DNA of 64,000 bases from Corynebacterium ciconiae DSM 44920 (GTDB lineage Bacteria; Actinomycetota; Actinomycetes; Mycobacteriales; Mycobacteriaceae). Positions 1 through 64,000 of this stretch are shown piece after piece (position 1 is the stretch's first letter; each line of letters opens with the position of its first letter). The stretch is from the NCBI RefSeq assembly GCF_030440575.1, contig NZ_CP047189.1, positions 2,294,001 to 2,358,000 on the forward strand, written 5' to 3'. The notes below the pieces were generated by a model. The model was not told where the DNA came from and did no database searches. It worked only from the letters and a program-made list of their open reading frames with translations. A program made the position numbers and the translations under genes.

Positions 1-16
1 ATGTCCTTGGTGTAAC

Positions 17-3000
17 TCACAACAAACCACCACCGAATCCGGAGAACTCATCATCATTGTCATCGTGGGCAGAGCTGAAGCCTGTAGGCATCGAGCTGGT
101 GGTTTCCGGCTGGGCCGCCACCCGCTTCGCCTCCTCGAGCAAGCCATGCAAAAGATTCGCCATCTCCACCACATCGGCGGCGAAGTCGCGATAGAAGGGC
201 ACCTTGGACGCCCGCTCCCTGCTGGTCGGGTGCGCCCAAGACTTATCCACCGAGGAGCTACCGGGAAAGCCCAGATCATCCATTGGGGCCAGCATCTCTG
301 CGGTGTGCAGCGCGCGCTCCAGGTGCTCCTCCACCATGGCGGCACGCTCGGAGATGCTCTCGCCACGGATGGCGTTGCGCTCCGCTGGCCAGACGCCGGT
401 GCGGAAGAAGTTAGCCAAAGTCGTGACAGCCGGGTGTCGCAGCCCGCCATCAACGTTGCTGGCCTTCTCGGGGGAGTCGTCGAAAAGCGCGCGCAAAGCC
501 CAATAGGGATGCAGGGAAGCTCCGGGGGCGCCGCTGCGATCCCGTTCGTGGCTATTGGCATACGCCAGCAGGATCGATTCCAGCACCGCCGGCATCCAAT
601 CCAACTCATTACGCATCTCGGCTGGACCGGTCAGCATCGGCTGCGGGAAGTGATACCAGCTCTCCTGGGCCTGGCCGGCGCTGTGATGGCCGGGCAAGCG
701 CCCATAGACGTGAGCTGCGGCCTGCATAGTCCCCCGGTCGGTAACGAAGACTCGGCCGGTAGCCATGCCCAAGAGCCAGCCACCCACCAGCGCCTTGCGC
801 TCCTCATTACTCAAAGGCAATGCCGCCTCAAGAGTGTGCGTGCGGCGCAAATTCCAGAAATCGGAGCGATTCTGGCTGGCCTTCCACTCCTTCGCAATCT
901 GCGGCAGCAGGGAGCTGAACACAATCGGCGAATAATTCGGGTAGGAGCCGAAAATATCGATGCGCTGAATATTGGTGCTGTCGCGCAGAGCATTATCGAA
1001 CTTGGTGCGCGACTGCCCCTCGATCTTGCTCGAGCTCAACGTGCTCTCTAACTCGGCGGCCACGCGCTGATCCTTGAAAGGAATCTCCGAGAAGGAATAG
1101 CGATAGGTCACGCCCTGGCCGTGCACCGCCTGCACCATGGTGGCATCCACCGCCGCCAAGGGGCGGGACAGGGACAGGGCCTTGGAGAACTCGCTGCGGA
1201 GTCGTGCGATGCGCTGCTCGTACTCGGCGTCACTCAGCATCTCATCTTGGGTCATGTAGCTGCGCAGATCTGCGGAGATGAAGCGCTCAAAACTCTCTCC
1301 GGGGCGCATCACCCAGATGCGGGCGCGCTGCAAAAGATCGCGGGGACGAATCCGCGCCGCGAACACAGCATTCGACGTTTCGCGGCTCTCCCCGGAATTA
1401 TCGGGGTTGGTGCGCAAATGCTTGCTGGCCCAGCCTGCACGGTTACCGCTAGAGATCTCGCCGGCGGCGCGGGCCAAGGTGTTGCGCGGTGCCTTGATGG
1501 CGTCGGTGGTTTCCCACTCGCCCTTAATGATGGAGCGGGTGATACGGGAGGTGGCCTCGTCGAGATCAGAGACGTTCGCGTCCTCGCCAGAAACAGCCTC
1601 CAACAGCTGTGCCTCGAAATCCTCCGGGAAGTTATCTACCTCGGTGATCACGATCTCGTTCACCGAGCCACGGAAACGATCACTGACCTTCTCATCATGC
1701 GGCCGCGGCCACGCTGCCGGTTCTTCCGTGGCCACATCCGCCAAATCGAGGGTTGATTCCTTGGCCGCATCGGCGGCGCGCACATCCTTGTGGGCGCGAT
1801 CCAACTCATCGCGCAGGCGGCGTAGTACCCCAAAGCGGAAGTCCTCCAACACCGGACTGAGAGTACGGGCCAGCTCCACCAGCATGGCGGTGCGCAGCTG
1901 CGGGCTGTAGCAGCTCAGCAGCTGCTCCACTACGGCATCGGCATTATGAATACGCTTCTTGCCGGTCACCGGGTGCAGCGCCTGGTCTGCATCCGAAGGA
2001 CGAGCCGCGGGGTCAATACCTTGGTGGTTCAGGATGAACTGCTCGCTGCCTGGCAGCAGCTTGTCCTTCATGATCACATCCAGCTCGGCGAGCATCTTCT
2101 CCACATAGGGCAAGCCCAACCGAGACAGTTCCTCCTCGGCTTCCGCGAGCATCTGATCTGTGATGAAATCCGCCCAGCGATACACCGCGCTATAGGCTGC
2201 GCGGCGCATCACCCTGCGCAAGTCGTAGCTGAGGTCAGAGCTACCCATCACGCTCTCCACCTCGGCGGCCCACTCCTGGCCCTTCTGCCCCTCCACGGGG
2301 GAAGGGATCTTCGAGCGCAGCGCGGCCTGGGACTCACCGACCGCAGCCTCCAGTTCAGAGTGGAAAACCACTTCGTACCAGTTGCGGATGATATCGGTGG
2401 TGGCGGCACCCGTAACCAACTCCGGGTGAATCCTCATCCGCTCCATGCTCCCCGGCATGCGCTCGGCCAAGCGTTCACGCAACTGCTCCTCGGCGGTGGA
2501 GTGATTGCGCGGATCGATGTGGCCGCGCAGCAGCTTATCGAAGCTGGCCCTAGCGATGCGCTGCGCAGCGTACTCCTTGTACTTATCGCGGCCCATGCTG
2601 AGCTGGGCGTATCCCATGGATCCCCACGGCAGGCCCGTCCACTTCAACTTCTCGTTGTCCGCCCAGCCCAGATAGGAACGCTTCGCATCGGGCGCTCCCG
2701 CATTGCCGAGATCATATTGCACGAAATCAGCGGAGGCCTGCTCGGAATAGACCAGACCAGACAGGGCGCGGCCCAAGCCGCGATAGATCTCCGTGGGCGA
2801 GCCCTCGCGACCGAAGCGGGCGCGTTCCTCACCCATGCGGCTGCCGATGGGAAAGAGTCGCGCAAAGGTGGAGCCCTGATCCGCAGTGGCGATACCCAGT
2901 GCTCGGTACAGGGAGGCATCAGCCGGGGCGGCCGCACCGGTCTGGGCAGCAAAAACCTCGCCGAACATGGCCAAAGCATTGGGCCAAGCGCCACTCATCG

Positions 3001-3679
3001 CGTCCTTAGGCAGCGACTCAAACACCTCGGGGGTGAGCAGGAATACCGCCGTCTGCTCCGGCTTGGCATTCGGCAGCCCGGCGAGCACGCGGCACACATC
3101 CAAAAACATGGAGGCACCGGAACCACCAGCCATGGAGGAAACCACCAAGATCGTGGGATCCGATTCGCTCTTATCTGAGGAAAAGCCCTGAATCTTGCGG
3201 TTGAGCTCATTGAGCTCCACATTGGCATCCGAGGTGTTCATATCCTCGAGCGCCTTGCGCAGCTCTTCGCGGATCTTCTCCAGCTTGGGCAGAGTAAGCA
3301 TGCGGCCAAGGGTGCGGCGCTGAGCGGCGCCGGCGGAAATAGGAAGCTCGATAGCGTTAGGCACCCGCGGCGCCCAAGTGGCGATGTCCTTCAACCCATC
3401 GCCGCGAGCAAGCTCCGCAGAGACAGCAGCATCGAACGTGCGGTACGGCTGATTGCTACCGATACCGATATACCGCCCGCCGGCCTGTTCCACATTGGCT
3501 AGCCCGCTGGGCCCGTCCTCGGCGGCGAGCGGAGCATCAATGGAGACAAACTGCCACGCCTTGGGCAGCGTGTCTCGGCCCGGCTCTACCTCTCGGATCA
3601 GGGCCTTAAGCTGGTCCATCATATAAGCGAGGGTCTTCGCTCCGGAGCCACCGCAGCCGACTACCAAAAACTTCCGCAT
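17..3679 (-). CDS. Tubulin-like GTPase domain protein (Tubulin_2 family)
   Basis: Predicted cytoplasmic nucleotide-binding protein of 1220 residues related to the bacterial tubulin-like family (Pfam Tubulin_2). Seen: the first strand MRKFLVVG runs into a glycine loop GCGGSGAKT (residues 8-16), and a second glycine motif AGGSGASMF (184-192) stands where tubulin/FtsZ carry the GGGTGSG signature. The remaining ~1000 residues have no motif I recognise, look mainly helical, and end in an acidic then glycine-rich tail (DDNDDEFSGFGGGLL). No signal peptide or membrane span. A good ribosome site (AAGGAG) precedes the ATG. It is the last of three close minus-strand genes, 55 bp after a VWA protein gene, so a joint function is likely. 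Whether it polymerises, and its cellular role, are unknown. The system may continue past the left edge. Confidence 0.8.
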   Translation of the reverse strand: MRKFLVVGCGGSGAKTLAYMMDQLKALIREVEPGRDTLPKAWQFVSIDAPLAAEDGPSGLANVEQAGGRYIGIGSNQPYRTFDAAVSAELARGDGLKDIATWAPRVPNAIELPISAGAAQRRTLGRMLTLPKLEKIREELRKALEDMNTSDANVELNELNRKIQGFSSDKSESDPTILVVSSMAGGSGASMFLDVCRVLAGLPNAKPEQTAVFLLTPEVFESLPKDAMSGAWPNALAMFGEVFAAQTGAAAPADASLYRALGIATADQGSTFARLFPIGSRMGEERARFGREGSPTEIYRGLGRALSGLVYSEQASADFVQYDLGNAGAPDAKRSYLGWADNEKLKWTGLPWGSMGYAQLSMGRDKYKEYAAQRIARASFDKLLRGHIDPRNHSTAEEQLRERLAERMPGSMERMRIHPELVTGAATTDIIRNWYEVVFHSELEAAVGESQAALRSKIPSPVEGQKGQEWAAEVESVMGSSDLSYDLRRVMRRAAYSAVYRWADFITDQMLAEAEEELSRLGLPYVEKMLAELDVIMKDKLLPGSEQFILNHQGIDPAARPSDADQALHPVTGKKRIHNADAVVEQLLSCYSPQLRTAMLVELARTLSPVLEDFRFGVLRRLRDELDRAHKDVRAADAAKESTLDLADVATEEPAAWPRPHDEKVSDRFRGSVNEIVITEVDNFPEDFEAQLLEAVSGEDANVSDLDEATSRITRSIIKGEWETTDAIKAPRNTLARAAGEISSGNRAGWASKHLRTNPDNSGESRETSNAVFAARIRPRDLLQRARIWVMRPGESFERFISADLRSYMTQDEMLSDAEYEQRIARLRSEFSKALSLSRPLAAVDATMVQAVHGQGVTYRYSFSEIPFKDQRVAAELESTLSSSKIEGQSRTKFDNALRDSTNIQRIDIFGSYPNYSPIVFSSLLPQIAKEWKASQNRSDFWNLRRTHTLEAALPLSNEERKALVGGWLLGMATGRVFVTDRGTMQAAAHVYGRLPGHHSAGQAQESWYHFPQPMLTGPAEMRNELDWMPAVLESILLAYANSHERDRSGAPGASLHPYWALRALFDDSPEKASNVDGGLRHPAVTTLANFFRTGVWPAERNAIRGESISERAAMVEEHLERALHTAEMLAPMDDLGFPGSSSVDKSWAHPTSRERASKVPFYRDFAADVVEMANLLHGLLEEAKRVAAQPETTSSMPTGFSSAHDDNDDEFSGFGGGLL

Positions 3680-3734
3680 CTTCTTCGTTTCTCCTTGTAT
3701 CTACCGTGTGTTCTGCCGTGTCAGCGTGAGGGTG

Positions 3735-6416
3735 CTAGGAATCCCAGCCTCGGGAGCTATCGGACCAGCCGCCCGAGGAGGGCCGATTGCGGGGCTGCTC
3801 ATCGTTCCAGCCCGCTGACCAGTCACTATGGGAGCCATCTGCCGCACCGCCGGTGCTCGGCTGGTCCCAACCTCCCGGCGAACCAGCGCTGGATGACCAG
3901 GTGCTACTGCCACTCGGCTGGGAGGACTCGCTCGGCCCACCCCACGTGGCTGCCCCAGCAGCCGGCGCGGCCTTCTCCGCGTTCGCCTCCCCCGCCCCGC
4001 CGGCGCTGTCGCTGGCTGGGCTGTCGATGTCTTGAGCCAGGCGCGGCAGTTTCTCCCGCACTGCGCGTTCCATGCTGGCGAGGTTCTCGTCAGTGGCGAA
4101 GCGATCGGCCATCACCACCACGGAGCCGACTGTGCTGTTTCCTGGCTGCGGGTAGAACACCCAGTGCTGGGCAAGATCCAGCGGCAGCACAGCTGCGCCC
4201 TTGGCGCGGCGAGCATCATCGGCAACCGATGGTGCTGCGGTGGCCCGTGCCTGCGCGGAGCTGAAGGGATTGAGGCCTAGTGCAACCTGGAAGCTCTTGG
4301 AGCCGATGGTGGCGCGGCGGCCGCTCACCATGGATCCGGTGGTCGCCATGATCTCGCCGCGGTCCACGTGGAACGGCCGGCCCGTATTGGTACGGATCAC
4401 CTGGTGGTCCTTGATCTCCACCGGGATGGTGAGCGCGTAGATCTTCTTTCGGGTCAGCGTGCCACTGAGGTATTTGAATAGATACAAAATGCCCAGCGGG
4501 ATGAGCAGACCCAGCAGCAGCGCCAGCACCATCACCAGCGAGAACACGGTGGTGTTTACAGGTGCGCGCATGGAACCGGTGAGAGGAATATCCACCTCGG
4601 CGGTGCGGCCGTCGCCGTCTGTGCTAGTGAGGGTGAGGTGCAGGGTGCCGGCAATGGGACCATCAGCCAAGTGTTCACTGTCGATGGTGAACGACAGTGT
4701 GCCGTCCTCTCCCTTCCCAAGCTGCAGGGCAGACGCATCGCTGTGCACCTCAACACCCTCGGCTCCCTCGGGCACGGCACTGAGGGTGGCTCCCCTCAAG
4801 GTGGCTTCACCGGGGCCGGTGATGGGGATCGTGAACTGGGCGTGGGTGTCCTCCACGGTCACCTGCATCTCGCCGGGCACCACCGGCATATTCACTGGGG
4901 AGATCGATACGGGGTATTCCGCCACGATGGGCGACAAGGCAGTGCCTGGGGCGTCTCCTGTGCCCTTGGTGGTGATCTGGCTGCGCACCGCGATGGTGCC
5001 GTTGACGGGCTGGTCGATGGCATCCAAGGGCACCTCCACCGCAGCGGCATCCGCAATGGATTGCGGCTGCCCCAACGGCACTGGCGCAGCACCATCGGCA
5101 CCGATGAACGCGGCCTCCACTTGGGCATCGCCCTCGAGCTTCACGGGCTCATTGGCTCGGTTGAGAAGCTGCACCTGCAACGGGGTGTCGGTGCTGATAC
5201 CGGTGTTTTCTCCCTCGCTCAGCGCGGGGACATCCAGGTGCAGTCCGGGCAGGATCTGCATCTTCACTTTGTAGCGGCCGTCGGCTGCTGGGGAGTCGTA
5301 GCCAAAGGTCCACTCCCCCGCCCATGCATCGGAGTCATTCTTGCGTAGCTCGGCGTCGATCATGCCGGGCAGAACTCGGTTCTCGCCCAGCATTGTCAGT
5401 TCGGCGCCGGCCAGATTCTCGGTGCCTGAACCGTGGAGGTCAATGCGATCACCGCGGGGGTTGATGAGATAGGGCTGCACGCCCTCGTCCGTGCCGCGCT
5501 GCTGCGGTTGCGCCTCCAAGCGGATCTCATCGATGGAGTTATCCAGTACGAATCGGAAGGTGTCCGACATGCGCAGTTCATCGCGCGCGGAACCAGCATT
5601 GGGCAGAATCCCGCGGAAGGCGCTGAATAGTCCTGCCACGTCCTCGGTGGCGTTGATGAAGGCGCCATTGGGGGCCGCTTCACCGCAGTTGTCGGTTTCG
5701 GCCACATCGCGCAGCAGTTGCTCGGGCGAGTCGGTGCCACGCGGAATAAGGCCCACAGTAAAGAGCTGCACCCCGGATTGGCGGAGGTGATTCACCGGCC
5801 CATTCGCGGAGCACAGCTGCTGGCTGGCGGTGGCGGCATCTTCGCCGGGGGTGGTGATGAGTCCATCGGTAAAGAAGAGGATGGCGCGGCAGGAGTCGGC
5901 ATCGCTGTGGGCGGCCATATCCGCTCCCGCCCCGCGCAGCGCGGTGCCGTAGTCGGTGTAGCTCTGCTGGTCACGATCCGCGAAAATCTCCGCGGTAGAG
6001 GCAAGCTCGTCGGCGTCGGTGGCCACATTGGTCCAGTCGCCATAGGCCTCGGGGGCAGATTCATAGGTCTCGCCGAAGCCGGCCAGTTTCACGTTAATGG
6101 TGGCATCCACATCGTCAGCGGCGATCCCGAGCTGGCGGATGAGGTCTTGGGCGGCGGCTACGCGCACCGCGTCTGGGTCGGTGGCGGGAAGATCCTCAAA
6201 CCCGGAGAGAGATTGGGATTCATCCACCACAAACATCAGATCTGCGGACTTTTTCTGGGCGATACAGGAGTTCAGCCGCGCGATATTGTCGGCCGCGACA
6301 GGCGAGGGAGCCGGCTGCGCAGCCACTTGGGGTGCTGCGGCCACACCGAGCGTCGCCGCGAAGGCGAGCGCTGCACATCGACGAGCCATTCCACGGCGCT
6401 GGGCGGGGTGGTTCAC
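3735..6416 (-). CDS. Secreted, membrane-anchored VWA domain protein
   Basis: An 893-residue protein with an N-terminal signal sequence (hydrophobic ~14-30, likely cleavage near VAA-QPA, residue 33). A VWA domain follows with a metal-site motif DESQS (residues 65-69) and a later SDADSCRAILFFTDG stretch. After ~350 residues of beta-rich extracellular sequence comes one strong membrane span (~620-650), then about 240 cytoplasmic residues. The last ~80 of these are low-complexity and rich in Trp, Ser, Gly and Asp, ending in SSRGWDS. The topology puts the VWA domain outside and the tail inside, next to the tubulin-like protein encoded just downstream. Start is GTG; an ATG nine codons in is the alternative. 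VWA domains usually bind proteins through a metal ion. The ligand here is not evident. Confidence 0.8.
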   Translation of the reverse strand: MNHPAQRRGMARRCAALAFAATLGVAAAPQVAAQPAPSPVAADNIARLNSCIAQKKSADLMFVVDESQSLSGFEDLPATDPDAVRVAAAQDLIRQLGIAADDVDATINVKLAGFGETYESAPEAYGDWTNVATDADELASTAEIFADRDQQSYTDYGTALRGAGADMAAHSDADSCRAILFFTDGLITTPGEDAATASQQLCSANGPVNHLRQSGVQLFTVGLIPRGTDSPEQLLRDVAETDNCGEAAPNGAFINATEDVAGLFSAFRGILPNAGSARDELRMSDTFRFVLDNSIDEIRLEAQPQQRGTDEGVQPYLINPRGDRIDLHGSGTENLAGAELTMLGENRVLPGMIDAELRKNDSDAWAGEWTFGYDSPAADGRYKVKMQILPGLHLDVPALSEGENTGISTDTPLQVQLLNRANEPVKLEGDAQVEAAFIGADGAAPVPLGQPQSIADAAAVEVPLDAIDQPVNGTIAVRSQITTKGTGDAPGTALSPIVAEYPVSISPVNMPVVPGEMQVTVEDTHAQFTIPITGPGEATLRGATLSAVPEGAEGVEVHSDASALQLGKGEDGTLSFTIDSEHLADGPIAGTLHLTLTSTDGDGRTAEVDIPLTGSMRAPVNTTVFSLVMVLALLLGLLIPLGILYLFKYLSGTLTRKKIYALTIPVEIKDHQVIRTNTGRPFHVDRGEIMATTGSMVSGRRATIGSKSFQVALGLNPFSSAQARATAAPSVADDARRAKGAAVLPLDLAQHWVFYPQPGNSTVGSVVVMADRFATDENLASMERAVREKLPRLAQDIDSPASDSAGGAGEANAEKAAPAAGAATWGGPSESSQPSGSSTWSSSAGSPGGWDQPSTGGAADGSHSDWSAGWNDEQPRNRPSSGGWSDSSRGWDS

Positions 6417-6461
6417 TGTAATTTGTCGATCCTTAGTTCAACGGCAACGGGCATGTGTGCG

Positions 6462-7061
6462 CTAAGCGCCAACGGTTTTGGATACGGCGAGGGCGAATTC
6501 GATCGCGGTTATCACCACGCTCACTGCGCCTAGTGCTAAGGCTGCGCGTAACAACGCGGTTTGGGCCGTGTTTTCCACATAGAAGCTCTCTGCTTTTCGA
6601 CGATTATCTGCAATCTTGTGAAACCCAATGGCCACAAAAGTCAGAATTCCGGCGAACACCCACCCCACGAGCGCGAGGGTACGGAAGCCATCGTCGGTCG
6701 CAGTGCCGCCCATTACTGGGGCGGCCACAGCGCAGAGAATGCCGATCAGGGAGGTCACGCCAGCGATAATCAGCAGCGGCCAGGGCCCTGAAACGGGGTT
6801 CAGCCGGGGTTGGGTGGCCGCCGGTGAATGCTGCTGCGCTCCCCATTGATCGCCCGAATCCCATGGCGACTGCCCTGATGGCCCCGGCGCGGACGAGCCT
6901 TGAGCAAAGCTGGAGCCGCCACCGAAGCTGGACGAGCCGGTGGCGGCTGAAGAAGAGGAGGGGGCAGAATCCCAGCCCCGCGGCGCAGTATCGCCGCGGG
7001 AGGATGCGGGCTGATCAGACCAAGAGTTGTTGTAATCCGATCCGAAAGTGGGATGTGACAC
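6462..7061 (-). CDS. Small membrane protein with low-complexity Trp/Ser/Gly N-terminus
   Basis: A 199-residue protein that I cannot assign to a family. Residues 1-~85 are low-complexity (Ser, Gly, Pro, Asp, Trp) and include PRGWDS and SPWDSGDQWG. Residues ~95-195 hold about three membrane spans (LLIIAGVTSLIGILCAVAA; LALVGWVFAGILTFVAIGF; ALALGAVSVVITAIEFALAV). Start is GTG with AAGGAG about 10 bases upstream. It is the first gene of the minus-strand cluster with the VWA and tubulin-like genes (gaps of 45 and 55 bp). Its N-terminal tail resembles the cytoplasmic tail of the VWA protein (both carry WSD...SSRG...GWDS), which suggests the two share a partner. Function unknown. Confidence 0.7.
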   Translation of the reverse strand: MSHPTFGSDYNNSWSDQPASSRGDTAPRGWDSAPSSSSAATGSSSFGGGSSFAQGSSAPGPSGQSPWDSGDQWGAQQHSPAATQPRLNPVSGPWPLLIIAGVTSLIGILCAVAAPVMGGTATDDGFRTLALVGWVFAGILTFVAIGFHKIADNRRKAESFYVENTAQTALLRAALALGAVSVVITAIEFALAVSKTVGA

Positions 7062-7170
7062 CGTGAAAGCTTCTCCTTAAGAAAATAGGTTTAGGGCCTC
7101 ATAATAGCGCCCTCACGGGACACACGTGCGGTTTTTCTCGCAATCTCGTTCCCGTCCGCGCTTGTGGGTG

Positions 7171-7551
7171 TCACTGTGGAAGCCAGAATGTTGTGCATTC
7201 TTTTTTTGTTTCGCACTGACGATCGAGCATCATCCCGAGAAGCTCATAATCGACTGGTTGAGACCAAGGCAGGCGCACAAGATTGGGTGTGTAATCCGCG
7301 CCCCTAGCGTCCAACTCGGCCGCCAGTTCCGCCATAATGTGCGGCTCGGCCGCCACCGAAAGATGTCTGGTGGCGGCCGAGAAACCGAGAATAAAAGTTT
7401 TGCCCCACAGCAGCATCGGCTGGTTCCACTTCATGGCAAGCCGCAGCTGTGGGGCTCGCTGCATGGCCCAGTCAGCCACCTCGCGCAGGCGCTCACGATG
7501 GGCGGGGGCGCTCAGGTTAGCGAGGTAGTCCTGAAAGCTGTTGGCGGTCAT
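7171..7551 (-). CDS. DUF1801 (YdhG-like) protein
   Basis: A 126-residue protein of the DUF1801/YdhG-like fold. The family is sometimes described as iron-chaperone-like, but the function here is unproven. Seen: the typical opening in which a short helix is followed by ADWAMQRAPQLRLAMKWNQPML and a WGKTFILGFSAATRHLSVA strand pair. Length fits the family. The ATG lies four bases after the stop of the GH76 gene upstream, so the two are almost certainly translated from one message. No signal peptide or cofactor motif. Confidence 0.75.
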   Translation of the reverse strand: MTANSFQDYLANLSAPAHRERLREVADWAMQRAPQLRLAMKWNQPMLLWGKTFILGFSAATRHLSVAAEPHIMAELAAELDARGADYTPNLVRLPWSQPVDYELLGMMLDRQCETKKECTTFWLPQ

Positions 7552-7555
7552 GGCA

Positions 7556-8779
7556 CTATCCGTTCAGGCCGAGTTCCTCGCCTACCTCGGAGCTAACCCG
7601 CGCCGCGGCCTCCATGAGCATCCAGCCGCTGAGCTGTACCGACAAATCCCTCTCTGGGATACCGGAGCTGGTCAGTGCCCCGCCAACCTTGGCGGAGACC
7701 ACCCCGGCATTGCGCGGCAGCTGGGCGTCCTCGGTCCACTCCGCGGGGAACACGGGAAGCCCATCGATTTCGAGGCGATGGCCCCACGCTGCCTCCGCTG
7801 AGGCCAGCACCAGCCGCGCGGCAATCTTCTTAGTGGAGGTGTTGCGCCCGCCGTCGCTGGGCAGGTTCACCGCCACCTCGGCAAGGTAGCGGGCCAAGAT
7901 GCCCTTGAACAAACCGCCGTCGCCGCCACGGTTAACGGTGGTGATAGCACCGCGATCATCGGCCAGCTCCTTGGCCACGGCATGCACCAACTGCCGTACC
8001 CGCGCCACATAGTCCATGATGTCCTCGGCGCGGTCGGCATCCTCCAGAGTCTCAATACGCCCGTGGGGCTCAAGACCTGCCTGGCTACGCAGCTGCTCAA
8101 TGATGGCCATACACGCGCCCATCATTACGCCCTGGCAGTACGGGTGGATGGGCTTGACTATCTCGGGGCCATGCATGCGCATACGCACCCCGTCCATGAT
8201 GAGGCCCTTCTCATTGAGCAGGTTCTCAAACACCCAATCCGTCATAGTGCGGGCCTCATCCACATGCCCGGTGCGGGCAAGCATGATGGCGGCGGGCCCG
8301 TTGGTGGGCACGTTGAAGAAGTTTTCCCCCTCCCGCCACGGCAGCACCCCTAGGCTCGGATCCACATTGGCGCGCAGGTTCTCTTCCAGCTCGGCGGCGC
8401 AGGTAGGCGCAGAGAGCGAGTGCACGGAATCGATACGGCGCAGTGCCAAGGCGAGCCACGCTTTGTCGTCGTAATACTTATTACGGCTCAGTTTGTAGAT
8501 ATTGCGTACCCTGATCCCGCGAACGGTGTGCATCAGCCGCCTGCGCCGCGGCCGGGTGGCGGTGCGCAACGCCGCATCAATCTGGCAGTCCACATAGTGT
8601 GCCTGCCACCAGTAGTGCCAGTGCAGCATGATCTTTTCCTTGACGCCGCCAGGCCACGCCACCTCGGCCAGGTTGGTGCGCGGCAACGCCCACAGCCCAG
8701 TGGCGTGACGATCCTCAATCGCTGCCTCCGCTAGATCAGCGCGGTGAATCCACTTCTCGGGCACGGTGGTTGTCCTCAT
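7556..8779 (-). CDS. Glycoside hydrolase family 76-like protein, apparently cytoplasmic
   Basis: A 407-residue protein matching actinobacterial members of GH76 (alpha-1,6-mannanase fold, an all-helical (alpha/alpha)6 barrel). Seen: aromatic-rich HWHYWWQAHYVD near residue 53 and the adjacent acid pair YYDDKAW (Asp104-Asp105), which corresponds to the catalytic DD of GH76. Later segments NVPTNGPAAIMLAR and NEKGLIMDGVR also fit. There is no signal peptide or membrane span, so unlike the usual secreted mannanases it would act inside the cell. Its substrate might be a mannosylated lipid or glycan precursor, which is inference. It is translationally coupled to the DUF1801 gene. The 217 bp upstream of its ATG separate it from the RNA methyltransferase. 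Confidence 0.8.
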   Translation of the reverse strand: MRTTTVPEKWIHRADLAEAAIEDRHATGLWALPRTNLAEVAWPGGVKEKIMLHWHYWWQAHYVDCQIDAALRTATRPRRRRLMHTVRGIRVRNIYKLSRNKYYDDKAWLALALRRIDSVHSLSAPTCAAELEENLRANVDPSLGVLPWREGENFFNVPTNGPAAIMLARTGHVDEARTMTDWVFENLLNEKGLIMDGVRMRMHGPEIVKPIHPYCQGVMMGACMAIIEQLRSQAGLEPHGRIETLEDADRAEDIMDYVARVRQLVHAVAKELADDRGAITTVNRGGDGGLFKGILARYLAEVAVNLPSDGGRNTSTKKIAARLVLASAEAAWGHRLEIDGLPVFPAEWTEDAQLPRNAGVVSAKVGGALTSSGIPERDLSVQLSGWMLMEAAARVSSEVGEELGLNG

Positions 8780-8996
8780 TCCATAAAGCTCGCTGGCAGC
8801 GCCCGCCGCTGAGGCGGCGCTCGTGGGTGCGCGGAAAAGCCCTATCTAGGCTCACAGCGCGGCGAGTGACACCCCAGTTCTAGACGGTGGCGGGACTCAC
8901 CCACGTTCTACTCTTTTCTGCACTTGAAACGTTAACAGACACCCCGGACACCCGTGGTGAGCAGCACAGACGTCGATAATATGCGAAGTTGCTCGC

Positions 8997-9707
8997 CTAC
9001 CAAGCGTGCCGCAGATCGGCGTGCTGCCTGATCCACGTGTGCATGGCAATACCCGCCGCCACCCCGGCGTTGATGGAGCGCGTCGAACCAAACTGCGCAA
9101 TCGAGCACGTCATCACCGCCCCGTCTTGGGCCTGGGGGCTCACTCCTGGCCCCTCTTGACCGAAGAGCAGGAGGCAGCGCTCGGGCAGCTCGGCGGTTTC
9201 CAATGGCACGGAACCGGGAACGTTATCAATGGCCACCACAGTGAGCTCCTGCTCGCGGGCATAGTCCAGTACCTCAGCCACACTCGCGTGGTGTTGTAGA
9301 TGCTGGTAGCGGTCAGTGACCATAGCCCCGCGTCGATTCCACCGGCGACGGCCCACAATGTGCACCGTGTCTACCGCGAAGGCGTTGGCGGTGCGCACCA
9401 CAGTGCCGATATTAGAATCGTTCTCGAAATTCTCGATCGCGATGTGTAGCTGGTGTCGGCGGGAGTCGATATCCGCCACGATGGCTTCCATCGACCAGTA
9501 GCGGTAGGCATCCACTACATTGCGTCGGTCACCTTCAGCCAACAGCCGCGGATCGTAGTGCGGCTCTGAGGGCAGCCGCAGCCCTGGATGTTCCTCTTCC
9601 CACGGACCTACTCCGCGGGGTGCCTCGAACCACTCGGTGGGGCCGCGAGGGGTGTCCTGCTCTGGGCGAGGGGTGTGCGGCGGCTTAGGCAAGGCCGAGA
9701 TCCTCAA
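8997..9707 (-). CDS. TrmH/SpoU-family RNA 2'-O-methyltransferase
   Basis: Predicted SAM-dependent ribose methyltransferase of the SPOUT superfamily acting on tRNA or rRNA; the target nucleotide is not deducible. All three family motifs are present: NDSNIGTVVRTANAF (residues 97-110), LLLFGQEGPGVS (~180-191) and SIAQFGSTRSINAGVAAGIAM (~202-222), which together form the knotted SAM site. The ~60-residue N-terminal extension is proline-rich and variable. The 5' end overlaps the 3' end of pyrE by 23 bp, so it is the last gene of that minus-strand operon. Confidence 0.9.
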   Translation of the reverse strand: MRISALPKPPHTPRPEQDTPRGPTEWFEAPRGVGPWEEEHPGLRLPSEPHYDPRLLAEGDRRNVVDAYRYWSMEAIVADIDSRRHQLHIAIENFENDSNIGTVVRTANAFAVDTVHIVGRRRWNRRGAMVTDRYQHLQHHASVAEVLDYAREQELTVVAIDNVPGSVPLETAELPERCLLLFGQEGPGVSPQAQDGAVMTCSIAQFGSTRSINAGVAAGIAMHTWIRQHADLRHAW

Positions 9708-10236
9708 GCCCCAAGAGATAGCGGTAGTCGAGCCCCTCGGCGGCGATCACATCCGCCGCACCGGTGGCACGATCGACCACAGTGGCCACGGCCACGACCT
9801 CGGCGCCGGCTTCGCGAAGAGCCTTCACTGCGGTGAGCGGGGAGTTACCGGTGGTGGTGGTATCCTCCACCACGAGCACCTTCTTGCCCACCACATCAGG
9901 ACCTTCGATACGGCGCTGCATGCCGTGCTTCTTTGCCTCCTTGCGCACCACGAAGGCATCGATCGCACGGCCCTCGGCGTGCATCACGGCGGTGGCCACC
10001 GGATCGGCGCCGAGGGTAAGACCACCAACGCTGACATAGTCCAAGTCCTGGGTCTCTTCGCGCAACAGGGCACCGATCAGCCGCGAGGCCCGGTGGTGCA
10101 GGGTGGCGCGGCGCAAGTCCACGTAATAATCGGCCTTTTTACCCGAGGAGAGGGTAACCTCGCCGTGCACCACGGCCAGTTCCTTCACTAGTTCTGCCAA
10201 TTCTGCCTTTGCGGCCACTACATCCATTGTCGACAT
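9685..10236 (-). CDS. pyrE: Orotate phosphoribosyltransferase
   Basis: Joins orotate to PRPP to give OMP, the fifth step of pyrimidine synthesis. The 183 residues match the short bacterial PyrE. Seen: the PRPP-binding motif VLVVEDTTTTGNS (~residue 117-129), the KADYYVDLRRATLHHRA N-terminal segment and a flexible-loop region with RKEAKKHGMQRRIEG containing the catalytic basic residues. Start ATG gives MSTMDVV; a second in-frame ATG lies three codons later. It sits 7 bp after the 554-residue membrane protein gene and overlaps the methyltransferase gene, consistent with one operon. Confidence 0.95.
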   Translation of the reverse strand: MSTMDVVAAKAELAELVKELAVVHGEVTLSSGKKADYYVDLRRATLHHRASRLIGALLREETQDLDYVSVGGLTLGADPVATAVMHAEGRAIDAFVVRKEAKKHGMQRRIEGPDVVGKKVLVVEDTTTTGNSPLTAVKALREAGAEVVAVATVVDRATGAADVIAAEGLDYRYLLGLEDLGLA

Positions 10237-10243
10237 TCACTTC

Positions 10244-11908
10244 CTATTTAGTGGTGGGGTTGTCATCCGGCTCGCCGTCCGGGCGCGGGGAGCCATCGCT
10301 GCCCTCCTGCTCTGGGGCATCCTCGGCAGCGGTGTTGTTGAGCCTCGCGGCAAACTCGGGCGTGAAACTGGTGCCCAGCTCAGCGGAGATGTCATTGAAA
10401 ATAGAGGAAGACATCCCCGTATCGCGCAGTACCTTGGTGCCATCGAAGTTGCTTGTTTCGCGCTCTTCACCAGAAGCGATAGGAGCGATCGCATCAGTGC
10501 CCACCCCGCGAGAGCTCACCACTCCGCGGGAGACTTGCTGGGCACGCGAGGGCAGTTCCACGGGCTCTTCTGGGCGGGTAACCACCGCGGGCCGCGGATC
10601 AGAAAACTCCTCTGGCACGCTCACTTCATCCAACTCAATGGCATCAGCCACCGGGCGGGAGGGGTCGCGATCCTCTGGTTTCAGATCCAGCAATGCGCCA
10701 CGGCGGGGCGGAAGGGCGCGGGCGGCGTCGGCAAGCATCGAAAGCGGCTGACACACCGCATCCCAATCATCCGACTGGGAGTGGGGCTGGAACTGGGCGA
10801 GCACCCAGTTACCCTCGCACCACACGGCATCGACAGACTGTGGCAGCGCCTCGAGGGCCGCGTGGACGCGCTCATCGAGGAAGCGCTCGGCCACATCGAC
10901 TTCGCTGGCAACAACCCGCAGATCATTGAGCTGACCTGCCGGCAGCAGATCCTCACCCGTGCCGGGGGCATCGTCTACCCTGCCCCGGCGAGCATCGATC
11001 ACCACATCAGAAACCGAGCCCCGGCGCATCGCCATCACGCACACCTCGCCGAGATCCACCACGTGCATCTCATGTCCACAGGCAGTACCACTAACCACGT
11101 TGCGAGCCACCGCGCCGGCCGCAGCTGCGCCGCGCGACCACTCATCGCTTAGGAATTCATCGCTCTTAGCAAAGAAATAATCGTGTTCTTTGGCCCATTC
11201 TCGCCGCTCGCGGCGGGCAGAGTTCATAAAACCTGGCAGCGAAAAGCGCCGCTTGGCCGCCGGTGAGCTATCGCCGTTGGGAGCGGGGGGTACGTCATCA
11301 TCGGCCCGCTCATCCTCGTCTGCATGCGAAGCATCCTCAGTATCGAAAGCCTCGTCATCACCGGAAGGCTCCTTGGGCTGGTGGACTCCCTCTTCCGCGG
11401 CGGGGAGGTTATTCAGCGCCTCCTCGGTGTCCACATCCACCTCGGTTTCCCCCGCGCCGTAGACGGCATTCACACCATCCGGCTGCGGGGAGTCAGGCTT
11501 CGGTGCATCCAGCTGCGCGGCATCTGGCTGCTGTTCTCCATCCCCCTCCAGCTCAGGCGCGGCCTCCTGCTTGACCTCGGCAGGACCGCCGGCATCCCGC
11601 TCGGACTCAGGCTCTTGTACCGCCTCGATGTGCTCGGCAGGCGTCGGTGCTATCGGCGGCACTTCGGGGGCGGGGCTGGGCTCAGGGCCCGCTGTGATGC
11701 CAGCGTCCGGCGGCTCGGGGGCATCGATGGTGGGATCACTCAGGGCGGGCTGCTCAGCGGCGGGGGCGGCGGTAGACACTGCTGCCCCATCAGTAGGCTG
11801 AGCGCTCGTGCGCTGGGTGGTGCGAGTGCGGCGCTTGCGATCCACCACGAGCAGCCACAGGCCGACGAGGAAGAGGATCGCGGCAACGATAAAGATAACT
11901 ACGTTCAT
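10244..11908 (-). CDS. Membrane-anchored acidic protein with conserved C-terminal domain
   Basis: A 554-residue protein found as a conserved hypothetical next to pyrE in corynebacteria. Residues 3-22 form a single membrane span (VVIFIVAAILFLVGLWLLVV) followed by basic RKRRTR, giving an N-out, C-in anchor. Residues ~30-210 are a disordered Pro/Ala/Glu/Asp-rich linker. Residues ~220-480 look folded (starting RRFSLPGFMNSARRERREWA; later ACGHEMHVVDLGEVCVMAMRRGSV and DAVWCEGNWVLAQF). The last 60 residues are again disordered. I do not recognise a catalytic motif. The gene lies 38 bp after the rhodanese-like gene and 7 bp before pyrE. Function unknown. Confidence 0.75.
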   Translation of the reverse strand: MNVVIFIVAAILFLVGLWLLVVDRKRRTRTTQRTSAQPTDGAAVSTAAPAAEQPALSDPTIDAPEPPDAGITAGPEPSPAPEVPPIAPTPAEHIEAVQEPESERDAGGPAEVKQEAAPELEGDGEQQPDAAQLDAPKPDSPQPDGVNAVYGAGETEVDVDTEEALNNLPAAEEGVHQPKEPSGDDEAFDTEDASHADEDERADDDVPPAPNGDSSPAAKRRFSLPGFMNSARRERREWAKEHDYFFAKSDEFLSDEWSRGAAAAGAVARNVVSGTACGHEMHVVDLGEVCVMAMRRGSVSDVVIDARRGRVDDAPGTGEDLLPAGQLNDLRVVASEVDVAERFLDERVHAALEALPQSVDAVWCEGNWVLAQFQPHSQSDDWDAVCQPLSMLADAARALPPRRGALLDLKPEDRDPSRPVADAIELDEVSVPEEFSDPRPAVVTRPEEPVELPSRAQQVSRGVVSSRGVGTDAIAPIASGEERETSNFDGTKVLRDTGMSSSIFNDISAELGTSFTPEFAARLNNTAAEDAPEQEGSDGSPRPDGEPDDNPTTK

Positions 11909-11946
11909 CGCCCACCTAGCTTAATGGGTGCTGAACGGCGGTGAAA

Positions 11947-12819
11947 CTAATTTCGCACAGACTCCGGCACGCGGGCGACGTCGCCCCGCTCCACGGGGTT
12001 ATCGGGATCTGCGCACCACTGGGACCAACCCCCCGGATAGAGAGCTGCACCATCCAGTCCTGCAAGATGCATGGCGAAGATCGCCTGAGAGCTGTGGACA
12101 CCCGAACCGGAGATCATGATGGTCTTCATGCCCGGAGTAATTCCTGCCTGAGTGAAGATTTCTCGAATCTCTTCTGGACTGCGATAACGGTGACCGTCGG
12201 TGAGGAGATCGGTGACGGGGATGTTCACCGATCCGGGAATGTGTCCCGCCTTGAGATCGAGGAACTCCTTGCGGCCAGCGAAGCGGTTACGGGAGCGACA
12301 ATCGATGAGTACGGCGTCACCGGTGTCGGCCGCGCGCTTGACGTCTCGGTAATCTGCCACGGCCAAGTTTCCGAGATTCGGACGAATATTGGAAAACATC
12401 GGCAGGTTACCGGGACCACCGATGATCGGATGGCCGTCTTCCTCCCAAGCGGCCATGCCGCCGTCGAGCACGCGCACGTCCTGCACACCTGCCCAAGTAA
12501 GCACCCACCAAGCCCGGGCGGCGAAAAGCCCATTACCTTCGTCGTAGACCACAACCTTTTGATCGGTGTTAATGCCCCACCGGAGGAACCACTTCGCCAG
12601 CTGGGAGGCGTCGGGAAGCGGATTGCGACCTTCCGTCCGGGAGGGCACACCCGCCAACGCATGCGCGGTATCGCAGTACAACGAGGTGGGGATGTGTTCT
12701 GAATTGAACTTGTACAGGCCCTCGTTTTCGCCTGCCCGCCAGAAGGATGCAAGGAGGGTGGTCTTGCGTCCGAAGCGGATGCGGTCTGCCAACTCATCGG
12801 GGGTGATGGTGAGATTCAT
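11947..12819 (-). CDS. Rhodanese-like sulfurtransferase with Ser in place of active-site Cys
   Basis: Two-domain rhodanese (thiosulfate/3-mercaptopyruvate sulfurtransferase type), 290 residues. Domain 1 spans ~1-135 (DEGNGLFAARAWWVLTWAGVQDVRVLDGGMAAW) and domain 2 ~150-285 (AVLIDCRSRNRFAG, AGHIPGSVNIP, LYPGGWSQW). In active enzymes the domain-2 loop reads C-G-S-G-V-T. Here it is IMISGSGVHSS, with Ser237 (codon TCC) where the sulfur-carrying Cys belongs. The protein may therefore be catalytically dead or act as a binding or regulatory module; this is inference. First gene of the operon leading to pyrE. An 11-bp direct repeat lies just upstream of the ATG. Confidence 0.85.
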   Translation of the reverse strand: MNLTITPDELADRIRFGRKTTLLASFWRAGENEGLYKFNSEHIPTSLYCDTAHALAGVPSRTEGRNPLPDASQLAKWFLRWGINTDQKVVVYDEGNGLFAARAWWVLTWAGVQDVRVLDGGMAAWEEDGHPIIGGPGNLPMFSNIRPNLGNLAVADYRDVKRAADTGDAVLIDCRSRNRFAGRKEFLDLKAGHIPGSVNIPVTDLLTDGHRYRSPEEIREIFTQAGITPGMKTIMISGSGVHSSQAIFAMHLAGLDGAALYPGGWSQWCADPDNPVERGDVARVPESVRN

Positions 12820-13123
12820 ACACCCAAGCCTAAGGCAGGTTGAGGATCCACGCAGGTTGAGGCAATTTTCCTAGGGGCGAAACAAGGCGCGAATCTGTAC
12901 TTTTGTTGCTAGCCTAGCGGGCCTTCACTCTCCACTACTTGCGGTAATCATCAGATGTCTACCCCTATCAGAAGGGTAAACCTTGAGCTATTAGACACAT
13001 CTCACATGTCAAAAGTGTGAATCGTTTAGTTCTGAGATTCAAGACAGCGAGAGGCTGCCGTGAGGTCAGCGTGCCGTGGACTGAGCGCTTCCTTTGCACC
13101 CGCCCCTACAAGGAGGCCTTCAC
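12820..13123. other. 304-bp intergenic region
   Basis: Non-coding space between the end of the MFS gene and the start of the rhodanese-like gene, both on the minus strand. It holds the direct repeat at 12835-12862, a short palindrome GCTAGCCTAGC (12908-12918), and an inverted repeat TCACA-N9-TGTGA near 13010. Presumably it contains the promoter of the operon leading to pyrE. No gene or clear U-tract terminator was seen. Confidence 0.5.
12835..12862. repeat. 11-bp direct repeat upstream of the rhodanese-like gene
   Basis: GCAGGTTGAGG occurs at 12835-12845 and again at 12852-12862, so the copies start 17 bp apart. They lie 16-43 bp upstream of the ATG on the minus strand. The position suits a tandem regulator site or an early-leader element. 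No known regulator motif was recognised. Confidence 0.5.
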
Positions 13124-14410
13124 TTAGTGGCATACCTCGATAGTGTCGAAATTGTCCGAGGTGGGCATCGTAGAAAAAATCGGGTTGGCGGCAGCGAGCA
13201 GTCCCAGTATCGAGCAGATGACACACAGGATCATACTCAGCTGAAAGTTCCACGCAGCGAGCATAAACCCCGCAGCGGCAGAAGCAAGCACCGGCAGCAA
13301 TCCAACAAGAAGACGCGGCCCTGCAGCGCATTTGCCGATCTTCTCCGGCGGAGCTGACAGCGCCAGGAATCCACCCCCAAAAGAATTATTGGCCACCGAA
13401 GGGATCACTATAAAGAAGGCCGCAACAGCAATGAATTGCCAGTGGGAGGCAAACGCCACGAGCAGGCCGTACCACGCAAGCTCCCATGCCAGACAGAAAC
13501 GAATGATATTACCTCGCGGGAACCACCGAATCAGCCGGTCTTGAAGCAGACCACCCGCGATCATGCCCAGGGTGAACATGGCATTGGTGGCACCGATAAT
13601 CCAGCCCGCAACGCCGAGATATACCAGCCACAGATCTACCGCCGAGATAAGAAAGAAATTAGAGAAATACGATGCCACTTCGGTAGCAAAGATCCACCGC
13701 AACGCGGGATAGCGGAAAATCCACGTTAGGGAATAGCGCAGATCAGACCAGAAGGTCTGCAACGGCGAAGGAGCGCTATCCACAGCGGGGTCGCGCTCGG
13801 CGCGCAAGGGGGTGCGTATCACCCGCGAGGCCCAGAGAGGACCGAAACCACAGATCATTTTCACCACGAAGGGCAGCACGGGAATGAGCCCATACAATAA
13901 TCCCCCCAGCGGCAATCCACACATCCACACCACGCTGTCACGGGTTTGGTTTCTTCCCTGAGCGGGAACGAGAAGGCGCTCGGGCACAATAAAACGCAGA
14001 ATCGCATTGGTGAGCCCGCCAAAGGTCCCCATAATCAGACCGGATACAGCACTGAAGAGCAACAGCAGGGGGAAGGTGAATAGATCTAGCACAAAGAGCA
14101 GTGAGAATACTCCCCAGATGAGCACCCCAGCGAGACCATAAAAGAAGAGCAGCTTCTTTTTATCGAAGGAGTCGATGATCATTCCGGCGGGAATTGCCAT
14201 AAGCATCACCCCTGCCGAGGACACCGCCCCCACCACGCCGGCCTGAGCGAGGCTGCCCGTGATGTACAGCGTGACCATCGACATCGGCACAGAGGTCAGC
14301 GCCGCACCAAGAGCACTGAGGGTATCGGCGACAAACCAGTGCACATAATCGGGATGGTGGTTGCGTACTTCGCGCCAGAACCGAGGAGGAGCCGGGGGCG
14401 TATCAGACAT
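13124..14410 (-). CDS. MFS transporter, probable exporter
   Basis: A 428-residue integral membrane protein of the major facilitator superfamily with 10-12 hydrophobic spans. Seen: the loop after span 2 reads GMIIDSFDKKKLL, a variant of the MFS loop motif (G-x-x-x-D-R/K). The overall layout resembles the MFS_3/drug-efflux group (VHWFVADTLSALGAALTSVPMS at the start). Substrate unknown. Single-gene unit, preceded by a palindrome and several TTAGCGTA repeats that look like a repressor site. The C-terminal region ends with two further spans and a short polar tail (DNFDTIEVCH). Confidence 0.85.
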   Translation of the reverse strand: MSDTPPAPPRFWREVRNHHPDYVHWFVADTLSALGAALTSVPMSMVTLYITGSLAQAGVVGAVSSAGVMLMAIPAGMIIDSFDKKKLLFFYGLAGVLIWGVFSLLFVLDLFTFPLLLLFSAVSGLIMGTFGGLTNAILRFIVPERLLVPAQGRNQTRDSVVWMCGLPLGGLLYGLIPVLPFVVKMICGFGPLWASRVIRTPLRAERDPAVDSAPSPLQTFWSDLRYSLTWIFRYPALRWIFATEVASYFSNFFLISAVDLWLVYLGVAGWIIGATNAMFTLGMIAGGLLQDRLIRWFPRGNIIRFCLAWELAWYGLLVAFASHWQFIAVAAFFIVIPSVANNSFGGGFLALSAPPEKIGKCAAGPRLLVGLLPVLASAAAGFMLAAWNFQLSMILCVICSILGLLAAANPIFSTMPTSDNFDTIEVCH

Positions 14411-14423
14411 CGCTTTACGCTCC

Positions 14424-14465
14424 TTAGCGTAAGAAGTACTTAAAAACAGAAATCATTTTAGCGTA
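14424..14465. repeat. TTAGCGTA repeats at the MFS promoter
   Basis: TTAGCGTA occurs at 14424-14431 and 14458-14465, 34 bp apart on the same strand. The first copy also pairs with TTTACGCT just before it, forming an inverted repeat over the translation start region of the MFS gene. This may be part of the regulator-binding region. Confidence 0.45.
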
Positions 14466-14468
14466 CAT

Positions 14469-14490
14469 AGTATCAGTGGGCACTAATACT
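14469..14490. promoter_or_regulatory. Palindromic operator upstream of the MFS exporter
   Basis: AGTATCAGTG-GG-CACTAATACT: two 10-bp arms matching at nine of ten positions around a 2-bp centre, 59-80 bp upstream of the MFS ATG on the minus strand. The size and symmetry fit a TetR/MarR-type dimer site. No regulator gene is adjacent. A half-site-like AGTATCACTG occurs further upstream at ~14708. Confidence 0.6.
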
Positions 14491-14764
14491 GAAGGCCCAG
14501 CCCTTCAACGACAAACCCACCCCAACCCACCACAACAAAACCGCTTGATTCCCCTCGGCAAAACATAGAGACACTCCAGACACCCCATGTTTAGTGGATC
14601 CATCCTACAAACCGGCACCGCTAAATAACCTAGACACGGTTTTCGCCTAGACCGAGCGGCCTGCCACTGGATTCACTGAGACAAATCCGAGAGTAGTTTA
14701 TTGCCTAGTATCACTGGTGTTCCGTGTTGCCGGCTCTAGGCCCTTGATTACTCTGTGCGTATCA

Positions 14765-14808
14765 CCCCGAGATGTCGCAGCACCGTAAGTGGGTGCAACA
14801 TCTCGGGG
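14765..14808 (-). terminator. clpB terminator hairpin
   Basis: Perfect 11-bp arms CCCCGAGATGT (14765-14775) and ACATCTCGGGG (14798-14808) about 30 bp after the clpB stop. There is no U-tract, which is common in high-GC actinobacteria. Confidence 0.65.
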
Positions 14809-14840
14809 CTGCGTCAGTATCGCTGCTTAAGCCGAGGTTC

Positions 14841-17396
<2,556 letters not shown>

Positions 17397-17500
17397 GATC
17401 GTTCTTTCCTCTCTTTTATTACTGTCGTTATAACTCTCCTACGCGGCCGGAGCGGCACCCATAAGAATCGGGGCTCTCGCCGCGCGGGGGATTCACTCCC

Positions 17501-17529
17501 TACAACGCACCAAAACTTGAGTCTGTTCC
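17501..17529 (-). promoter_or_regulatory. SigH-type promoter of clpB
   Basis: On the minus strand GGAACA (17524-17529), a 16-bp spacer, then CGTTGTA (17501-17507). This matches the corynebacterial SigH pattern GGAA-N16-18-GTT. The identical core and spacing occur at dnaK. It lies about 105 bp upstream of the clpB ATG. Confidence 0.75.
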
Positions 17530-17536
17530 ACTCAAG
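17516..17536. promoter_or_regulatory. HAIR element (HspR operator) at clpB
   Basis: CTTGAGT-N7-ACTCAAG, an exact match to the HspR inverted repeat consensus. It covers the -35 region of the SigH-type clpB promoter, so HspR binding should block transcription. The gene for HspR is at 25163-25597. Confidence 0.9.
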
Positions 17537-17550
17537 CAGAAAAAGTTTCA

Positions 17551-17563
17551 AAAAAAGTTGAGC
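17551..17563 (+). promoter_or_regulatory. AAAAAAGTTGAGC element shared with dnaK
   Basis: AAAAAAGTTGAGC on the plus strand, upstream of the HAIR box. The same 13-mer, as its reverse complement, lies upstream of dnaK at 29731-29743. It contains a GTTGAG half-site similar to a HAIR arm, followed 9 bp later by CTCAAC. Confidence 0.4.
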
Positions 17564-17624
17564 ACCCTCCCCTCAACTCTGCTGTCGTTTCCCAGCTCAC
17601 CTACCTATGGGGCAGAATAGGGCC

Positions 17625-18875
17625 ATGGCTACAGAGGACCTGAGCGACATCGCAGAGCGCCTTCTCTCCCGCGAAGAGGCGTTCAGAACCATGACCTACG
17701 AGCGGCTCATCGCCAGCCTTCCGGATATCGCCATCCTCTTTTCCTCCTCACCTGAGCAACGCCACCACTATTTCGTGCCGATGCTCGGGCACCTTCTGCG
17801 CAACACCCCCACCAGCGGCACCCTCACCCCGCGAATGCACCGCATCGTCGCCCAATTAGGCCGCGATCACCGTAAGTTCCGCGTGCCCGTCCACACCCTC
17901 CCCGAGTTTGGGCGTATCATCAACCGCGGCATCATAGAAAACTGCGCCGATATGTCCGTCGGGCATGTGCTCGGTGCCCAAGAAGCTGTGAGCAGCGCCT
18001 GCGACATCATGGCCTCGGCGATGATCACTGAGGAACACCGAGGAATTCCGGCGCTCTACCGCGCGGAAGTGGTGGAGGTCGAGCGCCGCACCAAGCGCGT
18101 CAGTGTGGTACGCGTGGTCACCGACCGCCCCATCCCTTACCGCGCGGGGCAGTTCTTGCCCTGCAACGCCAATCTCATCCCCGGCGAATGGCGCTTCCTC
18201 TCCCCCGCCAATCCCACCAACGCCCAAGGTTTGATTGAGTTCCACATTCGCATCAAGCAGGGCGGACGTTGCTCGCCCATGTTCGGGCTTGCCCGGCCAG
18301 GGGACGTGTGGTGGATCGGCAACCCCCTCGGCACTCTTGCCATCCCTGGAGATCGGGACGTGCTCATGCTTGCCCACACCCACGGTCTCGCGCTGTTGCG
18401 CTCGATGATCTTCGATCTCGCCGAGCAGCAGATGCGCGTCCACTCCGACGCCGTCTTAGGCGCAGGTGACACCAGTACCGCCACCACCGTGCACACCCCA
18501 CCGAACGTGACGCTCTTCTACGGCGCCGAATTCCCCGCTGAGCTGTACGATCTCTCCACGCTCATGCAGCTCTCCGCTACCCATTCGTGGCTGCGGGTCT
18601 ACCCGTGCGTGGACTCCCCCACCAATCCCTATTGGGCCCACGACAGCAACTACTCGCGGCTTCCCACTGGGCTGAACCTCAATATTGGCTCCCCGACCGA
18701 GGTGGCTATGCGCACCACACCGCCGGTACATGCCAGCTCCGGCTCAACCCTAGGCGCGTGGCGCAATCATGACATCTTCATCCACGGCGGCGGCGACTTC
18801 ATCCTGCCTGCCCGCGAGCGGCTATATGACGCCGGAATCGACGCCGCCAGGATCCACACGATCCCCTTGGGCTAG
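17625..18875 (+). CDS. Globin-reductase (flavohaemoglobin-like) with degenerate flavin/NAD motifs
   Basis: A 416-residue fusion of a globin-like domain (~1-140) with a ferredoxin-reductase-type FAD domain (~145-240) and NAD domain (~245-410). Such proteins detoxify nitric oxide or reduce haem iron. Seen: GRDHRKFRV carries the likely proximal His82. The FAD motif R-x-Y-S reads RFLS (190-193). The nicotinamide loop, normally GGTGIAPL, reads LAHTHGLAL (249-257). Cofactor binding may therefore be altered. The start is uncertain: the ATG at 17625 has a weak AGGG just upstream, while an in-frame ATG at 17607 would add six residues. It is divergent from clpB and faces the amidase gene across a hairpin. 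Confidence 0.75.
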   Translation: MATEDLSDIAERLLSREEAFRTMTYERLIASLPDIAILFSSSPEQRHHYFVPMLGHLLRNTPTSGTLTPRMHRIVAQLGRDHRKFRVPVHTLPEFGRIINRGIIENCADMSVGHVLGAQEAVSSACDIMASAMITEEHRGIPALYRAEVVEVERRTKRVSVVRVVTDRPIPYRAGQFLPCNANLIPGEWRFLSPANPTNAQGLIEFHIRIKQGGRCSPMFGLARPGDVWWIGNPLGTLAIPGDRDVLMLAHTHGLALLRSMIFDLAEQQMRVHSDAVLGAGDTSTATTVHTPPNVTLFYGAEFPAELYDLSTLMQLSATHSWLRVYPCVDSPTNPYWAHDSNYSRLPTGLNLNIGSPTEVAMRTTPPVHASSGSTLGAWRNHDIFIHGGGDFILPARERLYDAGIDAARIHTIPLG

Positions 18876-18894
18876 CCGCCCGCGCACTCCGAGC

Positions 18895-18914
18895 GAGCAG
18901 CCCAGCGGCTGCTC
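18895..18914. terminator. Hairpin between convergent genes
   Basis: GAGCAGCC-CAGC-GGCTGCTC, perfect 8-bp arms, between the stop codons of the globin-reductase (plus) and the amidase (minus). It could serve both. Confidence 0.55.
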
Positions 18915-18944
18915 TGCTGGCTACCGCTGCCTTCTCGCCGCGCC

Positions 18945-19787
18945 TTAGCTGTAGTTCGCCTCATTGACGAGCACCGGGATGGAAGTTCGCGCCGCGTCTA
19001 GTTGCTCGCGGTCGAGCTCCACATACAGGATCTCTGGCTCGTAGCCGGCTTCGGCGAGCACCTGCCCCGCTGGCCCCACTACGCGAGAGTGCCCGATGCC
19101 AGTTGGGCCATCATCCTCACCGGCTTTCGCTGCCCCACCGGGGCGTGCTTGAGCCGAGGCCAGAATGTAGCAGGTGGAATCCAAGGCCCGAGCGGTGGTG
19201 AGTGCGCGCCACTGCTGCCGCTTGCCTTCGCCATCCTGCCAGGAGGTGGGCACCGCGATCACTTCTGCGCCCTTCTCCCGCGCGAGATCCTTGAATTGTT
19301 CGGGGAAACGCACATCGAAACAGATGGCACATCCCAGCCTCCAAGTTTGACCATCTGTGCTCGGGACATCCACCACGAGCAGCTCAGTGCCGGCGCGCAC
19401 AGTGTCTGATTCCCGGAAGCCGAAGGCGTCATAGCAGTGAATCTTGGTGTAGCCGGCGTGCACGCCGCGGCCTGTCACCAGCGCCACATTATCCACGCGG
19501 TTGATCTCCTTGCCCTCGCGGGTAATGGTGTCGGCGGTACAGAACATGCCCACCACGATCACCACATCGAGCTCGGCGGCAAGCTCGGCGACCGCAGTGG
19601 CAAAAGGACCGTCGATTGGCTCCGCTTTGTGATCCAGCCGACCTGTGCCAAAGGCTTGGGAGGTGGCTTCGGGGAACACGATGAGCTCCGCGCCGCTGGC
19701 GGCGGCCTCTCGCGCCTTGTCTAGCACCTGCGTGAGGTTGGCGTCTTTATCATCACTGCTCAGAATCTGCACTACCGCTGCTTTCAT
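18945..19787 (-). CDS. Carbon-nitrogen hydrolase (nitrilase superfamily)
   Basis: Predicted amidase/omega-amidase-type enzyme that hydrolyses a non-peptide C-N bond; the substrate is unknown. The 280 residues contain the Glu-Lys-Cys triad regions: LIVFPEATSQ (Glu), GYTKIHCYDAFGFRESD (Lys) and LGCAICFDVRFPEQF (Cys). The start chosen is the ATG giving MKAAVVQILSSDD, which begins at the first strand of the family. An upstream extension of about 31 codons is not conserved in character. Divergent from the small helical protein gene, with a 15-bp palindrome between them. Confidence 0.9.
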   Translation of the reverse strand: MKAAVVQILSSDDKDANLTQVLDKAREAAASGAELIVFPEATSQAFGTGRLDHKAEPIDGPFATAVAELAAELDVVIVVGMFCTADTITREGKEINRVDNVALVTGRGVHAGYTKIHCYDAFGFRESDTVRAGTELLVVDVPSTDGQTWRLGCAICFDVRFPEQFKDLAREKGAEVIAVPTSWQDGEGKRQQWRALTTARALDSTCYILASAQARPGGAAKAGEDDGPTGIGHSRVVGPAGQVLAEAGYEPEILYVELDREQLDAARTSIPVLVNEANYS

Positions 19788-19804
19788 GCCACTAGCGTAT
19801 GTGC

Positions 19805-19819
19805 ATAACCCTGGGTTAT
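19805..19819. promoter_or_regulatory. 15-bp perfect palindrome in a divergent promoter
   Basis: ATAACCC-T-GGGTTAT, a perfect palindrome in the 91-bp gap between the amidase and the small protein/DUF1023 pair. Its right arm runs into TTATCCACA (19816-19824), identical to the DnaA-box consensus. Probably an operator; the DnaA match may be chance. Confidence 0.55.
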
Positions 19820-19878
19820 CCACAACCATCGTCGTGGCGCACATGCGCAGCACGCGCGGTTGCCGCACAGTGATCGGC

Positions 19879-20148
19879 ATGAATGAACTCAGTTTTAGCC
19901 CTCACAGTGTCTCCGCCCTCTTCCACGCCACACCAGTGAGCGTGCGCCCTCCCGAACCCACCATGCCGGCCTTTACCAGCCTCGTGCTTCGCGCCACCAG
20001 CGCCCGCTTTACCCATGGGCTATCGCTTGTCGACGCCGTCCTCAACCACCACACCCGCAGCATCGAAGAGTTCGTCCATCGCTGCCTCACCTGCAATGAC
20101 GATCTTGCAGAGGCGCTCTCCCGTGGAATTGGAGGAGCCCTACGATGA
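19879..20148 (+). CDS. Small helical protein coupled to a DUF1023 hydrolase
   Basis: An 89-residue protein, predicted mostly helical, with no signal peptide or membrane span. The character (Ala/Ser/Leu helices joined by a short turn) and position, directly before a DUF1023 hydrolase, resemble the WXG100-like small partners found in this gene pair in other actinobacteria. I see no clear W-x-G turn, so family membership is unproven. Its stop overlaps the next start as ATGA, which implies translational coupling. The start is uncertain: a GTG three codons upstream is possible and there is no good ribosome site. Confidence 0.6.
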   Translation: MNELSFSPHSVSALFHATPVSVRPPEPTMPAFTSLVLRATSARFTHGLSLVDAVLNHHTRSIEEFVHRCLTCNDDLAEALSRGIGGALR

Positions 20149-21389
20149 TTCCTTTCATCGCCGGCGGCCAACGGCTGCCCTTGGACGCCGAGGAATTGGC
20201 CTCACTGGCCGAGCGCTATGTGGCCCTAGCGGTCAACGTGTCCCAGCACATCGATAGCAATATCCATCGCTGGCAGCAGGCCTTCAGCGAGGGGGTGCGC
20301 GGGGCGGCCTTTTCCGTAGCCGCCAACCACGAGGAGCAGGCTCAAGTGCCCGCGGCGCAAACAGCGTGGCACATGCAGCAGATCGCCGCGGTACTCGATT
20401 CCGTTATTCCCTTCCAACGCACCCTTGAAACCCTATGGGCAGGGCTGCAGACCGCCGCCCCCTTGGTCGCTGCCGCAGGCCCCGGCGCGATGCAGCTACA
20501 CCGACAGATGCGGATGTTTCTCCTCGCCACCGGCCGCGGACTGGATGCCCTCTGCGGCGCAGAAATCGCGCGCGTCTGCGGCGAAGATCTCCCCGCCCCG
20601 ACCTCGCGCCTGGCCGACTTCGGGGATCTGCCCGCCCATGACATTAATGTGCTGCAGCGCGCCCAAGCCCCTCGCGAGATCCAGCCCCTCCTCGAGGCCA
20701 ATCCGGATGCGCAGGTGCTCGAGGCCTCGGACGGACGGGTGGTGTTGGCTATTGGTGATATCGATTCGGCCGAAAGTATTACCACCGTGGTCGCCGGGGT
20801 GGGTTCTTCGGATATCTCCGGTTGGGATAGCTATGTGGATCGCACGCGCTCCATCGCCAAAGCCACGGGTGGTGCCGCCGTAATGTGGATGGGCTACAGC
20901 GCCCCAAGCACTGTGGGCCAAGCGCTCTCGCGTGATAGTGCTCTGCGTGGCAGTGAGGAACTGCGCACTTTTCAGCGCTCGCTTCGTGATCGCCGCCGCG
21001 CTCTCGCCACCGGCGGGGCCGAGGGCGAGCAGGGCGCAGCAGAACCGCGTCTAATCACTCTCGCTCACTCTTATGGTTCCACTGTCGCGGGCATGGCAGC
21101 TCGCGAGGAGGGGCTCGCCACCGATGCACTGGTTCTGCTTGGTTCCCCGGGCGTCGGGGTACGCCACCGCGATCAGCTGGTCTTCGATACCGACACAGCA
21201 GATGTCATCGCACTCACGGGCACGGCCGATATTATTGCGCTCGCCCCCGATCCCCACCTAGGAGTGCACGGGCCCAATCCCGCATCTTCTCGTTTCGGCG
21301 CCGAGGTGTGGCGAGGCCCGCACACCCACACCGGTTACTGGGACGATCCCGCGTTACTTGCTCGGCTTGGTGATCTTGCCCGCCGCTAA
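20145..21389 (+). CDS. DUF1023 alpha/beta hydrolase
   Basis: A 414-residue protein. Residues ~1-150 are helical, like the WXG-type N-terminal regions of this family. Residues ~190-410 form an alpha/beta-hydrolase domain. Seen: nucleophile elbow LAHSYGS (Ser309), an Asp-containing strand region TADIIALAPDPH, and the closing His motif PHTHTGYWDDP (~393-400), together a plausible catalytic triad. There is no signal peptide. Family members are hydrolases of unknown substrate, often beside small WXG100-like proteins. Co-translated with the 89-residue gene and ended by a strong hairpin. Confidence 0.85.
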   Translation: MIPFIAGGQRLPLDAEELASLAERYVALAVNVSQHIDSNIHRWQQAFSEGVRGAAFSVAANHEEQAQVPAAQTAWHMQQIAAVLDSVIPFQRTLETLWAGLQTAAPLVAAAGPGAMQLHRQMRMFLLATGRGLDALCGAEIARVCGEDLPAPTSRLADFGDLPAHDINVLQRAQAPREIQPLLEANPDAQVLEASDGRVVLAIGDIDSAESITTVVAGVGSSDISGWDSYVDRTRSIAKATGGAAVMWMGYSAPSTVGQALSRDSALRGSEELRTFQRSLRDRRRALATGGAEGEQGAAEPRLITLAHSYGSTVAGMAAREEGLATDALVLLGSPGVGVRHRDQLVFDTDTADVIALTGTADIIALAPDPHLGVHGPNPASSRFGAEVWRGPHTHTGYWDDPALLARLGDLARR

Positions 21390-21396
21390 ACGCCAA

Positions 21397-21440
21397 CAGC
21401 GCCGCGCCCCCTCTCTAGCGGAAAGCAGGACGCGGCGCTG
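21397..21440. terminator. Bidirectional terminator hairpin
   Basis: CAGCGCCGCG (21397-21406) and CGCGGCGCTG (21431-21440), perfect 10-bp arms, lie between the convergent DUF1023 and aldehyde dehydrogenase genes. Confidence 0.75.
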
Positions 21441-21456
21441 ACGCCATATGTTGGAC

Positions 21457-22980
21457 TTAGAACAGCCCGGTGGGATTGGGATCGTAGGAGGTGAGAACGC
21501 ACTTGGTCTCGGTGTAGTGATCCAGCATCATGGCGTGATTCTCACGGCCAATACCGGACTCCTTGAAACCACCGAAGGCAGCACCTGCCGGGTAGTTGTG
21601 GTAATGGTTCACCCACACGCGGCCGGCGTGAATAGCGCGGGAGGCGCGGTAGGCGGTGTTTTGATCGCGGGTCCACACACCAGCACCAAGGCCATAGTTG
21701 GTGTCATTAGCGATCTCGATGGCCTCGTCAAAGTCCTTGAAGGTGGTGACCACCAGCACGGGGCCGAAGACCTCTTCGCGGAAGATCTGCATCGAGTTTT
21801 CGCCCTTCATGATGGTGGGCTCCACATAGAAGCCACCATCGAGGCTGCCCTCGAGCTTTGCCACGTTACCGCCGGTGAGTACCTCGGCGCCCTCGGCGGG
21901 CCCGGAGGTGAGGTAACCGGAGATCTTGTCGAGCTGCTCTTGGGATGCCTGGGCGCCCAGCATCACCTCGGAGTCGAGCGGGTTGCCCACCTTGATCTTC
22001 TTGGTGCGCTCCACCACACGGGCGATGAACTCCTCGGCGATGTCTTCCTGAATCAGCGCACGCGAGGGGCAGGTGCATACCTCGCCGGAGTTGAGGGCGA
22101 ACATCACCACACCCTCCACGCACTTGTCCAAGAACTCGTCGTCCTTGCTCATGATGTCGTTGAAGAAGAGCGAGGGCGACTTTCCACCCAGCTCCAAGGT
22201 CACGGGGATCACTTGATCAGCCACGGCCTTGTTAATCATCTTGCCCACCTCGGTGGAACCGGTGAAGGCCACCTTGGAGATGCGTCGCGAAGCAGTGAGC
22301 GCCGCGCCCGCCTCCGAGCCGAGGCCATTGACAATGTTGACCACGCCCTTGGGCAGCAGATCAGCGATGAGCTCCATGAGATAGAGAACCGAGACCGGGG
22401 TTTGCTCGGCGGGCTTGAGCACCACACAGTTACCGGCAGCCAGAGCCGGAGCCAGCTTCCACGCCGCCATGAGGATGGGGAAGTTCCACGGGATGATCTG
22501 GCCCACCACGCCGAGCGGCTCCTTGAAGTGGTAAGCCACGGTGTTGTGGTCGATCTGTGTGGTGTGTCCCTCGAGGGTGCGAGTGACACCTGCGAAGTAG
22601 CGGAAGTGATCGGCAGCCAACGGGATGTCCGCCGCCAGGGCCTCGCGCACCGGCTTACCGTTCTCCCATGTTTCGGCCACGGCGAGCTTCTCAAGATTGT
22701 CTTCGATGCGCTCGGCGATCTTATTCAGCACCATCGCCCGCTCGGCTGGGGAGGTCTTAGCCCACTCATCCTTGGCTGCGTGTGCCGCATCGAGTGCCAG
22801 AGTGATGTCTTCTTCCTTACCGCGCGCGAACTGGCAGAACACCTCGCCGGTCACCGGGGTGATGTTGTCCAGGTACTCGCCGCTGGCCGGCGGGGTCCAT
22901 TCGCCATTGATGAAGTTGTCGTAGCGCTCGCGGAAGGTGACGATCGAGCCCTCGGAATTGGGATGTGCGTAGACAGTCAT
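21457..22980 (-). CDS. NAD(P)+-dependent aldehyde dehydrogenase
   Basis: Oxidises an aldehyde to the acid; the 507-residue length and sequence match the acetaldehyde/general ALDH group found beside dnaK-hspR in corynebacteria. Seen: the NAD-binding GSTEVGKMI, the general-base motif LELGGKSP and the nucleophile motif [11 protein letters not shown]. The second Cys, two residues after the catalytic one, is typical of the ExaC-like branch. The C-terminus ends [15 protein letters not shown]. Monocistronic, with a hairpin downstream. It probably works with the nearby formaldehyde genes in aldehyde removal, though its substrate is not shown by sequence. Confidence 0.92.
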
Positions 22981-23125
22981 GACGTTTCTTTCGTACCTCT
23001 CGTCAGGGGGCCATCAGGATGGCACCACGGTGGGAACTTCGTACACCATCACCACCCGATCGGCAGTGACGTGACACACAGCCTACGCACAAAAGAGATA
23101 TGGCGCATGTGACCCACGACGCACC

Positions 23126-23169
23126 AGCGCGGACGGTGCCACACCCTGAAAGTGAGCCCCGTCCGCGCT
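23126..23169 (-). terminator. Terminator after the formaldehyde-detoxification pair
   Basis: AGCGCGGACGG (23126-23136) pairs perfectly with CCGTCCGCGCT (23159-23169), about 20 bp after the stop of the metallo-beta-lactamase-fold gene. Confidence 0.75.
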
Positions 23170-23189
23170 GTCAAAAGCATCAGGACAAC

Positions 23190-23813
23190 CTAGTAGCCGC
23201 GCTTGATCCACTCCTCCAAGTGGGGCGCCTCGCTACCGATAGTGGTGTGATCCCCGTGCCCAGTGCGCACGATAGTTTCGGCGGGCAGCTCCAACACCGA
23301 GGTACGCAGGGAATGGATGATCGTGTCGAAGCTGCTATAGCTTCGCCCAGTGGCGCCCGGTCCGCCTTGGAACAGGGTGTCGCCACTAAACAGCTCGGCC
23401 GCCTCCGGCACGTAGAAGCAGCAGGAGCCCGGCGAGTGGCCAGGAGTGTTCAGCACTGTCATCTCCGCGCCGCCGACGTCGAAAAGCATGTCCTCGCGCA
23501 GAGCCTCGTGCGCCACGTCTGGGTGGGTCTGCTGCCAGAGCATCTCATCACCTGGGTGCACATAGATCGGCGCATCAAGCCGGATGGACAGCTCTGGGGC
23601 AACGGTGATGTGGTCATTGTGCGCGTGGGTGCACAAGATACCGCGAACGCGGCGACCGGCCACGGCGTCAATGATCGGTTGGGCGTCGTGAGCGGCGTCG
23701 ATGATGTACACCTCGGAGTCATCGCCCACGATCCAGATGTTGTTATCCACATCCCACTCGCCCCCGTCGAGGGCGAAGGTGCCGCTGGTCTCTACATGAT
23801 CTACGCGAACCAT
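23190..23813 (-). CDS. Metallo-beta-lactamase-fold hydrolase (glyoxalase II-like)
   Basis: A 207-residue zinc hydrolase. Seen: the metal motif THAHNDH (H-x-H-x-D-H), a later NTPGHSPGS His and FSGDTLF Asp, and a final GHGDHT His. It starts 2 bp after the mycothiol-dependent formaldehyde dehydrogenase stop. This gene pair recurs in actinobacteria, where the hydrolase is thought to split the S-formylmycothiol thioester made by the dehydrogenase, releasing formate and mycothiol. That role is inferred from the pairing. Confidence 0.88.
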   Translation of the reverse strand: MVRVDHVETSGTFALDGGEWDVDNNIWIVGDDSEVYIIDAAHDAQPIIDAVAGRRVRGILCTHAHNDHITVAPELSIRLDAPIYVHPGDEMLWQQTHPDVAHEALREDMLFDVGGAEMTVLNTPGHSPGSCCFYVPEAAELFSGDTLFQGGPGATGRSYSSFDTIIHSLRTSVLELPAETIVRTGHGDHTTIGSEAPHLEEWIKRGY

Positions 23814-23815
23814 GA

Positions 23816-24910
23816 CTAGATCACCACCACGCTACGCAGCACATCGCCAGCCTTCATGGTGGCGAAGGCCTCTTCCACATCACCCAGCTCAATGCGCTCG
23901 GACACAAACTTGTCCAGCGGGAAACGGCCCTGCAGGTGTAGATCCACAAAGGCGGGGAAGTCTCGCTCCGGCAGGCAGTCGCCGTACCACGCGGGCTTCA
24001 AGCTGCCACCGCGCGAGTAGAAATCAATGGCCGGGATATCGATGTGATCGCTAAGGTTGGGCACTCCCACCATCACCATTCGGCCGGCATGGTCACGGGA
24101 GTAGAAGGCTTGGCGCCACGTAGGCATGATGCCCACGGCATCAATCGTGACGTCTGCACCGAAGCCATCGGTGATCTCACGCACCCGCTCGATCACCTGC
24201 TCCTCTGAAAGCTCAGCGGAGTTAATGGTGTGCGTGGCTCCGAATTCAGTAGCGGCATCCAGCTTGCGCTGATCCACATCCACCGCGATCACCGTGCGCG
24301 CCTGATTTACCACCGCGCCGGCGATCGCTGCCATGCCCACGCCGCCACAGCCGAACACGGCCACGGACTCGCCGCGCGCAATATCGGCGGTATTCACGGC
24401 AGCACCCAGCCCAGCCATGACACCACAGCCCAACAGTCCCGCAGCTGCCGGATCTTCTGCCGGATTCACCTTCGTACACTGCTTCTCATGCACCAAGGTC
24501 TTTTCCGCAAAGGCACCAATACCGAGCGCGGGACTGAGCTCGGTGCCATCCTCGAGCGTCATGGGCGTGGAGGCGTTATGGGTATTGAAGCAGTACTTGG
24601 GTTCACCCCGCTTGCAGGCGCGACATTCGCCGCACACTGCGCGCCAGTTCAGCACCACAAAGTCTCCCTCGGCCACGAAGGTGACATCCTCGCCCACCTG
24701 GGAGACCACGCCGGCAGCCTCATGCCCCAGCAGGAAGGGATAGGCATCCTCGATATCGCCATCGCGATAGGCCAAGTCGGTATGGCACACTCCGCAGGCC
24801 TTGATATCAACTACCACATCGGTGGGGCCAGGATCTGGGATTACTACCTGCGCCTTTTCTACGGGTGCACCCTTCTTGCGGGCGATAATTCCAGTCACGG
24901 TGGCTGTCAT
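23816..24910 (-). CDS. fadH: Mycothiol-dependent formaldehyde dehydrogenase / S-nitrosomycothiol reductase
   Basis: Zinc-dependent medium-chain dehydrogenase of 364 residues that oxidises S-hydroxymethylmycothiol with NAD+ and, in relatives, reduces S-nitrosomycothiol. Seen: catalytic zinc Cys in KACGVCHTD, the structural zinc lobe [15 protein letters not shown], and the Rossmann motif [15 protein letters not shown]. The start chosen is the ATG giving MTATVTG, with GGAG about 11 bases upstream; an 18-residue extension is possible but atypical. It forms an operon with the hydrolase gene. The mycothiol needed is supplied by a pathway that includes mshA at 41906-43168. Confidence 0.92.
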
Positions 24911-25077
24911 CAGCAGACCACTCCTTACACGTGTGTTGGGGATTATTGTGCAACCATCCAGCATACCCAGATTTTCAATTGTTGCCGATAACGTTTTTCA
25001 GTAGCGTCTTGTGTCGCGTGTCCATGGGGACTGTGCCGCGGGCATCCCTAAGACTCTCTCCTTCCCCGAACACGCAG

Positions 25078-25123
25078 AGGCACCCACGCGCACCCCTTCG
25101 ATGGGGTGCGGGCGTGGGTGCCT
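25078..25123 (-). terminator. Terminator of the dnaK-grpE-dnaJ-hspR operon
   Basis: Long hairpin from AGGCACCCACGC to GCGTGGGTGCCT with an inner GCACCCC/GGGGTGC stem and a TTCGA loop, about 40 bp after the hspR stop. Confidence 0.8.
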
Positions 25124-25162
25124 GGCTGTAGTGATGTCCTCACGCTCAGGAGGTGAGGGGGT

Positions 25163-25597
25163 TTAGTGCTGGGGTCGGCTGCGGGAACGGCGCGGTTCCC
25201 ATGCCACCACAGCGGTGGAACGGGGCACGTGCACGATCTCGCCGCGCTTGCGGCCGGCGCTGCGGCGCAGCTCATGCACCTCGCGCTCGAGGGCCGTGAG
25301 ATCCTCATGGAGCTCATCGTTGGCCTGACGCAGGCGCTCGTTTTCCTGACTGAGCTCAATAATTGCCTTGATACCGGCGAGATTCACGCCGTCTTCTTGA
25401 CTGAGCTTCTGGATCTTGCGGAGCAGCTCCACATCGCTGGGGGAATAGCGACGGCCGCCGCCGCGGGTGCGCTGCGGGGTGACCAGCCCGATGCGATCGT
25501 AGGCGCGAAGCGTCTGGGCGTGCATGCCGGCGAGTTCGGCCGCCACGGAGATCACGTAGACCTCCGTATGTTCAGAGTGTTCGTTCTGTTGAGCCAT
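25163..25597 (-). CDS. hspR: Heat-shock repressor HspR (MerR family)
   Basis: Represses chaperone genes by binding HAIR inverted repeats, with DnaK as a likely co-repressor. The 144 residues hold an N-terminal MerR winged helix (YVISVAAELAGMHAQTLRAYDRIGLV then TRGGGRRYSPSDVELLRKI) and a coiled coil (~80-115, ELSQENERLRQANDELHEDL), followed by a basic tail. Start ATG (MAQQNEHSEH) has AGGAGGT about 15 bases upstream; a GTG eight codons earlier would overlap that site. Last gene of the dnaK operon, so HspR controls its own synthesis. Exact target boxes lie at clpB and dnaK. Confidence 0.95.
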   Translation of the reverse strand: MAQQNEHSEHTEVYVISVAAELAGMHAQTLRAYDRIGLVTPQRTRGGGRRYSPSDVELLRKIQKLSQEDGVNLAGIKAIIELSQENERLRQANDELHEDLTALEREVHELRRSAGRKRGEIVHVPRSTAVVAWEPRRSRSRPQH

Positions 25598-25718
25598 GAC
25601 GCTGAGAAGACACCTCCTCACTCACATCCGGTGGTCGTATCACATGCTGCCGCGCGTCTGCGGCAGCATGCGCTGTACGTCGAAGTGTACCCAGTGGCTG
25701 CTGGGGCCACGTCGCTAC

Positions 25719-26927
25719 TTAGTCATTGCCCGCCCAACCCTTACGGGGATCAAAGCCGGAATCCTTCTCCGCCTGCGCGTAGCTGCGCAGCGCCGAGGTG
25801 GCACCCGCGTCGAGATGATCGGGAACCACCACCTCGACAGTCACGAGCAAATCGCCCTTGGTGCCATCCCGCTTGGGCACGCCCCTGCCGCGCACCCGCA
25901 GGGTGCGGCCATTGGGGGTGTTTTCCCGCAGGCGCACCGTGACGGGGCCATCAAGGGTGGGCACGGTGACTGTGCTATCAAGTACCGCCTCCGCAAAGGA
26001 GATCGGAACCGTGAGCTCAAGATCATCACCAGAGCGGGTGAACACGGGATCCGGGCGCACGTGGACGGTGACGAAGAGATCCCCCGAGGGCAAGCCATTG
26101 GGTCCTGCCTCGCCTTGGCCGGCGAGCCGCACCCGCTGGCCGTCGATCACGCCCGCCGGCACCTTCACGGTGATGGAACGGGTGCGGTTGACAGTGCCGG
26201 TGCCTCCGCAGGCCTTGCAGGGATCGGTGATCTTGGTTCCGGTGCCGTCACAGTTGGAGCACGGCTTGGAAAATCCGAAGGTGCCTTTGCTCTCTGATTC
26301 GAAACCGGTGCCGTTGCACTGTCCACAGGTGGCAGGCTTCGCCGAAGCAGAGCCCGAGCCGTGGCATTTGTTACAGGGGGCATCGCCGGTGAGGCGAATC
26401 GGGATCGTGGTGCCCTTGGTGGCCTCACGGAAGTCCAGAGTGATCTGGGTTTCTACGTCCGATCCTCGCGTCGGCCGAGTTGCGTGGCGAGCACCACCGC
26501 CGCGGTTGAAAATGCCACCGAAGATATCCCCCAGACCGCCTTCCGCAGAAAATCCTCCACTGGATCCTCCGCTCGCTTGCCCGAAGAGGTCCGAGATGTC
26601 GAAGTCTTCCGAGGACGTCGACCGAAACCCGCCGGGAAATCCGGCGCCTCCTCTCTGGCCGAAACTCCGACCAAATCCACCCATGCCCGAGGAGAGCATG
26701 GCCTTCATCTCGTCGTATTCCTTCCGCTTCTGCTCATCACCGATGACGTCATAGGCCTCGGCAACCTTCTTGAAGCGGGTCTCCGCCTGGGTGTCACCAG
26801 GGTGAGTATCGGGGTGGTTGTCTCGTGCCAGTTTCCGGTAGGCGCGCTTGATGTCGGCCTGGGAAGCGGACGAGGAGACCCCGAGGTCCGCGTAATAGTC
26901 TTTCTCTGCCCATTCACGCTGTGCCAT
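25719..26927 (-). CDS. dnaJ: Co-chaperone DnaJ
   Basis: Stimulates the DnaK ATPase and delivers substrates. The 402 residues have the full type I layout: a J domain with HPD (38-40), a Gly/Phe-rich stretch (~75-150), a zinc-finger domain with four C-x2-C-x-G-x-G repeats ([32 protein letters not shown]) and a C-terminal substrate domain. The G/F region is longer than in most DnaJ proteins and also holds Ser-rich runs. Encoded between grpE (45-bp gap) and hspR (121-bp gap). Confidence 0.96.
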
Positions 26928-26972
26928 GAGACGTGCAGTCCCCTCCTTCCGCTAATAGATATCGTGGGCTTT

Positions 26973-27694
26973 TTATTCTTGATCCTCTACTGGGTCGTCG
27001 ATGATCACCATGGCGGCGCGTACGACGGTGTCCTTGTACTGGTAACCGGGACGCACCACGGTTCCCAAGGCCTTCTCTTCTCCAGTGGAGGCGTCTTGAA
27101 TGGCCTCGTGGATCGAGGGGTCGAACTCATCGCCGGTCTCACCGAAGCGCTTGAGACCCACACCGTTAACGGTGCGACGGAACTTCTCCGCGAAGGTCTT
27201 CAGCGGCCCCTGCTCGAGATCGCCGTGCTGTTCAGCCATGTCGAGATCATCGAGGATGGGCAGCAGATCCTTGAGCACCTTCACCGTGGCGGTGGAGATG
27301 ACTCCCTCACGCTCCCGCTCGGTGCGCCGCCGGTAGTTGGCGTACTCAGCGGACACGCGCTTGAGATCCTCAGTGAGCTCCGCAATCTGCGCTTGGGAGG
27401 AGTCCTCGGCCTCGGCGGCCAGTTCCTCGCTCTCCGCGGCCCGGGCATCAGCTTCGGCTTCTGCCTCTTCCGCAGCCTCGGTGGCTTCGGCGTCGGCTAG
27501 TGCGGCTTCCTCATCGAGCAACTCGTTGATCTCCTCATCGAGGGGATCAATCACCTCGCCGTCGCCTGCCGTTCCGGCCTCGGCATCCGCCGCCGCTGCA
27601 CCCGCAGCGGCAGCTTCGGCCTCGTTCGGGGAGTAGTTGGCCTCATCCGTGGCGTCGGGATCGCCCGGATTATCGGGCATCTCGCCTGGGTGGG

Positions 27695-27698
<4 letters not shown>
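26973..27698 (-). CDS. grpE: Nucleotide exchange factor GrpE
   Basis: Exchanges ADP for ATP on DnaK. The 241 residues carry an unusually long, acidic, Ala/Glu-rich N-terminal tail (~1-90) before the dimerising coiled coil ([18 protein letters not shown]) and the C-terminal beta domain ([20 protein letters not shown]). Starts inside the last codons of dnaK (4-bp overlap), so translation is coupled. Confidence 0.95.
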
Positions 27699-29530
<1,832 letters not shown>

Positions 29531-29598
29531 AGTTGTGATGTCCTCCTGTTGTGTTTATGTGCCCGCCGTGACCAGCGGGCGAGGTTTGAATTCATCGA

Positions 29599-29619
29599 GT
29601 TGAGCGATCTCCACTCAAT
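29599..29619. promoter_or_regulatory. Second, degenerate HAIR element in the dnaK leader
   Basis: GTTGAGC-N7-ACTCAAT matches the CTTGAGT-N7-ACTCAAG consensus at 11 of 14 positions. It lies 45 bp downstream of the better box, between it and the dnaK ATG. Confidence 0.45.
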
Positions 29620-29663
29620 GTCTGCGACTACGCTAACAAACTCTGCATATAATCGCCAACCTT

Positions 29664-29684
29664 CTTGAGTGGATGTAACTCAAC
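29664..29684. promoter_or_regulatory. HAIR element (HspR operator) at dnaK
   Basis: CTTGAGT-N7-ACTCAAC, one mismatch from the HspR consensus. It sits just downstream of the SigH-type -10, around the expected transcription start, about 135 bp before the dnaK ATG. Confidence 0.88.
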
Positions 29685-29695
29685 TTTCCACCCCA

Positions 29696-29725
29696 TACAA
29701 CGGCACCACCATCAAAGTTGTTCCC
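29696..29725 (-). promoter_or_regulatory. SigH-type promoter of dnaK
   Basis: On the minus strand GGGAACA (29719-29725), 16 bp, then CGTTGTA (29696-29702). Core hexamers and spacing are the same as at clpB. Confidence 0.75.
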
Positions 29726-29789
29726 AATCCGCTCAACTTTTTTATTTCACCAGTTCACAGCCTTAGTCAAGGGAGGGTACAGGCAGCGA

Positions 29790-29834
29790 AACGGCGCCCA
29801 CGAGTGCAGCAGGTGTGCACCTCGGGGCGCCGTT
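29790..29834 (-). terminator. hemC terminator
   Basis: AACGGCGCCC (29790-29799) pairs perfectly with GGGCGCCGTT (29825-29834), with further pairing inside. It begins 27 bp after the hemC stop and isolates it from the dnaK promoter. Confidence 0.8.
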
Positions 29835-29860
29835 GCAGCGCGGCTAGGCAGGCCCGTGAT

Positions 29861-30769
29861 CTATTCTTCCGCCATCAGCTGGGCTGCGCCCTGCTCTAGC
29901 AACTCCGTGGCCACAGTTGCCCCCAAGGTGCGGGCATCCTCCATGCCAGCGACCGCGGTGGAGGCGCTGCGCACCAGCTGCGCGCTGCCGTCGAGGGCAA
30001 AGACCCCAGCGGTGAGGCTCACCGCGCCCTCGCTGTATTCGGCATGGGCGGCCACTGGGGCGGTGCACCCAGCCTCGAGGGTGGCGAGCACCGAACGCTC
30101 GGCTGCGGCACACAGCTCAGTAGGCTGATCGGCGAGTGCACGAATTGCCTGCACCGCGTGGTCATCATCGGCGCGGCACTCGATCGCGAGTGCCCCTTGG
30201 GCCGGGGCGGGCATCAGGCGGGTGGCGTCGAAAAGCTCCGTGGCGCGATCGAGCTGCCCCATACGGGTGAGCCCCGCCGCAGCCAAAACCACCGCATCGA
30301 GCTCGCCGCTAAAGACCTTGCCCATGCGGGTATCAATATTGCCGCGTAGCGGGCGAATATCCAGATCAGGGCGCAGCGCCTTGAGCTGGGCGATACGCCG
30401 CGGCGCGGAGGTGCCCACCGTGGCGTGCGGGGGCAGCTCATCGAGGCTCAGACCATCGCGGGCAATGAGGGCCTCGCGACGATCCTCGCGGGCCGGAGTG
30501 GAGAGCACGAAACGATCATCCCGCGCGGTGGGGAGATCCTTGAAGGAGTGCACGGCCACATCGCACTCGCCGCGGGCCATGGCTTCGCGCAGCGCTTGGG
30601 TGAATACGCCAACACCGATGCGCTCCACCGGCGACATGTTCTTATCCCCAGGAGTGGTGATGATGGTTAATTCGGCGTCGTAGCCGAGTTCAGCCAACGC
30701 AGCGCGCACGTGGCCGGTTTGTGTGGTGGCAAGTTGAGATCCGCGAGTACCAATCCGAAACATGCCCAC
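29861..30769 (-). CDS. hemC: Porphobilinogen deaminase (hydroxymethylbilane synthase)
   Basis: Joins four porphobilinogens to hydroxymethylbilane in haem synthesis. The 302 residues show the opening [17 protein letters not shown], the substrate-binding [10 protein letters not shown] and [13 protein letters not shown] segments, and the cofactor-attachment Cys in [13 protein letters not shown]. It starts 5 bp after hemA. In many corynebacteria a hemD/cysG gene follows; here a terminator and then dnaK follow, so this locus is arranged differently. Confidence 0.96.
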
Positions 30770-30774
30770 TAAGG

Positions 30775-32169
30775 TTACTCGCCGATGCTCAGCGAGGAGG
30801 GGTAAGTCTCCGCTACAGACTCAGCGCGCACCGGCATGTGCCCCATATTTTCCGGCAGCTCGCCCATCGCCACCGCAATAGACCTGCCCGGCACTGGATC
30901 CTGCAGGCCAAAAAGCTCCTGAATCACCGTCTCATAGGTAATGGTGCCCGAGCGCGCCGCCAGCTGCTTGACCCGCACGGTAGGTTGATGCAGCAGCTTA
31001 TCGACGATCCTTCGCACCGTCCGGTTGACCTCATTGCGGTCCGCATCCTCCATGCCAGGGGTGCGCCGCAGCAGCTGCCCCATCTCAGCCTCCACCAGCT
31101 CGGCGGCGTGCTTGCGCAGAGCCGACACAGCCGGCACGACCTCGCGCACCCGCTGCTGCGAAGTGAACTGCTCTAGGGCATCGCGAACAATAGCCAGCGA
31201 CTCGGTGTGCACCTGCGAGATCTCACTATCCGCATGCTGGTGCAGCTTCTCAATGTTGATCAGGTGGCATCCGGCCCGATCAGCGATGGCATCGTCAAGA
31301 TCGCGCGGCAAGGACAAATCCACGCCCACGAGCCCTGGGTGCTCGGCCGGAATATCGCTGGCGTGAATAGTGAAACCATCGGCGCCGGTGGCTGACACCA
31401 CCATGGACACCTCGTTGAGCACCTCGCGCCGCTGCTCATAGCGCACCGCCTGGGCATTGACCCCCGCCTCTAGGGCATGGGCCACTAGGTTCTGTGCCCG
31501 CTCGAAGGTGCGATTGCACACGATCAGCTTGTCCACCCCCATGCGGCCCACGTGAGTGGAGGCCAAAGAGGCCATCGCGCCGGCGCCGAGCACGAGAACG
31601 CTCACCCCGTGAAGGGGTAGCTCTTGGTCCAAGCGGCCCATCTCCGCCACCGCTTGGTTCAGGGCAAAGGAGACCATGGAGGCCCCCGCCTCGTCGATAG
31701 CGGTCTCGGTGTGCACCCGCTTGCCGGTGTGCAGGGCGGTTTGGGTGAGCGAATGCAGTGCCGGGCCGGCGGTGGCTGACTGCGAAGCCAGCTGGTAGGC
31801 GTGACGAACCTGCCCGATAATCTGCTGCTCTCCCACCACCATGGAATCTAGGCCCGCGGTGACCATGAGCATGTGTTCTGCGGCCGCATCGGCATAACGC
31901 ACATAGAGCTTGGCACGCAGGGTATCGATATCAACCCCACTGTATTCATGCAGGACATCCACCACTTCGTGGACACCGGCGTGGAAGGAGGAGGTAACGC
32001 AATACACCTCTACCCGATTGCAGGTAGAGACAATGAGGGCCTCGGTGAGCGAGGGGCGGGTAATCAAGGTGGATGCAACGCGGATTGCTGCGTCATCATC
32101 CATGCTGAGCTGCTCAAGCAACGACACAGGTGCCGACCGGTGGGACATCCCCACAACTAGCACGCTCAT
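30775..32169 (-). CDS. hemA: Glutamyl-tRNA reductase
   Basis: Reduces glutamyl-tRNA to glutamate-1-semialdehyde with NADPH, the first committed step of the C5 haem pathway. The 464 residues have the catalytic Cys50 in STCNRVEVY, the substrate pocket GMSHRSAP, the NADPH domain with [12 protein letters not shown], and the C-terminal helical dimerisation domain ([20 protein letters not shown]). It is 68 bp downstream of the glutaredoxin-like gene and directly precedes hemC. Confidence 0.97.
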
Positions 32170-32237
32170 TGAAATAGCTCACCGCTTCCTCATCCGTCAC
32201 ATTAAAGCCTGATAAGAACGCTAGTCTGCTTTCCCCG

Positions 32238-32480
32238 TCAAGCCAACAAAGTGTTGGCTAACTCAGCACTGTCTACTTCCCAGCACGCGAACTCCTCGTC
32301 GTCCACCACAACCACCGGCACGCGATCGCCAAATTCCATGGCCAGCTCGGGGTCGTGGTCCACATCCAGCACCTGCCACGCGGCCCCGGCGGCGCGCACA
32401 ATCGGCTCAATTTGCTTGGCGACGCGGACACAGGATCCACAACCGGCACGGACCATGAGTTCAACGCGGTGGGTAGACAT
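32238..32480 (-). CDS. Glutaredoxin/thioredoxin-like small protein
   Basis: An 80-residue thioredoxin-fold protein with the redox motif AGCGSCVRV (C-G-S-C), a central VLDVDHDPEL and the cis-proline-like segment RVPVVVVDDEE. It fits the glutaredoxin-family (DUF836-like) proteins often found upstream of hemA in actinobacteria. Likely a cytoplasmic thiol-disulfide exchanger; partner unknown. Divergent from the HAD phosphatase gene across 141 bp. Confidence 0.85.
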   Translation of the reverse strand: MSTHRVELMVRAGCGSCVRVAKQIEPIVRAAGAAWQVLDVDHDPELAMEFGDRVPVVVVDDEEFACWEVDSAELANTLLA

Positions 32481-32621
32481 AAGAGAGCGTCAAGGCCTCC
32501 ATCCTTGTAGCGAGTCTAAGACGGCGAGCTGCGCCTTAACCTTATACGATGGCAAGGGTCCCACCTTCGGGCGTGTCGTACCAGCTTTAGCCCCTATTCG
32601 GAAAGTCACTGAATATTCGCC

Positions 32622-33677
32622 GTGAACTCCAACAACGTTTCGCTCGACCCCTTCGACGGGCCTAACTCGCCCTCGGAATTCCTGGCGGCGTGGTCGACCT
32701 CGCGGGGGAATCTGCGCCACTTCTTTGAAGATCGCGCGCTTCCGCCCATTGATGAGCAATCCCAGCGCGCCGCCGGCGAGGCTGCGGTGGCCGAGGCCTT
32801 CGGGCTTGATCCTGCCGATTTCGACTCTGGAATGACCAGCGTTTCTGGGGCCTTCGAGGCGGCGTCGGCACGCGCCGTCACCACCCCAGATCCGGATATC
32901 CCCCAAGACCACACGGCGGCTGCCTTCTTCGATGTGGATAACACCCTCATCCAAGGCGCCTCCATCATTGTCTTCGCCATGGGGTTGGCGAAGAAGAAGT
33001 ACTTTAAGTTCTCCGAGATCGCCCCCGTGGCCTATAAGCAAGTGAAGTTTCGCCTCACCGGCTCCGAGAATGCCAATGATGTGGCAGAAGGGCGCCAACA
33101 GGCATTGGAATTCATCAAAGGCCGCGATGTAAACGAATTGGTGGAGCTCTGCGAAGAAATCGTAGACACCCACATGTCCGACAAAATCTGGCCGGGCACC
33201 AAGGAACTTGCGGACATGCACCTCAACGCCGGCCAGCAGGTGTGGCTCGTGTCCGCCACCCCGGTACAGCTCGCCCAAATCCTGGCGCGCCGCTTTGGAT
33301 TTACTGGGGCACTCGGCACCGTCGCGGAGGTCAAGGACGGCAAATTCACCGGCCGGCTCGTGGGCGATATTTTGCACGGTTCCGGCAAGCGCCACGCCGT
33401 TGCCGCCCTGGCCGCCGTGGAACAGCTGGACCTGCGCCGCTGCACCGCCTACTCCGATTCCATTAATGATCTGCCCATGCTCTCCATGGTGGGCACGGCG
33501 GTAGCGGTGAACCCGGACGCGAAACTGCGCAAAACCGCCACCCAGCGGGGCTGGGAGGTGCGCGACTATCGCAATGTGCGCAAAGCCGTGCGCAAGTTCG
33601 GTCTGCCCGCCATTATTACCGCCGCCTTTTCTACCGGCGCGTGGCGTTATCTCGGCAAATCCAAGAAGAAGGCCTAA
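32622..33677 (+). CDS. HAD-family IB phosphatase (SerB-like)
   Basis: A 351-residue cytoplasmic phosphatase with motif [12 protein letters not shown] (Asp nucleophile), motif II VSATP, and motif [15 protein letters not shown] ~100-residue N-terminal extension precedes the catalytic domain, which belongs to the HAD-IB group containing SerB and related phosphatases. A Lys-rich tail follows. The substrate is unknown; serine-phosphate or a lysophospholipid head group are both possible for this subgroup. Start is GTG (MNSNNVSLD). A hairpin follows the stop codon at once. Confidence 0.85.
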
Positions 33678-33698
33678 CCTGCGGGCCTCACCCGCAGG
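33678..33698 (+). terminator. Terminator of the HAD phosphatase gene
   Basis: CCTGCGGG-CCTCA-CCCGCAGG, a perfect 8-bp stem starting on the base after the TAA. Confidence 0.75.
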
Positions 33699-33728
33699 TC
33701 GCACTCGGTGCGCCGGTGCATATAAAAA

Positions 33729-33768
33729 CACACCGCCTAGCGGTAGATATTTCTACCGCGGCGGTGTG
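33729..33768. terminator. Bidirectional terminator before bS22
   Basis: CACACCGCC (33729-33737) and GGCGGTGTG (33760-33768) with an inner CGGTAGA/TTCTACCG stem. On the minus strand the stem is followed by TTTTTATA, so it is an intrinsic terminator for the bS22 gene and can also back up the HAD gene. Confidence 0.85.
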
Positions 33769-33811
33769 TGAGCAGGCCCAAGATTCGTGCCAAGGGCCGC
33801 GCGCATGAGGC

Positions 33812-33913
33812 TTACTTGCCAAGCTTGCGACGCTGAACGCGAGTACGGCGCAGCATCTTGCGGTGCTTCTTCTTGGACATGCGCTTGCGGCGCTTCTTGA
33901 TAACAGAACCCAT
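33812..33913 (-). CDS. Ribosomal protein bS22 / AURKAIP1-COX24 domain protein
   Basis: A 33-residue, extremely basic protein ([19 protein letters not shown] then a second basic half ending RRKLGK). It matches the actinobacterial AURKAIP1/COX24-domain peptide described as the small-subunit protein bS22 in mycobacteria. GAGG lies about 7 bases before the ATG. Stand-alone gene with a strong terminator. Confidence 0.9.
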
Positions 33914-34218
33914 AGGGCATCCTCACTTACTTAAGATCGTTGTGCATGTATATACATAGTGTGCGCATCTGCGACGGCCATATGGCAGCCGTGGGCTGCC
34001 GGGGCGGACGGGCATCTCAAGACGCACCGCCCAGCAAAAAGTGCCGTAGCGCTCCGTCGTGGGAGCAGGTGTGATGCCACACGAATGCTAGCAATCATAC
34101 CTAGAGGGTGAGCGAGGATAAAATTCCCCCTCGCTACACCCCATCCAGCGACTCGGTGCGCTAACCAGCACGCACACCCCACACCCCAGCCGCAGAGGCT
34201 GCCGGTGCGGGGAGTGTT
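33914..34218. other. 305-bp intergenic region upstream of bS22
   Basis: Non-coding. It contains the leader and promoter of bS22 and, at the far end, the terminator of the 63-residue DNA-binding protein gene (34173-34217). No RNA gene or ORF was recognised. Confidence 0.5.
34173..34217 (-). terminator. Terminator of the BldC-like gene
   Basis: Imperfect long hairpin immediately after the stop: on the minus strand ACACTCCCC pairs with GGGGTGTG-type sequence around a GGCAGCC/GGCTG inner stem. Confidence 0.55.
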
Positions 34219-34410
34219 TTAGCCGGCGTCGTAGAACGATGCCTCGAGGTACTCATTCACGGCCTTCTCGTGAACTCGGAAGGAACGGCCGACGCGCACG
34301 GCGGGCAGCTCGCTGGAGTGAATGAGACGGTACACAGTCATCTTGGACACGCGCATGATGTCAGCGACTTCTGCGACGGTCAAGAATGTGCCATTGTCCT
34401 CGTGTGCCAT
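34219..34410 (-). CDS. BldC/excisionase-like helix-turn-helix protein
   Basis: A 63-residue single-domain MerR-like winged helix (HTH_17, 'excisionase family'): TFLTVAEVADIMRVSKMTVYRLI then LPAVRVGRSFRVHEKAVNEYL. Although the family name suggests phage excision, this chromosomal actinobacterial type (BldC-like) is a stand-alone transcription regulator. No integrase or phage gene is nearby. Monogenic, with its own terminator. Target genes unknown. Confidence 0.88.
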   Translation of the reverse strand: MAHEDNGTFLTVAEVADIMRVSKMTVYRLIHSSELPAVRVGRSFRVHEKAVNEYLEASFYDAG

Positions 34411-34785
34411 AGTGTTAAACCCTTCATAACGCGAACGCGCTGCAGGCTTCCCCTCCTGCAGATGGAGACACGATCGTGTTCGTCAACAGCTTAGCGTTAA
34501 TCCTGTTACTAATGCGAGCTGTTGGGATGTGGTTTATCTCAGCTGTCACATGAGTCTGGTGGGAAAAACACAACCACGTGAGTCACACGGGCGCGCCCCT
34601 GCCCCACCCTGCTCGTCATTTGTGCAGATGACAGCACATACGCAGCTCAGCCGCACCAGCCATATCCCGTCCACAACCGCCCCGCCCAATCACGGCGCGC
34701 ACCCCAGTCGAACGGGCTGACATGAGAAAAGCACTCCACCCATCGGCGGGGTGAAGTGCTACTTAAGGGTTTGCTGTGGGCGGGA
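34411..34785. other. 375-bp intergenic region
   Basis: Non-coding. It contains the promoter and leader of the BldC-like gene (first ~120 bp), then unremarkable sequence, and the proC terminator at 34730-34760. I see no gene in it. Confidence 0.5.
34730..34760 (-). terminator. proC intrinsic terminator
   Basis: On the minus strand AGCACT-T-CACCC, a short loop, GGGTG-G-AGTGCT, then TTTTCTC. Stem with one mismatch followed by a U-rich tail. Confidence 0.85.
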
Positions 34786-35592
34786 TTAGGACAGCTCTGC
34801 AGAACGCTGAGCGCAGGCCTCCATGGCCTTATAGAAGGCAGCCCTGATGCCCGACTCCTCCAAGGAGCGAATCGCGGCCACCGTGGTGCCCGCCGGGGAG
34901 GAAACCGAGGCCCGCAGCTCCACGGGTGACTTGCCGCCATCCTTGAGCATCGCGGCCGCACCATCGATAGCGCCCACCGCCAACCGCTCGGCGAGTTCGC
35001 GTTTCAGGCCCAGCTGCACGCCGGCATCCGTCATCGCCTCGGCCATGAGGAACACATAGGCCGGGGAGGAACCCGACATGGCGGTGACCACGTCAATATC
35101 GGATTCCTTCACCTGCACCACCTCGCCGACTGCGGAGAGAAGCTCGGAGACCGTATCCATGTCAGCCTCACTGGCGAAGCGGCCCGCCGCCATAGCGGAT
35201 ACGCCCTTGCCCACGAACATGGGCGTATTGGGCATCACGCGCACCAGCGGGGTGCCGGCAGACACAACCTCTTCCATCGCCGCCAAGGAAATACCGGCGG
35301 CCATAGACACCACGATCGCATCTTCGGTGTTTTCGTTGAGCGAATCCGAGATCTCATCCAGCACCTGCACGAGCAGGTGAGGTTTGACCGCCAAGAACAC
35401 CACATCCACGCCCTCGACGGCCTGGTAGTTATCGGTGTAGTCGTTGATCTCGAAGCGCTCCGCAAGCTCGCGTCCGCGCTCCTCCCGGCGGTTGGACACG
35501 TTAATATCCTGCGGGCGGGTTCCACCGGCAATGAGCCCAGAGACGAGGGCCTCACCGATGTTGCCGCCACCAATCACTGCAATCTTGGTCAT
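34786..35592 (-). CDS. proC: Pyrroline-5-carboxylate reductase
   Basis: Last step of proline synthesis, NAD(P)H-dependent. The 268 residues begin with the Rossmann motif [19 protein letters not shown] and contain RVMPNTP and the ProC signature near the end ([21 protein letters not shown]). The ATG at 35592 is chosen because it opens the first beta strand; the upstream in-frame sequence is non-conserved. Own promoter is likely, since a terminator hairpin (35631-35666) separates it from the gene before. Confidence 0.96.
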
Positions 35593-35630
35593 AGAACCAC
35601 TGTGCCAGATTCGCTTGCCAGCGCAAGAAA

Positions 35631-35666
35631 CAACCCCCGCCGGATGGTATCTCTCCGGCGGGGTTG
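35631..35666 (-). terminator. Terminator of the ppx / membrane-protein pair
   Basis: CAACCCCCGCCGG pairs with CCGGCGGGGTTG (one bulged C). On the minus strand the stem is followed by TTTCTT. It lies about 30 bp after the stop at 35698. Confidence 0.75.
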
Positions 35667-35697
35667 GACAGGGATAGCATGGGGGCAAGCGACGCTG

Positions 35698-36702
35698 CTA
35701 GAGCCCGGCTATGAGCGAGGGCCCGAAGGTGAGCACCAGCCCGACCACCGCGGCGAGCACCATGGTGAGCTTGTCGCGGTCGGTGCGCATGGCATGAACA
35801 ATGCCGACGATACCGCCGGTGACCGCCACGGCCAGCACCCCAGTGATGATGTTGTTGAAGTTCGACCACAGCAACTCGAAGCCCTTGAAGATGGCAATAC
35901 CGATCACCACGGCCACCACCGTCATGCCGATGATCGCGGGGATGGACACCGAGCGCTCGGAATCCTCATCCACCGCCGGTGCATCGGCCTCCGGCTCGGC
36001 CAGCTCATTGGGCTGGGCCTGGGACTGATCCGACTGTGCCGGTGCCGCCATGTAGGGGGCGCGGCGCTGCGGGGTCTCGCTGCGCGGCTGCTCGCCTACG
36101 GCGTCGAAGTGGGCGGTCGGGGCCTCATCGCGGGCCTCGCCCTCGGACTCCGGGGAGCGCTCGATGGACTCAACCTGCTCCGGCTGGGCGGGCGCCGGCT
36201 GGTTCTGCTCAGCGTGGGCCTTCGCCTGCTCTGGGCTCACAGCCTGGAAGGTATCGGTGGTCAGGCGCGGCTGCTCGTTTTCGTGCACCACGTCCAGCAC
36301 CATCGTCTCATCCTTGTCCTGCTTGGCACTGCCGCGCGGAACTCGGTTGAGCTTGGGATTAAAGGCGGGCGCCTGATCCTGCTGCGGCTCAGACTCAGCG
36401 GTCGCAGCCTCGTTGCTGCCCTGGGCGGTGGATGCTGCGGCACCGTCCTCCTCTGCGGGGGCGTCTGCCGCCGGTGCGTCCGCCCCTGCGCGGGCAGTGT
36501 TTTCCGCGTCGATCGGCTGGGAGGTGTGCTTGGGCTGCTCTGGGCTTTCGTCTACCTTCGGGATCGAACCGGTGAGCTCGGCAACGGACACTCCGCCTTC
36601 TTCGAGGCTGCGGCGCCGGCGACGTCTCCGCGGAGCATCATCGCCGCTTTCTTTGGACGCGCGGGCTAAGAGCTCTGCGACTGTCAGCTGTTGGTCGCTC
36701 AT
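35698..36702 (-). CDS. Polybasic/acidic membrane protein linked to ppx
   Basis: A 334-residue conserved hypothetical. Residues ~25-31 are a run of seven Arg. Residues ~35-245 are disordered and rich in Ala, Glu, Pro and Gln. The C-terminal ~85 residues hold three membrane spans (IIGMTVVAVVIGIAIF; ITGVLAVAVTGGIVGIV; LTMVLAAVVGLVLTFGPSLIA). The long tail should be cytoplasmic. It begins 14 bp after the Ppx/GppA gene, so the two form an operon. Function unknown. Its layout recalls other corynebacterial proteins that tether to the membrane through short C-terminal spans. Confidence 0.75.
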   Translation of the reverse strand: MSDQQLTVAELLARASKESGDDAPRRRRRRRSLEEGGVSVAELTGSIPKVDESPEQPKHTSQPIDAENTARAGADAPAADAPAEEDGAAASTAQGSNEAATAESEPQQDQAPAFNPKLNRVPRGSAKQDKDETMVLDVVHENEQPRLTTDTFQAVSPEQAKAHAEQNQPAPAQPEQVESIERSPESEGEARDEAPTAHFDAVGEQPRSETPQRRAPYMAAPAQSDQSQAQPNELAEPEADAPAVDEDSERSVSIPAIIGMTVVAVVIGIAIFKGFELLWSNFNNIITGVLAVAVTGGIVGIVHAMRTDRDKLTMVLAAVVGLVLTFGPSLIAGL

Positions 36703-36716
36703 ACTCGCTTCCTTTC

Positions 36717-37646
36717 CTAGTCCAATCCCTTATCAATCCGTCTAAGGATAACCCCTTCACGCAGCGCCCATGGGCAAATCTCGATCTTTTCGAGCCCCAG
36801 GGCACGCATGCTTGCCTCTGCAACGAGGGCACCTGCGACAATCTGATGGGAACGGTCCGAGCTTACTCCTTCGAGCTCCGCTCGGTCACTCGCTGTCATG
36901 CGGGAAATAAATGCGATCAGCTGGCGCAAGCCCGGCGCGGTCAGGGTGCGCTTAACGCGCGGCCCCGCCGAGGAGGGGGCGGCACCAGTAAGCCGGGCCA
37001 GGGTGCGGAAAGTTTTGCTGGTTCCCACCGCCAAGTTGGCATGGCCGCAGTTCTTCAACTGCTGAGCGGGTTCCGCGAGTTCGGCATCGATGTAATCGCG
37101 AAGGATGTTGATCTTCTTTCGCGAGGGCGGGTCCGTGTCGAACCAATTGTGAGTAAGCCGACCCGCTCCGAGATCGAGCGAGAAGGCCTTCTCTGGGTGT
37201 TCGTCGGTACCGGTGGAAAGCTCGAGGGAGCCACCGCCGATATCGAGGTTGATGATGCGGCCGGCGGACCAGCCGTACCAGCGTCGTACCGCGAGGAAGG
37301 TGAGCACGGCTTCTTCCTCGCCGGTGAGGACTTCGAGCCTGATGCCCGATTCCTTTTCGACGCGATCCAATACTTTCTTCTGATTCGTGGCAGAGCGAAC
37401 CGCGGAGGTGGCGAACGCCATGACCTCATCGCACTGCAGCGTGTTGGCGAGTTCGCTCGCCTCTGCCACATTCTTGATCAGCTTCGCCTGTCCCTTGTCA
37501 TTGAGGGCGCCGTCTGCGTCGAGGAATTCCACGAGTTTCATCGTGGTCTTCCAATCGCTCATGGGGGTGGGATGTCCACCCGAGCGCGCATCGACTGCCA
37601 CCAAGTGGACAGTGTTACTGCCAACGTCCAATACACCTAATCGCAC
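36717..37646 (-). CDS. Ppx/GppA exopolyphosphatase family protein
   Basis: Hydrolyses polyphosphate chains or pppGpp. The 309 residues have the actin-like ATPase-fold motifs LDVGSNTVHLVAVDA (phosphate 1), FATSAVRSATNQ, and NLDIGGGSLEL (phosphate 2). At ~310 residues it is the short actinobacterial type (Ppx2-like) without the extra C-terminal HD-like domain. Only 33 bp separate its ATG from the divergent Cys-rich protein gene, so the two promoters must overlap coding starts. Confidence 0.92.
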   Translation of the reverse strand: MRLGVLDVGSNTVHLVAVDARSGGHPTPMSDWKTTMKLVEFLDADGALNDKGQAKLIKNVAEASELANTLQCDEVMAFATSAVRSATNQKKVLDRVEKESGIRLEVLTGEEEAVLTFLAVRRWYGWSAGRIINLDIGGGSLELSTGTDEHPEKAFSLDLGAGRLTHNWFDTDPPSRKKINILRDYIDAELAEPAQQLKNCGHANLAVGTSKTFRTLARLTGAAPSSAGPRVKRTLTAPGLRQLIAFISRMTASDRAELEGVSSDRSHQIVAGALVAEASMRALGLEKIEICPWALREGVILRRIDKGLD

Positions 37647-37679
37647 AACTTTAGGGTAGCGGGTCTAAGTTGGAAAAGT

Positions 37680-38564
37680 GTGAACACCCCGCATGAGACG
37701 TCGACATTTCTTGGCTTTCCCGCCACCTCCCCGGCCGGCCGATCCATTCTCGAGGGACGGGAATTAGCACCCGATTTCCCCCGCCAATGGCTGGAATTTC
37801 ACAACCCCGAAGACCCGAATCACCTGTTCAAAGTGGACATCACTTGGCTGACCGCTCAGTGGCGCTGCCACTTCGGCCAACCCGAGTGCCTTGGCATCGA
37901 CGAGAACAACCGGGTAGTGGGGTGCTGCAATCATGGGGCTTTTCTCACAGACGAGTCCGATCAGGATCTGCTCTATAACTCCGTGGCTGAAATGCCAGCG
38001 AAGTTTTGGCAGCTTCGCCCAGCGGAAGTCGATGAATACATCGCCGCTGCCGACGCCACCGAGATCGAGCCGTGGCTGGAATGGGACGAACTCGAAAACG
38101 AAGACGGGGAGATGGAACCGGCGTTGAAGACGAAGCTTGTCGACGGCGCCTGCATCTTTGCCAACCGCACCGGACACGGCACAGGCCCCGGCTGCGCCCT
38201 CCACCAATACGCGATGGCCAGCGGCCAGGACATCACGGAGATCAAACCGGAGGTGTGTTGGCTGGTGCCACTGCGCCGCGAAGAGGAATGGGTCGTGCGC
38301 GCCGATGGCGCCGATATTCTCACCACCACCATCTCTGAGTATGAGCGCCGGGCGTGGGGCAATGGCGGCGAGGACTTTGATTGGTGGTGCACCTCCGCGC
38401 CGTCCTGCCACACCAGCGAGGAGCCGATGTGGCGCAGCTATGAGACGGAGCTGCGGCGCGTCATGGGCGATGCCTCCTATGACCGGCTCGTGGAGCTGAT
38501 CACTCAGACTAAAGGCTCCGCTCTCGCCCATCCGGCCACGGTGGCGGCGAGGGAGCGTCGATAA
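37680..38564 (+). CDS. Cysteine-rich protein of unknown function
   Basis: A 294-residue soluble protein. Nine Cys occur in compact motifs: CHFGQPEC (63 and 70), GCCNHGAF (82-83), GACIF, GPGCALHQY, VCWL and WWCTSAPSC. The spacing recalls small iron-sulfur or zinc-chelating proteins, and CALHQYA/GTGPGC resemble the YkgJ/DUF3109-like group, but I cannot confirm a family. Start GTG at 37680 gives MNTPHETST, very close to the divergent ppx start, which suggests a short-leader or leaderless message. Converges with regX3 with an 18-bp gap. Confidence 0.75.
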   Translation: MNTPHETSTFLGFPATSPAGRSILEGRELAPDFPRQWLEFHNPEDPNHLFKVDITWLTAQWRCHFGQPECLGIDENNRVVGCCNHGAFLTDESDQDLLYNSVAEMPAKFWQLRPAEVDEYIAAADATEIEPWLEWDELENEDGEMEPALKTKLVDGACIFANRTGHGTGPGCALHQYAMASGQDITEIKPEVCWLVPLRREEEWVVRADGADILTTTISEYERRAWGNGGEDFDWWCTSAPSCHTSEEPMWRSYETELRRVMGDASYDRLVELITQTKGSALAHPATVAARERR

Positions 38565-38582
38565 GCGCCATGCGCTGAGGGG

Positions 38583-39272
38583 CTATGCCTCGAACTTGTA
38601 GCCCAAGCCGCGCACAGTAATGAGGTATCGCGGCTTGGATGGCTGCTCTTCGATCTTCGAGCGCAGGCGTTTGACGTGCACATCGAGGGTTTTGGTATCG
38701 CCCACATAGTCCGCACCCCACACCCGATCGATCAGCTGGGAGCGGGTGAGTACCCGTCCAGCGTTGCGCAGGAGATACTCCAAGAGATCGAACTCCTTCA
38801 GGGGCAGGGCGATCTCCTCGCCGTCCACGGTGACAGTGTGCGATTCCACGTCCATGCGCACTCGGCCACCCTTGAGTACCTGCTCATCGAATTCCTCCTC
38901 GGCAGGCCGCTCGCCGCCGCGGCGTAGCACGGCACGGATTCGGGCAATGAGCTCGCGGGAGGAATACGGCTTGGTCACATAATCGTCGGCGCCGAGCTCC
39001 AAGCCCACTACCTTATCGATCTCGGAGTCGCGCGCCGTCACCATGATCACCGGTACTTGCGAACTCTGGCGCAGCTGCTTGCACACATCGGTGCCGGACA
39101 TCCCGGGAAGCATGAGGTCCAGCAAAACGATATCGATATCGTTGTTATTAAACTCCACCAGCGCCGAGGGGCCATCGGAGGCGGTTACCACCTCAAAGCC
39201 CTCCTTCGCCAGCAGGAATGCCAAAGGTTCTGCGAGCGATTCTTCGTCCTCAACAATGAGAATGCGCGTCAT
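38583..39272 (-). CDS. regX3: Response regulator RegX3
   Basis: OmpR/PhoB-type response regulator of the phosphate-responsive SenX3-RegX3 pair. The 229 residues have a receiver domain with phospho-acceptor Asp52 (LLDLMLPG), acidic DE (9-10), conserved TAR at ~80 and Lys at ~102, then a winged-helix DNA-binding domain ending YLITVRGLGYKFEA. It begins 2 bp after the senX3 stop. Confidence 0.95.
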   Translation of the reverse strand: MTRILIVEDEESLAEPLAFLLAKEGFEVVTASDGPSALVEFNNNDIDIVLLDLMLPGMSGTDVCKQLRQSSQVPVIMVTARDSEIDKVVGLELGADDYVTKPYSSRELIARIRAVLRRGGERPAEEEFDEQVLKGGRVRMDVESHTVTVDGEEIALPLKEFDLLEYLLRNAGRVLTRSQLIDRVWGADYVGDTKTLDVHVKRLRSKIEEQPSKPRYLITVRGLGYKFEA

Positions 39273-39274
39273 GG

Positions 39275-40666
39275 TTACTCAGTGCCATCCTTCCGCCTGC
39301 TGCCTTCATCGCGCGCACCCTGCTGTGGGGACGCGCTACTACTTCCCACATGATCCATCACACTGTCCTGCCGCACAGCCGGATGCTGCTCGACACCGCG
39401 GCGCCCACGTCCCCCTCCACGCGGGCGGCGGGGGAGCTTTGGGCGCTTGGGCGCTGCAACCGTTGTATCGGCGGGAAGCGCTGGAGCCTCAGACGTCAGC
39501 GGCTCACCCTCTCCGCTATCCCGGGCATCGAAGACGGGAAGCTCGAGGGTGAACGTCGACCCAATGTTCGGCTGAGACCACAGTTTAATCGATCCCCCGT
39601 GATTTGCGGTGACATGTTTAACAATCGCTAGCCCCAAACCGGTGCCTCCGGTTTGGCGCGAACGGGCCTTATCCACGCGGAAGAAACGCTCAAATACGCG
39701 CTGCTGATCCTCTTCCGAAATGCCGATACCGCGATCGGTCACCCGCACCTGCACGGTGCGCTCCCCACCGGGAGAGTGCACCACCTTCTGCGAGATCGTC
39801 ACAGGAGTGGACTCTGGGGAGTAATTAATGGCATTCACAATGAGATTGGTGATGGCGGTAATCAGCAGGGTGCTATCTCCCCGCACCTGCACGCCCGAGG
39901 GCATATCCCGCATGATCTCGATGCCGGCGGCATCCGCCGCCAGCTTGTTACGACGCACCGCCTCATCGATCACCTCATCCACCGATACCGGCTTCATATC
40001 GGGCAACTTTTCTGCGCCCTGCAGCTTCGACAGCGCAATGAGCTCATTAATAAGCGAGGACATGCGGTGTGCCTCGTTGAGCAGACGCTCGCCGAAGTGC
40101 AGCACCGACTCAGGATCATCCGCGGAGTTGAGCAGCACCTCCGCCAGCAGCGCCATCCCACCCACTGGGGTTTTTAGCTCGTGGCTCACATTGGCCACGA
40201 AGTCGCGGCGCGCCGATTCCATGCGCACATGCTCCGACTCGTCGGTGGAATAGACCACCACGAAACGCTCATCCGTGAGAGTCAAGGGCGCCACCGTGGC
40301 ATCCACCGCGGAGACTCGGCTGGCGAGCCGGCGGGGCAGCTCGAGGGAGACTACCCGGGCGTCTTGGTCGGCGAAGACCTCGAGCGCCGATGCCCAGATC
40401 TGGGTGTTGACCGTGTGCTCATGAATAATGCCCATCTCGTGGGCAGGCACATTGGACAGCACCACCGAGCCACTGCGATCAATCACCGCCACCCCTGTCG
40501 GCGATCCCTGCACGGTTAAGTGCAGCACCTGCGAGATCGTGGTGATGCGATTATCAGTGATCGTGTCGGCCTCGCGGCGGCGCTGCGCCCAGCGGCGCAA
40601 GAAACGAGCAAGCGGCATCATCACGAGAGCCCCGATGACTCCCACGATGATTCCGACAATAAACAT
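39275..40666 (-). CDS. senX3: Sensor histidine kinase SenX3
   Basis: Membrane sensor kinase, partner of RegX3. The 463 residues have one clear N-terminal membrane span (~2-20), a PAS-like domain (~40-145), the phospho-acceptor His162 in VSHELKTPVGG, and an ATPase domain with NLIVNAINYSPE, DRGIGIS and GGTGLGLAIVKH. A ~70-residue Arg/Pro-rich tail follows. The start chosen (MFIVGIIVG) has GAGAAGG close upstream; sequence further upstream in frame is not protein-like. The polar tail (LPRRPRGGGRGRRG) is an unusual addition. Confidence 0.93.
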   Translation of the reverse strand: MFIVGIIVGVIGALVMMPLARFLRRWAQRRREADTITDNRITTISQVLHLTVQGSPTGVAVIDRSGSVVLSNVPAHEMGIIHEHTVNTQIWASALEVFADQDARVVSLELPRRLASRVSAVDATVAPLTLTDERFVVVYSTDESEHVRMESARRDFVANVSHELKTPVGGMALLAEVLLNSADDPESVLHFGERLLNEAHRMSSLINELIALSKLQGAEKLPDMKPVSVDEVIDEAVRRNKLAADAAGIEIMRDMPSGVQVRGDSTLLITAITNLIVNAINYSPESTPVTISQKVVHSPGGERTVQVRVTDRGIGISEEDQQRVFERFFRVDKARSRQTGGTGLGLAIVKHVTANHGGSIKLWSQPNIGSTFTLELPVFDARDSGEGEPLTSEAPALPADTTVAAPKRPKLPRRPRGGGRGRRGVEQHPAVRQDSVMDHVGSSSASPQQGARDEGSRRKDGTE

Positions 40667-41045
40667 GCGTTGGCCTTCTCTCACCCCACACGCGAAGAGT
40701 GTGGGCTCATGCGACACTCCACGCGACCGCGCAGGCACTCTCGGCCGCCACCGTCGCGCAATGTCTCCTAGACGCTGGTCTTGTGTCCCACCCAAGCACA
40801 GTTTGGGGGCCGCCGCTATGCGAGCAGCAACCACTACCGCGATGCGGGGGCAGCGGGCATGGTACGCCACGCCAAAGCCCGCAGTGCGCGCTCAGCCACC
40901 TCGGGCTTTGACACTGCGGGCTTGGGCACTACGGGCTTGATCCTAGATTGCACTCACCATTCACCCTATGCGGCGTCCGCCCCGAGGACCTGGCCGTGGG
41001 GGCAGACAGCAGCGGGGCGACGGATAAGGCTCTCTAGCGTGGGGG
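40667..41045. other. 379-bp intergenic region between gpmA and senX3
   Basis: Non-coding. It contains the senX3-regX3 promoter region near 40667-40780 and the 12-bp inverted repeat (40875-40923) that may end gpmA transcription. The short repeat CGGGCTTG occurs twice near 40917-40940. No gene was recognised. Confidence 0.5.
40875..40923. repeat. 12-bp perfect inverted repeat downstream of gpmA
   Basis: AAGCCCGCAGTG (40875-40886) and CACTGCGGGCTT (40912-40923), with an alternative AAAGCCC/GGGCTTT pairing inside. A possible gpmA terminator, though it sits ~120 bp past the stop. Confidence 0.5.
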
Positions 41046-41789
41046 TTACTTACCACCCTGGGCGGCCACGGCGGCGGCTCCGGCGGCAGCAGCCTCCGGG
41101 TCCAGATAGGTGCCGCCGGGATTGAGCACCGTGCCGTCGGCGTCGAGCTCGTAAACGAGCGGGATGCCGGTGGGGATGTTCAGCCCAGCGATCTCCTCAT
41201 CGGAGATGTTGTCCAGGTGCTTGACCAGCGCGCGCAGGGAGTTGCCGTGCGCGGCGAGCATCACGGTCTTGCCTTCCTTGGCCTTCGGCAGGATCTCTTC
41301 CTCGAAGTAGGGAACGAAACGCTCCACAACATCCTTCAGGCACTCAGTCTTCGGCACTGCGGGCAGATCGGCATAGCGCGGATCCCCAGCCTGGGAGTAC
41401 TCGGAATCATCATCCAGCTCCGGCGGCGGGGTGTCATAAGAACGACGCCACGCCATGAACTGTTCATCGCCGTACTTATCCTTGGTCTCTGCCTTGTTCA
41501 GACCCTGCAGTGCACCGTAGTGGCGCTCGTTCAGGCGCCAGTCACGGATCACGGGAATCCAGTGGCGGTCAGCAGCATTGAGAGCGATGTTGGCGGTGTT
41601 GATCGCGCGACGCAGCAAAGAGGTGTAGAGCAGATCAGGCAGGACACCCTGCTCCTTGAGCAGCTGCCCACCGCGCTGCGCCTCCTCGCGACCCTTGTCG
41701 GTGAGGTTGACATCCATCCAGCCGGTGAACTGGTTGGAGGCGTTCCATTCACTCTGGCCGTGGCGGAGAAGAATTAGCTTTCCAGTCAT
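41046..41789 (-). CDS. gpmA: 2,3-bisphosphoglycerate-dependent phosphoglycerate mutase
   Basis: Interconverts 3- and 2-phosphoglycerate in glycolysis. The 247 residues carry the phospho-histidine motif [36 protein letters not shown] and [13 protein letters not shown] with the second catalytic His. The C-terminus is Ala/Gly-rich. The ATG giving MTGKLILL is chosen because GGTGAG precedes it; an ATG three codons upstream is possible. In corynebacteria gpmA lies beside senX3-regX3 and mshA, as here. Confidence 0.96.
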
Positions 41790-41905
41790 GCTCACCATTG
41801 TGCCACGCTGAGGAGATCATCGCCGTGTGCTCCAGCTATTGAGTGCCCCACATTCACACACCCTGCTGTGGGCTCTTGCCGCCCCACCGGAAACTAGGGC
41901 AGCTG

Positions 41906-43168
41906 CTAGCCGTGCGCCTTGCGCGGGGCGCACTGATCCACCGGGGAGTTCAAAGCCTCCGAGTACACGGTCAGCAGCCGCTCCGCCGAGGCCGCCCACG
42001 AGAAGTTCAGGGCATGCTCGCGAGCGTTTTCTCCCATCTGGATGCGGGTGACATCGTCGGTGACCATGGTGCTCAGCGCCTCTGCCCACTCCTCGATTTC
42101 GTGACTGTCAGTGAGCAGGCCCGTCTCGCCGTGGCGCACCGCAATAGGCAGCCCGCCGACGCGCGCCGCCACCACCGGCGTGCCCGTGGCCTGGGCCTCC
42201 ATAGCCACCAGCCCGAAGGATTCGTTATAGCTCGGCACGGCCACCACATCGGCGGCTTGGAACACCGTGGCCAGTTCCGAGGGCGGACGCGGCTCAAGGA
42301 AACGCACCACGCGGCCAATCCCGAGGCTATCGGCCATGCGGTAGTACTCCTCGCCAGTGGCATTAGGCCCGGAGGCGCCACCGCACACCACAACACGCAC
42401 ATTGAGTTCGGGTTCCTGCTCGAGCATGCGCGCTACTGCCTGCAACAGAATATGGGGGCCTTTGAAACGCTGAAGCCTGCCGACAAATGCAATCACTTTG
42501 GCATTGAACGGCAATCCCAATTCACGCCGTGCCCGCTCGGTGGCGCGATCATTACCGGGGGTGAACAAATCGGTATTGGCCCCCGGATAGACAATCTCAA
42601 TTTTCCCGCGCTCGGCATCATAAAAGGAGACTAGATTGTCCTCTTCTTCGAGGGTATTGACCACGAGCCTGTCGGCATTATCCACAATTTGTTGCTCACA
42701 AATGCGGCGCGCCTCGGATTCCTCGGTGTCATCGGCGGTGCGGTGGGCGTTTTTCACCGCCGCGAGGGTGTGCGCGGTGTGCACCAGCGGCACTTCCCAC
42801 AGATCCCGCAGCAGCCAGCCGACCTGGCCGGAGAGCCAATAGTGCGAATGGATGAGGTCATAGGAGAGTTTGTGGCAGCGCACAAACGCCAACATGCCGC
42901 CGGCGAAGGCCGCCAATTGGGTGGGTAGCTGCTCCTTAGCCAAGCCATCGTAGGGGCCGGCGACAATATTGATCACCCTAATCCGTGGCCCCACCTCCAC
43001 AATTTCCCCTTGGCTCGGGCGGTGGGCCCGAGTGAATATATCGATCTCCATGCCTTGATCCGCCAGCGCTTGGGCCGTGGCCATGACATAGACGTTCATG
43101 CCGCCGGCATCGCCCTGCCCTGGCTGCTGCAATGGGGAGGTATGCATGGAAATCATCGCGATACGCAT
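41906..43168 (-). CDS. mshA: D-inositol-3-phosphate glycosyltransferase (mycothiol synthesis)
   Basis: First step of mycothiol synthesis: transfers GlcNAc from UDP-GlcNAc to 1L-inositol-1-phosphate. The 420 residues show the GT-B/GT4 layout: an N-terminal acceptor domain beginning [26 protein letters not shown] with the conserved GGMNVY, then a nucleotide-sugar domain with [15 protein letters not shown] and the E-x7-E-type motif [21 protein letters not shown]. Single gene, divergent from fadD. Its product supports the formaldehyde pathway at 23-25 kb. Confidence 0.96.
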
Positions 43169-43363
43169 AAGTGTTTATTCTAGATCTCTTCCGCGCGCTC
43201 AGGGCACTTATCGACGCCACCCTCGCTCCCCTTCCCCACCCTGCCGCGCCACGAACGACACCACCGATGAGCGTGAAAGGTGCGGCCCGGCGCGGCCCCC
43301 AGTTAAGATTCAGATAAGAACACACGGTGCCCCCTCCCACACTAAACATGAGGGATTCATCGT

Positions 43364-43369
43364 TATACT
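43364..43369 (+). promoter_or_regulatory. Probable -10 element of fadD
   Basis: TATACT, about 90 bp upstream of the fadD ATG, inside the 291-bp gap from mshA. No good -35 hexamer was seen, which is normal for corynebacterial promoters. Confidence 0.5.
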
Positions 43370-43459
43370 GTTGGCAACCTGACCTCGATACGCCCAGAAG
43401 AGACGTCCGAATCTCTCACTTCGACGCCACGCTGATCGAAAGGCGAGCTCATCTCCACC

Positions 43460-45196
43460 ATGACCGACCACACCACCACCCCGGAACCCGGTTCGAAGCC
43501 GTGGCTGAAGTACTACGCCGAGTGGACTCCCCACACTTTGGACTATGGCGAGACCACCCTGCTGGATCTGTATGACAACAATCTGCAGATCAACGGCGGC
43601 CGCCCAGCCACCTACTTCTTCGGTAAGTCCCTGACCTTTAGCGAGTTCGACACCCAGGTGCGTGCCTGTGCCGCCGGCCTGCGGGCACTGGGTGTGCGCA
43701 AGGGCGACTGTGTTGCCATCATGCTGCCGAACTGCCCGCAGCACCTCATCGCGTTCTATGCGGTTCTCAAGCTCGGAGCCACCGTCGTGGAGCACAACCC
43801 TCTCTACACCTCCCACGAGCTGGAGCCGCCCTTCGCTGATCACGGCGCCCATGTGGCGATCTGCTGGGATAAGGCCGCCAGCGTGCTGGAGTCGCTGCGC
43901 GGCTCTACCTCGCTGGAAACGATCGTGTCGGTGAACATGATCAATGCGATGCCGCTGGTCAAGCGCATGGCCCTGCGCGTGCCGCTGCCGTCGATCCGCA
44001 AAACCCGCAAGCAGCTTTCCGCCCCCGCCCGCAATTCGATTCCGTGGGAAACCCTGCTGGATCCGGTGATCGGTGGCGATGGCGCAGAGCTCGAGTCCTG
44101 CCCCGATGTCACGCCCGAGACTGTGGCACTCATTCTCTACACCTCGGGCACCACCGGTCGGCCGAAGGGCGCGCAGCTCACTCACGGCAACCTCTTCGCT
44201 AACCTGCTCATGGGCAAGTCGTGGGTGGAGGGCCTCGGTGAGCACGAGGAGCGCATGCTTGCCGCACTGCCGATGTTCCACGCCTATGGCATGACGATGG
44301 TGGCCACGCTCGCGTTCTTCGTGGGCGCGCAGGTGCTGCTGCTGCCGTCACCTGATCTAAAGTTGATTATGGATGTGGTGAAGAAAAAGAAGCCCACCTG
44401 GCTGCCGGGCGTTCCCACCCTCTACGAGCGGATTGTGGAGGCTTCGCAGGAAACCGGCATCGATATCAGCTGTTTCCGCAATGCCTTCTCTGGCGCGTCC
44501 ACTCTGCCAGTATCTGTGGTGCAGGCCTGGGAGGAATACACTAACGGCCGCCTCGTGGAGGGCTATGGTCTCACCGAGTGCTCCCCGATTCTCATTGGTA
44601 ACCCGATGACGAGCGATCGCCGCCCCGGCTATGTGGGGGTTCCCTTCCCCGACACCGAGATCCGCATCGCCAACCCAGAGAATCTGGACGAAACCCAGCC
44701 TTATGGCGTGGAGGGCGAGGTGCTCGCCCGCGGCCCCCAGATTTTCGCTGGGTATTTGAACAACAAAGAAGCCACCGAGGCTGCCTTCCACAATGGCTGG
44801 TTCCGCACCGGTGACGTGGGATTCATGGACGAGGACGGCTTCGTGAAGCTGGTCTCTCGCCTGAAGGAAATGATCATCACCGGCGGATTCAATGTCTATC
44901 CCGCCGAGGTAGAGGATGTGCTGCAGGGTCACTCGGATGTCACCGACTGCGCCGTGGTGGGTATGCCCCGCGGCGATGGATCGGAAAATGTGACCGCCGC
45001 AATCACCTTGGCCGAGGGCGCCACCTTGGACCCTGACTCCCTCAAGGCGTTCTGCCGCAAGAACCTCACCCGCTACAAGGTGCCGCGCGTGTTCTACCAC
45101 TTCGAGGAGCTCCCCCGCGACCAGCTGGGCAAGATCCGGCGCCGCGATGTGCAGCAGCTGCTGGTGGAGCGCTACGGCAGCGAAAACGAGTTCTAG
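43460..45196 (+). CDS. fadD: Long-chain fatty-acid-CoA ligase
   Basis: ATP-dependent acyl-CoA synthetase, 578 residues. Seen: the AMP-binding P-loop LILYTSGTTGRPKGAQLTHGN, the adenylate motif VEGYGLTECSP, the hinge region WFRTGDVGFMDEDGFVKLVSRLKEMIITGG, and C-terminal catalytic Lys in QLGKIRRRD. No signal peptide. Followed by two hairpins. The fatty-acid chain length preference cannot be read from sequence. Monocistronic. Confidence 0.92.
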   Translation: MTDHTTTPEPGSKPWLKYYAEWTPHTLDYGETTLLDLYDNNLQINGGRPATYFFGKSLTFSEFDTQVRACAAGLRALGVRKGDCVAIMLPNCPQHLIAFYAVLKLGATVVEHNPLYTSHELEPPFADHGAHVAICWDKAASVLESLRGSTSLETIVSVNMINAMPLVKRMALRVPLPSIRKTRKQLSAPARNSIPWETLLDPVIGGDGAELESCPDVTPETVALILYTSGTTGRPKGAQLTHGNLFANLLMGKSWVEGLGEHEERMLAALPMFHAYGMTMVATLAFFVGAQVLLLPSPDLKLIMDVVKKKKPTWLPGVPTLYERIVEASQETGIDISCFRNAFSGASTLPVSVVQAWEEYTNGRLVEGYGLTECSPILIGNPMTSDRRPGYVGVPFPDTEIRIANPENLDETQPYGVEGEVLARGPQIFAGYLNNKEATEAAFHNGWFRTGDVGFMDEDGFVKLVSRLKEMIITGGFNVYPAEVEDVLQGHSDVTDCAVVGMPRGDGSENVTAAITLAEGATLDPDSLKAFCRKNLTRYKVPRVFYHFEELPRDQLGKIRRRDVQQLLVERYGSENEF

Positions 45197-45207
45197 CTTC
45201 CCCTCAA

Positions 45208-45227
45208 GGCGCAGCCCCAGCTGCGCC
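45208..45227 (+). terminator. First fadD terminator hairpin
   Basis: GGCGCAGC-CCCA-GCTGCGCC, perfect 8-bp stem, 11 bp after the stop. Confidence 0.65.
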
Positions 45228-45235
45228 CTACCCCT

Positions 45236-45264
45236 AGCCCCGCGCACTTGCTTGCCGCGGGGCT
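45236..45264 (+). terminator. Second fadD terminator with U-rich tail
   Basis: AGCCCCGCG pairs with CGCGGGGCT, followed by TTCTTCC. Intrinsic terminator on the plus strand. Confidence 0.8.
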
Positions 45265-45288
45265 TTCTTCCTGCCTTGTGTGCCTCGG

Positions 45289-46074
45289 CTACTTGCGCAC
45301 GAGGTGCACCACGGCGTTATCGCCACCGCGGCACGTGAAGCCGTCGGACTTCTGCGGCACGCACTTCATGGTGTATGTCGTGTGCGTGACCGGCGATGTC
45401 GCCTTAATCGTGAGAACGTCCGTGGCGTGTGCATGAGAGCGCATCTGCTTGGCTACCTCGGCGGCGAAAGGTTCGCTGGTAACAGAGCTGCCCGTGTAAA
45501 AGTCGAAGGTCCCAGTGGAACCGGCAAGGGTGCCATTGGGGCGGAAATGGTCCCGCGGCTGAGGAGCCCGGGACGATGTGCTCGTGGAGGAAGAACTCGA
45601 AGTGGACGACCCGGAGGGAGTCTCTTCTTCCGTGATCGTCTCGATCACAGTCTCTACTGCCTCTTCCTCAGCGCCGGTGGCAGCTGCCTCCGAGGGATCC
45701 TCCTGTTCACTGCCACCGCTAAAAACTTGTCCGAGAACCACCGCTGCACCAAGCACGCATGCGCACAGCACCACCACGCCCGCGATCACAACGGGAGTCT
45801 TGTTCCCTTTACCCTCCTGCGGCTGTTGTGGCTGCTGCGGCGGTGGGGACTGGGGCGGATGCGGCTGCTGCGGCGGTCCGTAGTGACTGGGCGGGCCATA
45901 ACCGCCCGCTGCTGCGCCCGCACCGGCTGGGGCGGCAAAATCCGCGTCCGGCGAGTAGTTCTGCTGCACCGGCCGCATCACCTGGGTGGGCGGATCAGTG
46001 TGCTCATGGCTCGCCTGCTCCTGCGGATCGCGGAAACGGCGGAACTGTTCGCCGGAATTGCCGGTGTTGCTCAT
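45289..46074 (-). CDS. Membrane-anchored protein with Pro/Gln-rich cytoplasmic tail
   Basis: A 261-residue hypothetical. Residues ~1-95 are Pro/Gln/Gly-rich and cytoplasmic. One membrane span at ~97-117 (PVVIAGVVVLCACVLGAAVVLG) follows. The external part has a Ser/Thr-rich spacer (SGSSTSSSSSTSTSS) and a ~75-residue compact C-terminal domain with two Cys (YTMKCVPQ, GFTCRGG), probably a disulfide. This tail-span-stalk-domain plan is common in corynebacterial envelope proteins. Function unknown. It lies upstream of nothing in an operon and downstream of murB's terminator. Confidence 0.75.
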   Translation of the reverse strand: MSNTGNSGEQFRRFRDPQEQASHEHTDPPTQVMRPVQQNYSPDADFAAPAGAGAAAGGYGPPSHYGPPQQPHPPQSPPPQQPQQPQEGKGNKTPVVIAGVVVLCACVLGAAVVLGQVFSGGSEQEDPSEAAATGAEEEAVETVIETITEEETPSGSSTSSSSSTSTSSRAPQPRDHFRPNGTLAGSTGTFDFYTGSSVTSEPFAAEVAKQMRSHAHATDVLTIKATSPVTHTTYTMKCVPQKSDGFTCRGGDNAVVHLVRK

Positions 46075-46149
46075 CGAAGATCACTCACTTCCCTATCGCG
46101 GCCATAACGCCACGCCGTAGCATCGTGCGGTGTTTTCGCCATTCTAAGG

Positions 46150-46175
46150 TTTCACCCCGACACGAGGGGGTGAAA
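46150..46175 (-). terminator. murB terminator
   Basis: TTTCACCCC-N8-GGGGTGAAA, perfect 9-bp stem directly adjoining the murB stop codon. Confidence 0.8.
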
Positions 46176-47324
46176 TCACACGTCGTCGATGCCCACACCC
46201 ACCCAAATGGGCTCTGGTTCCAATGTCACGCCGAGGCGCTCGCGCACCCCGTCGCGCACCTCGCGGGCCAATGCCACCAGCTCTGCCGAGGTGGCGGACC
46301 CGCGGTTGGTCAGCGCAAGAGTGTGCTTAGTGGACAGCCGGGCGGGGGCGTCTGGCCCCGGGTGGCCGCGGTGGAACCCGGCGCGCTCGATCAGCCAAGC
46401 GGCGGAGAGTTTGGCTCGGCCTTCACCGCTGGCAAACACGGGCATCTGGGCTGCCTCTTCGTCGCCCACCAGCGCCGCCACGTTGGCGCGCACGGTGTCC
46501 ACATCGGCGGAATCGATAATGGGGTTAGTAAAGAAGGACCCGGCTGAGTAGGTGTCGGGGTCGGCGTCGTCAAGCACCATGCCCTTGCCCCGCCGCAGCG
46601 CCAGCACTGCCGTGCGCACCTCAGCGACCGGCCGGCGCGGGGTGTCTTCCTCTTCCGCTACTCCGAGCTCGCGGGCGAGTTGGCCGAAGCGCAGCGGGGC
46701 GGATAGGCCGTCGGTGCTCAGGCGCATTTCCACGTCCAACACCAGCCCGCGCTGGGTGAACTTCAGGTTGGAGTAGCGATAGGACAGCTCGAGGGCGCTG
46801 GCCTCGACCCATTCCACCGTGTCGCTGTGCCGATCGTAGAGGCGCACCCGAGTGAGCACATCGGCGATCTCTGCGCCGTAGGCCCCCACGTTTTGCACGG
46901 GGGTGGCCCCGGCCGAGCCGGGAATGCCGGAGAGACACTCAATTCCGCCGAGACCAGCCTCTACGCTGGCCGCCACCACATCGTCCCACACCGCGCCGGC
47001 CTCGGCACGCACGATGCCGCTGTCTGCGTCTACGCGCACTTCGTCGAAGTCCATGACCACAGCCACCAGTTCAAGGGGGCCGTCCGCCACCACGAGGTTG
47101 GAGCCGCCACCGATGGCTAGTACGGGCACCTGGGCGGCGTCGCATAGCCGCAGGGCCTGCACTGCCGCCTCGGGGGTGGAGGCCACGGCAGTGAGGCGAG
47201 GCTGCCCGCCAAGGCGCAGCGTGGTGAGATCCGCCAATGCTATATCTTGGAGCGAAAGGCCCTCACACGCAGCAAGTTTCGATGCCAACTGGGAGTAATT
47301 AGGGGTGATAGTCGAGTCACTCAC
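46176..47324 (-). CDS. murB: UDP-N-acetylenolpyruvoylglucosamine reductase
   Basis: FAD enzyme that makes UDP-MurNAc for peptidoglycan. The 382 residues contain the FAD motif AIGGGSNLVV, the substrate-loop IPGSAGATPVQNVGAYG, and the catalytic Ser region YSAGSFFTNPI. The start chosen is the GTG that gives MSDSTITPNYS: it fits the length of MurB and leaves the divergent DUF2505 gene free. The frame stays open upstream for 200+ codons but overlaps two opposite genes. The gap to the DUF2505 start is only 24 bp. Confidence 0.95.
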   Translation of the reverse strand: MSDSTITPNYSQLASKLAACEGLSLQDIALADLTTLRLGGQPRLTAVASTPEAAVQALRLCDAAQVPVLAIGGGSNLVVADGPLELVAVVMDFDEVRVDADSGIVRAEAGAVWDDVVAASVEAGLGGIECLSGIPGSAGATPVQNVGAYGAEIADVLTRVRLYDRHSDTVEWVEASALELSYRYSNLKFTQRGLVLDVEMRLSTDGLSAPLRFGQLARELGVAEEEDTPRRPVAEVRTAVLALRRGKGMVLDDADPDTYSAGSFFTNPIIDSADVDTVRANVAALVGDEEAAQMPVFASGEGRAKLSAAWLIERAGFHRGHPGPDAPARLSTKHTLALTNRGSATSAELVALAREVRDGVRERLGVTLEPEPIWVGVGIDDV

Positions 47325-47348
47325 CCCTCTAACGGTAGTCTTAAGTCC

Positions 47349-47852
47349 ATGGCTACTCGTACAACTACCACCGTGACCATTAATTTCCCACCCGCAGATG
47401 TCTACGCTGCGTTTGCGGATAAGGCGTATTGGGATCACAACACCGCCACTCTGTCCCCCGAGCCGGGCGAGGTGCACGAGTTCACTGCCGACGATAACGG
47501 CGCCAAGGCCGTGCTCTACGAGGTGATGCCCACCGATATGCTGCCGGAGGCTGTGAGCGCCATGATCAGCCAGGCACTCAAGATCAAGCGCGTAGTCACC
47601 TACAAGGCTCTCGAGGGCACCTCTACCGAGGGTTCCTACACCGCGGATGTTAAGGGCGCTCCGGTGGACTTTGAGGGCGAGATCGCCGTCAGTGGCGATG
47701 ATTCCTCCACCACCCTGACCTACAACAACGTCATTACCGTGGACATCCCCTTCATGGGGCCTGCTATCGAGCCCAAGGTGGCTGACGCCGTGGGTGAGCT
47801 GCTCGCCAACGAGGCGAAGCTCACCGAAGAGTGGATCTCCTCGCACTCCTAA
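47349..47852 (+). CDS. DUF2505 protein (SRPBCC-like)
   Basis: A 167-residue protein of the actinobacterial DUF2505 family, which has a START/SRPBCC-like lipid-binding fold. Seen: the opening RTTTTVTINFPPADVYAAFADKAYW, a central beta stretch and the closing helix VADAVGELLANEAKLTEEWI. No catalytic motif or signal peptide. Divergent from murB. Ligand unknown. Confidence 0.85.
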   Translation: MATRTTTTVTINFPPADVYAAFADKAYWDHNTATLSPEPGEVHEFTADDNGAKAVLYEVMPTDMLPEAVSAMISQALKIKRVVTYKALEGTSTEGSYTADVKGAPVDFEGEIAVSGDDSSTTLTYNNVITVDIPFMGPAIEPKVADAVGELLANEAKLTEEWISSHS

Positions 47853-47903
47853 ACTGCACAGAATGCTCCGAGACGCCGTGCGCGCAGAGCGCTGAGACAC
47901 ATC

Positions 47904-48734
47904 ATGGCTGACCACGCGCACAATCTCGCATTCGCCTCCCATGCCCTTCACCGCCCCACCACCGGGCCGGTGGGCGTGGTCACGCGAGGCACCACTGGAC
48001 ATAATCGCCTGCGCAAACTCGATCGCTGGATGCACTACCAGCCCGAGGTGCGCAGGCTTGTGCGTTCCGCGGAGTCTCCCCTAGCTATCGATCTCGGCTA
48101 CGGGGCATCTTTTACCACCACCTGCGAGTGGGCCCGCTGGCTGCGCCGCACCCGTCCAGATATTGAGGTGGTGGGCCTCGAGATCGAGCCCTCGCGGGTG
48201 CTGCCCCCGCGAGACGGAGTGCGTTTCGAGCTCGGAGGCTTCGAGCTTGCCGGCTACCGCCCACACCTCGTGCGTGCCTTTAACGTGCTGCGCCAATACG
48301 ATGCCGGCCATGTTCTCGACGTGTGGCAGGCGGTGGGCGACAGGCTCGCCCCCGGCGGGTTCTTCGTGGAGGGGACCTGCGATGAACTGGGACGGCGCAG
48401 CTGCTGGGTACTGCTCGATCGCCACGGCCCCCGCACCCTCACCCTGGCATGGGATCCGCACCACACAGATAGGCCCTCGGAGGTGGCGGAGCGACTACCG
48501 AAGATCCTCATTCACCGCAATGTGAGCGGCGAGCCCATCCATGAGTTCCTGCGCGCCGCCGATGCCGCTTGGGAGCAGGCTGCTGGGTGGTCCAGCTTTG
48601 GCCCGCGCATCCGCTGGCGCCACGCATTGGACACCCTCGCCCGCCAGTATCCCCTGCACGGGTGGCGGCGCGGAGTAAGAGACAACCTCGTTACCGTGGA
48701 CTTCGCCGCCGTGGCGCCGCGTTCGCTGGGATAG
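47904..48734 (+). CDS. Class I SAM-dependent methyltransferase-like protein
   Basis: A 276-residue protein with a Rossmann methyltransferase core: motif I AIDLGYGASFTTTCEWARWL (with D-x-G-x-G), an acidic strand end VVGLEIEPSRV, and a post-I segment RAFNVLRQYDAG followed by LAPGGFFVEGTCDE. The C-terminal third is specific to actinobacterial homologues. Substrate unknown. Separated by 51 bp from the DUF2505 gene and likely co-transcribed. Confidence 0.75.
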   Translation: MADHAHNLAFASHALHRPTTGPVGVVTRGTTGHNRLRKLDRWMHYQPEVRRLVRSAESPLAIDLGYGASFTTTCEWARWLRRTRPDIEVVGLEIEPSRVLPPRDGVRFELGGFELAGYRPHLVRAFNVLRQYDAGHVLDVWQAVGDRLAPGGFFVEGTCDELGRRSCWVLLDRHGPRTLTLAWDPHHTDRPSEVAERLPKILIHRNVSGEPIHEFLRAADAAWEQAAGWSSFGPRIRWRHALDTLARQYPLHGWRRGVRDNLVTVDFAAVAPRSLG

Positions 48735-48936
48735 CCCGCTGCGCTAGCTCGCGGCTGTGGCTCGCTGCGCCAGCCCGCCGCCTGCTGGGCGAGATAAAGT
48801 CGCTCACCGAGCGTGTTAGAGCCGCCCGATGCCGCCCGGCGCCAGCCCGATCCGGGCGTGGGGCTAGTTGCCCGCGCTTGTTTTTTCGACCACACTGATA
48901 CAGGTGTCTGCTTCTTCTGGGTCCAAGAACTCCCCT

Positions 48937-49653
48937 ATGAAAATCCTTGTTGGTGTGCTCCTCGCCGTGCTGGTGATCGCGGTGGTGGCCGAGGTAGGAA
49001 CCCGCTTCTATGTGGGTAAGCGCATCACTGATGAGGTGCCCGGCTCCTCGGTGAGCTTCGGTGCCTCCCCGCTGCTGCTCGGTGCCGCCACCGGCACCGT
49101 CAATCATCTCACCGTCACCACCGACAACACCCTTCAAATCATGGCTACCGAGGCTCACCCGGATAAGCCTCATGTCACCGGCACCCCAGAGGCCACGGTG
49201 GATATTGACAAGCTCAATATCCGCGGCGAGCGCCTCATGGCCGAGCACTTTGTGGCCGATGCGATCCTGCCGGATGATTATCTGCTGGCCATGGCGCAGC
49301 GTACGAAGGCAGAGCGCAGCGGCGGCAGTTTCTTCGCCGATCTCATTGAGGTCACCGACATCGACACCACCGGCAACACGGTGCGGGTGTTGATCAACGA
49401 TGGCCTCGCCACCATGACGCTCACCCCGCAGGTGGGCTCCAACCAGTTGGAGTTTCATGTGGACAGCATCGAGGTAGGCACCGTGCGGCTTCCCGACGCC
49501 TTCTCCCAGGAAATTGGCCGCGCCCTGCAGGTGGCTGTCGCCGAGGCCACGGTAGACCTCCAGATCACCGAGGCTGAGGTGGTAGACAATGGTCTGCGCG
49601 TGACCGCGGTGGGCGATAACGTGGACCTCAACAGCCTGCAGGATCAGCTCTAA
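48937..49653 (+). CDS. DUF2993 (LmeA-like) membrane-anchored protein
   Basis: A 238-residue protein with an uncleaved N-terminal anchor (ILVGVLLAVLVIAVVAEVGTR) and a DUF2993 domain. Mycobacterial LmeA of this family is a periplasmic phospholipid-binding protein affecting lipomannan elongation. Seen: the repeated long beta strands and the closing VVDNGLRVTAVGDNVDL. The ATG at 48937 is chosen because it opens the hydrophobic segment; a 23-codon extension is unlikely. The stop overlaps the convergent DeoC-like gene by 4 bp. Confidence 0.85.
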   Translation: MKILVGVLLAVLVIAVVAEVGTRFYVGKRITDEVPGSSVSFGASPLLLGAATGTVNHLTVTTDNTLQIMATEAHPDKPHVTGTPEATVDIDKLNIRGERLMAEHFVADAILPDDYLLAMAQRTKAERSGGSFFADLIEVTDIDTTGNTVRVLINDGLATMTLTPQVGSNQLEFHVDSIEVGTVRLPDAFSQEIGRALQVAVAEATVDLQITEAEVVDNGLRVTAVGDNVDLNSLQDQL

Positions 49654-50120
49654 ATCTCTACCGTGTCCGTGTAAAGCCGGCCGCAGCCGCTTAGCTCTGC
49701 GGTGGTGATCACTCCCCGCACTCCCATAGCCCGTGCCTGCGTGGCGCGGGCTTCGTGCTGTGCGGGATCAGTTTCAGGCCCGAGCACGATCCATAGCCCG
49801 GCGGGTTCGGGCACGGCCTCGCTGAGTAGCGCTACCTCGGCGAAGAAATGAGACTCATCGCCGGCTTGGTCAAGCATGGCGAGCACTCCTTCCGCCCCGG
49901 ACTGCACCGCCAGCCGCGCCTCGCTCGCCTTGATCAGCGGGGCGTGATTGCCGCTCGGCCACCCAGCCGTGGACAGCACCGGCAGCTGCGCATACTGCGC
50001 AAGGTGCAGCTTGTGCGGTGGGATCACCACGGCGCCAGCCCCCGAGCTGGCCGCGGCATCCATACGGGCGCGGATATCCTCGTCACTCACCCCCGGATCG
50101 AGGGCCATCAACCATGTCAT
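49650..50120 (-). CDS. Short DeoC-like aldolase, apparently without catalytic residues
   Basis: A 156-residue protein whose first two-thirds follow deoxyribose-phosphate aldolase (TIM barrel): VVIPPHKLHLAQYAQLPVLSTAGWPSG then IKASEARLAVQSGAEGVLAMLD. Real DeoC is about 220 residues and needs a Schiff-base Lys in a V-K-T-S/T-G motif. No such Lys motif is present, and the position of the conserved Asp (usually E/I-D-M/V-V) reads VLAML. The C-terminal part (LWIVLGPETDPAQ, GVRGVITTAEL) is a shortened barrel end. It is probably not an active aldolase. Convergent with DUF2993 and divergent from the ABC cassette. Confidence 0.75.
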   Translation of the reverse strand: MTWLMALDPGVSDEDIRARMDAAASSGAGAVVIPPHKLHLAQYAQLPVLSTAGWPSGNHAPLIKASEARLAVQSGAEGVLAMLDQAGDESHFFAEVALLSEAVPEPAGLWIVLGPETDPAQHEARATQARAMGVRGVITTAELSGCGRLYTDTVEI

Positions 50121-50193
50121 GGCTACCTAGGCTAGCCGATCATCTGCTGCGCCAGGGCTGGTGGCCAGCGCCGAGATGTTTGTGAGCCTGCTG

Positions 50194-50207
50194 ATGACAG
50201 ATGTCAT
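50194..50207. promoter_or_regulatory. Palindromic operator upstream of the ABC/two-component cassette
   Basis: ATGACA-GA-TGTCAT, perfect 6-bp arms, 59 bp upstream of the ABC ATPase ATG in the 145-bp divergent gap. A plausible site for the NarL-type regulator encoded at the end of the same cassette (inference). Confidence 0.5.
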
Positions 50208-50265
50208 GCACACCGGTGGCAAAGCACACTACTCCAGCGCCTCGCACCAGCGGATAGTGAAAGCC

Positions 50266-51258
50266 ATGACGACACAACACTCTCCTACTTCTGAGCCGAT
50301 AGTGCAGGTCTGCGGGTTGCGGCGCAGCTATCGCACATCCTCTCGCTCACCGCTGTCGCGCGGTGAGGAGTTCGTTGCAGTGAAAGATGTGAGCTTCGAT
50401 ATCCACAGCGGGGAGGTCTTTGGGCTGCTCGGCACCAATGGCGCGGGCAAAACCACCACCCTGTCCGTGCTGGAAGGACTCAACAGCCCCACCGCCGGCA
50501 CGGTGCGAGTCTTCGGGCTTGATCCCCGCACCGATCGGGCGAAAGTGCGCCCTCGCGTGGGCATCATGCTGCAATCCGGTGGGCTGCCGCACGAGCTCAC
50601 CGTGGCGGAAACTCTCCGTATGTGGCGCGGCACCTGTTCCACTCCCCGCCCCACAGCCGCTGTCCTCGGCGATGTTGATCTGCAGCACCGAGCCGATACA
50701 CGTGTTCGATCGCTTTCTGGCGGCGAGCAGCGGCGCCTCGATCTCGCCTGCGCCCTCATCGGGGATCCGCAGCTGCTCTTCCTCGACGAGCCCACAACTG
50801 GGCTTGATCCCGAATCGCGCCAGCGCACCTGGCAGCTACTGCAGCGGCTCAACGCCAATGGCATGGCCATGGTGCTCACCACCCACTACCTGGAAGAGGC
50901 CGAGGCCTTGTGCGATCGCATTGCCATCATGCATCGCGGCGAGATTCACCTCCACGGCAGCCTCAGCGACCTTGTTGCCACCGTGCCTTCCACCATCAGA
51001 TTCACCTGCGCCCCTGAGCACACGCCCGTGCTTATCGACGGCATCCGCGGCACCAGCACCACCCACGGGTCAGAGGTACGCATAGAGACCACTCACCTCG
51101 AAGAAGATGCCTACACGGTGCTCTCCCATGCCCACCAGCAGCACCTCGGCGTGCAGGATTTCACCGCCCAACCCGCCAGCCTGCACCAGGTATTCATGCA
51201 GATCGCCGGCGATACCAGCCCACTGCAGCAGACCACCACGAAGGAGAACCCACGATGA
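50266..51258 (+). CDS. ABC transporter ATP-binding protein (ABC-2 type)
   Basis: A 330-residue ATPase of an ABC-2 exporter. Seen: Walker A GTNGAGKTTT, signature LSGGEQRRLDLACAL, Walker B LLFLDEPTTGLD, and H-loop LTTHYLEEAEALCD. A ~90-residue C-terminal extension is typical of the drug/antibiotic-export DrrA-like group. The start chosen is the ATG giving MTTQHSPTS. The stop overlaps the permease start by 4 bp (ATGA). First gene of a four-gene unit with permease, sensor kinase and response regulator. Confidence 0.92.
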   Translation: MTTQHSPTSEPIVQVCGLRRSYRTSSRSPLSRGEEFVAVKDVSFDIHSGEVFGLLGTNGAGKTTTLSVLEGLNSPTAGTVRVFGLDPRTDRAKVRPRVGIMLQSGGLPHELTVAETLRMWRGTCSTPRPTAAVLGDVDLQHRADTRVRSLSGGEQRRLDLACALIGDPQLLFLDEPTTGLDPESRQRTWQLLQRLNANGMAMVLTTHYLEEAEALCDRIAIMHRGEIHLHGSLSDLVATVPSTIRFTCAPEHTPVLIDGIRGTSTTHGSEVRIETTHLEEDAYTVLSHAHQQHLGVQDFTAQPASLHQVFMQIAGDTSPLQQTTTKENPR

Positions 51259-52067
51259 CCACCGCCACCTCCGCGCTTCGCACCCCGCGCCGCTTAGTGT
51301 CGCTCGCCCGCGCCGAGTGGATTCAATTCCGCCGCAACAAGGTGATCCTCTTTATGTCCGCCTTCGTACTGCTGGTGATCCCCGTGCTGTTTTTTCGATC
51401 CATCTCTGGCGCCGAGTCAGCGGCAGATTCCCGCGCGCTCGCATCCACAGCACTGCAGATGCTCGTGCTGATGGCCATCGTGTTTGTGGTGTACTACTCC
51501 GTACTTTCGATGGCCACGACCCGCAGGGATGAAGGCGTGCTCACTCGGCTGCGCACCGGCGAGGCGAGCGACCGCGAGATCCTCCTCGCAATCTGCACTC
51601 CCTCCTCCCTCTTCGCGATTCTCGCTAGCGTGCTCGGCGGCGTTCTGTGCGTGGCACTCGGCTCCGCACTACCGATCAATGTCTTCTTCTACCTAGTGGC
51701 TATCCTCGGCGGAGTGGTGCTCGCCGCTGCGCTTGCGCTGATCACCTCGGCTTATACCTCCAATGCCGAGGCTGCTCAGGTGACCTCGATGCCCGTCATC
51801 GTTCTCGGCATGCTCTCGATTCCCACTCTCCGAGGTTTCCTCCCCGATCCGCTGGCTCTCATCGCAGCCCGCAACCCCTTCGGTGCTCTTCTCGACCTCG
51901 TCCACCTAGGCTGGACAGGGCAGAGCGATCCTCTCAACTCCGAGGCCGCGACCATGAACCTGGCCGAGACGTTCAGCTCCGGCGGCATGACTGTGCTGAT
52001 CCTTATGGCGTGGTGTGTCGCACTAGTGCTACTGGTGCCACGTGTCATGCGCTGGGACAACCGCTAG
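51255..52067 (+). CDS. ABC-2 type transporter permease
   Basis: A 270-residue membrane protein with six predicted spans (VILFMSAFVLLVIPVLFF at ~35; MLVLMAIVFVVYYSVL; pairs near 115-165; a last one at ~240-262) and an N-terminal helix carrying RRLVSLARAEWIQFRRNK, typical of ABC-2 permeases. It pairs with the upstream ATPase. Substrate unknown; with the two-component genes it resembles a self-protection exporter against a peptide, lipid or drug (inference). Confidence 0.9.
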   Translation: MTTATSALRTPRRLVSLARAEWIQFRRNKVILFMSAFVLLVIPVLFFRSISGAESAADSRALASTALQMLVLMAIVFVVYYSVLSMATTRRDEGVLTRLRTGEASDREILLAICTPSSLFAILASVLGGVLCVALGSALPINVFFYLVAILGGVVLAAALALITSAYTSNAEAAQVTSMPVIVLGMLSIPTLRGFLPDPLALIAARNPFGALLDLVHLGWTGQSDPLNSEAATMNLAETFSSGGMTVLILMAWCVALVLLVPRVMRWDNR

Positions 52068-52125
52068 AACTACAGATCAGCGCCCACCTATGGTTGGATC
52101 AGCCACCGGTAGAATAAGGCCTTAA

Positions 52126-53292
52126 ATGAACTCCCTCATCCGCACCCCCGCTGCACTGTCGGTGGTCACCCGCGCGGTACTGGTGCCCATGCCCCTGTTT
52201 GTAGTGGCGCTGAGCACTCCGCCCACTGCGAGCTTTCTTGTGCGCACCTCGGGAACCTGGCCGGTGCTTCTCTCCTATCTGCTTACGCTGCCCATTGTCG
52301 CCCTCTGCGCTGGGGCACTGTGGCTCGCCCCAGCCTTGCGGATGCACACCAGCGCGAAGCAGCGGCGCCTGTTTCATCTCTGCACCCGTTGGGGAGTCAT
52401 CAGCGTCTGCTGCGCCATAGCGCTCAGCGCGGTCCTACTCTCACTCGGTGGAGACACCGGCCAGGGCATTGCGCTAGTGGTGTGGTTTAGCTGCACGGTG
52501 TGCGCAAGCTATGCGCTGGTGCCGTGGACGAAGCAGCCAGCGATCCTCGCCCTCATACTCACGGCACTGCTGATTCCAGTCGCCACACACATGGGGTGGC
52601 TCGTGCTCATCTGGCCCCTGCTCGGGGAATTCACCACGTGGTGTTCACGCTGGACCTTCGATGTGTTTAAAGCTCAGCGGCGAGTGCACGATGTAGAGGC
52701 CGCGCTCCAGCTCTCCCAGGAGCGGCTGCGCATCGCCCAAGAGCTGCACGATAGTCTCGGCCATCAGCTCGCCGCAATGTCTGTGAAAACTCAACTTGCT
52801 GCCGCGTTCGCGGAGAAGAACGATCCCCGTCTCCGGGAGGAACTGCACCAACTGCACGCCTTGATCCACGACTCCTCCGAGCACATGCGCCAGGTGGTGC
52901 GGGGCTATCGCACCGTCGATCCCGCCACCGAGCTCGATAGCGCTCGGGACTTACTCAGTAGCGCCGGGATCACAGTGAATGTGCGCGGCGATCTTGCAGA
53001 TCTTGCCGCACACACCGCCGATCACTCCATGCTCGCGTGGTTCATTCGCGAGGCCGCCACTAATGTGCTGCGGCACTCTCACGCCCGCCATGTCGACGTA
53101 GAGCTCACCCCGCAGTCGGTGACCATGACCAACGACGGCGCCACTGGCCCGCTGGGCCCATTGTCCGGACTCGCCGCAATCCGTCAGCGCTGCGCCCCAC
53201 TGGGCATCACTGTCGAGCTTTACCAGCAGCCACACCAGCGGGTCAGCGCAGCGATGCGGTGGAACTGCCCCGAGGAAAGCGATAACTCATGA
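52126..53292 (+). CDS. DesK/NarL-group sensor histidine kinase
   Basis: A 388-residue kinase with five to six N-terminal spans (~13-170), then a HisKA_3 domain with phospho-acceptor His208 in RIAQELHDSLGHQLAAMS, and a short ATPase domain (REAATNVLRHSHARHVDVELT, with GPLSGLAAIRQR late). The membrane-span sensor without a large external domain suggests it senses the membrane or the transporter itself. Its stop overlaps the response regulator by 4 bp. Confidence 0.9.
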   Translation: MNSLIRTPAALSVVTRAVLVPMPLFVVALSTPPTASFLVRTSGTWPVLLSYLLTLPIVALCAGALWLAPALRMHTSAKQRRLFHLCTRWGVISVCCAIALSAVLLSLGGDTGQGIALVVWFSCTVCASYALVPWTKQPAILALILTALLIPVATHMGWLVLIWPLLGEFTTWCSRWTFDVFKAQRRVHDVEAALQLSQERLRIAQELHDSLGHQLAAMSVKTQLAAAFAEKNDPRLREELHQLHALIHDSSEHMRQVVRGYRTVDPATELDSARDLLSSAGITVNVRGDLADLAAHTADHSMLAWFIREAATNVLRHSHARHVDVELTPQSVTMTNDGATGPLGPLSGLAAIRQRCAPLGITVELYQQPHQRVSAAMRWNCPEESDNS

Positions 53293-53903
53293 CACACACA
53301 TCCAGCATCAGCGTGGCCATCGCCGATGATGAAACACTCATCGCCACCTCCCTAGCCACCCTGCTCTCCCTCGAGCCTGATCTCGAGGTGCACAGCACCT
53401 GTTTTTCTGCCGAGGAGTTGCTCAACTGGGTACGAGTGCATCCCGTGGACGTCTGCGTGGTGGATCTGCACATGCCTGGTATCGATGGGATCGCCGCTAC
53501 CGAAGAACTCACCGGTCTCGGCTTGGCCGTGCTCATCGTCACCAGCCACAGCCAGCCCAAGGGTTTAAGGCAAGCGCTCGCGGCGGGCGCGTCGGGGTTT
53601 TTGCCGAAAACAGCCACCGCCGAGGAATTCGGGGCCGCCATTAGAGCCGTGCATGCGGGACGACGCTACATCGATTCCAGCGTGGCCGCGGCCGCCTTCG
53701 ATGCCGCCCCCAACCCGCTCAGCGCGCGCGAACAACAGCTGCTTGAACTCGTCCCCGAAGGCAGCAGCGTGGATCAGCTCGCCGCGGCCGTGCACCTAGC
53801 CCCGGGAACGGTGCGCAACTATCTCAGCTCCGCGATTGCCAAAACCGGCGGGGCTAATCGCTTCGAAGCCTATAAGCTGGCTGCGGACAAGGGGTGGGTG
53901 TGA
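53289..53903 (+). CDS. NarL/LuxR-type response regulator
   Basis: A 204-residue regulator with a receiver domain (acidic DD at 13-14, phospho-acceptor Asp59 in VVDLHMPG, TS at ~83 and Lys at ~106) and a LuxR helix-turn-helix (LSAREQQLLELVPEGSSVDQLAAAVHLAPGTVRNYLSSAIAKTG region, ~140-190). Co-translated with the kinase. Likely controls the ABC genes upstream, where a perfect palindrome lies. Confidence 0.92.
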   Translation: MTHTSSISVAIADDETLIATSLATLLSLEPDLEVHSTCFSAEELLNWVRVHPVDVCVVDLHMPGIDGIAATEELTGLGLAVLIVTSHSQPKGLRQALAAGASGFLPKTATAEEFGAAIRAVHAGRRYIDSSVAAAAFDAAPNPLSAREQQLLELVPEGSSVDQLAAAVHLAPGTVRNYLSSAIAKTGGANRFEAYKLAADKGWV

Positions 53904-53940
53904 ATGGGTGCGAGGTGGCGTCGATAAGCACCCTACGGCG

Positions 53941-54210
53941 CTAGTAGTACTCGCCGTTGAGGATGCTCTTAATCTGCGGGCGTACATCCCACCAGTAGAC
54001 GCCGATCACCACGATGCCGACCCAGCTGAGGATCGGAAAACCGATAAATGTGGCGAGGGCGGAGCCGAGCACCATGCCGAACCACGTCCACTTATCCTTG
54101 CGGTCGGCCGCATCGAAGGCATCCGGACGGGTACCGGCGATCTGCACGGCACCAATCGCGCCAGCGATGGACACCGGCCAATACAGGATCATGGTTATCA
54201 GCGATATCAA
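53941..54210 (-). CDS. DUF2516 small membrane protein
   Basis: An 89-residue protein with two to three spans (LITMILYWPVSIAGAIGAV near the start; SALATFIGFPILSWVGIVVIG) and the ending VYWWDVRPQI that is characteristic of the actinobacterial DUF2516 family. Function unknown. Converges with the two-component cassette, 37 bp away. Confidence 0.85.
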   Translation of the reverse strand: MISLITMILYWPVSIAGAIGAVQIAGTRPDAFDAADRKDKWTWFGMVLGSALATFIGFPILSWVGIVVIGVYWWDVRPQIKSILNGEYY

Positions 54211-54304
54211 CCTCGGCTCCTTAAAGAACAGTCGGGCGTTGTTCCACCCACATTACCGACTGCATGCAGCCGACAGGGCGGTAAATAGCGAAGTGAACCG
54301 GCGC

Positions 54305-55657
54305 CTAGAGGGCACCGAATAGCAGGTGGGACAGGGAGTAGATGGTCACGCCGGCAAGCGCGCCCACAATGGTGCCGTTGAGGCGAATAAACTGCAGGTC
54401 CTTGCCCACCATGAGCTCGATCTTGTCGCTGGCCTCATCGGCGTCCCAGCGTTCGATCGTTTCGGAAATGATCCCGGTGATCTCATCTGCGTAGTTGTCG
54501 GCGAGAAAGGCGGCGCCGTCGGTGATGCGGCGCTCGAGGGAGTTACGCAGCTGCTCATCGGTGCAGATATTGTGGCCCCACTCGCGGGCAGCACCGGCGA
54601 TCTTGGTACGCAGCACCGAGTCCGGATCCTCCGCTGCCTCCACAATGGAGGTGGAGGCACCGCGCCAGATCGCCGCCGGAGCACCCTGGATGGCGCTGGA
54701 TGCGAGCACATCCACCTTCCAGCTCTCCAGCTTGGCGATGGTCTCTGGGTCGTGCTGCAAATCCTGGGCAAGTTTAGCCACTACGCGGCGCATCTCCCGG
54801 CGGGCCTCGTGATTCTTATCGCTGGCCACCGCGGCAGTCCAGGTGGTGAGCTCGCGATAGACCTTGTCCGAGACGAGATCATTAACAAAACGCGGCGCCC
54901 AGCTGGGGGCACGCTCCCCGAGGAGGCGATCGATGAACGCCTCGGAGCTCCGCGCCTTCTTATCAGCCCACGCGGCCACCGCATCCACCACCGGTTCAGT
55001 TTTGCCCTCCTCGATGAGCCCCTCAAGGATCCGGCCAGCGGGCGGCCCCCACTCCGGCTCGGCGAGGCGGTCGATGAGGCCGCGTTGAATAATGGCCTCG
55101 GCCTCGGCAGGATCCAGCTCCCGCACGATCGCCGAGATCAACCGGCCTACCTCGGCGGAGGTGCGCTCGGCATTGCCCTCGGCCACCAGCCACTCGCCGA
55201 TGCGCTCGGGAATCCGTGCCTGGGAGACCTTCTCGGTGATGAGCTCGGCGTTGAGGAAGTTATCGCCCACAAAGCCCGCTAGGGACTCACCGATCTGGTC
55301 CTTCTTATTGCGCACGATCGCGGTGTGCGGAATCGGCAAATGCAGGGGACGACGAAACAGGGCCGTCACCGCGAACCAGTCGGCGAGACCACCAATCATG
55401 CCGGCCTCGGCGGCGGCGCGCACGAACCCCACCCAGGTGGCAGTGTGCCCCGGTTGCCCCTCCATCCAGCGGCAGAGCAAATACACCAGGGTGGCGAAAA
55501 GCAAGAGGCCAGTTGCGATGGCTTTGTGGGCGCGCAAGCTGCGGCGACGCTCGGCCTCGGCTTCTGGGGAGGGGCCGGGCACGGCGAGCCGGCTCGGGGC
55601 AGTATCGGCAGGGGCTTGTGCCTGGGTATCGGCTGGGCTCATCGAGTGTCGTCCCAT
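54305..55657 (-). CDS. DUF445 membrane protein
   Basis: A 450-residue protein of the DUF445/YjiN family. It has an N-terminal span (IATGLLLFATLVYLLCRWM), the conserved GMIGGLADWFAVTALFRRPL motif with a second span-like region, a long helical middle part, and a C-terminal hydrophobic segment (LNGTIVGALAGVTIYSLSHLL). Start ATG at 55657; a downstream ATG at 55642 is equally plausible (5 residues shorter). Open frame further upstream is not conserved. Family function is unclear. Confidence 0.85.
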   Translation of the reverse strand: MGRHSMSPADTQAQAPADTAPSRLAVPGPSPEAEAERRRSLRAHKAIATGLLLFATLVYLLCRWMEGQPGHTATWVGFVRAAAEAGMIGGLADWFAVTALFRRPLHLPIPHTAIVRNKKDQIGESLAGFVGDNFLNAELITEKVSQARIPERIGEWLVAEGNAERTSAEVGRLISAIVRELDPAEAEAIIQRGLIDRLAEPEWGPPAGRILEGLIEEGKTEPVVDAVAAWADKKARSSEAFIDRLLGERAPSWAPRFVNDLVSDKVYRELTTWTAAVASDKNHEARREMRRVVAKLAQDLQHDPETIAKLESWKVDVLASSAIQGAPAAIWRGASTSIVEAAEDPDSVLRTKIAGAAREWGHNICTDEQLRNSLERRITDGAAFLADNYADEITGIISETIERWDADEASDKIELMVGKDLQFIRLNGTIVGALAGVTIYSLSHLLFGAL

Positions 55658-55814
55658 GGGTGTTGTCACTCTCGGGTAGGTAGAAATGTAAGCCACCCCC
55701 GTCTTCACCGGGGGCGGGGTGAACTGTTGCACTATAGCGCACGCCTCAGACATGTAGCGAGATGCGCGCAGTGCACAGGCATTATCCCCGCGGGTACACG
55801 GCGGTGGCGATGGT

Positions 55815-55916
55815 TTAAAGCATGGACATGCCTGTGCTGATAAAGCGCACTCCGACGAGCAGGGTGAGGATGGTGATGAGAACAATGAGAATGATCCAGC
55901 GGGTGCGATCGGACAT
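55815..55916 (-). CDS. 33-residue membrane peptide
   Basis: Very short but convincing gene: GGAGGTGCCC directly precedes the ATG. The peptide has a polar start (MSDRTRW), one hydrophobic span (IILIVLITILTLLVGV) and a short tail (RFISTGMSML). Located between the sdh operon terminator and DUF445 on the minus strand. Single-span peptides of this size often tune membrane complexes; the role here is unknown. Confidence 0.65.
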   Translation of the reverse strand: MSDRTRWIILIVLITILTLLVGVRFISTGMSML

Positions 55917-55950
55917 GGGCACCTCCTCTCCGCGGCGTGTGTAGGCGTAG

Positions 55951-55997
55951 CAAAAACCGCCGCACTCAACGATCCTCATGGATGTCGCTTGCGGCGG
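55951..55997 (-). terminator. sdh operon intrinsic terminator
   Basis: CCGCCGC (55957-55963) pairs with GCGGCGG (55991-55997). On the minus strand the stem is followed by TTTTTG. It closes the sdhC-sdhA-sdhB-small-membrane-gene unit. Confidence 0.75.
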
Positions 55998-56119
55998 CTT
56001 GATGTCTCACTTCTGCGCTGACGCTTCACCCGCGTCAGACGCTCACACCACCAGCGCCACATTGCTGTGGAACGCTCGGCGGCGGAGATACTGAACGAGG
56101 CTGAGGGTATGTCAGCGTG

Positions 56120-56452
56120 CTAGTTGTGGCGGCCAGTGCGCTTGACGTACGCCTTGTAATCGCGGCGGCCGTAGACCACCAGGGCGATACCGAAGAGCAG
56201 CACTGCGGCCGTGGCGATCACACCAACGATGGTGTAGGTGTGTGCCTCGGGCTGGGAGTCCACCGAGCCGGCGGCCAGACCGAAGAGAATGATGCCGGAG
56301 AATGCGATCGAGGAGAGGATGAACCCCATACCCCACCAGGTAGAACCCTTGAGCAGGGAGGAGTGCGGCGCCTCCAAGCTGACGGGATCATAGCCCTCGA
56401 TGTAGTTGTCCTCGATACGCAGCTGTGCGTCCGAAACCTTCTTCGCAGACAT
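56120..56452 (-). CDS. Small membrane protein downstream of sdhB
   Basis: A 110-residue protein with two membrane spans (GMGFILSSIAFSGIILFGLAAG and TIVGVIATAAVLLFGIALVVYG) joined by an 18-residue loop, an N-terminal polar ~35 residues and a basic end (RRDYKAYVKRTGRHN). It starts 43 bp after sdhB, and the terminator comes after it, so it is co-transcribed with sdhCAB. The same arrangement is known in corynebacteria. It could be an accessory subunit or assembly factor of succinate dehydrogenase (inference). Confidence 0.8.
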   Translation of the reverse strand: MSAKKVSDAQLRIEDNYIEGYDPVSLEAPHSSLLKGSTWWGMGFILSSIAFSGIILFGLAAGSVDSQPEAHTYTIVGVIATAAVLLFGIALVVYGRRDYKAYVKRTGRHN

Positions 56453-56495
56453 ACCCTTGCCTTTCGTTCAAGTTAAGCAAATGTTAAGAATCAGC

Positions 56496-57245
56496 TTAGT
56501 GATCCTTGGCCGAGAATGCAGCCCGGGCGCGCTCATAGTTGATGGACGCCACAGCGGTCAGCGGGATGCTGGCCGGGCACACGTCGGCACATTCACCGTA
56601 CAGGGAGCAGGGCCCGAAGTTGGTCTCCAGCTCGTCAATCATATTGCGGGCGCGGCGACCGCGCTCTTCCTTACCCAGCGGCATCATGCGCAGGTGCACC
56701 AGCTTGGCGCCGGTGAACAGGTGGGCGGCACCATTCGGGCAGGCGGCTACACAGGCACCGCAGCCGATGCAGGCTGCGTGGTCCAGTGCGAACTCGTTGT
56801 CCTCGTAGTTCATGTGCATGGTGTCGGCATCAGGCGCGGTACCCGCGTTGATGGACACATAGCCACCCTTTTGCATAACGCGATCGAGGGCGGAGCGGTC
56901 GATCACCATGTCCTTGATCACGGGGTACGCGGCGGAGCGCATCGGCTCGATCTGCAGCTTGTCGCCGTCTTTGAAGTCCACCAGGCGCTGCTGGCAGGCA
57001 GGGGTGTTCTTCAGGGGGCCGTGCGGGCGGCCGTTGACCATCAGGCCACAGGTTCCGCAGATACCCTCGCGGCAGTCGGAGGCGAAGGCGAAGGGTTCCT
57101 TGCCTTCCTCAACGTACTGGGAGTTGACGTGGTCGAGCAGCTCGAGGACCGACATCTGCGGTACAGCGTCCGGAACCTCGACAGGCTCGTAATGTCCCTC
57201 GGTGTTTGGGCCAGCTTGGCGCCAAATCTCTAGATGCAGTTTCAT
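56496..57245 (-). CDS. sdhB: Succinate dehydrogenase iron-sulfur subunit
   Basis: Electron-transfer subunit of complex II, 249 residues. Three cluster motifs are visible: DCREGICGTCG (2Fe-2S), CIGCGACVAACPNG (4Fe-4S) and CSLYGECADVCP (3Fe-4S). The ATG overlaps the sdhA stop by one base (TAATG), giving coupled translation. Confidence 0.97.
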   Translation of the reverse strand: MKLHLEIWRQAGPNTEGHYEPVEVPDAVPQMSVLELLDHVNSQYVEEGKEPFAFASDCREGICGTCGLMVNGRPHGPLKNTPACQQRLVDFKDGDKLQIEPMRSAAYPVIKDMVIDRSALDRVMQKGGYVSINAGTAPDADTMHMNYEDNEFALDHAACIGCGACVAACPNGAAHLFTGAKLVHLRMMPLGKEERGRRARNMIDELETNFGPCSLYGECADVCPASIPLTAVASINYERARAAFSAKDH

Positions 57246-59254
57246 TACTTGTAATTCCTTGTCATCAGCGGAACGGCTTCGAAGTACAGCGGTTCGGCGT
57301 GGCGGATGAACTTACCCTCGCCGGCGGGCTCCCATGCGGAGACGAAGCACCAGTTATCGTCATCGCGGCGGGCCTCGCCGTCTTCGGTGAGGTGATCTTC
57401 GCGGTAGTGCGCGCCGCAGGACTCGTCGCGGTCAAGAGCGTCAACACACATGAGCTCGCCGAGGTCGATGTAGTCGGCCACGCGCAGGCCGTACTCCAGC
57501 ACCTGGTTCATCTCATCGGCCTTGCCGGGGATGTTGACGTTGGCCCAGAACTCCTTGCGCAGGGCGCGGATCTTCTCGATGCCGTCGGCCAGGTCACGCT
57601 GGTTACGGGACACGCCGCAGGAGAAGTACAGGATCTCACCGAGCTGGCGGTGGAAGTACTCCGGGCCGTGCTCGCCCTTGACGTTCATCAGGGTGGAGAT
57701 GCGGTCCTCTGCGCGCTGCACGGCGGCCTTAGCCTCCGGAGAGTCGGCGGAGAGAACTTCCTTGCCGAGGTGCTCGCCGAGGTAGTTCGGAACAGTGAAC
57801 GGGATGGTGAACCAGCCGTCCACAGAGGCCGAGAGCAGCGAGTTGGCGCCCAGACGGTTAGCGCCGTGGTAGGTCCAACCACACTCGCCGGCGGCGAAGA
57901 GGCCGTCCACCGAGGTCATCAGGTTGAAGTCCGTCCACAGACCACCCATGGTGAAGTGGCAGGTGGGGGCAATACGCATCGGCACCTTGTAGGGGTTCTC
58001 GCCGGTGGCCTCCTCGTACATGGTGAAGAGGTTGCCGTAACGGGCGCGAATCTTGTCCTCGCCGAGACGCTGGATGGCGTCGCGGAAGTCCAGGTAGGCC
58101 GAGTTGTGCAGCGGTCCCACACCGAGGCCCTTGTTGATCTGCTGGGAGATCGCACGGGAGGCCACGTCGCGGGGCACGAGGTTACCGAATGCCGGGTAGC
58201 GACGCTCGAGGAAGTAGTCGCGCTCCTCCTCGGGGATGCTGTTGGCATCGCGGTCGTCCTTCTCCGTCACCGGGGACCAGATGCGGCCGTCGTTACGCAG
58301 CGATTCCGACATCAGGATGGTCTTGGATTGCCAGTGCGAGTTCACGGGCAGGCCGGTCGGGTGGAACTGGATGAAGGACGGGGAAGCCAAGTAGGCGCCC
58401 GCATCGTAGGCACGCATCATGGCAGAAGCGTTGGAGTTCTTCGCCAGCGTGGACATGTGATAGACGTTGCCGTAACCACCGGTAGCCAACACCACAGCGT
58501 GGGCGGTGTGGGCCTTGATCTCGCCGGTGATGAGGTTGCGCATCACAACGCCATCGCAGTGCTTGCCACCCTCACGCTCGTTGATGATCAGATCAACCAT
58601 CTCGTTGTGGGTGAAGATCTCCACGGTGCCCTCGTGGATCTGGCGCTGCAGCGCGGAGGCAGCGGAAAGCTGCAGCTGCTGGCCGGTTTGACCACGGGTG
58701 TAGTAGGTGCGGGAGACCTGCACACCACCGAAGGAACGGGTGGCTAGGGTGCCGCCGTACTCGCGGGCGAAGGGAGCGCCGATGGCGCTCATGTGGTCGA
58801 TCACACGGACGGACTCATAAGCCAGACGCCAGCAGTCATGCTCGCGGCAGCGGTAGTCGCCACCCTTGACGGTGTCCTTCACGTGGCGGTACGCACCATC
58901 GTTGTCCACCTTCTTGCCACGGGCGGAGTTCACACCACCCTGGGCGGCGATGGAGTGCGCACGACGCGGGGCGTCGTGGTAGGTGAAGCACTTGACGTTA
59001 TAACCCAGCTCGCCGAGAGCCGCAGCGGCGCCGCCGCCGGAGAGGCCGGTGCCCACCACGATCACGGTGAACTTGCGGCGGTTCAGCGGGGAGACCAGCG
59101 TCATGTGGTCCTTCTGGTATTCCCACATGTCCTTGGTGGGAACCACGCCGTGCGGTGCCTGGTCGTTGAGGACCGAGCCGAGGGAGACACCCTCCACTAC
59201 GGAGGCAGGAGCCTCGAAGTTGTCGAGGAAGGACGTATCGATTTCTTTACTCAT
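57245..59254 (-). CDS. sdhA: Succinate dehydrogenase flavoprotein subunit
   Basis: Oxidises succinate to fumarate with covalently bound FAD, cytoplasmic face of complex II. The 669 residues show the FAD-binding VVGTGLSGGGAAAALGELG, the FAD-attachment region RRAHSIAAQGGVN, and active-site segments FIQFHPTGLP and RGHYREDH-like SCGAHYREDHL. It is 23 bp after sdhC and one base overlaps sdhB. Confidence 0.97.
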   Translation of the reverse strand: MSKEIDTSFLDNFEAPASVVEGVSLGSVLNDQAPHGVVPTKDMWEYQKDHMTLVSPLNRRKFTVIVVGTGLSGGGAAAALGELGYNVKCFTYHDAPRRAHSIAAQGGVNSARGKKVDNDGAYRHVKDTVKGGDYRCREHDCWRLAYESVRVIDHMSAIGAPFAREYGGTLATRSFGGVQVSRTYYTRGQTGQQLQLSAASALQRQIHEGTVEIFTHNEMVDLIINEREGGKHCDGVVMRNLITGEIKAHTAHAVVLATGGYGNVYHMSTLAKNSNASAMMRAYDAGAYLASPSFIQFHPTGLPVNSHWQSKTILMSESLRNDGRIWSPVTEKDDRDANSIPEEERDYFLERRYPAFGNLVPRDVASRAISQQINKGLGVGPLHNSAYLDFRDAIQRLGEDKIRARYGNLFTMYEEATGENPYKVPMRIAPTCHFTMGGLWTDFNLMTSVDGLFAAGECGWTYHGANRLGANSLLSASVDGWFTIPFTVPNYLGEHLGKEVLSADSPEAKAAVQRAEDRISTLMNVKGEHGPEYFHRQLGEILYFSCGVSRNQRDLADGIEKIRALRKEFWANVNIPGKADEMNQVLEYGLRVADYIDLGELMCVDALDRDESCGAHYREDHLTEDGEARRDDDNWCFVSAWEPAGEGKFIRHAEPLYFEAVPLMTRNYK

Positions 59255-59277
59255 GGAACTTAACTCTCCTGGAATCC

Positions 59278-60033
59278 TTAGCTGATCCAGCCCGCAAGGA
59301 CTGCGACGGGGATCAGCACGTTGCCGATCAGGACGATGGCGGGAACAAGGTAAGCAATGAAGGAGAGCACGGCACGCCAGCGCTTACCCACAATGCCCAG
59401 GTCGCTCACTGCCACCCACATACCGTGAGTGAGGTGCAGGAACAGGCAGAGCTGAGCAATGATGTAGAAGATGGCCACGGCGGGACGGCTGAAGGTCGCC
59501 ACAACGTTGGCATAGACCTCACCGTGCTCGAAGGCCGAGGATGCCGCCGGCTGGACACCAATGGTCAAGTCCAAAAGGTGGAAGATGATGAAGGCCAGCA
59601 GCACGATGCCGGTGACGATCATGGTCTGCGTAGCGAAGCTCTGCAGACCGCCCATCTTGTTGGTGCGGCGGAACTTGCCGCGGGATTGGTGAGCGCGGCC
59701 CACAATGGTGAAGGCTCCCCAGATGTGGAGGATGATGCCCACCAGCAGGATAATGCGCAGAATCCACAGCACGGATCCATAAGGCATAACGGGCTCACCG
59801 ACGGTACGGAAGAACTCGCCGTACTCATCGATTGCGGGGCGGCCGTCATGATCCGGCAAGAAGATCTTCAGGTTACCCACCATGTGAACAACGACGAATC
59901 CAGCAAAGATCAGGCCGGTGATCGCCATCGTGAGCTTCACGGCCCAGGTGGGATAACCCGGCCGCTCGCGAAGTGGTTTTTCAGTGATTTTGCCGTGCGC
60001 GATTGCGTCACGGTCGTCATATTTAACAGTCAT
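59278..60033 (-). CDS. sdhC: Succinate dehydrogenase cytochrome b subunit
   Basis: Membrane anchor of complex II, 251 residues with five predicted spans, the single-polypeptide form that carries two haems and replaces separate SdhC and SdhD. His residues in the spans (VVHMVGNLKIF, GIILHIWGAF, FIIFHLLDL, LFLHLTHGMW) are candidate haem ligands. First gene of the operon. Upstream are GlxR- and DtxR-like sites. Confidence 0.95.
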   Translation of the reverse strand: MTVKYDDRDAIAHGKITEKPLRERPGYPTWAVKLTMAITGLIFAGFVVVHMVGNLKIFLPDHDGRPAIDEYGEFFRTVGEPVMPYGSVLWILRIILLVGIILHIWGAFTIVGRAHQSRGKFRRTNKMGGLQSFATQTMIVTGIVLLAFIIFHLLDLTIGVQPAASSAFEHGEVYANVVATFSRPAVAIFYIIAQLCLFLHLTHGMWVAVSDLGIVGKRWRAVLSFIAYLVPAIVLIGNVLIPVAVLAGWIS

Positions 60034-60099
60034 GGCACCTCCAGTGTCGCTAATACCTTACGGCCGTTTTCACAGGCAGAACCACTCGCTCCATAAGTG

Positions 60100-60115
60100 G
60101 GTGACCCAACTCACA
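60100..60115. promoter_or_regulatory. GlxR (CRP-type) binding site at sdhC
   Basis: GGTGA-CCCAAC-TCACA matches TGTGA-N6-TCACA at nine of ten positions, 67 bp upstream of the sdhC ATG. GlxR control of sdhCAB is established in C. glutamicum. Confidence 0.75.
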
Positions 60116-60143
60116 TCGCCAGAACTAGCGCATGAGAAGTGTT

Positions 60144-60162
60144 TTAGGTTAGGCTCGCCTTC
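60144..60162. promoter_or_regulatory. DtxR-box-like sequence upstream of sdhC
   Basis: TTAGGTTAGGCTCGCCTTC. The first twelve bases match the DtxR consensus (TTAGGTTAGSCT); the second half is weaker. Would link the iron-rich enzyme to iron supply. Confidence 0.5.
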
Positions 60163-60280
60163 AGAAGAAGTGTGCTGCGGGGCCGTTATGGCAGTTCACT
60201 GCGAATTCTCATTCCTCTTTCAGCCTACGCGGTCGACGGGCCGTTTCGAGATTCACATTTACCCCAATTCTCACAATCAA

Positions 60281-60293
60281 CCCCTATTGGGGG
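60281..60293. promoter_or_regulatory. RamA-like paired C4/G4 site
   Basis: CCCCTATTGGGGG in the sdhC-ramB gap. RamA binds runs of four to six G or C in tandem or inverted pairs. The match is short and only suggestive. Confidence 0.4.
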
Positions 60294-60598
60294 CACTTTC
60301 GCGATCCTAAATTACGCAACATTTTTGGTTCTTAATTCAGGCTCCACTCAGGCGGAAATCTGCCCCACATCTTCCATCCCCCTTTACCACACTACCCACC
60401 GCCCACCTTCCCCATAATTGCAGCTCACAGCCCCAAAGGTCGCGGGCAGGATCCGGCAGCGCCGGCGGCGCTCGCGGGCCCGATGCGCGGGCACCACACC
60501 CATAGGTGGGCGTCGATAAGCGAGAGATCGCTCAGCCCAGCACCCCGAATACGCGGGTGGGGCGGCCCTGTCCAGCAGGTGGGTACCGATCCGGTTAT

Positions 60599-60620
60599 AG
60601 TGACCCCGCTCACCTATTAT
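60599..60620 (+). promoter_or_regulatory. ramB promoter with overlapping GlxR-like site
   Basis: AGTGA-CCCCGC-TCACC (60599-60614) matches the GlxR consensus at eight of ten positions. TATTAT (60615-60620) lies 6 bases before the ramB ATG, which would make a leaderless message. TATAGT at 60596-60601 is the alternative -10. No ribosome site precedes the ATG. Confidence 0.55.
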
Positions 60621-60626
60621 GTCTCT

Positions 60627-62048
60627 ATGGGAAAAACATACGTGGGCTCTAGGTTGCGGCAACTGCGACGAGAACGGGATCTCAGCCAGGCATCCCTTGC
60701 GGACACCCTCGGGCTTTCAGCCTCGTATGTCAATCAAATTGAACACGATGTGCGCCCGCTCACCGTCTCGGTGCTCTCGAAAATCACTGAGGCATTCGGA
60801 ATTGATGCCACCTTCTTTTCTCGCGAGGACGATTCGCGGCTCCTCGCCGAAGTAAAAGACGTGATCGCCGATAAAGAACTTGTGTCCCAACCGGTGGATC
60901 TCGCGGAACTCTCGGAGGTCGTCGCCGATCACCCCGCCGTGGCCAAAACAATTGTGGATATGCACCGGCGCTATCGCAGCATTCGCGATAAACTCTCGCT
61001 GCTCACCGATCACCGCAGCCACGCCGATGAAATCAATGACCAGCCCGGCGATGTGCTGGACATGCCACATGAGCAGGTGCGGGATTTCATCCACGCCAAT
61101 AACAACTACTTTCACAGCCTCGACACCGCCGCCGAAAAGCTCCACCACACACTGGGGCTGAGCCTGAACACCAGCCCCAGCATCCTGGCGGCGCTGCACC
61201 GGTATGTCACCGAGACTCACGGGGTGACAGTGGTGCCCACCACCGCCAGCAGCACCCTGCACCGATTTGACCCCAGCACCTCCACCCTGGAGATCTCCAC
61301 TCTGATCAGCCCCGGCCAACAGGCCTTTCGCATTGCTAGTGAGCTGGCTTATCTCGAAATCGGCCCTGAGCTGCACCAGCTTGTCGACGAAGCCGAGTTC
61401 ACCACCCACGAATCCACGCTGCTGGCGCTGCGCGGTTTGGCCAGCTACTACGCAGCGGCGCTGCTCTTGCCCTACACCGAGTTCCATGAGCGGGTGGAAA
61501 AGTCCCGGTATGACTTGGAGTATCTGGCCAGCTACACCGGCTTAGGCTTCGAAACGATCTGCCACCGCGTATCCACCCTGCAGCGGCCTGGGCTGCGGGG
61601 GATTCCCTTCACCTTTATCCGCGTGGACCGCGCTGGCAATATGTCCAAGCGGCTCTCCGCTGCGGGATTTCATTTCACCCACTCGGGCGGCACCTGTCCG
61701 CTGTGGAATGTCTATGAGGCCTTTTCCAGTCCCGGCCATCTGCAGCGTCAATTCGCCTCCATGCCCGATGGCCGCACCTATGTATGGGTGGCCCGCACCG
61801 TCAGCCACCGCTATGGCACCTTCGAGCAGCGCGGCAAAGAGTTCGCAATCGGGCTTGGCTGCGAGGCCCGCCACGCCGGACGCATGGTGTACTTCGACTC
61901 GATGCCGGTATCCACCCCCGCGGCCGCCGTGCCGATCGGACCCGGCTGCCGAGTGTGCGCGCGCACCGACTGCGCCCAGCGCGCCTTCCCCGCCATCCAA
62001 GGCATTACGCGCGTCGACGCCCACTCTTCCTCCCTGGCCGCCTATTAG
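60627..62048 (+). CDS. ramB: Transcriptional regulator RamB (acetate/propionate metabolism)
   Basis: Regulator of acetate metabolism genes, 473 residues. Seen: an N-terminal Xre-type helix-turn-helix (GSRLRQLRRERDLSQASLAD through SASYVNQIEHDVRPL, ~5-50), an IrrE/ImmA-like middle region (ELAYLEIGPEL... LASYYAAALLLPYTEF) without an HExxH metalloprotease site, and the family C-terminal domain (DUF2083-like) with a Cys motif GCRVCARTDCAQRAFP (C-x2-C-x4-C). Divergent placement from sdhC is as in C. glutamicum. The ATG at 60627 (MGKTYVGSRL) is chosen over an open frame beginning ~48 codons earlier. Confidence 0.94.
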   Translation: MGKTYVGSRLRQLRRERDLSQASLADTLGLSASYVNQIEHDVRPLTVSVLSKITEAFGIDATFFSREDDSRLLAEVKDVIADKELVSQPVDLAELSEVVADHPAVAKTIVDMHRRYRSIRDKLSLLTDHRSHADEINDQPGDVLDMPHEQVRDFIHANNNYFHSLDTAAEKLHHTLGLSLNTSPSILAALHRYVTETHGVTVVPTTASSTLHRFDPSTSTLEISTLISPGQQAFRIASELAYLEIGPELHQLVDEAEFTTHESTLLALRGLASYYAAALLLPYTEFHERVEKSRYDLEYLASYTGLGFETICHRVSTLQRPGLRGIPFTFIRVDRAGNMSKRLSAAGFHFTHSGGTCPLWNVYEAFSSPGHLQRQFASMPDGRTYVWVARTVSHRYGTFEQRGKEFAIGLGCEARHAGRMVYFDSMPVSTPAAAVPIGPGCRVCARTDCAQRAFPAIQGITRVDAHSSSLAAY

Positions 62049-62085
62049 CTCCCAGCGGGGTCTGTCACCTTTTCAAGCGGCTACC

Positions 62086-63231
62086 ATGAGATTCATGCTG
62101 GAAGCCTTGCCCGTCTCACCCGCTGATCCCGCCGCGATCCTGCCCGATCTTGCCGCCGCACTCGCCGGCGAACGCAGCCTGCTGCCCCTGCCTGCCGCGG
62201 ATCGCGCCCGGGCGCAGCAACTGGCCCGCACCATGCGCGTGGGCGAGCCGATCGATCCGGAGGTGGCGCTGGTGATGTCTACCTCCGGCTCCACCGGCAC
62301 ACCGAAGGGGGCGCTGCTCAGCGGGGAAAACCTCGCCGCCTCGGCGGTGGCCACCCACAACGCCCTGCATGGGCCCGGGTCGTGGGTGCTGGCTCTACCC
62401 GCTCACCACATCGCCGGCATCCAGGTGCTCGTGCGCAGCATCCTCGCCGAGACCACCCCCACTGTCCTCGACGTCTCCCGCGGCTTTAACCTCACCGCCT
62501 TCGCCAGCGCTACCGCCGAAGCCCGGCGCACAGGCGGTGATGATCCGCTCTACACCGCGCTCGTCCCCAATCAGCTGCACAAGGCCTTAGAGTCCTTGCA
62601 GGGCATCGAGGCTTTGCGGCTTTACGACGCCATCCTCATCGGCGGCGGACCCACCACCGACAGCACCCGCGCGGCCGCGAAGCGCCTCGGGATCTCGGTG
62701 GTGTGCACCTATGGTTCCTCGGAGACCGCCGGCGGCTGCATCTACGATGGCGTGCCTATCGAATGGGCCTCGGTGAAGCTCACCGGCACGCAAGGACGCA
62801 TTCACCTCGGCGGGCCGATGGTGGCCCGCGGCTACCGCAATGTGGGGGCGAAGGAGACAGACGCCTTCGCCCACCCAGGGTGGTTTTCTACCAGCGATTG
62901 CGGCTATATCAGCGATGGCGTGCTGCACGTGACCGGGCGGCTGGATGCGATCATCTCCTCCGGCGGGTTGAAACTGCACCCCGAGGTACTGGAGCAGGAG
63001 CTGCTCAATATCGCAGGCGTGGATAGTGCCTGCGTCACCGGTATTCCCGACGCCCGGCTGGGCCAGGCGATCGTGGCCGCCTACTCCGGCAGCGCACGCG
63101 TGGGCGAGATCATCGAGGCACTCGATCACCTACCCCGCTGGCAGCTGCCCAAGCAGTTACTGCGGGTCGATGCCCTACCCACCACTGGTCCCGGCAAGGT
63201 GGATAGGCGGGCTGTGGCTCGGCTGTTTTAA
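62086..63231 (+). CDS. menE: o-Succinylbenzoate-CoA ligase
   Basis: Activates o-succinylbenzoate for menaquinone synthesis. Compact 381-residue acyl-adenylating enzyme, the length usual for actinobacterial MenE. Seen: P-loop MSTSGSTGTPKGALLSGEN, TYGSSETAGGC, the hinge WFSTSDCGYISDG and ISSGGLKLHPEVLEQ, and catalytic Lys in PTTGPGKVDRRA. Two ATGs (62086 and 62095) could start it. It follows ramB by 37 bp on the same strand. Menaquinone is the electron acceptor for the neighbouring succinate dehydrogenase. Confidence 0.92.
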   Translation: MRFMLEALPVSPADPAAILPDLAAALAGERSLLPLPAADRARAQQLARTMRVGEPIDPEVALVMSTSGSTGTPKGALLSGENLAASAVATHNALHGPGSWVLALPAHHIAGIQVLVRSILAETTPTVLDVSRGFNLTAFASATAEARRTGGDDPLYTALVPNQLHKALESLQGIEALRLYDAILIGGGPTTDSTRAAAKRLGISVVCTYGSSETAGGCIYDGVPIEWASVKLTGTQGRIHLGGPMVARGYRNVGAKETDAFAHPGWFSTSDCGYISDGVLHVTGRLDAIISSGGLKLHPEVLEQELLNIAGVDSACVTGIPDARLGQAIVAAYSGSARVGEIIEALDHLPRWQLPKQLLRVDALPTTGPGKVDRRAVARLF

Positions 63232-63242
63232 CCTCGGCTGTT

Positions 63243-64000
63243 TTAGCCTAGAGCCCGCCCCAGCTGCTGCACGTCCTCGACGCTATAGAGCTGGGCGATA
63301 GCGGCATCGTTGCCACGAGATAGGTTGCTGCGCACCAACGGCCGCCACGCCGCGGAGGGAAGCAGCGGAAAGTGAGCAGGTCTGGGGCGTACCTGCGCCA
63401 CGGGCAGGCCGGCACGCAAGGCCGCGTGGTGCAGGAAAAGATCATCACAGCGCAGACTCGCCCCAAGATCCTGTCTGCTCAGCTGGGCGAGGGTGTGCAC
63501 GAAGCGCGGCGGATAGCACACCGCGCTCACCCCAGTGGCCACGTGCAGCAGAGAGGCATCGGTGCTACGCACCGGCCGCCACTGGCTATAGGGGGCGATG
63601 CGCTGGTTGTTCAGCCTGATGCGGTGGGCGCGGTGAGCGGTGATGTGGTGGGGCCGGGCGGCGTCGATAAGCCGAGGCACGCACCAGGGAAGATAGAGCA
63701 CATCATCATCAATGGTGATAAGCCATCGCCCAGGATGGGCCCGCGCCGCGGGAAGATATTTTGTGTGCGGCCCCAAGCCCGGTTCTGCCTTGCGGATGCG
63801 CAGGCCACGATCGCACAGCCGCTGTAGGCCGGCTGGACGCGGGGCGGCATAGTCCCGCGGTTCGAGCCACAGCTCCACTGGGCCGGCATGGGCCACTGAC
63901 TCGATGGCCAAATGCACCCACCGCAACCGCCGACCGTGACTGGTGAGCGTGATGATCACCTCGGGGTGCTGCGGCAGCGGGGTGCGCGAGGTGCGGTTAC
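63243..64000 (-). CDS. Glycosyltransferase, GT-A type (runs off the right edge)
   Basis: Predicted glycosyltransferase of the nucleotide-diphospho-sugar fold. Seen: VIITLTSHGRRLRWVHLAIESV near the 5' end, the metal-binding acid run WLITIDDDVLYLPWCVPRLIDAA, and a later acceptor-domain stretch LRCDDLFLHHAALRAG. The frame has no stop up to the window edge. The GTG at 63957-63959 is a possible start, but in-frame codons before it (RTPLPQHPEV) look like protein, so the gene probably begins outside the window. Ends 11 bp from menE. Substrate unknown. Confidence 0.75.
   Translation of the reverse strand, partial: NRTSRTPLPQHPEVIITLTSHGRRLRWVHLAIESVAHAGPVELWLEPRDYAAPRPAGLQRLCDRGLRIRKAEPGLGPHTKYLPAARAHPGRWLITIDDDVLYLPWCVPRLIDAARPHHITAHRAHRIRLNNQRIAPYSQWRPVRSTDASLLHVATGVSAVCYPPRFVHTLAQLSRQDLGASLRCDDLFLHHAALRAGLPVAQVRPRPAHFPLLPSAAWRPLVRSNLSRGNDAAIAQLYSVEDVQQLGRALG

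Follow-up and report, generated by a model that had tools for sequence, protein, structure and literature searches.

Tubulin-like proteins of the FtsZl1 family with vWA partners were described by Makarova and Koonin, who suggested that they take part in membrane remodeling (2010; PMC2875224). In the sections of that paper drawn on here, a reviewer names cgR_2627 of C. glutamicum, and the region T6-H7 of FtsZl1 was not confidently placed. GAP1-N2 systems, for which a role in conflict was predicted, form the subject of a later study (Kaur et al. 2020; PMC7159879). In the parts of it considered here, the actinobacterial form is given with one tubulin carrying a helical extension, an FNIII protein, and a membrane vWA protein; one tubulin is assigned to actinobacteria and two to firmicutes. 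A survey of the FtsZ/tubulin family used Tubulin_2 proteins solely to root its tree, as far as the extracts considered go (2023; PMC9871819). Among titles and abstract openings of the open-access literature, no functional test of the family was recognized.

A preliminary description of the locus presented here held that no known pathway explains its gene set. This claim is not supported, because the neighborhood was catalogued in 2010 and again in 2020, as is apparent from the portions cited of both papers (PMC2875224; PMC7159879). The best explanation of the three genes then described, which we regard as evenly poised between right and wrong, is that they are the front part of an actinobacterial tubulin-bearing GAP1-N2 GTPase system acting as a tail-docked membrane-surface alarm.

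The locus and its operon

The window, i.e., the whole stretch of 64,000 nucleotides that was analyzed, covers G000:C1:2294001-2358000 of the 2.58-Mb genome of Corynebacterium ciconiae DSM 44920. The ORF coordinates agree with the three close minus-strand genes described earlier, with gaps of 45 bp between stm and the VWA gene and of 55 bp between the VWA gene and tub. The features are the following:

1..20, minus strand: first codons of g949, overlapping the tub stop by 4 bp
17..3679, minus strand: tub, a tubulin-fold, presumably GTP-binding protein of 1220 aa
20..43, minus strand: C-terminal peptide of tub, last 8 residues, with a family-wide match to the g949 C-terminus in permutation tests
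542..1144, minus strand: activation-type second half of tub, residues ~846-1046, inferred from DSSP strands and VIA ranges
1160..2494, minus strand: long, mostly helical insert of tub, residues ~396-840, from DSSP of the model and VIA ranges (borders inferred)
2510..3679, minus strand: nucleotide-binding half of tub, residues ~1-390, with the Pfam match at 5-379 and invariant T1 and T4 (border inferred)
3735..6416, minus strand: VWA protein of 893 aa, predicted to be exported
3738..4460, minus strand: tail of the VWA protein (residues 653-893), predicted to be cytosolic, with GWSDSSRGWDS as its end and a tail match to stm
4461..4568, minus strand: transmembrane-like stretch of the VWA protein, residues 617-652, from a hydropathy script
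5688..6242, minus strand: VWA domain, residues 59-243, PF00092, with four invariant residues
6462..7061, minus strand: stm, a small membrane protein of 199 aa with 3 hydrophobic stretches
6795..7061, minus strand: N-terminal tail of stm (residues 1-89), containing SWSD and RGWDS, which also occur at the end of the VWA tail

The edge of the window cuts the operon, the remainder of which lies to the left on the same strand. Beyond tub, five to six more genes follow, encoding g949 (949 aa), a 677-aa protein, a 583-aa GAP1-N2 protein, a 328-aa protein, a 345-aa P-loop GTPase, and a 159-aa membrane protein. The neighborhood survey that had been proposed, including the sequence left of the window, thus extended the operon, in an order conserved in the genus; the unit counts eight to nine genes, and the earlier term "three-gene system" was not borne out. 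A self-contained three-gene envelope machine would fit the adjacency and co-occurrence of the genes and is very improbable, being already contradicted by the five to six further genes that follow in the same order in the genus.

On the other side of stm, the DUF1801 gene (window 7171-7551) and the GH76 gene (window 7556-8779) are unlikely operon members, with presence in none and in one, respectively, of the 33 genus loci, the retrieved stretches extending just ~1-2 kb past stm. The GH76 gene also adjoins the operon in locus L066. A few genes upstream of the operon, a minus-strand gene (window 10244-11908) encodes a 554-aa protein with a partial match (72 bits, cut-off 450) to TtfA, the trehalose monomycolate transport factor. 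Among the 12 named loci found, that of Corynebacterium sp. 74A is the nearest (91 % over tub).

Distribution, conservation, and mobility

Tubulin_2 is present in 36 of 121 Corynebacterium genomes. The operon GTPase is found in exactly these genomes and the VWA protein in 35 of them, all but G092, an assembly of 77 % completeness that yielded just the last part of the tubulin domain, located where a contig ends. Loci were obtained from 33 of the 35 other positive Corynebacterium genomes (the genus loci), and in all 33 the order and strand of the genes found are identical. The genes vwa, tub, and g949 were each detected in 33 of them, stm in 31, those for the 677-aa protein, GAP1, and the GTPase in 31 each, and s159 in 14, while the 328-aa protein was found in 5 by similarity and in 30 by similarity or position. 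Co-occurrence of the three genes first described is near-perfect, in support of the earlier interpretation. Beyond the genus, 10 of 296 phylum-draw and 28 of 394 class-draw genomes are Tubulin_2-positive (the own genome being in both), a VWA match at E<=0.02 was obtained in 5 of 9 distant loci tested, and stm was seen in Gordonia (L072). GAP1 is not obligatory because only 1 of the 10 Tubulin_2-positive phylum-draw genomes, the own one, also has GAP1-N2. A control genome of C. glutamicum has matches to both Tubulin_2 and GAP1-N2.

Purifying selection acts on each of the nine genes (dN/dS values of 0.07-0.31 from one pair of genomes, the second being a close relative). Nucleotide composition is flat across the operon and resembles that of the flanks, no phage record with the system was found, and 2 of 72,556 plasmid records, both from Rhodococcus, contain it; on these grounds, recent transfer by phage or plasmid was rejected. 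No PADLOC model matched the tub, VWA, or stm proteins, so that no known defense model from that collection applies to these three.

These data bear on a housekeeping-type explanation, following the proposal of Makarova and Koonin, in which tub filaments would shape or organize the membrane under the control of the exported VWA protein, as a membrane-remodeling or envelope machine with no role in conflict. The selection on the nine genes, the flank-like composition, the rarity on plasmids, and the lack of a phage record are in its favor, as are genomes that have tub and lack GAP1-N2, e.g., G404 (L084), where VWA, tub, and g949 are retained. Against it stand the patchy occurrence, with 36 of 121 genomes in a single genus, the flanking genes, which vary between lineages, and the trypsin fusions in three g949 relatives (see below). 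We consider this explanation possible, well short of an even case. Patchiness and trypsin fusions lean towards defense, whereas the GAP1-free genomes and the chromosomal composition lean towards envelope remodeling.

The tubulin-fold protein tub

Tub matches Pfam Tubulin_2 with an E value of 2.6e-41 and 142.5 bits (cut-off 27) over residues 5-379. The T1 residues GCGGSG and the T4 residues SMAGGxGAS (x variable) are identical in 41 of 41 aligned homologues, which confirms both glycine motifs of the tubulin/FtsZ fold recognized at the outset; tub presumably binds GTP. Structure prediction, set beforehand as a check on the GTPase domain, yielded a model with a complete tubulin fold, in which both halves flank a long helical insert. 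In the second half, DSSP of the model places strands at 859-863, 906-912, 977-980, 988-993, and 1007-1010; the VIA matches to tubulins end between 928 and 1073, with only 311-372 residues aligned. The T7-type acid is not invariant: after a PLAxV-like stretch, the 41 homologues have D, N, or S at residue 845, the T7 position in tub itself being an estimate.

The VWA protein and stm

In the VWA protein, PF00092 was matched at residues 59-243 (E 2.6e-6). Residues D65, S69, T154, and D184 of this domain are invariant in 25 of 25 sequences, and we take them to be the metal-site (MIDAS) residues of the motif. A simple hydropathy script marks a signal-like stretch at 14-33 and a second one at 617-652, after which a tail of 241 residues remains. 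The earlier view of a signal-peptide protein with one span and an inner tail of some 240 residues agrees with this; the predicted export of the VWA protein with a cytosolic tail and the membrane-spanning arrangement proposed at first are both supported. Stm gave no Pfam match at E<=0.1; the script finds an 89-residue tail followed by three hydrophobic stretches, in keeping with the small multi-span protein reported before.

The GTPase, GAP1-N2, and other downstream proteins

The GAP1-N2 protein (L002:7341-9092) matches PF20013 with 57.5 bits (cut-off 24), and GAP1-N2 was also found in L102, L107, and L118. It is encoded by the fastest-changing gene of the operon, with 60 % identity to the nearest relative and a dN/dS of 0.31; over residues ~300-450, identity to the nearest relative falls to 20-42 %. 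The DO-GTPase family PF19993 is matched at E<=1 by 24 of 27 GTPase homologues (best 4.5e-12), the GTPase of the own operon having no such match of its own at that threshold. The motifs GxRxxGK, DxAGED, and KFD are invariant in the 27 homologues. The hydropathy script also marks GTPase residues 163-182, which were taken for a buried strand. Among 19 members of the 677-aa family, fn3 was matched in two (best E 0.015) and HRDC in none at E<=1. Basic-aromatic C-termini (e.g., KKRGFLRWFK and RRGFFRRR), which resemble membrane-binding ends, occur on different operon proteins in different lineages, namely on the GTPase in L033 and L034 and on the 677-aa protein in L043, L054, L055, and L062.

A candidate second, membrane-bound tubulin

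The gene after tub, g949, extends beyond the window to G000:C1:2291171 (L002:11171-14020) and encodes 949 aa with two hydrophobic stretches according to the hydropathy script. The protein is probably an overlooked second tubulin relative in actinobacteria, anchored in the membrane. The best 28 VIA rows for g949 are tubulins aligned in order across both halves, VIA being a re-ranking of Foldseek's list, and in L120 the gene at the position of g949 exceeds the Tubulin_2 cut-off. Several further actinobacterial families also have loci with a g949-type gene behind tub, and matches to the g949 profile are frequent for the gene at this position in distant loci. A "second gene" set of three members (G396, G279, and G953) was compared by hhalign with tub (P 0.003, 0.0065, 0.24, and 0.45) and with g949 (P 0.0015, 0.19, and 0.41); the matches are short, co-linear, and weak.

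The rival explanation, compatible with the others, is that g949 is an unrelated helical membrane protein, the tail of which matches that of tub because both are selected by a common partner or a tail-recognizing protease. It is favored by Foldseek, which gave no match for g949 at E<=0.001 and a list headed by helical proteins, by the profile comparison of g949 with tub, in which no significant likeness was seen (best P 0.035), and by the absence of Tubulin_2 from the 25 shown of 35 families found for 31 g949 members. The VIA rows and the L120 gene speak against it, and we hold it to be doubtful. Sequence proof of g949 as a tubulin was not reached, the profile, family, and hhalign comparisons being weak.

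Three g949 relatives carry a trypsin-like domain, close to the C-terminus of the g949-matching proteins (L084:8434-11685; P0123, P0124); by eye, the catalytic residues are seemingly lost in P0123 and kept in P0124. The g949 homologue in L105:9341-12953 and in L106:7029-10638 appears as a pair of successive ORFs that both match the g949 profile; the second ORF ends like tub in L105, and its tail match is weaker in L106.

Matched tails

The conserved C-terminal peptide of FtsZ docks membrane adaptors such as SepF. In the present family, tub and g949 end alike in many genomes, and their last residues co-vary between genomes, as in the tub/g949 pairs MPGEDLF/MPGEDLF (L037), LNDLDDTF/LSDLDETF (L047), EFGGLV/DFDGLV (L061), LPSFGDGLV/LPDFGEGLV (L119), DDEREFL/TTDREFL (L101), and DTTGIL/DPTGIL (L105). 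Of 45 loci fetched, five were not used, namely L073, L075, and L077 (duplicate genomes), L074 (a fragment), and L063, where g949 is incomplete; the main set thus comprised 40 loci and the own genome, with 25 representatives below 70 % tub identity. Over these 25 lineages, own pairs had a mean tail score of 15.16, against -0.73 when pairs were crossed, and none of 20,000 permutations reached the own-pair score. No tail match was obtained with 11 control pairs of operon protein ends in the same test. Permutation within clades (26 loci in two clades, L072 left out) gave 0 of 20,000 combined at widths 3 to 10.

A distant set was added by fetching part of the positive genomes. With L086 left out for partial matches, 41 loci were used; 11 of them lacked a tub passing the HMM threshold, and a complete partner was missing in L081 and L082, so that 28 remained, 24 of them outside the genus. 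Where the partner is split into two ORFs (L089, L105, L106), the second was used, a choice made after viewing the tails. For the 24 loci, 0 of 20,000 permutations reached the score, and likewise for the 14 most distant ones, while 9 of the 24 (L093, L094, L097, L100, L102, L110, L111, L113, and L115) score 0 or less at width 6.

G949 is the single best tail partner of tub in 32 of 41 loci, the others being the own locus, L052, L056, L058, L062, L064, L065, L066, and L072. When the ends of all ORFs of a locus are compared, g949 comes first in 29 of 40 loci. In the own genome, the match is weak (GFGGGLL/GFPGPSTLL), g328 scoring higher (6 vs 1). In 18 of the 40 loci, chosen from those whose tails are similar, 49 of 78 identical tail residues are encoded by different codons, for which reason the matched tails look like selection on the protein and not like copied DNA.

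A second pair is formed by the VWA tail end and the stm N-terminal tail, e.g., NPFTPPQ/NPFTPPE in L060. None of 10,000 permutations reached the combined score over 25 loci; one clade alone was weaker, with 503 and 196 of 10,000 at widths 5 and 6. A rule was used to set the stm start codon, and errors are possible in some starts and in the VWA end taken for L070. By predicted topology, both tail pairs would lie on the cytosolic side.

Shared ancestry or composition might produce such matches as an artifact. Repeats of G, S, P, and F abound in the tails of VWA and stm, which makes composition a greater worry for this pair than for tub/g949, and neighboring genes could swap repeats. The within-clade permutations, the negative control pairs, the differing codons, and the first rank of g949 among ORF ends all argue against this explanation, which we judge to be improbable.

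Proposed mechanism

In the alarm system favored here, tub would bind GTP and assemble with, or be capped by, g949 as a degenerate, membrane-anchored tubulin. Through the C-terminal peptide that they have in common, comparable to the FtsZ peptide, tub and g949 may both dock in a single pocket; likewise, the VWA protein and stm may use the peptide common to the two of them to dock in a second pocket, by which an outside sensor would be linked to an inner platform. Assembly would be gated by the DO-GTPase together with GAP1. The polymer or switch is probably slow-hydrolyzing, because a conserved T7-type acid is not evident in tub, and may be stable until remodeled. The most likely output would be a membrane-surface alarm answering envelope damage or phage attack, with the trypsin-like domain of the three g949 relatives as a plausible effector.

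In a broader reading, put forward tentatively and at slightly less than even confidence, the Actinomycetota possess a two-tubulin membrane apparatus, in which a soluble GTP-binding tub would be nucleated or capped by a nucleotide-dead, embedded g949. With a co-evolving C-terminal docking peptide shared by these two, and a second matched peptide tying the exported VWA receptor and stm to the same platform, it would be a signaling or effector-release device and not a cytoskeleton. If true, the pairing of a nucleotide-binding tubulin with a degenerate, membrane-bound one would put the tubulin fold to a new use. The matched tails offer a direct entry to function because they indicate proteins that would meet at one pocket.

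Comparison with known systems

The family has been catalogued since 2010; the matched tails and the probable second actinobacterial tubulin are added here. The locus resembles the GAP1-N2 tubulin theme, as set out in the parts cited of PMC7159879, in its single tubulin with helical extension, DO-GTPase, GAP1-N2, and membrane-bound vWA protein, and it has a candidate for the FNIII protein. It differs from that theme in the probable second, membrane-bound tubulin g949 and in the matched tails, and the HRDC fusion given there was not seen here. With FtsZl1, as portrayed in the sections cited of PMC2875224, it shares the Tubulin_2 domain and a vWA partner with a signal peptide, whereas the tub model has both tubulin halves around a long helical insert and Pfam scans of this operon revealed no OmpA-type protein. 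Compared with CetZ, tubulin, and FtsZ, tub has a long helical insert and no conserved T7-type acid at the presumed position, and its partner proteins are unlike those of FtsZ. The tails resemble the conserved C-terminal peptide of FtsZ as short peptides that end a disordered linker and presumably serve in docking; unlike that peptide, they are common to two proteins of one operon and change in step between lineages.
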